This document shows, in pieces, positions 1-32,552 of a stretch of DNA of 32,552 nt. The stretch covers positions 1 through 32,552 of the IMG/VR virus record IMGVR_UViG_3300008261_000106. The stretch is one strand, 5' to 3'. How positions within the stretch are numbered: position 1 is the first letter of the stretch; every line of letters begins with the position of its first letter. The translations under genes were made by a program, and so were the position numbers. The DNA is from a virus. The notes below the pieces were generated by a model. The model searched no databases and was not told the origin of the DNA. It saw only the letters and a list, made by a program, of their open reading frames with translations.

Positions 1-709
1 GATACGCACCCGAGAATCCTGCAACGCGAACCGCGTCATATGAGTCACCAGGCGCAGCATCATCAAAGGTTCCAAAGTTAAGATAACGAGTGTGTAGGTT
101 ATAAGCGGTAACTCCTACCTCACCACCGATTGTGAGAGAGTTTGTAAGGGATACCTTTAGGGCATCACCAGATACACCAATAGGAATCTGTCCAGTTGCG
201 CCACTTATACCATGAACAAGCATGTTCACGGCTAGACCACCAGAAATGCCTTTTACAGCAATCGAATCAGTTTCAGCAGTTAAACCACGAATCTGTAGAT
301 TTGAGGCTGTAATTCCGACTGCCGTTGCTCCCTGAACGCCATAGACTGATATCGAATCAGTCGCTGCGCTCAAGCCACGGATTTGGAAATTTCCTGCGGT
401 GATCGCAATGGCGGTAGCACCAGCCTTTCCTGCCACAATAACAGTATCTAGAGACTGTCCTACAATAATAGAATTGACTGTCGAGGCTCCCGCCAACTGC
501 ACCGATAGGCTTCCGTCAGAAATAGTCAGGGGAATACTAGAACTGTCGGTAAGATACATTGGAAATGCATCTGTTCCAAATTCATTATTTCCTGTCTGAT
601 CCACAATCATTACATTCTGATAGTGGGCATCCGTTAGATAAGTTGTTGCAATTTCAGCCGAGGTGCTGCCGCTGATTATTGTTACTTTATTGTCTGTATC
701 AAAAGCCAT
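1..709 (-). CDS. Repetitive phage virion protein, partial (runs off left edge)
   Basis: An open frame of 236 codons starts at the ATG at 709-707 and continues past position 1, so only the N-terminal part is present. The start is supported by a GGAG ribosome-binding site at 717-720 (read on the minus strand), 7 nt before the ATG. The protein begins MAFDTDNKVTIISGS and is rich in Ala, Gly, Ser, Thr, Ile and Val, with no membrane segment or catalytic motif that I can see. Residues about 100-154 hold two similar 25-residue units with a 30-residue period, both containing a core like QIRGL(S/T)A(A/E)TDSI. Such beta-rich repetitive proteins are common among structural proteins of T4-like marine phages, so I infer a virion surface or fibre-associated role. 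I do not recognise a named family. It is transcribed divergently from gp33 and gp32. A small forward frame at 399-599 lies antisense inside it and looks like a shadow. Confidence 0.75.
   Translation of the reverse strand, partial: MAFDTDNKVTIISGSTSAEIATTYLTDAHYQNVMIVDQTGNNEFGTDAFPMYLTDSSSIPLTISDGSLSVQLAGASTVNSIIVGQSLDTVIVAGKAGATAIAITAGNFQIRGLSAATDSISVYGVQGATAVGITASNLQIRGLTAETDSIAVKGISGGLAVNMLVHGISGATGQIPIGVSGDALKVSLTNSLTIGGEVGVTAYNLHTRYLNFGTFDDAAPGDSYDAVRVAGFSGAY
248..412 (-). repeat. Two-copy 75-nt coding repeat, 90-nt period
   Basis: Units at 338-412 and 248-322 (minus strand) encode similar 25-residue blocks separated by 5 residues. Shared positions include I-T-A, N-x-Q-I-R-G-L, A-x-T-D-S-I and a closing G. 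The DNA copies have diverged at many third positions, so this is an old protein-level repeat, probably one beta-structural unit per copy. Confidence 0.6.
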
Positions 710-729
710 CTAGATTCTCCGTGGTTTGG

Positions 730-741
730 CTTTATATGTAG
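730..741 (-). promoter_or_regulatory. Candidate late promoter for the left virion gene
   Basis: On the minus strand 741-730 reads CTACATATAAAG, ending 20 nt before the ATG at 709. TATAAAGC within it matches 6 of 8 positions of the T4 late -10 element TATAAATA, and I see no -35 box. A start 6 nt downstream would give a leader of about 14 nt that includes the GGAG site. The near-identical sequence at 763-774 on the other strand supports a functional element. This is an inference from sequence only. Confidence 0.4.
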
Positions 742-762
742 TCAGCGGTGGCTATTCTTTTG

Positions 763-774
763 CTACATAAAAAG
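763..774 (+). promoter_or_regulatory. Divergent copy of the CTACATAWAAAG element
   Basis: CTACATAAAAAG here matches 11 of 12 positions of the element at 741-730 on the minus strand, and the two point away from each other. It lies 40 nt upstream of the gp33 start. It could be a second, late-type promoter for gp33, or half of a shared binding site controlling both divergent units. Confidence 0.35.
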
Positions 775-780
775 TGGGTC

Positions 781-808
781 TTGCAGATCACAGGAAGCCT
801 GATATAAT
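781..808 (+). promoter_or_regulatory. Sigma70-like promoter of gp33
   Basis: TTGCAG at 781-786 and a perfect TATAAT at 803-808 are 16 bp apart. The expected start point, 6-7 nt after the -10 box, falls on or next to the A of the ATG at 815. This implies a leaderless or nearly leaderless transcript. Confidence 0.6.
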
Positions 809-814
809 ACTTGC

Positions 815-1048
815 ATGTCAAACCTATTCGTAAATGATAACCAAAAACGCTTTGTGGCTGAACTAGAAGCCACAATCTCAAAATCAAAGAGAACTTCAGT
901 CATAGAGACTGTGGTCAATCTTTGTGAAAAACACAGCGTAGATCCCGAGATCGTGGCAGGATTCCTACCCCAAACAATCAAAGATATGATTGAGGCTGAA
1001 GGCCGAGAATATAATCTTTTGCCTAAAAAGCAAAGATTGCCACTTTAA
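815..1048 (+). CDS. 33: gp33-like late-transcription co-activator
   Basis: A 77-residue protein resembling T4 gp33, the small adaptor that ties the gp55 sigma factor and RNA polymerase to the sliding clamp for late transcription. The similarity is in the second half: a helical stretch around ETVVNLCEKHSVDPE, then LPQTIKDMIEAEG and NLLPK, comparable to the EEF...P and IPSGIIEKIQSEA...NLLRP parts of T4 gp33. The C-terminus is short and hydrophobic (RLPL), where T4 gp33 carries its clamp-binding tail. An in-frame TGA at 800-802 forces the start to 815, and no Shine-Dalgarno sequence lies at usable distance (AGGAAG at 792-797 is too far). It sits just upstream of gp32, as in related T4-type genomes. 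At 77 residues it is shorter than T4 gp33 (112). Assignment is from remembered family features. Confidence 0.75.
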   Translation: MSNLFVNDNQKRFVAELEATISKSKRTSVIETVVNLCEKHSVDPEIVAGFLPQTIKDMIEAEGREYNLLPKKQRLPL

Positions 1049-1049
1049 C

Positions 1050-1077
1050 TTGACACCTATCGAACCTATCGTATACT
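1050..1077 (+). promoter_or_regulatory. Strong sigma70-like promoter of gp32
   Basis: A perfect TTGACA at 1050-1055 and TATACT (one mismatch) at 1072-1077 are separated by 16 bp. The -35 box starts 1 nt after the gp33 stop codon. The predicted leader is about 35 nt and ends in AAAGGAG, 7-8 nt before the gp32 ATG. TCGTATACT, which includes the -10 box, recurs at 1088-1096, and ATATGTCGT occurs at 1083-1091 and again over the start codon at 1117-1125. These could be operator or autoregulatory sites. Confidence 0.75.
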
Positions 1078-1118
1078 AGGCTATATGTCGTATACTTCGC
1101 ACACAAAGGAGAAAGAAT

Positions 1119-2036
1119 ATGTCGTTTCAGAATCTTAAGAAGACCTCTCGCACCGCAATTGATTCACTACAGAGTGAACTGAGCAAGTTGAACAAGGGAG
1201 CCGATTCCTACAAGGATGACCGCTTTTGGAAGCCCACTCTCGACAAGGCTTCAAACGGATTCGCGGTGATCCGTTTCCTTGCAGCACCTGAAGGCGAGGA
1301 CATTCCGTGGGTTCGTCAGTATTCCCACGGTTTCCAAGGCAAGGGTGGTTGGTTTATTGAAAACTGCCCAACCACCATTGGCGGCAAGTGTCCTGTCTGT
1401 GAGGCAAACAACGAACTGTGGAATTCAGGGGTAGAATCTGACAAGAAGATTGCCCGTGATCGTAAGCGTAAGTTGTCTTACATCTCAAACATCTATGTCG
1501 TGAGCGATCCTTCAAATCCATCAGCAGAAGGCAAGGTTTTCCTCTTCAAGTATGGAAAGTCGATCTTTGATCTCATTTCCGCAAAGATGAATCCCGAGTT
1601 CCCTGATGAACAGCCTGTAAATCCATTTGATTTTTGGACAGGTGCTAACTTCAAGATGAAGATTCGCAAGGTTGATGGCTACATCAACTACGAGCGTTCT
1701 GAATTCGCTAGCCCTGAGCCACTTCTTGGTGGTGATGATGCAAAGTTGGAGAAGTTGTGGAAGACTCAATATTCTCTGAAGGAGTTTACTGCTCCTGCTC
1801 AGTTCAAGTCCTACAACGAACTTCAGACGAAGTTGAACACCGTTCTCAACACCTCTCGCGAAGTTCCTGCTACCGCAGAGAGCGAGGATGATGACGAGAT
1901 GATGACTTTCTCTCCAAAGTTTGAGCAGAAGGAAAAGGCTGCAAAGCCCATGCCTGAAAAGAAGGCTGCTCCGAAGTTTGAGCCTGAAGAGGAAGATGAC
2001 GCAATGTCATACTTCAAGCGTCTTGCAGAAGACTAA
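1119..2036 (+). CDS. 32: gp32-like single-stranded DNA-binding protein
   Basis: A 305-residue homologue of T4 gp32 (301 aa), which coats single-stranded DNA during replication, recombination and repair. The N-terminal LKKTSR at residues 6-11 matches the basic/hydroxyl LAST-type motif used for cooperative binding. The core carries a zinc-binding set His70, Cys83, Cys91 and Cys94 in the same H-x12-C-xn-C-x2-C order as T4, with many aromatic residues (Trp37, Trp64, Trp78, Phe79). The C-terminal 60 residues are acidic with Lys/Ala/Pro-rich linkers and end in DDAMSYFKRLAED, the protein-interaction tail that recruits polymerase and helicase-loading partners. Its own near-consensus promoter and strong ribosome-binding site fit a very abundant protein, and a hairpin terminator follows. 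The T4-type leader pseudoknot for autoregulation would not fit in the short leader here. Confidence 0.95.
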   Translation: MSFQNLKKTSRTAIDSLQSELSKLNKGADSYKDDRFWKPTLDKASNGFAVIRFLAAPEGEDIPWVRQYSHGFQGKGGWFIENCPTTIGGKCPVCEANNELWNSGVESDKKIARDRKRKLSYISNIYVVSDPSNPSAEGKVFLFKYGKSIFDLISAKMNPEFPDEQPVNPFDFWTGANFKMKIRKVDGYINYERSEFASPEPLLGGDDAKLEKLWKTQYSLKEFTAPAQFKSYNELQTKLNTVLNTSREVPATAESEDDDEMMTFSPKFEQKEKAAKPMPEKKAAPKFEPEEEDDAMSYFKRLAED

Positions 2037-2062
2037 AAGATAACCTTGGCGGGTGGCGCAAA

Positions 2063-2091
2063 GGGGGGTCGAAAGACCCCCCGATTTTTTT
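2063..2091 (+). terminator. Rho-independent terminator after gp32
   Basis: GGGGGGTC (2063-2070) pairs perfectly with GACCCCCC (2075-2082) across a GAAA tetraloop, and a run of seven T follows at 2085-2091. It lies between the converging gp32 and tape measure genes. On the minus strand only three T follow the hairpin, so it should be much weaker in that direction. The T run touches the tape measure stop codon (2090-2092). Confidence 0.92.
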
Positions 2092-4222
2092 ATGCCAATG
2101 CCACGCGATTTAGATTTGTCAACATCTGTATGCTCTCGTCACGGACACGCATTGGAGCAAACATTCCTGTTGTATTTGTCGGAGCATTTATAACAGTATT
2201 CTTCTGCTCACCTTGAGACTTACCAGAAGTCTTTGCTGCCTGATCAATAGCATCGTTTGTCTTCATCATGTTCTGTGTTGGTGGACTTATTGGACCGCTA
2301 GGTGGAGCCATAGGAGATGGAGTTCCACGAAGATATGGTTTTCCATTTTCATCATATTCAACTGGTTCTAGAGGAGCAGTTCCTGGAATATCCTCGCCTG
2401 TTGGTGCAAGATCAGATGAAGTTTGACCTGTAGATGCCGCTGCTTTTTGAGCCTGTTCTGTCTGAGGAGCCATTCCCTCTGCTGCCTTCGCACCCTCTTC
2501 ATCAGGAACCGCGATGAGACTGCCAAGACCAGGAATTGCCGAGACTATATTGTAGATCTCTTCTCCTCCGATTGCACCACCAATTGCATTACCGATCTTT
2601 TCACCGACATAAGAACCCGCAACACCACCAGCAACAGCACCTAATGCGCCTGTTACCAATGCAGCAGGACCACCAGCAAGACCTAAAGCACCAGCAATCG
2701 CTCCACCACCCGCTGCGCCGATTGCTCCACCAATCATGCTTCCAAGTCCACCAGAGATTGTTTCTCCAATTCTCTTCTTTTTTTCTGCTGCTGATAGTGT
2801 TGGATCAGATTTGATATTTGATATATCCAATGCCATTAGACCAGCCTCTATTGCTGCTCCAATTACGGGAATCTTTATCAGTTTTCTGAGAACTTTTCCA
2901 CCACCGCTCTTGAATATCGACAAGACTTTTCCAAGACCGAGATTTGAAGCCTTTTCTCCTACCCATTTTCCAGCGGAAGAAAGTTTTCCCCATGCTCTAC
3001 TCAAAAAGCCTGGTTTAGTCGCTGCTTTTGCAGCATCTTTTCCTCCTGATGGAGATGGCACAGGAGATCCGCCTGTTGGTGTGGGCAATCCAGTTGCCGC
3101 ACCACCAAGTGCAATCGGAAGAAGTCTTCTTGCCCTGCCTAGTAGTCCTCTTCCCGCTCTGAGTATTGGTGAACGCTGTCCAACATTCTTGAAAAGACGA
3201 TCTCTCACTCCACGATAGGCTCTAGTTACGCCTATTTTTCCTCTTCTAAACATTCTGCCTATACGAGATCTTCTACCGAACATTCTTCCGATGAAGCCTC
3301 GTCTTCCACGCCTACCACCTCCACCAGAACCCATCATTAGCCAATCAAGCCAACTACCTCCACCATCACCCTCCTCCTGTCCTCCACGACCATCGTCGCG
3401 AGTGATGAGTGATTTTTGTCCTGCTTTTCCTCTTCTATCAGCCTCTGTTTGAGATTCTTCAAGCAAGGCATTCTGTTGCTCTTGTATTTCGTTATTTCCA
3501 CGCGCATATTCGATGAGTTTGTCTAATTTGAAATTAGTCTTTCTGTTCTCTTCGTAGATAGCGTCAAGTTTTTCGGCAACAGTTTCACCGATAGACTCGG
3601 CGCGTGATCCTTGATCCTGATTGTTTGGATCTGTTCCAAAATCAACTTGTGGTGGAGTCTTGTAAATCTCCGATCCTACAGCATCTGCGCCTTCAGTTAC
3701 AGGCTTTGCAGCCATTTCAGCATCACGCTTGCGTAGGATGTCTCCTGCTATTCTCTTCTGCTTGAAAGTTCGTGCAATGATTCTACCAAGAGGACCAGGA
3801 ATGGTTCTTTCGGCAAGATCTTCAGGTAGACGAGCGATTCCTCTTTTTACACGCTTACCAAATCCTTTTACTGCACTTCGGGTATTTTGCTTGAAAAGAT
3901 CGCCATAAGATTTTGCCGCAACTTCTTCGGCTTTTTGAATCTTTTCACCCTTTGCATCCTCTGCTTCGGCTTTTCGCTCTGCTCTACCAGATTCATCTCC
4001 ACTTTTCTTGCTTGTGCCAACGCCCTCTTTGAGAATCTTCTGCGTCTCTTGTGTATTCTTCTCAATCTTCTTGAGAGTTTCAAGAACAGGATCTTTCTTT
4101 ACAACTACAGGATCTGGAACACTAGTAGACTTATCTCCGTCAATATCGGGTAATGCCAACGAATCAGGCTCTGCTTGAGAAACCTTTCTTCTTCTGTTTG
4201 TTTTCCTTGCTTTTTTAGCCAT
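2090..4222 (-). CDS. 29: Tail tape measure protein (gp29-like)
   Basis: A 710-residue protein that I infer to be the tape measure, which sets tail tube length and leaves the tail during DNA ejection. Evidence is composition and position. The N-terminus is very basic (KKARKTNRRRKV), followed by charged, coiled-coil-like stretches to about residue 280. Next come a Gly/Arg-rich segment (about 290-360), a long Gly/Ala-rich hydrophobic zone (about 455-575) with GxxxG-like spacing typical of the membrane-interacting part of tape measures, and a Pro/Ser/Thr-rich C-terminus. It directly follows gp26 and its frameshift extension, and a tube-fold protein lies upstream of those. The ATG at 4222 (MAKKARKT), with GAGA 6 nt upstream, is preferred over an in-frame TTG at 4237. 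The start overlaps the extension frame by 8 nt. T4 gp29 is 590 aa; I see no specific family motif. Confidence 0.75.
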   Translation of the reverse strand: MAKKARKTNRRRKVSQAEPDSLALPDIDGDKSTSVPDPVVVKKDPVLETLKKIEKNTQETQKILKEGVGTSKKSGDESGRAERKAEAEDAKGEKIQKAEEVAAKSYGDLFKQNTRSAVKGFGKRVKRGIARLPEDLAERTIPGPLGRIIARTFKQKRIAGDILRKRDAEMAAKPVTEGADAVGSEIYKTPPQVDFGTDPNNQDQGSRAESIGETVAEKLDAIYEENRKTNFKLDKLIEYARGNNEIQEQQNALLEESQTEADRRGKAGQKSLITRDDGRGGQEEGDGGGSWLDWLMMGSGGGGRRGRRGFIGRMFGRRSRIGRMFRRGKIGVTRAYRGVRDRLFKNVGQRSPILRAGRGLLGRARRLLPIALGGAATGLPTPTGGSPVPSPSGGKDAAKAATKPGFLSRAWGKLSSAGKWVGEKASNLGLGKVLSIFKSGGGKVLRKLIKIPVIGAAIEAGLMALDISNIKSDPTLSAAEKKKRIGETISGGLGSMIGGAIGAAGGGAIAGALGLAGGPAALVTGALGAVAGGVAGSYVGEKIGNAIGGAIGGEEIYNIVSAIPGLGSLIAVPDEEGAKAAEGMAPQTEQAQKAAASTGQTSSDLAPTGEDIPGTAPLEPVEYDENGKPYLRGTPSPMAPPSGPISPPTQNMMKTNDAIDQAAKTSGKSQGEQKNTVINAPTNTTGMFAPMRVRDESIQMLTNLNRVALA

Positions 4223-4400
4223 TATTTCTCTTTGCAAGTTCCTCTTGCTTCTTAAGATCCTGTATGATCAAACCTACATGAATATCCTTTTCCCACGACA
4301 TCATTGATTCAATTTCGCTGAGATTGTAATTATGTCTCTTTATCATTTGGAAGATTGTCAAATAGTAGTCACTCAGCGTTCTTCCATAGAGACTCAGAAG
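4215..4400 (-). CDS. -1 frame extension of gp26 (tail assembly chaperone T-like)
   Basis: After a -1 shift at the slippery heptamer 4406-4400, gp26 would bypass its TGA (4396-4394) and continue for 61 codons, giving a fused protein of about 294 residues. The extension reads LLSLYGRTLSDYYLTIFQ, then MIKRHNYNLSEIESMMSWEKD, IHVGLIIQDLKKQEEL and AKRNNG, and stops at 4217-4215. The pattern of an aromatic helix, then H-x-x-x-S-E-I-E-x-M-x-x-W-E-x-x-I, then a charged helix resembles the T parts of phage tail assembly chaperones. These bind the tape measure while the G part recruits tube subunits. The only internal ATG (4346) has no ribosome-binding site, and coding-like sequence extends upstream of it to the slippery site, so frameshifting explains the region better than a separate gene. 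Confidence 0.75.
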   Translation of the reverse strand, partial: LLSLYGRTLSDYYLTIFQMIKRHNYNLSEIESMMSWEKDIHVGLIIQDLKKQEELAKRNNG

Positions 4401-5098
4401 AAAAAATCGGCGGATTCCGTTATCTCAATCTTGTTATCATTTCCACACTTCTTGCACTTGAACCCACCCTTGTAGTTCAGGTTCGGCATCTTGTCTATGA
4501 AATCAACCATCTTTTCAAATGTCTCGTTTCCAAGACTCTCAACAAAGTCCGATAGTTCCTGCTTGCTGTAGTCTTCAGCCTTCATTATATTGTCCTTGTC
4601 GTAGACATAATTTATACAAGAAATAACGAAGTCAAACATCTCCTGTGTTGTTGGAGCCTCAATAGCCATTTTGAGAGAAACATCCATATTTGGATACTTC
4701 ATCATTATTCCCATGCTATCGTTTATAGCAATCTTTGGTGGCAGAGATTTAGACTTATCTACTACTACTGCCTCAAAATCAACATAATGCTGATTCGTCT
4801 CTTTACATTCTGTGCAATAGAAGTTTGCCTTTGTCTTCTCACCAATTGATTTAGATCTTATCTTGAGGTAGATGTATTCAAGGTCAAATAGTGGAAGTTC
4901 ATCAACATCAATGCCACCCTGAACACAGTTGTTTATGGTTTGCTTGATGCTTTCATACATGTCTTTTTCTGTCTTGCTCTCAAGAGCCATCAACAGAAGT
5001 TTTTCCTCCTTTACCAAGAAAGGACGAAACTTGATCTTCTTTGATGAAGAAGGAACGATCATTTCATAATATGGAACTGCAATTGTCGGTAGACTCAT
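4394..5098 (-). CDS. 26: gp26-like baseplate hub / T4 baseplate family protein (PF12322 type)
   Basis: A 234-residue protein of the T4 gp26 family (T4 gp26 is 208 aa). The family's most recognisable block is present: FRPFLVKEEKLLLMALES at residues 24-41. LPLFDLEYIYLKIRSKSIGE follows at 68-87. Two CxxC pairs (Cys95/Cys98 and Cys215/Cys218) look like a split zinc ribbon. It ends in DFFF, encoded by the slippery T-run that allows -1 frameshifting into the next frame. T4 gp26 is described as a hub assembly factor. Here the position between a tube-fold protein and the tape measure, plus the frameshift, suggests a tail assembly chaperone role. AAGGTGA lies 8 nt before the ATG, and the upstream tube gene ends 12 nt away. 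Confidence 0.85.
   Translation of the reverse strand: MSLPTIAVPYYEMIVPSSSKKIKFRPFLVKEEKLLLMALESKTEKDMYESIKQTINNCVQGGIDVDELPLFDLEYIYLKIRSKSIGEKTKANFYCTECKETNQHYVDFEAVVVDKSKSLPPKIAINDSMGIMMKYPNMDVSLKMAIEAPTTQEMFDFVISCINYVYDKDNIMKAEDYSKQELSDFVESLGNETFEKMVDFIDKMPNLNYKGGFKCKKCGNDNKIEITESADFFF
4400..4406 (-). other. -1 ribosomal slippery heptamer T TTT TTC at the end of gp26
   Basis: In the gp26 frame the codons are GAT TTT TTC TTC TGA. Positions 4406-4400 therefore read T TTT TTC, a perfect X-XXY-YYZ heptamer at which both Phe tRNAs can re-pair after slipping back one base. The zero-frame stop is two codons on. I did not find a convincing downstream pseudoknot or an upstream Shine-Dalgarno-like stimulator by eye. 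Confidence 0.75.
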
Positions 5099-5110
5099 CT
5101 TAAATCACCT

Positions 5111-5734
5111 TTATGCTATAGTTGGAAGATCTGATACATCTCCCTGATATGGATTTCCTGAAAGTAGTGGTTCTTTTATCTTCTGCACATATGGAACATA
5201 ATTATCAATCGAATAGTCCTTGTAGGTAAATCCAACTGATATCGAATGACTTTCGTCATTCTTTAGACCAGAGAGATCAAGATCGGTTATGATCTTCGGA
5301 TAGCATTCATGCAATACTACTTTCATAACCTCATTGTCTGAACGATCTAGTTGTGTAATTGAAATCTCTTGAATGAAAGAGTTGTAGTAGTTTATAAATG
5401 CGTTGTTGTATGGAGCAACACGATTCATCCAGTCCTCAAAGACTAGTTTTTCAAACATGTCTTCTCCGACACGGAAAACCATTTGTATCTCGTTGTTATA
5501 GAGGAGTTCGTAGGGCATCTCCCGTTTTGGACCAGCAATCTTATAGGTTGCCGTAGAGACAGATCTACCAGGCATCGCCGTGCTTTCAATCGCCAGATTG
5601 AGTCTAAGATTCCATTCCATTGGAAAGTTAGAGAAAAATATCTCGTAACGAGCAGGAGATAGCCTACCATAACCAAACAAGTCAGCAAATGACTTGAATC
5701 CTTGAACATTGCTTGGTATTAGTGAGATTGCCAT
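5111..5734 (-). CDS. Tail tube-fold protein (gp19/gp54 type)
   Basis: A 207-residue protein resembling the T4-like tail tube family. Near the start, SPARYEIFFSNFP matches the R-x-x-x-F/I-E-x-x-x-x-x-x-P opening of tube proteins. It is followed by IESTAMPGRS, an F-E-x-W-M-N segment (FEDWMNRVAPYNNAF), an NYYNSF block, a CYPKI segment and a closing beta strand ISVGFTYKDYS. These are the landmarks of marine T4-like gp19 and of the related gp54 tube initiator. It lies next to gp26 and the tape measure rather than beside a sheath gene, so it may be gp54 or a second tube paralogue, with the main gp19 elsewhere in the genome. The start codon overlaps the stop of the upstream gene by one base (taATG). 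Confidence 0.75.
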   Translation of the reverse strand: MAISLIPSNVQGFKSFADLFGYGRLSPARYEIFFSNFPMEWNLRLNLAIESTAMPGRSVSTATYKIAGPKREMPYELLYNNEIQMVFRVGEDMFEKLVFEDWMNRVAPYNNAFINYYNSFIQEISITQLDRSDNEVMKVVLHECYPKIITDLDLSGLKNDESHSISVGFTYKDYSIDNYVPYVQKIKEPLLSGNPYQGDVSDLPTIA

Positions 5735-6384
5735 TAATCCATCCTGTTTCTAATATCTTGAATCTTCTGGCGACTGTCGTTCATAACTTGCATCTGACGA
5801 ACAGGCGCACCCGAACCATAGAATCTAGCGACAGGTAGATTAATTGCATACTTCCACTTATCAGATGGTATCTCAAGAGTCGGTGTATAGATGTTCTTGA
5901 GTTTATACTTTCTGATTCCTACCAATCCACTTAGATATTTAGTCGAAGATTTGATAATATCATATCGCAAAGCAGAAACTCGGGCATCGCCAGTATCGAC
6001 ATCTCCTCGGGCTATGTCTTCGGCTCGGTCGATGAAACTCGCTCTTAACTTGAATGGCATGTAGTGAAGATTCACAGCCATGAAGTGATCACGGTATAAC
6101 CTGATAGGGATTACAAGAGGAAATCTGTCGTAGTAGCCTAACTTTGCCACGGGGGTTTCAGGAATATAGCCAAAAAGCAACATCTTACCAAGGAATACAC
6201 GCCTTACCCGATATTCAGGAGTCTGACGGATCAGCGATGCTATATTTGTCAATTTTCCCTCTAAAAGATCGCCAAGTTCCTGTCGATACCAATCCATAGC
6301 CTTTGGAGAGAATTCATTTCCCTCTACTTCGCCGCTGTCATAGGCTGCTTTTACATCTTCAAGGGCTGTTTTTATATTTCTCAT
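5734..6384 (-). CDS. Conserved T4-like virion or assembly protein, unassigned
   Basis: A 216-residue protein starting at the ATG at 6384, which overlaps the gp4 stop as ATGA. An in-frame ATG at 6429 would add 15 residues inside gp4 and is less likely. Near the middle it has LFGYIPETP (70-78), YYDRFPLVIPI (84-94) and AVNLHYMPFKLR (103-114). This pattern of a Y-Y-D-x-F-P core followed by N-x-H-Y is one I associate with a conserved protein of marine T4-like phages. I cannot tie it firmly to a named T4 gene; the gp2 DNA-end protector and a neck or tail completion factor are possibilities because of its position after gp4. No signal peptide or membrane helix is seen. It is co-transcribed with gp4 and the tube gene, with 1-4 nt overlaps on both sides. 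Confidence 0.7.
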   Translation of the reverse strand: MRNIKTALEDVKAAYDSGEVEGNEFSPKAMDWYRQELGDLLEGKLTNIASLIRQTPEYRVRRVFLGKMLLFGYIPETPVAKLGYYDRFPLVIPIRLYRDHFMAVNLHYMPFKLRASFIDRAEDIARGDVDTGDARVSALRYDIIKSSTKYLSGLVGIRKYKLKNIYTPTLEIPSDKWKYAINLPVARFYGSGAPVRQMQVMNDSRQKIQDIRNRMD

Positions 6385-6827
6385 GTTTTGATATTGAGAT
6401 CTTTCTCGGTTAGAATGGTAAACTTCCATCCTCTTTTATCGGCATATTTTTTCGCTGCTTCCCACTTTGCCTGATTTATCACATAGGTAGTTGCCTCGGT
6501 GATAAATGTCTTTTTTTGCTTTCTACCGCGTTCAGGCATCATGCATTGCTTTTCAGGTTTTACCTCGACAAGATGTGTTTCGACAATACCATCTTTATTT
6601 TTGATTTTGATGATAAAATCTACAAAGTAACGGTGAGGCTTCTGATCAACGGGTGAAATGTAGGGAACAACAACTGTTTCTGAACTCCAAGCAACAACCG
6701 CCTCTTTCGTATCACAAAAAACCATGAACTTTCTTTCCCATAGCGATCTATAGATGATGTCGTTGCGATCACCCTTGTATTTCTCGGGATTCTTTGGTTG
6801 GTAGTGGCCTTTGTAAGTTTCTCGCAT
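6381..6827 (-). CDS. 4: gp4-like head completion protein (TnsA-type nuclease fold)
   Basis: A 148-residue homologue of T4 gp4 (150 aa), which acts after DNA packaging to make heads competent for tail joining. The opening GHYQPKNPEKYKGD and IIYRSLWERKF match T4 gp4 (WVPKNISKYRGD and ITYRSNWEKFF). Other matches are the W-x-S-E-x-x-x-x-P-Y block at about 47-56, the RYFVDF block at 66-71 and the C-terminal KWEAAKKYADKRGWKFTILT. The residues Glu31, Asp70 and Glu88-x-Lys90 (EVKPEK) form a PD-(D/E)xK pattern like the TnsA N-terminal domain, suggesting that nuclease residues are kept. It is the first gene of the minus-strand unit, with GAGGG at 6837-6841 as its ribosome-binding site, and is divergent from gp48. 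Confidence 0.92.
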   Translation of the reverse strand: MRETYKGHYQPKNPEKYKGDRNDIIYRSLWERKFMVFCDTKEAVVAWSSETVVVPYISPVDQKPHRYFVDFIIKIKNKDGIVETHLVEVKPEKQCMMPERGRKQKKTFITEATTYVINQAKWEAAKKYADKRGWKFTILTEKDLNIKT

Positions 6828-6841
6828 TTCACAATTCCCTC

Positions 6842-6858
6842 ATACATAACTTATGTAT
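6842..6858. promoter_or_regulatory. 17-bp palindrome in the gp4/gp48 divergent gap
   Basis: ATACATAA (6842-6849), a central C, then TTATGTAT (6851-6858) form a perfect inverted repeat. Each arm gives TACATAA reading outward, and each arm ends next to the ribosome-binding site of the gene it faces (GAGGG for gp4, GGAGAG for gp48). It could be a pair of overlapping divergent late promoters with leaders of about 15 nt, or a symmetric operator. The TACATA core is shared with the elements at 730-741 and 763-774. Confidence 0.45.
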
Positions 6859-6872
6859 TGGAGAGATCCCCG

Positions 6873-8444
6873 ATGGCTAAAAAAGGTTATGTAGACAACA
6901 CAGGTAGAAACATTACTTTCTATGATGAAAATCTGCGTCCTGGTGGCAACGGATTTCAGGCTACTCCAGATATCGGAGCAAGCACAAATACCCGCAAGAC
7001 ACTCTTTCAGCGTCTAAAGGATCAGCAGCAGGATTCTGCTCTAGCCTCATCAAATCTAGGGTTTTTAAACGACACGGAAGAAACAAACAAGAATAGAATT
7101 CTTGGCATTGATAGTTTTCTTCAGTTTCCAGTAGATCTTGGAGTTGACAAGAGATATCGACAGTTCATGATTTTCAATATCTACAAGTCTACATCAGACA
7201 AGATGGACAATGAGTTGAGAACCACTAAGATATTCTCTGGTGGAGACTCGCCCATTCCTGGTGGAATTGATGGCAGGAAAAAGAGCGAATTAGCAGAGGC
7301 TGGTTCGGCAGAAGCATTTGCCTATCAAGAGGCTAGTCTTGTAGCGGCCCAAAATAATCAGACAACTGCACAATGGATTCAAGAAAATCCTGACCGTTTC
7401 AACGCAATGCGCGAACAGTCTAGAATTGCCTATGAAAATGTCGGGTTAAGTCCAACTGATGTTGTTGCAAATAGACAAGAACTCCGAAAGATAAGACAAA
7501 GCGAAGAAGGCTTCGACTGGTTTGGTCTTGCATCCGAAGATTCATCTGTGTCTCTCAGATCAGATAAGTCAAGTAACTGGAATGCAGTTCCTGGTGTTGC
7601 TCAAGGAAAGCAGTTTTATGAAGCAATTTGGGGTGGACAGTTCGGTCCAGATCCCGATAATCCACGCGATCCTCCACCAAAAAATCTAGGTCAAGTAAAC
7701 AGCCGTGGCAAGAAGGTTCAGGTTGACAATGCCACGACAAACAACAATCGTAGATTCATATCATCGAATATCCGTTCAAAGGATACGATTGCCCTATACA
7801 TGACGCAAAACCACACGGTTGCTGATGCATTTGCATATGCAGAAAAAGACATGGCGGCTATGAGTCTTATCGCAAACGGCAGCATCGGCACAATGCTAAT
7901 TGAAGGTCAGGGAAATGTAACCGATTCTGTGGCAAGACAATTGACTACTGATGTTCCTGGTCTTGATTTTGCAGGAGGAGTGGATTTTGCAACTATTCGT
8001 GATGCTCTTCGTGGTGGCGTGAAGAATGCGAAGAAGGAACTGATGTTTGGCGAACCACAGATGCGCCAATTCAGTTTCAATTATGATTTCTATCCACGAA
8101 GTCTTGAGGAGGCAAACCGTGTTGCCGACATCATTCAGATGTTCCGCTATCATGCCTACCCTCGTCTACAGACAGATGGCGGTCACTTCTTCATGTTCCC
8201 TGCTGAATTTGAAATTGAATTCTACATCATAACGGAAGACCCATCTACAGGAGAGCAGCGTGTGCAGATAAATGGATATCTTCCAAAGATCGCTCGTTGC
8301 GCTCTCACAAACATACAGGCTTCCTACTCTCCCAATGGAATCTGGTCTACATTCCCTGATGGAAGTCCCGTAGGAACACAACTTTCGCTCACATTTACTG
8401 AAGTTCAGGCTCTCAACCAAGATAATATTATCAACGGCTACTAA
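6873..8444 (+). CDS. 48: gp48-like baseplate tail tube cap
   Basis: A 523-residue protein starting at the ATG at 6873 (MAKKGYVDN), with GGAGAG at 6860-6865. An upstream in-frame ATG at 6798 would overlap gp4 and has no ribosome-binding site. The C-terminal third carries gp48 landmarks: FSFNYDFYPRSLEEA, a FRYHAYP segment, FFMFPAEFEIEFY, then CALTNIQASYSPNGIW, and an ending LSLTFTEVQALNQDNIINGY. In T4, gp48 sits on the hub and starts tube polymerisation. The family is usually shorter (364 aa in T4). The extra length lies in the polar, Gln/Asn-rich middle (residues about 125-300), which has no recognisable domain. It opens the plus-strand baseplate operon, and its stop overlaps the gp53 start by one base. 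Confidence 0.85.
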   Translation: MAKKGYVDNTGRNITFYDENLRPGGNGFQATPDIGASTNTRKTLFQRLKDQQQDSALASSNLGFLNDTEETNKNRILGIDSFLQFPVDLGVDKRYRQFMIFNIYKSTSDKMDNELRTTKIFSGGDSPIPGGIDGRKKSELAEAGSAEAFAYQEASLVAAQNNQTTAQWIQENPDRFNAMREQSRIAYENVGLSPTDVVANRQELRKIRQSEEGFDWFGLASEDSSVSLRSDKSSNWNAVPGVAQGKQFYEAIWGGQFGPDPDNPRDPPPKNLGQVNSRGKKVQVDNATTNNNRRFISSNIRSKDTIALYMTQNHTVADAFAYAEKDMAAMSLIANGSIGTMLIEGQGNVTDSVARQLTTDVPGLDFAGGVDFATIRDALRGGVKNAKKELMFGEPQMRQFSFNYDFYPRSLEEANRVADIIQMFRYHAYPRLQTDGGHFFMFPAEFEIEFYIITEDPSTGEQRVQINGYLPKIARCALTNIQASYSPNGIWSTFPDGSPVGTQLSLTFTEVQALNQDNIINGY

Positions 8445-9328
8445 TGTATTTCGGAAAATTTCCACAAACATTCTATACCAAACTGTCTAGAAACGGATCT
8501 CCAACTCTTGCAGTCGATATCCTCAGAAAAGTATCGTTCTTCGATGCGATCAAGGATGAGACAAAGATGGCAGGAAAGTATTTTATTCCTGATGGCGAAA
8601 CACCAGAAGTTGTTGCCGACAAGATCTATGGAGACTCATCGTTTCATTGGGTGCTTTTGCTTGCAAATCAGGTAATAAATCCGCTCTACGACTGGCCTCT
8701 TGATACTACTTCACTAGAGCGTTACATTGATGAAAAATATCCTGGTTATACCATGTATCTTACTGAAGAGGGAAATACAGGCAGTCCAACTCCTCTAAAC
8801 TTCAAAGAGGGAGATACTGTGTTCCTCACCGATGGAACAGTTGACTTCGATGGAAGATATGATTATGGTGACGATCAAAGAGCGCGGGTGTGGAGATGGA
8901 ACAAAACAGACAATGCTCTGACAATCAATTTCGAATATCCTTCGGCTGTAAACTTCAACGAGGGAGATATCGTTGCTCTGATAAACAACGACGAGACGAT
9001 ATCAATCGCAAGAATAAAGAGAATAGAACAGTCACGCTATGCTGCACATCATTTTGAAAATAGTGATGGAGTGGTGCTTGGTTCTCTGGTAAATTACTTG
9101 GGTATTCCTCTTGGAGAGACTGCTTCAGGAACTCCGCTTGCAGTTCCATATTGGGACACTATGATCGGAAAATACATGGGAATGTCTGGATCGGCAGAAA
9201 ATTCATTCGTGGTTACAAATCAAGATCATGAATACCGTGTAAACGATGCAAAGCGAGAGATTGACATAATCAATCCAGCGTTTGTGACAAAGATTGCTGA
9301 AGAATTTGCAACCCTGATTGAGGAATAA
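8444..9328 (+). CDS. 53: gp53-like baseplate wedge protein
   Basis: A 294-residue homologue of T4 gp53 (196 aa), a wedge component that links neighbouring wedges around the hub. The N-terminal third shows the diagnostic LysM-like pattern: ETPEVVADKIYGDSSFHWVL, then LLANQVINPLYDWPL, compared with EEIANAVYGNPQLYWVLLMCNDNYDPYYGW in T4. Residues about 105-210 are an insertion relative to T4 with two similar EGD(T/I)V strands that may form a small beta barrel. The C-terminal part returns to the family pattern (EIDIINPAFVTKIAEEF). Both ends overlap the neighbouring genes by one base, indicating translational coupling. Confidence 0.88.
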   Translation: MYFGKFPQTFYTKLSRNGSPTLAVDILRKVSFFDAIKDETKMAGKYFIPDGETPEVVADKIYGDSSFHWVLLLANQVINPLYDWPLDTTSLERYIDEKYPGYTMYLTEEGNTGSPTPLNFKEGDTVFLTDGTVDFDGRYDYGDDQRARVWRWNKTDNALTINFEYPSAVNFNEGDIVALINNDETISIARIKRIEQSRYAAHHFENSDGVVLGSLVNYLGIPLGETASGTPLAVPYWDTMIGKYMGMSGSAENSFVVTNQDHEYRVNDAKREIDIINPAFVTKIAEEFATLIEE

Positions 9329-10755
9329 TGCCTAAAACATCGGTTCTCATCACGACTATAAAGAATGCTGGTAAGCGAGTTACCGAGGCTGTCGCTCGTA
9401 TAAAGCAGACATTTAGAAATCTAGACTACACAAAAAATGATGATGTCAATATTCTTCAGTTAGACATAAGATCTCTATCTGGTGGCGGGGCTATCAGCGT
9501 GATTCCTCAATTCGTTGAGATGCAGATTCATGAGGATATGTTTTCAGATTTTGTCTATGGAAGTCTTACCCTACTTGACAATCAGAATCTGATGTCAATA
9601 GTTCCGATTGTTGTAAACGAAGAGATAATCATCGAATTCTCCACTCCAAAGACAAGATCTACAAAAAAGTTCATCGGAGAGATCTACTCCATAGACTCAT
9701 TCAATCCATCGAAGAATGAACGGTCAGAGTTGTTTACTCTGCGTTTTGTGAGCAAGAACTACTTTCCCACCGCAACACGCAAGGTTTCTGGCAGTTACTC
9801 TGGAAGCATGAAGACAATCGTAAGAAAGATAAAGAGTCAATTTTTCCCATCTGATGCAAACTTTCAGATAGATCTACCTGGTTCGGGTGGAACTGCTAAA
9901 GAGAAGAAAAACTACATCATTCCTTATCTGAATCCGATCAAGACGATGAACTGGCTTGCTGTAAGAGCCATTCCTTCTACAAATCCAAATGAAGTTAACT
10001 ATCGTTTCTATGAAGATTCTGATGGATATCATTTCGTGAACATATGCGATTTCATGGATAAACCCGTGAAAAAGACCGTGTTCCTGTCGAAGACAAATCA
10101 AAACATCAGAAAACTTGATGAGTTCTTAAGCACGATATATTCTTATCAGTTCAGTGATGTTCCTGATAAAGTGATGAACTCACACACGGGTCTGTTCAAT
10201 TCATCAATGTCGATATACGACATAAACACAAAGAAATTCAAGTATCTCACGCAGGATTATCACTCTTTCTTTGAAAATACAAAACACCTGAACAAGGGAA
10301 GAGTAATTCCGAAGAGCAGCGAAGATTATACACAATCAACGATGAATACTCGCAATTTCGTCGTGTTTGATTCTCAAAAGAGGTTTGCTACAGATACGAA
10401 CAAAAAGCCCGATACCGAGGTAGAAGACACTCTCTTGAAGAGAAATTCTCTCTTACAGCAATTCGGGCAATTCAAGGTAAACCTCTTGATGCCAGGCGAT
10501 ACTAGGGCTAAAATAGGCGATATCTACGAGATCAAATCGCTGAAGCGAGGAGAGATCAAAGATGGCGATCCAAAGTATATTGATGAGATTCGCTCAGGAA
10601 AATACCTTGTAACCGCCATAAAACACACCCTAAATAATAGCGGCTACAGAACAACAATAGAAGCATCAAGAGACTCGTATAGTAAGGAATTAGCGGACGG
10701 GGTTTTCCCCGAAAATGTGAATAAGTTCTTCAGCAAATTGAAAGGATTATTATGA
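9328..10755 (+). CDS. 27: gp27-like baseplate hub protein
   Basis: A 475-residue protein lying directly before the gp5 spike, as expected for the hub trimer that joins gp5 to the tube. The N-terminus (VNILQLDIRSLSG, VEMQIHEDMFSDFVYGSL) and later segments (KTMNWLAVRAIP, then VNYRFYEDSDGYHFVNI) fit the two tube-like beta domains of gp27-type hubs, where the central P-x-x-x-x-x-W-L-x-x-x-R-A element recurs. The C-terminus resembles the closing strand region of late control protein D/gp27 folds (GDIYEIKSLKRGE, YLVTAIKHTL). T4 gp27 is 391 aa. Sequence similarity to T4 itself is low, so the call rests on position plus pattern. It overlaps gp53 by one base and the next small gene by four (ATGA). Confidence 0.7.
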   Translation: MPKTSVLITTIKNAGKRVTEAVARIKQTFRNLDYTKNDDVNILQLDIRSLSGGGAISVIPQFVEMQIHEDMFSDFVYGSLTLLDNQNLMSIVPIVVNEEIIIEFSTPKTRSTKKFIGEIYSIDSFNPSKNERSELFTLRFVSKNYFPTATRKVSGSYSGSMKTIVRKIKSQFFPSDANFQIDLPGSGGTAKEKKNYIIPYLNPIKTMNWLAVRAIPSTNPNEVNYRFYEDSDGYHFVNICDFMDKPVKKTVFLSKTNQNIRKLDEFLSTIYSYQFSDVPDKVMNSHTGLFNSSMSIYDINTKKFKYLTQDYHSFFENTKHLNKGRVIPKSSEDYTQSTMNTRNFVVFDSQKRFATDTNKKPDTEVEDTLLKRNSLLQQFGQFKVNLLMPGDTRAKIGDIYEIKSLKRGEIKDGDPKYIDEIRSGKYLVTAIKHTLNNSGYRTTIEASRDSYSKELADGVFPENVNKFFSKLKGLL

Positions 10756-10886
10756 ACGAAGAAACACTAGTGATTACGCCCTCAATGACCCAAGAAAAGT
10801 TGAACAAGTTGCCCATGTGTGAGGAAGAGATTCAAGAATGGCGTGAGTGGGCTGAAAGAGTATTTCCTATAAATGAGAGAAATTGA
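10752..10886 (+). CDS. Small 44-aa protein between hub and spike genes
   Basis: A 44-codon frame starts at the ATG overlapping the gp27-like stop (ATGA) and ends 14 nt inside gp5. The product MNEETLVITPSM...ERVFPINERN is acidic at the start, has a helix with EEEIQEWREWAERVF, and contains a single Cys. It fills the only gap between hub and spike genes, with the same tight coupling as the rest of the operon, and would carry ribosomes to the gp5 start, which lacks a clear ribosome-binding site. No family is recognised. It could be a small assembly factor or simply a coupling leader peptide. Confidence 0.6.
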   Translation: MNEETLVITPSMTQEKLNKLPMCEEEIQEWREWAERVFPINERN

Positions 10887-12291
10887 TGGAACAGTAGAAT
10901 TCGTATGGTGGTTCGGTGTTGTTGAGGATATCGGTGATCCTCTCAAGATCGGTCGCTGTCGCGTTCGCGTATTCGGCTACCATACATCCGACAAAGGTGC
11001 GCTTCCAACAACAAAACTACCTTGGGCTTCGGTGGTTCTTCCTCCAACAAGTGCCAGTATGGGTGGCGTTGGTGTAAACACAGGTCTGTTGCCTGGTTCG
11101 CATGTCTTTGGATTCTTTCTTGATGGAAAAGACGCACAGAAACCAGTAATCATTGGTTCTATTGCAGGAATACCAGAGGAAACAGCAAATCCCTCCGAAG
11201 GATTCAACGATCCTCTCGGAGTTTTTCCTCTTAGATCATCAGTAAATGGTCTTTCTACGGTCAAAGAATCTGACATAAACAGATTAGCCCGTAATGAACA
11301 GACTGACAAGACCATTCTCAAGTTGCGTAAGGATAAACTCGACAAGGATTTTCCTGTCGCGTTTTCTGATACAAAGAGCGAACCAGAATCTCCATATGAT
11401 GCAAAATATGGCTTGAATCAGGTGAGAGCAAGTGTGTCTGGACATGTTGAGGAATGGGATGATACACCAAAGAAAGAACGCATACTTCAATACCACAATT
11501 CAGGAACATTCACAGAAATCGGAAACGGTTGGAAGAATGATCCAAAGGGAACCCGTGTTCTTCGTGTTGTTGGAAACAACTATGAGGTGATTCACGAAGA
11601 CAACACGGTTCACATCCGTGGTGCTTGCAATGTAACAATTGACGGCGAGGCTAGAATCCTCTGTCTAGACAAATCATACCTTCAACTTGAAGATGATGCG
11701 GAAATGAGCATCAATGGAAATGTAAAGGCTAATATTGCTGAAAAGATGACCATGAAGGTTGGTGGAGATTTCAACCTCAAAGTCGGAGGAGAATACAATG
11801 TTACCGCTAGTGGTGTAAATCTACACACCACAGGTGGAGGTAGAGTTAATATCGCAGGAAGAATGGTAGGTCTTAACTCGTTCTCTATTGGCTCCTCTCC
11901 ATCAGCCGTAACATTGCAGAAGCCTGATGTTCAGAGACAGAATCTCGACACCCCATCAGGTGGTGGAATAAATGGGCTTGAGTATTCTCCTGATATTCCT
12001 GCACAGATATCAATACCATCGGTAGAGGACATTGGTCAAGGTCTTAGTGAAGCCTATGAGGATCTAAAAGATCCGTCAGACGAGGTTAGACAGACTCTTG
12101 TTCAGAGAGCCTTGAACAAGGCAGCAGCAGCCAAGGATACGGTCAGCAAGGTAGATCCACGCATAAAGACTGCGATTGGCGCAGCAGCCGCTGCCTCAAT
12201 TGTTGAACTAACAACTAGAAGCACTAGTAGTGATTCAAATGCTCAATATGGAAGCATCGGACAAATTCCAACAGATAACTCATCAGTATGA
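10873..12291 (+). CDS. 5: gp5-like baseplate spike (OB fold plus beta-helix, no lysozyme)
   Basis: A 472-residue central spike protein. Residues about 8-100 form the gp5 OB-fold domain (VEFVWWFGVVEDIGDPLKIG, then RCRVRVFGYHT, LPWASVVLPPTS, PGSHVFGFFLDGKDAQKPVIIGS). Residues about 235-335 hold gp5_C-type beta-helix repeats with Val/Gly at regular spacing (VHIRGACNVTIDGEA, MSINGNVKANIAEKMTMKVG, GDFNLKVGGEYNVTASG). T4 gp5 carries a lysozyme domain between these parts. Here the intervening 130 residues show no lysozyme motif, so the spike probably punctures mechanically. An Ala-rich, partly helical tail (about 336-472, including TAIGAAAAASIVEL) follows the helix, unlike T4, where the helix ends the protein. 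The PAAR tip is encoded two genes on. The stop overlaps the next start (ATGA). Confidence 0.88.
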   Translation: MREIDGTVEFVWWFGVVEDIGDPLKIGRCRVRVFGYHTSDKGALPTTKLPWASVVLPPTSASMGGVGVNTGLLPGSHVFGFFLDGKDAQKPVIIGSIAGIPEETANPSEGFNDPLGVFPLRSSVNGLSTVKESDINRLARNEQTDKTILKLRKDKLDKDFPVAFSDTKSEPESPYDAKYGLNQVRASVSGHVEEWDDTPKKERILQYHNSGTFTEIGNGWKNDPKGTRVLRVVGNNYEVIHEDNTVHIRGACNVTIDGEARILCLDKSYLQLEDDAEMSINGNVKANIAEKMTMKVGGDFNLKVGGEYNVTASGVNLHTTGGGRVNIAGRMVGLNSFSIGSSPSAVTLQKPDVQRQNLDTPSGGGINGLEYSPDIPAQISIPSVEDIGQGLSEAYEDLKDPSDEVRQTLVQRALNKAAAAKDTVSKVDPRIKTAIGAAAAASIVELTTRSTSSDSNAQYGSIGQIPTDNSSV

Positions 12292-12710
12292 CTATAGAAG
12301 AAATAGTTCAAGAAATGCTTGATCTTGGAATCACCGCAAAGGTGGTCGATGGTAAACTTAACCTGAAGGGATTTGATTCAAGGGCTAGCAAAGAACTTCT
12401 CTATGCGATAGACAAGAACAAAGAAGAACTCATAGATCTGTTTTCAAAGGCAAAACAAGAGACTCTTGTTGACAAGATATCGTCAACAACTCTAGAGTTT
12501 TCAAATATCACTCGCCTTCCACAGTTCATAATACCAGAAGAGGAAGAGGTAGTAGTAGAACAAAGATCGGCTTTTGTCGGTGAAAACTATATCACAAGAA
12601 TATTCATGAATGATGACAATGTGCTTACCGTTCAGTATTCAAGTGGAGTAGAACAGCCTGTTGTTGATCTTTCTTTTGACTATGGATATTTTTCAGAGGG
12701 AGAAACCTGA
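12288..12710 (+). CDS. Baseplate-operon protein with TubC-type docking domain
   Basis: A 140-residue protein. Residues 1-55 (MTIEEIVQEMLDLGITAKVV, then DGKLNLKGFDSRASKELL and YAIDKNKEELIDLFSKAK) match the shape of the TubC N-terminal docking domain. That shape is a helix, a G-x-x-x-x-x-x-G-x-L-x-L hairpin, and a second helix ending K-x-E-L-I-x-L-(F/L). In polyketide and peptide synthetases this small domain joins protein subunits; related domains occur scattered in other proteins. The rest is an acidic linker (PEEEEVVVEQ) and a short beta-rich tail ending DLSFDYGYFSEGET. It lies between spike and PAAR genes with 4- and 1-nt overlaps, so I infer a connector or assembly role at the hub. No T4 counterpart is recognised. 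Confidence 0.7.
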   Translation: MTIEEIVQEMLDLGITAKVVDGKLNLKGFDSRASKELLYAIDKNKEELIDLFSKAKQETLVDKISSTTLEFSNITRLPQFIIPEEEEVVVEQRSAFVGENYITRIFMNDDNVLTVQYSSGVEQPVVDLSFDYGYFSEGET

Positions 12711-12982
12711 TGCCTGGAGCAGCACGAATTGGCGATATTGCTGGTGGACCTATCATAACAGGTTGCTTTACTGTAATGATAAATGATATCGCATCGGCTA
12801 AAATAGGAAGTGTGGTCACTCCACACCCTCCTTGTCCAAAAGTTCCGTCACACTGTTCTGCTATAATCATAACAGCATCTCCGAATGTTTTGGTTGGAGA
12901 TATTCAATTAGCCCGTGAAGGTGACAAGGCTTCATGTGGACACTCTATCACCACATCATCAGCAAATGTTAGGGTAAACTGA
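12710..12982 (+). CDS. 5.4: PAAR-domain spike tip protein (gp5.4-like)
   Basis: A 90-residue PAAR protein, the sharp cone that caps the gp5 beta-helix in T4-type tails and type VI secretion spikes. It opens PGAARIGDIAGGP, has the typical PNVLVGDIQLAREGDKASCGH block, and ends with a short beta strand (SSANVRVN). Candidate metal ligands are His/Cys in TPHPPC, PSHC and CGH; PAAR tips bind one metal ion through three His and one Cys. Length is close to T4 gp5.4 (97 aa). It overlaps the flanking genes by one base on each side. Confidence 0.93.
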   Translation: MPGAARIGDIAGGPIITGCFTVMINDIASAKIGSVVTPHPPCPKVPSHCSAIIITASPNVLVGDIQLAREGDKASCGHSITTSSANVRVN

Positions 12983-14658
12983 TGCCTGAAATTAGAAACG
13001 CAGATTTCTTCGACACAAACAACTGCAACATCCTGTCGCAGTTGATGCCTGAAGAGATGAAGTCCTACATGCGAGACTTCATCAACGGAAATCTATTTTC
13101 CAATCCTGTTCAGAAGGCAATGGAAGATCTAAATTCGCTCATGGGCGACAACCTTTCTATTCTTGATGGTCTTGGCGGAACCATCGCAGGGTTAAATTCG
13201 CTAGCAGCAGATCTATCAGCAGTCTCTCTAGAACTACAGGCTTTCACCGACCATACGAACAGATTGAGCGGAATTTCAGTAGAATCAGTAAAAGCCAATT
13301 TTTCAACCACATTCAATGTAATGGCTGGCTTCAATGCAATGGTTGATACATTCAAAAATGCTGATGAATTGCTTGAGGACAACTTCAGTAAGGCTTTTTC
13401 CTCGCTTGATCCAAATATCACAGGACCATTCTTAAAAGACATCACGGGAAATCTAGGAAAGATAAATTCGGTTCTTAAGGAAATACAGCGTCAATGCGGT
13501 ATTGCTGGTGGTGCTTTCGGAAGTGCTTGTGAAAAACTAGTTGGCAGTCTGAGCAGCATCGTAAATAGCCTTAAAAGTGCTTCATCCAATATCATTGGAA
13601 TCATGAATCAGGACAATGCGGCTTTTGCTGTGGCTCTTGCTGCCCTTGAGCGATATGCATTAGGAAATACACTCATTTCAAGTGCGCTACAAGACCCATG
13701 CTTCTCGGGAGCGTTGGCTAAAAACTTCATCATGAATCCTGAAGGAGCCTTGAAACTTGATGCTGTTGCAAAGAAGTTTGGCAAGGATATTCCAGGTTCA
13801 AGACCACTCCTTTCAGACTATATTGGGGGCGGTGATGATAAGCAAGTTTCTCCTCTAGAAAAGGGAGATCCTGCGCCACCCACTCCACCCGCTCCACCCA
13901 TCACTGGTTCACAGGGAACTGTAAATCTAAACACCGCTCCACCAGTTCCTGCAACCGAACCACCACCACTTCTTGCAGCACCCCCTGCCGAAGATTTTGT
14001 ATCTTATCCCGATGCTTTTCCAAAATCCACCGATCCAGAACCAGAGGAGGAAGAGGATTTCGTCTCTGCTCCTGAAGAAGAGGAAGATGTTCAGTCGAGC
14101 GAATCCCATCCCGATGAGACAAAAATCACAGGAGAAGAGCCTCAAAAGGCTTGTGGTTCTTACATCAGAGGAAAGTCAAGACTTGCCCTGCTTCAGTATG
14201 TAAATTCATATCTCTCAATGGGTGCAACAGATTTTTCAGGGTTGGATGATCTTACCTTACTACGAGCAGCGGCTAGAGAGATATTTTACCTTGAAATCGC
14301 TGATTCGGCAGAGATCATGCTCAAGATCACCAAATCCTACGAGAGTGAAACAGCAAAGGCTGACTATAGAAATAAAGTCTTAAAGGTAGCGGAAGCCGTT
14401 ATCATGCGTGGTGTAAAGATCAAGAAAAAGAAAACTCCTGACGAAAATTGGGAGATGACTGTTCAGTTCATAGACAATCTTATTAATGGTAATAACAAAG
14501 ACTTTGGACTCAAAATTCTTATAAAAGAGGCATCAAGAGACTACTGCACCGCTGTAGGAAGAGATGATGGATTTTTTACAATCTTTGAGTCTACAGCCCT
14601 TATGTTCAAAAATACTGCCGATAAAGCATTACAGGCATTTGAAAAAGATTTGCTGTAA
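12982..14658 (+). CDS. Unassigned 558-aa baseplate-region structural protein
   Basis: No named family is recognised. Three parts are visible. Residues 1 to about 285 are helical, rich in Leu, Ser and Asn, with heptad-like spacing (LNSLMGDNLSILDGLGG, LSAVSLELQAFTDHTN). Residues about 285-385 form a low-complexity linker, first Pro-rich (PAPPTPPAPPITG, VPATEPPPLLAAPPAE), then acidic (EPEEEEDFVSAPEEEEDV). Residues about 390-558 are a second compact, mostly helical domain beginning CGSYIRGKSRLALLQYVNSY. Its place between the PAAR tip and gp25, with one-base overlap upstream, suggests a baseplate or tail-tip part. A membrane-contacting or fibre-network linker is possible, but nothing here proves it. 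Frames inside the linker region on both strands are shadows. Confidence 0.8.
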   Translation: MPEIRNADFFDTNNCNILSQLMPEEMKSYMRDFINGNLFSNPVQKAMEDLNSLMGDNLSILDGLGGTIAGLNSLAADLSAVSLELQAFTDHTNRLSGISVESVKANFSTTFNVMAGFNAMVDTFKNADELLEDNFSKAFSSLDPNITGPFLKDITGNLGKINSVLKEIQRQCGIAGGAFGSACEKLVGSLSSIVNSLKSASSNIIGIMNQDNAAFAVALAALERYALGNTLISSALQDPCFSGALAKNFIMNPEGALKLDAVAKKFGKDIPGSRPLLSDYIGGGDDKQVSPLEKGDPAPPTPPAPPITGSQGTVNLNTAPPVPATEPPPLLAAPPAEDFVSYPDAFPKSTDPEPEEEEDFVSAPEEEEDVQSSESHPDETKITGEEPQKACGSYIRGKSRLALLQYVNSYLSMGATDFSGLDDLTLLRAAAREIFYLEIADSAEIMLKITKSYESETAKADYRNKVLKVAEAVIMRGVKIKKKKTPDENWEMTVQFIDNLINGNNKDFGLKILIKEASRDYCTAVGRDDGFFTIFESTALMFKNTADKALQAFEKDLL

Positions 14659-14664
14659 TTGAGC

Positions 14665-14671
14665 ATAAATA
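14665..14671 (+). promoter_or_regulatory. Candidate late promoter element before gp25
   Basis: ATAAATA preceded by C matches 7 of 8 positions of the T4 late promoter TATAAATA. By T4 spacing the start point would fall on the A of the gp25 ATG at 14677, giving a leaderless message. It lies inside an otherwise coupled operon, so it may be chance. Confidence 0.3.
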
Positions 14672-14676
14672 AAGGT

Positions 14677-15066
14677 ATGGCTACAGACTATACCTACACG
14701 GACATAGATCTAGATTTCTTACCTCATCCTGTCACGGGCGATGTAACCCTGAAGCATGATGATGAGGCTGTAAAGCGTTCACTACGCAATCTCATACTAA
14801 CTCAAAAATATGAACGCCTGTTCCATCCCGAGATAAACTCTCGCGTGGCGGGTTTATTGTTTGATCTTGCCTCGCCCATCACAATGGCACAGATAAGATC
14901 AAATATCCTCGACATAATTAGCGTATATGAGCCTAGAGTTCAGATTATTGATGTGACTGTAAAAGGACTCCTTGATCAAAATGCTGTTGGTGTAAGAATT
15001 GCCTTTAGACTCAGAAATTCACCCAAAGCATCGGTATTGCAATTTACCCTTGATAGGAGCAGATGA
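14677..15066 (+). CDS. 25: gp25-like baseplate wedge protein
   Basis: A 129-residue homologue of T4 gp25 (132 aa), the wedge and sheath-initiating component with a lysozyme-like fold in the wider GPW/gp25 family. Landmarks are YTDIDLDFLPHPVTGDV, the VKRSLRNLILTQKYERLFHPE block, SRVAGLLFDLASPIT and an IISVYEPRVQIIDVTV segment, matching IKNSLLGIITTRKGSRPFDPEFG and NYEPRIDKLAVNV in T4. The ATG at 14677 is chosen over an in-frame TTG at 14659, which would add six residues directly after the upstream stop with no ribosome-binding site. The end overlaps the gp6 start. Confidence 0.92.
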   Translation: MATDYTYTDIDLDFLPHPVTGDVTLKHDDEAVKRSLRNLILTQKYERLFHPEINSRVAGLLFDLASPITMAQIRSNILDIISVYEPRVQIIDVTVKGLLDQNAVGVRIAFRLRNSPKASVLQFTLDRSR

Positions 15067-16937
15067 TGGCGGCAGTTAATACTACCCTATCGGTTTCAGA
15101 ACTAGATTTCGATCTCATAAAGCAAAATTTCAAGCGTTTCCTTGAAGTAAATCCTATCTTTAAGGATTACAACTTTGAAGGATCAGGTCTATCGGTATTG
15201 TTAGATGTTTTGGCCTATAACACCCACTATTCTGCATTTTATGCGAATATGGTTGCGAATGAGATGTTTCTTGATAGTGCCATCAAGCGCGAGTCTGTAG
15301 TATCAAAAGCAAAAGAGTTAGGATATGTGCCTACATCCACACAATCCGCATCTGCCATTGTTAATGTTACATTTACAAGTGGTGTTGCATCAGGCTCTGA
15401 ATACACGCTACCAGCAGGAACGATATTCCTTGCGTCTAAAGACGGTCAAGACTTCAATTTCAGAACCATAGATTCGGTAACAGTCGATACAACCGTAGAT
15501 CCTCCTGTTGCAAACAATGTCACCATTGTTGAAGGACAGAAGAAGAGAGTTTCGTATATTTTTGATTCTAGACAAGTGAATCCAAGATTTGAAATTCCCG
15601 ATGATCTTGTCGATACACGCTACCTTGATGTAAAGGTTCAAAAGTCAATTGAAGATATAACAGGCAAAACAGACACTTGGACTCAACCAGCAGACTTCAA
15701 TATCATTGGTCCAACAGACAAGGTATATTTCCTACAGGAGGGCAAAAACTCTCGTTATGAAATATACTTTGGAGATGGAATCTTGGGTCAAGCACTTGAA
15801 GATGGTAATGTCATAACGATAACCTACTTTACCTCTAGCGGTTCAGAGGCAAACTTCATAGGATTCAACGACACATCAGATGATCCGTCTTTTGCAACCC
15901 AAGGTCTTGATTCAATCACCACAGTAGTCACCGTAGTTTCTCCAACTCAAGGTGGATCGGATCAAGAGAACATCTTCTCTGTAAGAAACAATGCTCCAAA
16001 ATTCTATCAGAGCCATGACCGTTGTGTTACCGCCCGTGACTATGAAATGATGCTTCTTCGCGAGTATCCATATGCATCATCGGTTTTTGCGTGGGGTGGA
16101 GAAGATGCAAATCCTCCCGAATATGGCAAGGTTTTCATCTCTGTAGTTCCAAAGGGAAACTTCATAATAACAAAGGAGGAGAAGAACTACATCAAGAATT
16201 CAATCCTCAAGCGCAAGAATCTTGTAACAGTTCTTCCCGAGATTGTCGATCCCGACTACACTTATCTACTCATCGACACCACAGTATTCTACGATGAAAA
16301 GCAGACAAACAACTCCAAGGGTTTCTTGGAGAGTCTTGTTAAACTCACGCTCATTGCATATGACGCTGTAAATCTAGAGAAGTTTGACAAAGATTTTAGA
16401 TTTTCAAGTCTAGTGAGCGAGATTGACCGCTCATCAGGTGGAATATTGTCAAACACAACTGCAATCACAATGCAAAAGAGACTAGTTGTGGAGTCAGGAA
16501 AGCCTTTCTCCTACACAACTCGTTTCTACAATCCAATCTACCGTGCAAAAGCAGGAGTTGGTCAGAATCTACTCTCTGATGTGTTTGAACATAAAAACTC
16601 AAACAACGATGTCGTGAACTGCTACATCGAAGACGATGGAAACGGTCTGTTGCATGTTTATTCAAACTACACAGGAACAAAGACTGTGATAGTTGAAGAC
16701 ATAGGAACTGTCGATTACGACAGCGGAACCGTGAAGTTGATTGGTTTTAACCCTGTAAGAATAAACGGAACCACCCTAAAATTCACGGCAAAACCATATC
16801 CCTCAACAGACATACTTACTGTGAAGGGAAATCTGCTCAAGATTGATCTTACAGATGCGAATGCTCTTAAGGTAAAGGCAGTTCCATTCAATAATGTAAA
16901 CCGTGGTCAAGTAAACATCTTTGGTAAGAAGATCTGA
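15066..16937 (+). CDS. 6: gp6-like baseplate wedge protein (baseplate J family)
   Basis: A homologue of T4 gp6 (660 aa), the main structural dimer of the baseplate inner ring; 623 residues from this start. The N-terminus has the family block FDLIKQNFKRFLEVNPIF, then YNFEGSGLSVLLDVLAYNTHY, a MVANEMFLDSA segment and RESVVSKAKELGYVP. The middle contains the baseplate J-like core (RYEIYFGDGILGQALEDGN, then PKFYQSHDRCVTARDYE, LREYPYASSVFAWGGED). The C-terminal part has the NPIYRAKAG and GTVDYDSGTVKL elements. Two consecutive ATGs exist: the one at 15066 is 6 nt from AGGAG (15055-15059), and the one at 15063 is only 3 nt away. It overlaps gp25 and the following gene by one base each. Confidence 0.93.
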   Translation: MAAVNTTLSVSELDFDLIKQNFKRFLEVNPIFKDYNFEGSGLSVLLDVLAYNTHYSAFYANMVANEMFLDSAIKRESVVSKAKELGYVPTSTQSASAIVNVTFTSGVASGSEYTLPAGTIFLASKDGQDFNFRTIDSVTVDTTVDPPVANNVTIVEGQKKRVSYIFDSRQVNPRFEIPDDLVDTRYLDVKVQKSIEDITGKTDTWTQPADFNIIGPTDKVYFLQEGKNSRYEIYFGDGILGQALEDGNVITITYFTSSGSEANFIGFNDTSDDPSFATQGLDSITTVVTVVSPTQGGSDQENIFSVRNNAPKFYQSHDRCVTARDYEMMLLREYPYASSVFAWGGEDANPPEYGKVFISVVPKGNFIITKEEKNYIKNSILKRKNLVTVLPEIVDPDYTYLLIDTTVFYDEKQTNNSKGFLESLVKLTLIAYDAVNLEKFDKDFRFSSLVSEIDRSSGGILSNTTAITMQKRLVVESGKPFSYTTRFYNPIYRAKAGVGQNLLSDVFEHKNSNNDVVNCYIEDDGNGLLHVYSNYTGTKTVIVEDIGTVDYDSGTVKLIGFNPVRINGTTLKFTAKPYPSTDILTVKGNLLKIDLTDANALKVKAVPFNNVNRGQVNIFGKKI

Positions 16938-18886
16938 TGTCCACAGAGAATTTTCTACTACTCGCATTAAGTCAGAAGGGAATCACCTATAATGAAGATT
17001 CCGCCTTTCTTGATCTGAAACTCAACAAGGTTCATGGTCCGAAAAACCATGCCTTGCGTGAACTGCCGCAATTCGTCAGACAAAATCACCCTAGATTTGT
17101 CGAGTTTATTGAGGCATATTACGAGTGGCTAGAGCAGCCTGGTAATCCATATTACAGTATCGACAAGATGCGTAATTTCTCGGACATTGATGAGTCTGTG
17201 GCAATCTTCATCCAAGAGTTTCGCAAACAATATCTTGATTCGTTTCCAATTGAACTTGCGATCAGCGAAGATGGAAACCCCATCAATCAGCGCACCTTGA
17301 TGAAAAACATCAAGAATTTCTACGCTGCAAAGGGAACAGAGAGAGCCTACAAACTTCTACTTCGTGTCCTGCTCAATACTCCTGTAGAAGTATACTATCC
17401 AAAGAAAGATATACTAAAGGCTTCTGATGGAAAGTGGATTGAAGAAAAATCAATTCGCGTGACTACTGGCAACGGAACAGAAAACTTCCGTATGCTTGGC
17501 AGAACTGTGACACAGACCGATCCAATCACAGGAGAATACCGTGGTTCTGCTAGAGTTTCGCGTGTTCTACAGTTTACCGTTGAACAATATGATATTACTG
17601 AACTGTTCCTAGAAGACATACAGGGAACATTCTTGCCAGGAAAAACAGTTGAGTGCGTAACCGCAGCGGGTGACACTCTATCGGAAACAGTTCTCTTTAT
17701 TCTTGGAGAGATATCAGTATCAAGTGGCGGAAGAAACTACAGACTCGGGGATACTGTTGACTTCACAGGCAGTGATGGCATCAAGATGCAGGGAACCGTG
17801 GCATCGACTACGCCAAAAGGCTCTGTAAAAGCCGTGAAAATCACAGATCCTGGCATCAACTTTAGTCGCTCGGGAAACTTCAAGTTGAAGTCTCCAACAG
17901 GTGACGGCAATGCTACTGTATTGGCAACTCCATCAGGAATCATCAACTATGATGGTTACTATGAAAACAACGATGGAAAGTCCTCTTCAAACAAGCGTAT
18001 GTTTGATGGTGATTTCTACCAAGATCACTCATACGCCTTGAAGTGTGAGTCTACACTCAATGACTATCGACAGGCTGTAAAGGATCTCATCCACCCCGCT
18101 GGTTTGAAACTTTTCGGATATGTCTCGTTCATTCGCGGTTTGGCGAATGATATAGACAAGCATTCCGAATTTCAGCGTTATGAGATTCCTGTCATTGGTC
18201 ACTACACACCATACAGAACAAAAACCACGGCAAATCTGAAGACAAAATATCCAAATGGATTTAACGATGGTTCTACTGCTACAGGATCTAACGATCTTAG
18301 AATATATGCAGTTGGTCCAAGCGGACTGACACAGGCTTTTGTCGATGGACTTGCTGACGGAATCGTTATTTCTGCATCATATGCTGGTTCTCTACTTGAT
18401 GGGTCTTGGGTTACATTTGGAGTAACTAGTGGAAATCAGTTTGTTTTTTATGTAAAATCATCTGCTGGATCTTTAGTAATTGGAGATTCGTTCTCCGCAG
18501 ATTCAATAGCAGGATTTACACTAACAGGAACTGCTGACGGTCTAGGATTTATCAAAGAATCTGATGGCTCTACCCACGATCCACAAGGCGCACCACTTGG
18601 AACTGGTGGCAGCGATGGGGCAAGTCTGTGGGGAATAACCGCATTCTGGAACATCTATCATCATCCAAACACAAGAGGCATTGTTGGTATTGATGGCAGC
18701 ACAGGTGGAACTGGCGCAGGAATTTCATTTGGAACAGTTGTCTTGAGAAAGTTCCTCAGAATGCCATTTGGATACCACTACCACTCAAATCCTGGCACAG
18801 CGGGTGATCCATACTTTGGTGTAACTGGCGATAACTATGAATATAGCACGGCTCTCGGTGGTGGATTAACATCACCTAACTTCTAG
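16937..18886 (+). CDS. 7: Baseplate wedge protein, gp7 position
   Basis: A 649-residue protein lying between gp6 and gp8, where T4 has gp7. The N-terminus is strongly patterned: LRELPQFVRQNHPRFVEFIE, then AYYEWLEQPGNPYY, FSDIDESVAIFIQEFRKQYL, NFYAAKGTERAYKLLLRVLL, and VEVYYPKKDILKASDGKW. I associate this with wedge proteins of marine T4-like phages. Residues about 245-330 are beta-rich and Gly-rich (GGRNYRLGDTVDFTG). A second family-like block, YRQAVKDLIHPAGLKLFGYVSF, occurs near 378-398. After it, residues about 435-560 look like an inserted, serine/glycine-rich beta domain before the C-terminal HYHSNPGTAG segment. T4 gp7 is much longer (1032 aa) and direct similarity is not evident, so the gp7 name is positional. 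Confidence 0.6.
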   Translation: MSTENFLLLALSQKGITYNEDSAFLDLKLNKVHGPKNHALRELPQFVRQNHPRFVEFIEAYYEWLEQPGNPYYSIDKMRNFSDIDESVAIFIQEFRKQYLDSFPIELAISEDGNPINQRTLMKNIKNFYAAKGTERAYKLLLRVLLNTPVEVYYPKKDILKASDGKWIEEKSIRVTTGNGTENFRMLGRTVTQTDPITGEYRGSARVSRVLQFTVEQYDITELFLEDIQGTFLPGKTVECVTAAGDTLSETVLFILGEISVSSGGRNYRLGDTVDFTGSDGIKMQGTVASTTPKGSVKAVKITDPGINFSRSGNFKLKSPTGDGNATVLATPSGIINYDGYYENNDGKSSSNKRMFDGDFYQDHSYALKCESTLNDYRQAVKDLIHPAGLKLFGYVSFIRGLANDIDKHSEFQRYEIPVIGHYTPYRTKTTANLKTKYPNGFNDGSTATGSNDLRIYAVGPSGLTQAFVDGLADGIVISASYAGSLLDGSWVTFGVTSGNQFVFYVKSSAGSLVIGDSFSADSIAGFTLTGTADGLGFIKESDGSTHDPQGAPLGTGGSDGASLWGITAFWNIYHHPNTRGIVGIDGSTGGTGAGISFGTVVLRKFLRMPFGYHYHSNPGTAGDPYFGVTGDNYEYSTALGGGLTSPNF

Positions 18887-18894
18887 GAAAAACA

Positions 18895-21246
18895 ATGGCT
18901 AACGAAGGCTTGAAGCACGAACTACGCGGAGAAGTTGTAAAACTTCTGTTAAACGATTTTGCGGTTGACTCAAAGAACCGTTATTTTGTCTTTATTGGAA
19001 GAAACACGGCTTGGTCAAACGAAACTTCTCCACCCGTAGAGAGCGATACTGATTCATCAATGTTTGAGGCTCATCGACAGATGCTTGCCATGAAGATGGT
19101 TCAGCCTAATGATGTCTATCTATTGCTTCCTCGCATTGATTGGGAAAGCGGGTCTGTATATGATCAGTATACAGCCTCTACAGATATGTTCACGGTCAGA
19201 AAAGACTTTTATGTCCTCACAGATGAAAACAATCTATACAAGTGCATATCAAATAATGGTGGAGTTGCATCAGTAACAAAGCCAACAGGAACAAGTCAGT
19301 CTATTTTCACTACAAATAGTGATCGTTATCAATGGAAGTTCATGTGCAAATTGACTGAAGACAGCATCAGATTCTTAACAGAAGAATACATTCCTGTTGC
19401 TGTTGCAAGAATACCCGATATCAACGAGACATTCCCACAGTTTCAGACACAGGAATATGCTCTCAACGGGGCTGTCGAGGGTTATTCGATATCAGGAACA
19501 AATACTGCTGTATTTCCTCGCTGTATTGGAACATATACAATTACGCCAGTTAGTGGAGCGAAGCAGATAGACGGAACTCCCATAGATGCTGCAAATGTAA
19601 ACAAAAAGGGTTCTGAATACATCCAACTAAACAGAAGCATGATCAATACAACAAGAGAAGTATTGAGCAACGGCTTCTTCAATGGTTACTCAATCTACAT
19701 CAGCGCAGGACGCGGACGAGAGATTGGACAGATTTGTCGTGTAATCAACTATCATGGTGAGAGTCAAACAGCACAGGTCTATCCTCCGCTTGAATATGAT
19801 CTATACACTCTTGAATTCAGCGGAGGAGAAGTTTTCCCTGCTTCAGAATACACCATTCTGCCAAGTCTGATTGTGAATGGAGATGGAACTGGTGCAGTTG
19901 CTCGCTGTGTCATGTCTGGTGGAAAGTCAATATCTGAAGTCAGACCTGTGAAGCGAGGTCAAAACTATACTGTTTGTGATGTGACTGTTGCTACAACTCC
20001 TAGCACAGGAACAAAACCCACTATATCAGGAAAGATTCAGCCCAAGGGTGGACACGGATCTGATGTAACAAAAGAACTAGGCGCATTTGACATGTTTGTT
20101 GTTGTTGATATGTTTGGAAATGAAAATTCCGACATAACTCTACTCAACGACTACCGTCAGTTTGGATTGATAAAGAACCCACTATTGAATGACGGAACGA
20201 ACAGAATAGCAGGAACAGAGGTTGACGCTGTTCAGTATCTCCGAGTCAGAAAACCTTACTTTGTCACCGATTCCTACAGGTTTATCTCATCACCAACATT
20301 TGTGGATGGAAACTTCATTGTTGGAAGTGATTCAAAAGCAGTTGCAAAAGTCGTTTCATGGAAACCAATTCCTGGTGAAAGTTATGGAGAACTTCTCATA
20401 AATCCACTAAGCGGAAGATTCATCGAACAATCATTCGACGGAGAGTATCTCAGACTGATATTTAAGGATCAGAGTGGTGGTCAATTCACCGTAGGAGGAA
20501 CCGTTTATCAATACTCTGACGCTGGTTTCGAAAACGCCGCTTCGGGTGAGATTATTTCATGGTCCCCTGATGCAGAACCACTTCCTGAACTGATTGTTCG
20601 TGTGGATAGCGGAACTTTCTCCAAGGATAGAATCCTCTATCATGACTACTCTCCCGCAAGCATCACCACATATCCTCCAAGCAAGATTCAGGCTGTTGAA
20701 CCAAAGGGTGGAGAGTTGATAAGACAATTCTCATCTGCTGGAGATTATGCCTTTTTGACCTACAATGTCATTGATGGAGCATCGGAACAAGAGATTGGTC
20801 GTGTCCTTAACACGGCAGATATCCCCGTGAACGAAGTTCAGTCGGTTACATACAGACAAACAAGTAAACTAATCATCAACAGTCCCGATAGCACAAATCT
20901 ATCACAGAGTCTGTTTGATGTTGACAAGTATTTCTATCAATATGATTCTGTAAGTGGGGTGACAAATTCAGGAATCATTGTATCTTGGACTGCTCTTGGT
21001 GGAACTACGGGAGAGATGCATCTAAACGATGTTCGTGGAACAATCAATGTCAGATCAGGTGGAGTAGGTGGAATCTTCTCTTATGAAGATGGCATTGATC
21101 CTTCGCTTGAAGGCATCTATGTGGCATCACACGAAAAGCCAGAGACAATGGTCGGGTCGGGGGATATGTTATACATACAAAATGTCAGGCCAATTGAAAG
21201 AAATCGCGAACAGTTGGAAGAATTTAAGATTAGAATCGGATTCTAA
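18895..21246 (+). CDS. 8: gp8-like baseplate wedge protein, enlarged
   Basis: A 783-residue protein with T4 gp8 (334 aa) features at both ends. Near the start, NRYFVFIGRNTAWSNETSPP matches the FITFGRSEPW...PP block, with MKMVQPNDVYLLLPRIDWES, then a YKCISNNGG and YQWKFMCKLTEDSIRFLTEEYIPV segment as in the family. The C-terminal 32 residues (GSGDMLYIQNVRPIERNREQ, then LEEFKIRIGF) match the T4 ending HSGEMIYMENRPPIIMAMDQ plus TEEINILFTF. Between them, about 450 extra residues form repeated beta-rich segments (GGQFTVGGTVYQYSD, GSDSKAVAKVVSW). In T4, gp8 joins gp7 and gp10 in the wedge. AGGA 8 nt before the ATG supports the start. Confidence 0.88.
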   Translation: MANEGLKHELRGEVVKLLLNDFAVDSKNRYFVFIGRNTAWSNETSPPVESDTDSSMFEAHRQMLAMKMVQPNDVYLLLPRIDWESGSVYDQYTASTDMFTVRKDFYVLTDENNLYKCISNNGGVASVTKPTGTSQSIFTTNSDRYQWKFMCKLTEDSIRFLTEEYIPVAVARIPDINETFPQFQTQEYALNGAVEGYSISGTNTAVFPRCIGTYTITPVSGAKQIDGTPIDAANVNKKGSEYIQLNRSMINTTREVLSNGFFNGYSIYISAGRGREIGQICRVINYHGESQTAQVYPPLEYDLYTLEFSGGEVFPASEYTILPSLIVNGDGTGAVARCVMSGGKSISEVRPVKRGQNYTVCDVTVATTPSTGTKPTISGKIQPKGGHGSDVTKELGAFDMFVVVDMFGNENSDITLLNDYRQFGLIKNPLLNDGTNRIAGTEVDAVQYLRVRKPYFVTDSYRFISSPTFVDGNFIVGSDSKAVAKVVSWKPIPGESYGELLINPLSGRFIEQSFDGEYLRLIFKDQSGGQFTVGGTVYQYSDAGFENAASGEIISWSPDAEPLPELIVRVDSGTFSKDRILYHDYSPASITTYPPSKIQAVEPKGGELIRQFSSAGDYAFLTYNVIDGASEQEIGRVLNTADIPVNEVQSVTYRQTSKLIINSPDSTNLSQSLFDVDKYFYQYDSVSGVTNSGIIVSWTALGGTTGEMHLNDVRGTINVRSGGVGGIFSYEDGIDPSLEGIYVASHEKPETMVGSGDMLYIQNVRPIERNREQLEEFKIRIGF

Positions 21247-21257
21247 CGGAGTAAGTA

Positions 21258-24200
21258 ATGGCATCATATAAGTCTTCTCTATTCAACATCAATCCTTATT
21301 TTGATGATTATGAGGAAGATAAGCGGTTTCTGCGTATGCTTTTCCGCCCTGGCTATGCCATTCAAGCGAGAGAACTTACACAACTACAGACCATTCTACA
21401 GAATCAAATTGAAAAATTTGGAAATCATATCTTTGAGGATGGTGCAAAGATCATCGGTGGAGACATAACCACCCAAAATGCAGAATATCTGCGTGTTCAG
21501 TTTTCGTCAAACATCACCAAGGATGATCTTCTTGGTTTCAATATCACCGCCCAATCAACAAACACTCTCTACCCAAGTCCTGTTGCTAGAGTCATTGATG
21601 TTCTTGAACCTATTCAGGAAACAGACAATTACCATATCCTCGTAATCAACCGCTATACAGGTGGAGAGTTTGCAGACGGAACCACATTTGCATCGACAAA
21701 TCCTGGCAAGGTAATCACAGGAACCGTTGCAAACAACGGATCATTCAGTTCTCGCGGCAAGGTTAAACTTGCTTCAGTTACTGAAGGTGTCTACTTCACC
21801 AACGGATTTTTTGTTAAGAATCTAGCCCAAACCGTTGCTCTCTACAACATGGTTGATGGTGTCAGAATCTTCCGAGATCCCACGGGTTCTGTTGTATTTT
21901 CAGTAAATGAAGATATCGTTACTGAACTTGAGGACTTCACCCTGAAGGATCCAGCAGCAGGATCTTACAACTACAATGCACCTGGCGCACACCGTTTCCG
22001 TCTTGACCTTGAACTAATCTTCAAGGAAGATGCCGATGAACTCACTACCGATACCATTGAACTCATGCGTATCGAAAACGGTGTTGTTACTAACAGATTA
22101 AAGTATACAGACTATTCTATAATTGAAGACACGCTTGCCCGAAGAACCTTTGACGAGTCGGGTGATTATGTCGTAAAGCCTTTTGACATTGATCTCTCAA
22201 TGGGAAGCACAGCAGAAGTAGTGGATATTTCACTTGGTGCTGGTAAGGCTTACATCACAGGTTATGAATTTGAGACTCAAAGCAAGCGAGGAATCACGAT
22301 AGATCCTGCTCGTTTCGATAAGCGTCTGTCAACAGACAAGACACTCGACACAGCCAAGATTGGTAATTATATTCGTGGAGATCTCGGACCTGTCTTTGCA
22401 AATATTATCGGAAGTGAAGATGATAATTTTGATATTTGCAGCGCACCACCACAGGTTCAGATCTGTGTTTTAAGAAATGGTGCAGAGAACATAGTTGCAA
22501 CAGCAAACGCAGCCAAGGTTTATTTTGATTATAGTTCTGGTCTTTCTACAAACGATGCTCGTCTTTACCTCATAAACATAGAATATACACAACTAGGTTA
22601 TGACCTAGCAAATAATCTGCTACAGGGCGATGTAATCTATGTTAAATATGTGAATTCTTCTGAAAATGCTGTTGCTAGTAGTGATCAAAAAGTTCTCATA
22701 AACATTGAAAACTATCTACCAACTACGGTAGATCCAAATGATTCTACTGTTCTTCGTTATTTACCTGGTCAGTTGATCCGTGAACCACAAGAGAATACTC
22801 TACTTTTCCCACTTGAAGACAACCATGTTGTGTCAAGTTACGAAAGACTTGAGTATGTCTATCCTCGTTCATTCTATTCAAGCAAGACTGAATCGGGTAA
22901 CAGTTCTACAGAGATAAGATTCACTCTGGATGAAGGTGAATTGTATGGTAATGATGGTCAAGTTTACGAAACAATAGGCTATTTGCTGTTTGGTTTGACT
23001 GGTGGTGGGACACCAAAACAAGATCTCTTCTCTTTTGGAGAATCTCCTCATGTTTTAACCAAAATTAGCGATGGTGAACTAGTTCTTACATACAACAGCG
23101 GTGGAAATACCACACTTCCGTTTGAGAGTTATAAACTCATTGCACCTGTTCGTGTTGCTGATACAAAGGCTGATGGTGCTTTTGATGCAGGAGGTGCTTT
23201 TGATGCAGGAAGTATTCGTCTCAAATATCTACGAAATGGTCAGATTCAGTTCGGCACAACTAGTGGTTTTGCTGATGTGAAGCGTGATGTTGTAAATGAC
23301 TACTATTACCTACAACTTCCTCATGCAGACATCATCGGCATAACCTCTGCAATCAACTCGACAACAGGAGAAGATATCTCATCAAAGTTCCTTCTCGACA
23401 ACGGTCAACGAGATCAAGTCTACCTTCGCGGACGCTTGATTTTCCGCGTAAATGCCGACGCAAATGCAACTCTTCCTGCAATAACTATAAACTACACATA
23501 TTTTGAACACACAGGAGAAGGACCATTCGTTCTTGATTCATACACTCATGATAACAGCGGAACGAACTATGGTCAAATACCCCTTTTCACTTCACCAACA
23601 ACAGGCAAGACGATTTCTCTAGCAAATTGCCTAGACTATCGTTATGTTGAAAATTACGATGGAACTGTGCAGTATTTCTCGGGAAGCAGAACTCCATTTA
23701 CCGAAGTTCAGCAGATCGAAGAGAGCCACAACTACTATCTTCCAAGAATTGACAAGATTGGTGTAAATCGCAATCTCATATCAAAGCCAAATCCATTTGT
23801 TGTTCTTCGTGGAGTTCCATCGCTCAAGCCTGTTGCTCCACCTGATCAACCTGATGTTGTAACTCTCTACACACTTCTTGTTCCTCCATATACACACAAT
23901 GCCGAAGACATTGAGGTCATTGAGTCAGACAACAAGCGTTTCACAATGGCTGACATTCGTCAGATTGAGAAGCGTGTTACAAATCTTGAGAATCTTACAA
24001 ACATCACCGCAGTTGAGGCTTCACTCGACGGTCTTGATCTAAAGGTAGACAGCAATACGAAGTTAGGATTCAAGACATCTCTGCTTGTTGATCCACTCAT
24101 TGGTCACTCGGTTGGAGATGTGTCTGATCCTGAACATGTCTGCTCTATTGATCTTGAGCGTGGAGAACTTCGTCCATCGTTTACAACGCAATTCCTTGCC

Positions 24201-26819
24201 TTTGAAGGTCGTCAAAGCCTTACAACGCAGGGAATTACAATGTCAACGGACGGCGTAATCCACTCGGCAAGCGATACAAACTTCCCCGATGGTGTGACCC
24301 TAGCATCACAATTGCTTGCAAGCAAATCTGTTGCCGTAAATCCATCAAACATGCCACTCTTTGTGGGAACCTACAAGGTTCGTCCATTCCTTGATCCATT
24401 CTTTGACACTTCAAACCGTCCATTCATTCGTTCAAATAAAGAGGGAGAGAATGACGGTTGGTATACCACGAATAGCAATGGTTTCGGTAGCCAATGGAAC
24501 TATTGGGAATCAATCTGGTCAGGAGTTCCTGAGTCAGATCAGTTCAACGAGGCTCTAAAGACAGATATATTGTTCAAGGCTAGAACAAAGTCTTTCAGAA
24601 ATGTTGTTCATCCAAAGTTTGAGAGCGTGAATGGAGTTTCGCGTTCAGGTAAGACTACAGATGAGCAGAAGAAGCGTTACAAGAGCAGCCAACGCTCGGT
24701 AACTGGAAAGGTAAAGAAGAAGATTGCTGGCAAGGTCATTGATGAATCAGTTGTTCCCTACATCAGACCACAAACAATCTATGTAACTGTCAAGAATCTA
24801 AAGCCAAATTCAGTCCATTGGGCTTTCCTTGATGGCGTTAGCGTTGATCGCTACATCATCGCTGAAAACAATCAGACAGGTCCATTCCTAACCTCTGCAA
24901 GTTCAACAACAGACAGTCAGGGAGAACTTTACAATCTCAGATTTGTAATTCCCGCAGAGACATTCAAGGTTGGAGAAAAGACACTCAGACTTATCGACAA
25001 TTCTTCGAATAATCTTGAAGATGCCACCTCTGTTGTTGATGTGAAGTTGTATTTCACAGGTGCGTTGGATACGAATGCATTTGGGTTCGCTTCGCTTCGT
25101 CCTCCTGTGATTCAGAGAAATTCGCTGACAACAGACAATGTTGTCGTGAATCCAATCAACCGTGCAAAGAACCTTGATACCTTGGCAAATGTTCAATGGA
25201 GCGATCCTTTCGCACAGAACTTTGTCATTGACGGCAACAAGTTCCAAGGCGGTGTTGCACTACAGAGCGTTGATCTGTATTTCGATACAAAGGATGATAG
25301 AATGCCTATCACCCTTGAGATCAGACCAACTGTAAATGGTCGCCCACATGGATCGTTCGTGCTTCCATTCTCACAGGTTGTGAAGAAGGCTTCTGATATC
25401 GTTGTGAACGACGGTTCGCCAACACAGAAGACTAGATTCACATTTGATTCTCCAGTATATCTTGAGCCTGGTGAATATTCAATTGTCCTCAAAACAAATT
25501 CATCGGCATACAAGGTCTATACCGCAACACTCGGTGAAAACGACATTGTTACAGGCAAGCGCATATCGACTCCTACCTATGCTGGCGCGATGTTCTTCCC
25601 ACAAAACAACGGTATATCAGAACCAGATCTGAACACAGATCTCATGTTCACGATCAATCGTTATCAGTTTGTGGAGCGTGAACGATCATCGGTTGTGATG
25701 CAAGTTTCTGATGTTGCTGAAGACTTTGCCTTCTCAACAATCCGTCTTGTGGCTCGTTCGATCAAGCCTATTGGAACAGGGGTCAAGTTCTATGTCTCGT
25801 TTGATAACAACAACGAGATTCCTGAAATTGAGGTTGTTCCAAATAAGAACATCGACATTCGTGCCTGTAGACGCATAACTGCTGGCGAGAGAAACATCAG
25901 AGTTCGTGCTGTATTTGACAATAATTCGGCAGGAACACTCTCTCCAATGCTTGATTATCAGGCTTTTGGTATTATCGCCGTCAGAAACAATATCGGTGCT
26001 GTCTCTGACTTTGAGGATGATACATCTGCTGATAACATCGTTCCTGCTCGCTATATCACAAGAAAAGTTACATTGCCAAGCGGACTTGAGTCTCAATACA
26101 TCAAGGTCATTGCTAATGTAAATCGTCCAAAGGGAACTGCGGTGAGTGCCTACTGTCGCTACTCGACAGCAGAAAATGATAATCGTTATGAATACATCAA
26201 ATACAACCGCATGGATGTTACAGAAAATCCATTCGGATTGTCATATTCACAGAATGAAGAAGACTTCCGTGAAGTTGCATGGGAATTCAAGGTTGCAAGC
26301 AATGTAATCAAGACATTCAACATCAAGTTGTTCATGACAACTGATAGCGAGTGTGGAGCCACAGTTCCTGTGATTCGTGATATCCGAGTTGTATCACTTG
26401 TCGATTCAACTGGTGGAGTTGTAACACTTCCTGTTGTAATCATCAACGATAATACAGAAACCATTATTATTCAAGGTCCACCAGGTCCACAAGGACCACC
26501 TGGTCCTGCTGGAGCGCGAGGAAGTGATGGAGCCGCGGGTCGTGATGGTCGTGATGGCGATCCTGGTGCAGATGGAACATGTCTAGGAGAATGTCCTGAG
26601 TGTCCATGTCCTGATCCTGCTGATTGTCCTTGTGGAACTGATGGTGGTAATGGGGGTTCGTGCGAGGGTGAACCAGCAGGAGGATGTCCTCCTGGAACTA
26701 TTTGGAATCAAACCAACTGTGCCTGTGAAACTTGCTGCGATGCCAATGGTAATCCATGCACAGATGCATTATGTCCATGCCTTCCATGCTCGGCTGCTTC
26801 TTTGGGAACAGATATCTAA
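21258..26819 (+). CDS. 1853-aa DUF4815-type tail/baseplate protein with collagen-like stalk and Cys-rich tail
   Basis: The largest gene here. The N-terminus FNINPYFDDYEEDKRFLRML, then FRPGYAIQARELTQLQTILQ with NQIEKFGNHIFEDGAKI, is the DUF4815 signature of large structural proteins in T4-like marine phages. Around residue 897 a conserved MADIRQIEKRVTNLENLT helix, probably a coiled-coil trimer element, is present. The rest is beta-rich with jelly-roll-like segments near 1360-1480 (FQGGVALQSVDLYFDT, then YLEPGEYSIVLKTNSS). Residues 1740-1772 are eleven perfect Gly-X-Y triplets, followed by 79 residues with 16 cysteines. The role is probably a peripheral baseplate or fibre-network protein; the collagen stalk and Cys-rich knob suggest a surface-exposed, trimeric tip. 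CGGAG precedes the ATG by 7 nt, and only 3 nt separate its stop from the next gene. Confidence 0.85.
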   Translation: MASYKSSLFNINPYFDDYEEDKRFLRMLFRPGYAIQARELTQLQTILQNQIEKFGNHIFEDGAKIIGGDITTQNAEYLRVQFSSNITKDDLLGFNITAQSTNTLYPSPVARVIDVLEPIQETDNYHILVINRYTGGEFADGTTFASTNPGKVITGTVANNGSFSSRGKVKLASVTEGVYFTNGFFVKNLAQTVALYNMVDGVRIFRDPTGSVVFSVNEDIVTELEDFTLKDPAAGSYNYNAPGAHRFRLDLELIFKEDADELTTDTIELMRIENGVVTNRLKYTDYSIIEDTLARRTFDESGDYVVKPFDIDLSMGSTAEVVDISLGAGKAYITGYEFETQSKRGITIDPARFDKRLSTDKTLDTAKIGNYIRGDLGPVFANIIGSEDDNFDICSAPPQVQICVLRNGAENIVATANAAKVYFDYSSGLSTNDARLYLINIEYTQLGYDLANNLLQGDVIYVKYVNSSENAVASSDQKVLINIENYLPTTVDPNDSTVLRYLPGQLIREPQENTLLFPLEDNHVVSSYERLEYVYPRSFYSSKTESGNSSTEIRFTLDEGELYGNDGQVYETIGYLLFGLTGGGTPKQDLFSFGESPHVLTKISDGELVLTYNSGGNTTLPFESYKLIAPVRVADTKADGAFDAGGAFDAGSIRLKYLRNGQIQFGTTSGFADVKRDVVNDYYYLQLPHADIIGITSAINSTTGEDISSKFLLDNGQRDQVYLRGRLIFRVNADANATLPAITINYTYFEHTGEGPFVLDSYTHDNSGTNYGQIPLFTSPTTGKTISLANCLDYRYVENYDGTVQYFSGSRTPFTEVQQIEESHNYYLPRIDKIGVNRNLISKPNPFVVLRGVPSLKPVAPPDQPDVVTLYTLLVPPYTHNAEDIEVIESDNKRFTMADIRQIEKRVTNLENLTNITAVEASLDGLDLKVDSNTKLGFKTSLLVDPLIGHSVGDVSDPEHVCSIDLERGELRPSFTTQFLAFEGRQSLTTQGITMSTDGVIHSASDTNFPDGVTLASQLLASKSVAVNPSNMPLFVGTYKVRPFLDPFFDTSNRPFIRSNKEGENDGWYTTNSNGFGSQWNYWESIWSGVPESDQFNEALKTDILFKARTKSFRNVVHPKFESVNGVSRSGKTTDEQKKRYKSSQRSVTGKVKKKIAGKVIDESVVPYIRPQTIYVTVKNLKPNSVHWAFLDGVSVDRYIIAENNQTGPFLTSASSTTDSQGELYNLRFVIPAETFKVGEKTLRLIDNSSNNLEDATSVVDVKLYFTGALDTNAFGFASLRPPVIQRNSLTTDNVVVNPINRAKNLDTLANVQWSDPFAQNFVIDGNKFQGGVALQSVDLYFDTKDDRMPITLEIRPTVNGRPHGSFVLPFSQVVKKASDIVVNDGSPTQKTRFTFDSPVYLEPGEYSIVLKTNSSAYKVYTATLGENDIVTGKRISTPTYAGAMFFPQNNGISEPDLNTDLMFTINRYQFVERERSSVVMQVSDVAEDFAFSTIRLVARSIKPIGTGVKFYVSFDNNNEIPEIEVVPNKNIDIRACRRITAGERNIRVRAVFDNNSAGTLSPMLDYQAFGIIAVRNNIGAVSDFEDDTSADNIVPARYITRKVTLPSGLESQYIKVIANVNRPKGTAVSAYCRYSTAENDNRYEYIKYNRMDVTENPFGLSYSQNEEDFREVAWEFKVASNVIKTFNIKLFMTTDSECGATVPVIRDIRVVSLVDSTGGVVTLPVVIINDNTETIIIQGPPGPQGPPGPAGARGSDGAAGRDGRDGDPGADGTCLGECPECPCPDPADCPCGTDGGNGGSCEGEPAGGCPPGTIWNQTNCACETCCDANGNPCTDALCPCLPCSAASLGTDI
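26475..26573 (+). repeat. Collagen-like Gly-X-Y coding repeat (11 triplets)
   Basis: Eleven consecutive Gly-X-Y triplets in the 1853-aa protein: first Pro-rich (GPPGPQGPPGPAG), then Arg/Asp-rich (GARGSDGAAGRDGRDGDPG). The paired opposite charges are what bacterial and phage collagens use for triple-helix stability without hydroxyproline. A Cys-rich domain follows immediately. Confidence 0.9.
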
Positions 26820-26822
26820 ACC

Positions 26823-27017
26823 ATGCAAACGAACAAGTATGACCGTGATCCGCAGACAGGCGCACTCTTCTTTCGTGATAAGCAGAAAGTTCTTGAGATC
26901 AAGAACCAAGCAGATCAGGGAAAGCAGATACAAGTGCTTGATTCTCGGCTAAATAAGGTAGAAGATTCACTTTCTGATATTAAAGAAATGCTAGCACAGT
27001 TACTCAATAAGAGATAA
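26823..27017 (+). CDS. Small 64-aa coiled-coil protein
   Basis: A 64-residue protein starting 3 nt after the large structural gene. The N-terminus is NKYDRDPQTGALFFRDKQKV. Residues about 38-62 have a leucine/isoleucine heptad pattern (VLDSRLNKVEDSLSDIKEML) ending in LLNKR, fitting a trimeric or dimeric coiled coil. Small proteins of this form lie beside fibre genes in T4-like phages, so a fibre attachment or assembly role is possible. I do not recognise a named family. Only 3 nt separate its stop from the fibre start at 27021. Confidence 0.7.
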   Translation: MQTNKYDRDPQTGALFFRDKQKVLEIKNQADQGKQIQVLDSRLNKVEDSLSDIKEMLAQLLNKR

Positions 27018-27020
27018 GAC

Positions 27021-29501
27021 ATGCCAACAGGACCAAGTAGCAACCAGTATATCATACCTGACATTCTCTTGTCTGACACTTTCAATGAGTGGCTGACTGT
27101 AACTAACACAGATATCATTGAGAAACTTAACTTTCTCAAGGTGTATACTGCTACAGGCACAGGTGGTATAACCGTTGATACCCTCACGAATGGTGAGGCA
27201 ATGATTGGTCTTGATGAGATCATTCCTGGACCACACACATTTACAGGCAATATTACCTTTAATGGAACTGTGACCACGGTCAATTCTACCGAAATGACCA
27301 TTGATGACTATAATCTTGTTCTTGGTCACACAGCGGGTGGCTCAGGTGGTTCTGACGCAGAGATCAATGCTGCGGGTGGCGGTGGTATAATCCTTAAGGG
27401 TCTTACCACCGACAAAGAATTCCTATGGAAAACTGGTCCTGAAGCATGGCATTCAAGCGAAAGCCTCAGACTAGCCGCAGGAAAGCGTTTCCTTTCGGGT
27501 GATGATACATTCCGCCTACACACAACCACAGGTGGATTGCATGTAAAGGTCACGGGTGCAGGAACAACCTATGACACTCTATTTTACATTGGAACTAGTG
27601 CAGGAGCGACTGCCGAAGTTGCTCGTATCAGACAAGATACAACTGTAGAGATCTACAACGGTGTTAACCGTAAGCGTTTCTACCAATCAGGAGCGGGATA
27701 CACATTTGGACATGTAATTCGTCCAATAGCGGGTGGATTTACACTCGCAAAGGCAGATAGTGCAGAAAACGCTGAAGCCATTGGTATTATCTGCGGTGTC
27801 AACGGAGACACTTATGATGTAATGTTCCAAGGCGAAATCGGCGGAGATTTTGCTACAGTTCTTGGCAGCACACTATCAGCAGGAAATGTATACTTCCTTT
27901 CAGCAACAACTGCGGGCTTCTTGAGTGCTTCTTATCCAGCAGCAACTCCAAATAATATCACAAAGGCAATGATGCTTGGATTTGGTCCAACTCAAGGTTA
28001 TGTTCTTCATTATGTCGGAGTTGCAGCCACAGGCGGAATTGATGTTGATCTAGGAACATCTTCAAGCGAAGGCGTTGAAACTATCATTCAGGGTAGTGGT
28101 TTTGCAATCGGAGATGTAGTCCGAGTTAGTGATGATGGTTCTGGTTACGAATTTGCCTCTGCTAATAGTCCAGAAAATGCTGAAGCAATTGGTGTAATCA
28201 CAGGAGTAATAAACTCCACAACATTCCGTCTGAAGACATTCGGTATCAATCTATTCAATACTGGTGTTACTCTTGATGAGGGATATCAGAGTGGCATCTC
28301 TAGCGGTCAAGTCTATTTCTTATCAACAGATTCTGGTAAGATGACGCTCAACCAACCAACAAGTGCTGGTAGTGTTATCAAGCCAATGATGGTTGGACTA
28401 CCAAGCAATAAGGCACTAATTCTCAGTAGAAATGCTATGATTCCTGCCGATAGTGGAGGTGGAGGCGGTCCAACCGAACCAACAAGTCCTGTGACAGAGG
28501 GACTTGTTGGCAAGACATTCCTACCTGTTTTTGATGGTTCAGATAATGATAGAGTTTTCTATGCTGGTGGTAATCCTCTAGAAGATGGAAATGCAATTTT
28601 CAACTCTTCGAATGATACAGAAACCGCAGATGCGAATCAAAATCTACGAGGTTACTATGTCTATCATCTAAGACTGAATGATATTGTTGACACAATTCCT
28701 GCAAATGCAACCCATGTTGTTCTACAAGGAGTTGGTCAGGCAAATTATAGTGCCACGACATCATACAGCAGAGTGATTGTGGGACCATATAGCGGAGATG
28801 TTGGACTTACAAATTCATACGATCCAGCAAATCTCACTGCAATTCCTACAAAGTATACTGACATGGAAAAGTATAGCCGTTTCTTCAGCGAGAAGTATAA
28901 CGGCGACTTTATCCACAATCAGTTCCCAACAAGCGGAGCATCGACATTCTCGGAGCATGTAGTCTGTAGAATTGGAAGACAAACTGTTGGTAGCGATACA
29001 TTTAACGCCATCACGATGTTGATGCGAACCAAGGGTGTGAATTCCATCAATCACTCAATAAGAGTAGTTGGTTTCTATTGCGAAGCAAATCTGTCGGGTG
29101 ATATTCCCAGCACACCAAAGAATAAAGTTTCAAATCCATTCTTTGTCAAGAGAGAACATGATGAGTTTCAGAAACTAGGAAATTCCTCATATAACAATAT
29201 AGTTGGTGGAACTGGTATAAAGAACAATGTTTCTGCCGATGGTTGGACAATCTGTGCGGTTGGCGGTGTTACATCAAACAATGTAACTACAACATTCCGA
29301 GGAAGAACATCCACACAACATCACTCAGATGCAATTCAGCGGAAATCCAATATCTCCAACAGATGCAGTTGCTCTGTTTTCAAATTCCAATGTAAGAGTT
29401 CGCTCCATTCCAGATGGAAAGGCAACCCTGTCATTCATCGCGAGAGTAAACACAGGAACTCAAAGAATTCAGGCTGGTTTCTCCAGAAATTATTACAATA
29501 G
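27021..29501 (+). CDS. Tail fibre protein, N-terminal part (frame breaks near 29300)
   Basis: An 826-codon frame whose first 760 or so residues read as a phage tail fibre. The N-terminus IPDILLSDTFNEWLTVTN is a typical attachment region of T4-like marine fibres. It is followed by FTGNITFNGTVTTVNSTE with MTIDDYNLVLG, a motif common in such fibres. Two related modules at residues about 230-336 and 360-471 share ENAEAIG(I/V), VYFLS and K(A/P)MM. From about residue 705 a jelly-roll, carbohydrate-binding-like domain starts (NPFFVKREHDEF, DGWTICAVGG). After about residue 760 (near 29300) the translation becomes Ser/His/Lys-rich with no fibre character, while the next frame takes over, so the last 66 codons or so are probably not real coding. 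The intact product would span 27021-30249, about 1075 residues. Confidence 0.85.
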   Translation: MPTGPSSNQYIIPDILLSDTFNEWLTVTNTDIIEKLNFLKVYTATGTGGITVDTLTNGEAMIGLDEIIPGPHTFTGNITFNGTVTTVNSTEMTIDDYNLVLGHTAGGSGGSDAEINAAGGGGIILKGLTTDKEFLWKTGPEAWHSSESLRLAAGKRFLSGDDTFRLHTTTGGLHVKVTGAGTTYDTLFYIGTSAGATAEVARIRQDTTVEIYNGVNRKRFYQSGAGYTFGHVIRPIAGGFTLAKADSAENAEAIGIICGVNGDTYDVMFQGEIGGDFATVLGSTLSAGNVYFLSATTAGFLSASYPAATPNNITKAMMLGFGPTQGYVLHYVGVAATGGIDVDLGTSSSEGVETIIQGSGFAIGDVVRVSDDGSGYEFASANSPENAEAIGVITGVINSTTFRLKTFGINLFNTGVTLDEGYQSGISSGQVYFLSTDSGKMTLNQPTSAGSVIKPMMVGLPSNKALILSRNAMIPADSGGGGGPTEPTSPVTEGLVGKTFLPVFDGSDNDRVFYAGGNPLEDGNAIFNSSNDTETADANQNLRGYYVYHLRLNDIVDTIPANATHVVLQGVGQANYSATTSYSRVIVGPYSGDVGLTNSYDPANLTAIPTKYTDMEKYSRFFSEKYNGDFIHNQFPTSGASTFSEHVVCRIGRQTVGSDTFNAITMLMRTKGVNSINHSIRVVGFYCEANLSGDIPSTPKNKVSNPFFVKREHDEFQKLGNSSYNNIVGGTGIKNNVSADGWTICAVGGVTSNNVTTTFRGRTSTQHHSDAIQRKSNISNRCSCSVFKFQCKSSLHSRWKGNPVIHRESKHRNSKNSGWFLQKLLQ
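27708..28433 (+). repeat. Two fibre modules of the NAEAIG type
   Basis: Protein-level repeats at 27708-28026 and 28098-28433. Both show the order: residue feed, A-x-x-x-x-E-N-A-E-A-I-G, a beta strand, L-S/I-S-x-G-x-V-Y-F-L-S, then K-x-M-M and a closing strand. The DNA has diverged. A third copy opens the next gene (30337-30702). Confidence 0.7.
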
Positions 29502-30249
29502 CACCATTTCCAATGAAACTGGTATACCAGATTCTTCCTATGCTCATATCGGAACTGCTACATTAACCACGCAATGGAAGCGTTACTTCTTTACATTTGA
29601 TCTACCAGCACTAGCCGATGGTGGACAGTTCAGCACATCAAATCTGCACTTTATACTCGGCCATAAGAGTTATACACCACCAGGAAACGCATGGTTGAAA
29701 AACTTCAATAGCATGGTGAATAATTCGTTGGCTAACTACTGGCCAGCATCAGGAACACAGATTGAATTTGCCCATGTTCAACTTGAAATGGGAGCAATTG
29801 GAACACCGATGGAAGTTATAAGTGATGCTATTTCAAATCTTGAAACAGATGCAATCGTAGCAATGGGTGAGGGAGAGCATACAGTAATTGACAATGGTAG
29901 TAGTGGATTGGGATATACTGCTTTTAGAACAAAGATACAAAATTGCATCACCAATGGTTTTGCTGGTGTCAAGAGAAGACTATCATTTAAGTCAAAACGA
30001 GGACTGAATCCCACAGATCCACCTGTATCTGGCAGAGCAAATCTGGTAACAGGAAATGAGTCACCAAAATTTGTAGGTGAAAGAACTTCTAATGCTGGCC
30101 CACAAACTGCATATGGATTCTACACAAAAGTAAGTATAGATCAACAGTTTACTTCAGGTGTTAATAAGGGTGGTTACTCGTTCTATTATCTTGTTGATGC
30201 AACCGTCTATCCATTCCCAACAGATTCAAATGGAAATCTCATTTTCTGA
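29329..30249 (+). CDS. Tail fibre, C-terminal part in the +1 frame
   Basis: This frame is open from 29287; its first ATG is at 29329, with no ribosome-binding site. It continues the carbohydrate-binding-like beta sandwich begun in the upstream frame: EHPHNITQMQFSG, then KATLSFIARVNTGTQRIQAG, LTTQWKRYFFTFDLP and GTQIEFAHVQLEMGAIGTPM, the usual last strands of such domains. About 140 further residues follow to a stop at 30247. The two frames together make one sensible protein, so this is best read as one fibre gene with a single frame change (one extra base, or a +1 shift, between 29287 and about 29340). Whether this is a real mutation, programmed shifting or a sequencing error cannot be decided from the sequence; no homopolymer longer than two bases is present at the point where the frames meet. 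Confidence 0.75.
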   Translation: MQFSGNPISPTDAVALFSNSNVRVRSIPDGKATLSFIARVNTGTQRIQAGFSRNYYNSTISNETGIPDSSYAHIGTATLTTQWKRYFFTFDLPALADGGQFSTSNLHFILGHKSYTPPGNAWLKNFNSMVNNSLANYWPASGTQIEFAHVQLEMGAIGTPMEVISDAISNLETDAIVAMGEGEHTVIDNGSSGLGYTAFRTKIQNCITNGFAGVKRRLSFKSKRGLNPTDPPVSGRANLVTGNESPKFVGERTSNAGPQTAYGFYTKVSIDQQFTSGVNKGGYSFYYLVDATVYPFPTDSNGNLIF

Positions 30250-30261
30250 TAAGAGAGAAAC

Positions 30262-32552
30262 ATGGCTAATTCAGCGATAAATCCAACATTTTTAATTGAT
30301 GATATTGAGAGCATTCGCAACACGATCTCAATACCAGGTCACTCATTCGCTGCTGGCGATGTTGTAAGATATGATGTTGCTACAAATTCTTATCAAAAGG
30401 CGTTGGCTAGCGGAATATCTTCTACAGAAGCCGCAACCAATGCAGAAGCAATAGGAATAGTAGAATCAACAACGACAAACACAATAACCCTTGTATACAA
30501 GGGTGAAATTGATATCTCTACAATCACAGATGTCAATGGAAGTCTGATAATTGCATCGACAGAATCTGTCTATTATCTCACGCCAGACGAAACTGTTATT
30601 GGACGATTGACTTCAATACCACCATCACAAGATTGGCATGTAATCAAGCCAATGCTTGTGAGAAGTGATGGTAATGTAGGAATAGTAGTAAACTACATCG
30701 GAACTCTTATCGGTGGTCAGAGCCTAGTTTCTCTAAACGCAGTTCAGCCTGTGGGAACCATAATGCCCTATGCTGGAGACACAAGTGTTCTTCCAATAAA
30801 TTGGTCTTTGTGCGATGGAAGTCTTATTGAAGTTGAGAGTCACACGGATTACTATGAAGCCGTTGGAACTCGTTATGGTTGGCAAGCAAATCTAGAGATA
30901 ACAACTGCTGACAGCGCAACTTTAATGTCAGCAATTCTAACAGATCCATCGGATGTATTTGTAAAAGTTGATGGAACTGTTGTTGCTGTCTGTGCAGGAT
31001 ATACATCATTATCTGGTGTAAATCTTGTTATTCCGATTCGCGACTATCCTAGTCTATCTCTTAACAGAGATGAAGCAGCAGCAGCACCTCCATCTTCTGG
31101 TCAGATTATCTTTGTAAATCGACCAGGTCAGCAGATTGGCTCTGTTGCAACAATTGTTAATACAAGAGTTACTCATGTTGCAAAACCAGACCTACAGTCT
31201 CGCTTTATCGTGGGTGCTGCATCATCATCCACTCGCGGTTTCAGTCTTCATGATCTCGCAGATCAAGGTGGAACAGAAGTAAAGATACTGACTACACAAA
31301 ATCTTCCTGCCCACACCCACAGCGTTACACATAATTTAAGTGTCGATTCTGGGGGAGATCATACTCATGATGTAAAAACAACATTCGGAGATGGTGCTTT
31401 TAAGAAGTTGGGTATTGCGACGCAATTCAACTATTTCGGCAGCAGTCCAACTCCAGCACCAACTCCAAACAATCAAAACAATACACTATATGCCGATGGT
31501 GGAGCGCACACTCACACGATCTCTGGTTCTATTACAGAGGCGAATGTTGGAAGCGGATCTCCATTCAATTCGTTGCCGCCATACATGGCACTAAATTGGA
31601 TCATTCGCATAAAATCAGATGGAGCGGCTTCACTCGACCTCTCTGCAATAGAAATAATTCAAGATCTAGAGATTCAAGATCTCATCGACATTGATGCTAC
31701 ATCACCAGCAGATGGTCAAATTCTTGTTTATGATGGTGCTTCATCAAAGTATAAACTTGCTAATCTATATACAGGCTATACCGCAGATTCAAGCCTCAAG
31801 ATCCGTCAAAGCAATGGTTATGTTGGCGTTGGATTTACCCTGCCTCATGCTGTGTTGGCTGCTGCAAATAGTTCAAATCAGTTTGCAATAATTGACACAG
31901 ATTCTTCGGGAACCACATACGGTGGGCATGTTTTTGTTTCAGAAAATGCCTTGTTGCACTTCAATAACTGCAACAGACCAACTGCCTCTGGCGATACTCT
32001 CGCATCAAGTGCGCTTCCAACTCTAACTGTCGATACTCAAAATCAGGGAGTTGGAATTAGAACAGGTGCAGGAAACTCTGTAAATGGTCTACTTGAAATA
32101 AAGGGAGCCTCCAACGGCGTTCCACTTTTCAATGTCTCTAGCACAGGTATTGTTGCTATTGGAGAGACTGCTGGCACAACTGGTCACACCGTAACAATCA
32201 AGAACTCAAACGGAACTAGTCTGCTTCTCAAGAATGGATCTTCTGTATCAGGATCAACCATCGGTTCAGTTGTATTTGGCACAGAGACAAATTCAACTAC
32301 ATTCGGTGCAGGAATATTTGCAAATTATCGTGGAGTAAGTGGATCGGTAAGCAAGATCTCGCTAGCACTCAATGTAAGTGATGGAAATACACTCACAAAC
32401 GCTCTATACATTGCAGAAACAAAGAGAGTTGGCGTAGGAACTCAATCTCCAGGATACCAACTTCATGTTTCAGGAGTTACAGGTAGTGGAATCGCCTATA
32501 CAGCGGGTTCTGCAACAAACTTCCTCGGTCTAGACACAACAGGTGGAATTCT
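30262..32552 (+). CDS. Collar-domain tail fibre, partial (runs off right edge)
   Basis: An open frame of 763 codons from the ATG at 30262 with no stop before the window ends. Residues about 26-147 repeat the NAEAIG module of the upstream fibre. Residues 164-452 form a phage tail collar/microcystin-dependent-like domain: VGTIMPYAGD, INWSLCDGS and, at the end, LPPYMALNWIIRI. Within it lie three His-x-His motifs (PAHTHS 351/353, GDHTHD 367/369, GAHTHT 416/418), as in the metal-binding tips of T4 gp12 and gp37. The collar is followed by at least 300 residues of fibre-like sequence (KIRQSNGYVGVG, RVGVGTQSPGYQLHVSG), a pattern that often precedes a C-terminal intramolecular chaperone. The expected role is receptor recognition. 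GAGAG lies 5 nt before the ATG. Confidence 0.88.
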   Translation, partial: MANSAINPTFLIDDIESIRNTISIPGHSFAAGDVVRYDVATNSYQKALASGISSTEAATNAEAIGIVESTTTNTITLVYKGEIDISTITDVNGSLIIASTESVYYLTPDETVIGRLTSIPPSQDWHVIKPMLVRSDGNVGIVVNYIGTLIGGQSLVSLNAVQPVGTIMPYAGDTSVLPINWSLCDGSLIEVESHTDYYEAVGTRYGWQANLEITTADSATLMSAILTDPSDVFVKVDGTVVAVCAGYTSLSGVNLVIPIRDYPSLSLNRDEAAAAPPSSGQIIFVNRPGQQIGSVATIVNTRVTHVAKPDLQSRFIVGAASSSTRGFSLHDLADQGGTEVKILTTQNLPAHTHSVTHNLSVDSGGDHTHDVKTTFGDGAFKKLGIATQFNYFGSSPTPAPTPNNQNNTLYADGGAHTHTISGSITEANVGSGSPFNSLPPYMALNWIIRIKSDGAASLDLSAIEIIQDLEIQDLIDIDATSPADGQILVYDGASSKYKLANLYTGYTADSSLKIRQSNGYVGVGFTLPHAVLAAANSSNQFAIIDTDSSGTTYGGHVFVSENALLHFNNCNRPTASGDTLASSALPTLTVDTQNQGVGIRTGAGNSVNGLLEIKGASNGVPLFNVSSTGIVAIGETAGTTGHTVTIKNSNGTSLLLKNGSSVSGSTIGSVVFGTETNSTTFGAGIFANYRGVSGSVSKISLALNVSDGNTLTNALYIAETKRVGVGTQSPGYQLHVSGVTGSGIAYTAGSATNFLGLDTTGGI
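30337..30702 (+). repeat. Third NAEAIG-type fibre module
   Basis: Encodes GHSFAAGDVVRYD, then TNAEAIGI, YKGEID, SVYYLTP and IKPMLV. The order and spacing match the modules at 27708-28026 and 28098-28433 in the neighbouring fibre gene. The GDVVR entry strand is shared with the second of these. Confidence 0.65.

Follow-up and report, generated by a model that had tools for sequence, protein, structure and literature searches.

Does the gp26 gene of this marine-type T4-like phage, which lies just ahead of a probable tape measure gene, encode one tail protein or two that share most of their length? The earlier note proposed two, on the grounds of a programmed -1 frameshift site at the gene's end, and the present analysis comes to the same answer. 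In the window, i.e., the whole stretch of 32,552 nt that was analysed, the entire chaperone locus lies on the minus strand, a fact left unstated in that note. Our preferred reading, to which we give a probability of about 0.93, is that gp26 would be a short tail assembly chaperone (TAC-N, comparable to lambda gpG) and that minority -1 slippage at T TTT TTC would yield a 294-residue long form, TAC-NC, carrying a gp51 (TAC-C) domain.

The gp26 Locus and Its Neighbours

The gp26 gene (4394..5098, minus strand) encodes 234 residues ending in ...ESADFFF, and its final codons are GAT TTT TTC TTC TGA. The heptamer TTTTTTC occupies 4406..4400 on the minus strand and is followed by a single codon (TTC) and then TGA. 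Read from 4400, the -1 frame gives LLSLYGRTLSDYYLTIFQMIKRHNYNLSEIESMMSWEKDIHVGLIIQDLKKQEELAKRNNG, which spans 61 codons (4218..4400, minus strand) and stops at a TAA at 4217-4215; as the ATG of the next gene is at 4222, this stop falls inside the start of that gene and the extension overlaps it by 8 nt. The fusion would thus comprise 233 + 61 = 294 residues. The earlier note had given the same heptamer, frame length, 8-nt overlap and fusion length, and all of these figures are correct. The length of the open -1 frame was rejected as evidence, since overlapping phage genes often leave such frames after a stop. The case for frameshifting beyond chance rests on a conserved site, the lack of a start codon and the evolution of codons in the extension.

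Upstream, at 5111..5734 on the minus strand, lies a gene for a tail tube-like protein (phrog_3629, E 1.4e-24). Directly 3' of the chaperone locus is a gene for 710 residues (2090..4222, minus strand), which by its position probably encodes the tape measure protein. Its product weakly matches phrog_34863 and phrog_1047, both of which are also matched by the annotated tape measure protein of Cr30, and no relative was found by tblastn of the phage collection. A second PF12322 copy, such as would form a gene pair in the style of T4, is absent from the window, which is a 32.5-kb fragment.

Identity and Fold of the Two Parts

The zero-frame product matches Pfam PF12322 (T4_baseplate) with E 1.7e-58 and 198 bits, far above the curated cut-off of 24.5, and phrog_150 with E 4.9e-63. 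Residues 2-61 of the extension match phrog_634 ("baseplate hub assembly catalyst", i.e., gp51) with E 2.6e-18, which places the extension in the gp51 family. The two parts are found together in T4 gp51, which aligns end to end with the fusion of gp26 and extension, with 22% identity across 260 columns (E 5e-7). PF12322 is matched by both T4 gp26 and T4 gp51, and phrog_634 is additionally matched by T4 gp51 within one chain. From these matches and the alignment it follows that T4 gp51 consists of a paralogue of gp26 with the extension domain joined to it in frame; judged by sequence comparison, it represents the fusion proposed here as it occurs naturally within one reading frame. In T4, genes 26 and 51 lie on different strands. 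Among T4-type gp51 loci, one (L104) has a frame that stops after 120 residues, possibly owing to a split gene or an error, and a database entry of nearly the same length is the "Baseplate protein" of Klebsiella phage KPV15.

The AlphaFold2 model of gp26 (pLDDT 88) was compared with known structures using VIA-align, and the top three matches were RBSTP2171 (3fgx, Z 7.8), HK97 gp13 (2ob9, Z 7.7) and YqbN of B. subtilis (3klu, Z 7.0), all of which are phage tail assembly chaperones (PMC9603447). The next rows were a V. cholerae satellite protein at Z 5.1 and then unrelated chains at 3.5 or below. Values of Z below 8 are modest by VIA-align's own note, yet the placing of three known chaperones at the top is specific, and the model supports a chaperone fold for the short form. 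The resemblance concerns residues 1-94 of gp26; the three proteins differ from it in sequence (8-11% identity), and gp26 has an extra, zinc-ribbon-like C-terminal part. In the model of a T4-like gp51 (L096, pLDDT 87.5), the region corresponding to the extension is predicted to form four helices; neither Foldseek of this model against the PDB nor a PDB profile search by sequence gave a meaningful match.

Conservation of the Slippery Site

With the gp26 profile, 80 metagenomic loci were collected from IMG/VR, and in 79 of them gp26 ends with an in-frame TTTTTT(C/T/A) from which the -1 frame enters the gp51 domain. The lone exception, L095, reads TCG TTT TTT TAA, i.e., G TTT TTT, and lacks T6. 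In the closest relatives of the window (L001-L003), GATTTTTTCTTCTGA is identical. The same arrangement is present in S-CREM1, S-PM2, Mosig, Melnitz-3, Cr30, Aeh1, D491s, YB07 and RHph_N34; the hosts of phages that share it are cyanobacteria, Pelagibacter, Methylophilales, Caulobacter, Aeromonas, Vibrio, Stenotrophomonas and Rhizobium. With these phages counted in, the site reads TTTTTT(C/T/A/G). The records of these nine phages annotate no joined gp26-gp51 product; gp51 is given as a separate short CDS in each, except in Aeh1, where it is missing.

The codon context itself goes beyond chance. Of 95 loci, 90 have T|TTT|TTY where gp26 has its terminal Phe-Phe, as against 21 of 303 other Phe-Phe pairs (7%) in the same loci; the associated p-value of 1.9e-97 is nominal, the loci being related. 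The conservation of both heptamer and -1 frame that the earlier note had asked about thus extends across very diverged relatives. Relatives that keep gp26 and have neither the slippery site nor the -1 frame are confined to the T4 group, in which the long form is a separate gene.

Some loci depart from the pattern in other ways. In Ackermannviridae and Ackermann-like loci (L010, L014 and L106-L109; VAP7, S115, Bue1, 2050H1, RCIP0012 and D531), the -1 extension is kept (FHLIFEIDL...), and NTTTTC or GTTTTTC stands in place of an X XXY YYZ heptamer; among them, an ATG at the gp26 stop occurs in VAP7 and D531 only. In Rhizobium phage RHph_I1_18 (L110), gp26 nears its end with GAT TTT TTA AAC, in which the canonical T TTT TTA and T TTA AAC overlap, and about a dozen frame-0 codons lie beyond the slippery site.

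Selection on the Extension and Alternative Readings

Between the window and L003, pN/pS in the extension is 0.09 in the -1 frame, the two alternative frames giving 0.79 and 2.79, and in none of the 20 pairs compared does the -1 frame value reach 0.4. By this codon-level measure, the extension is under purifying selection as a protein in the -1 frame.

Such a protein might be made from a start of its own, either an ATG within the extension or one used by termination-reinitiation where gp26 stops, as the annotation of gp51 as a separate CDS in database records implies. We regard this as very unlikely. In the extension, an in-frame ATG is typically not reached until codon 18-19, past a conserved block, and a start about 18 codons in would drop a block under purifying selection (LLSLYGRTLSDYYLTIFQ in the window). 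In the window, 4346 is the sole in-frame ATG ahead of the conserved NLSEIE block, and the earlier note was right that it has no ribosome-binding site: no purine-rich, SD-like element precedes it. An independent gene from this ATG was rejected on both counts. Reinitiation could contribute in the 13 of 89 loci (about 15%) where an ATG follows the site by no more than five codons, in some as TGATG or TAATG, but the window and most relatives have no ATG near the gp26 stop, and a separate gene would leave the conserved heptamer unexplained.

The run of T itself invites two further readings, both still less probable. Slippage might be transcriptional rather than ribosomal, given that a run of 6-9 T is present in all loci; however, the run is mostly 6 or 7, which is short for polymerase slippage, it is kept in X XXY YYZ phase to the codons, and an SD-like element lies at a ribosomal distance from it. 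Least probable of all is a sequencing or assembly error that has split a single in-frame gp26-gp51 gene: homopolymers are prone to errors and T4 gp51 is indeed an in-frame fusion, but 79 of the 80 metagenome contigs, which are independent of one another, have the site, as do named isolate genomes, and this recurrence refutes an error.

Programmed -1 frameshifting is thus the preferred reading, and the proposal that gp26 is the G-like form and the fusion the GT-like form is supported by the conservation of the site, selection in the -1 frame, homology of the extension to gp51, the fused T4 gp51 and the chaperone fold. We infer that slippage would occur, that its rate would be such as to make the fusion the minor product, and that both products would act as chaperones. 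Most ribosomes would terminate at the gp26 stop and give the major TAC-N, while a minority would slip by -1 at T TTT TTC and read 61 more codons to give the minor TAC-NC. If lambda gpG/gpGT is taken as the model, the tape measure protein encoded by the next gene would be covered by numerous TAC-N molecules, and a small number of TAC-NC molecules would recruit tail tube subunits via the C-terminal domain.

Candidate Stimulatory Elements

How often slippage occurs is probably modulated by a 5' SD-like element and by a 3' stem or pseudoknot. Family-wide, the sequences upstream of the heptamer pair more strongly with the anti-SD than their synonymous resamples do (z -8.9). The SD-like cores begin 12-15 nt 5' of the heptamer, and for seven control positions taken from these genes the anti-SD pairing has the opposite sign. 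The window's own SD-like element, ACGGAATCC, is weak.

On the 3' side of the window's heptamer, a putative stem (4334..4393, minus strand) would consist of an outer helix, GUCUCU (4393-4388) with AGAGAC (4339-4334), which begins 6 nt past the heptamer, and an inner helix, UGGAAGA (4386-4380) with UCUUCCA (4354-4348). Its loop would contribute CGCUGAG (4378-4372) to a putative second stem with CUCAGCG (4322-4316), giving an H-type pseudoknot (stem 2, 4316..4378, minus strand). The pairs of the 3' stem are all kept in L001-L003, with one change of A-U to G-U, and stem 2 is invariant there. Against synonymous-codon resampling, the stacking energy of the pseudoknot has p 0.003 in the window and p 0.0025 in L003. 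Of 10 variable columns, one is paired and its pair is retained (p 0.006; p 0.07 at third codon positions only). The nested minimum-energy fold of L003 is unlike that of the window, and the inner helix is absent from it. No compensatory changes in the 3' structure were found among the three distinct sequences that bear on it, and for this reason the pseudoknot is put forward as a candidate in the window's clade.

The pseudoknot is not supported as a family-wide feature. The signal of a family-wide 3' stem, first seen with pooled codon usage, shrinks under locus-specific usage to a z of -3.4, with controls of up to -2.7. Strong individual 3' stems are nevertheless in excess (23% of loci vs. 3-9%). 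One way of combining these results, which we offer tentatively and at slightly less than even odds, is that the gp26-gp51 signal in marine T4-like phages may be composite, with an SD-like element maintained through synonymous codon choice, the T6 heptamer and a lineage-specific 3' element; the window's clade would then pair a weak SD-like element with an H-type pseudoknot. If so, lineages would set the ratio of TAC-N to TAC-NC with different stimulators.

Relation to Known Systems

Frameshifting is reportedly conserved in several T4-like groups, and T4 itself is said to use genes 26 and 51 for the two forms. In T4-like phages, the tail assembly chaperones were identified by Vladimirov, Gautam and Davidson (Virology, 2022). 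They belong to the same protein family as gp26 of the window and likewise comprise TAC-N and TAC-NC, the long form reportedly being made by frameshifting in several groups; the phage of the window differs in being an uncultivated IMG/VR record. PRFect cites the same study for T4-like phages in which a short gene accompanies a long fusion gene. In PMC12846349 it is cited for poly-T signals in the TAC-N genes of T4-like phages. Whether such a site had been described for the gp26 family, which the earlier note could not say, can thus be answered with yes at the family level (Vladimirov et al., 2022). For T4-like phages the principle is already in the literature, and what is added here is breadth, statistics and candidate stimulatory signals.

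These observations also bear on other accounts. G-T frameshifting has been described as conserved in long-tailed phages "except T4" (Atkins et al., 2016; PMC5009743). Cyanophage gp51 was found to be about 20% of the length of T4 gp51, and gp51 to be missing in Aeh1 (Sullivan et al., 2010). Both of the latter findings are explained if the extension sits in the -1 frame, which is where Aeh1 carries it.

T4 gp26 and gp51 are like the proteins of the window in that both match PF12322 and gp51 has the extension domain, but the two forms in T4 are separate genes on opposite strands and are made without frameshifting. The slippery sequence of lambda gpG/gpGT differs from TTTTTTC. In lambda, as proposed for the window, ribosomes shift by -1 shortly before the short chaperone gene ends, so that a short and a long form are made; the lambda site lies just upstream of the tape measure gene (PMC5009743), whereas the next gene of the window is only a probable one. 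The chaperone locus of Vandenendeviridae and Andersonviridae has TAC-N and TAC-NC with a -1 frameshift at poly-T, but these are other phage families and the motif is GTTTTT rather than TTTTTTC (PMC12846349). On the preferred reading, the two-form chaperone strategy of the lambda type would be near-universal among the marine T4-like phages sampled.

Other Features of the Window

Two further features were observed on the plus strand of the window. At 27021-30249, a tail-fibre-like open reading frame (27021-29501) ends in seemingly out-of-frame sequence and the frame at 29329-30249 continues it, so that the junction may reflect a frameshift, an error or a programmed site. At 21258-26819, a structural protein of 1853 residues has a terminal collagen-like repeat (GPPGPQGPPGPAGARGSDG...), which is followed by a Cys-rich tail.
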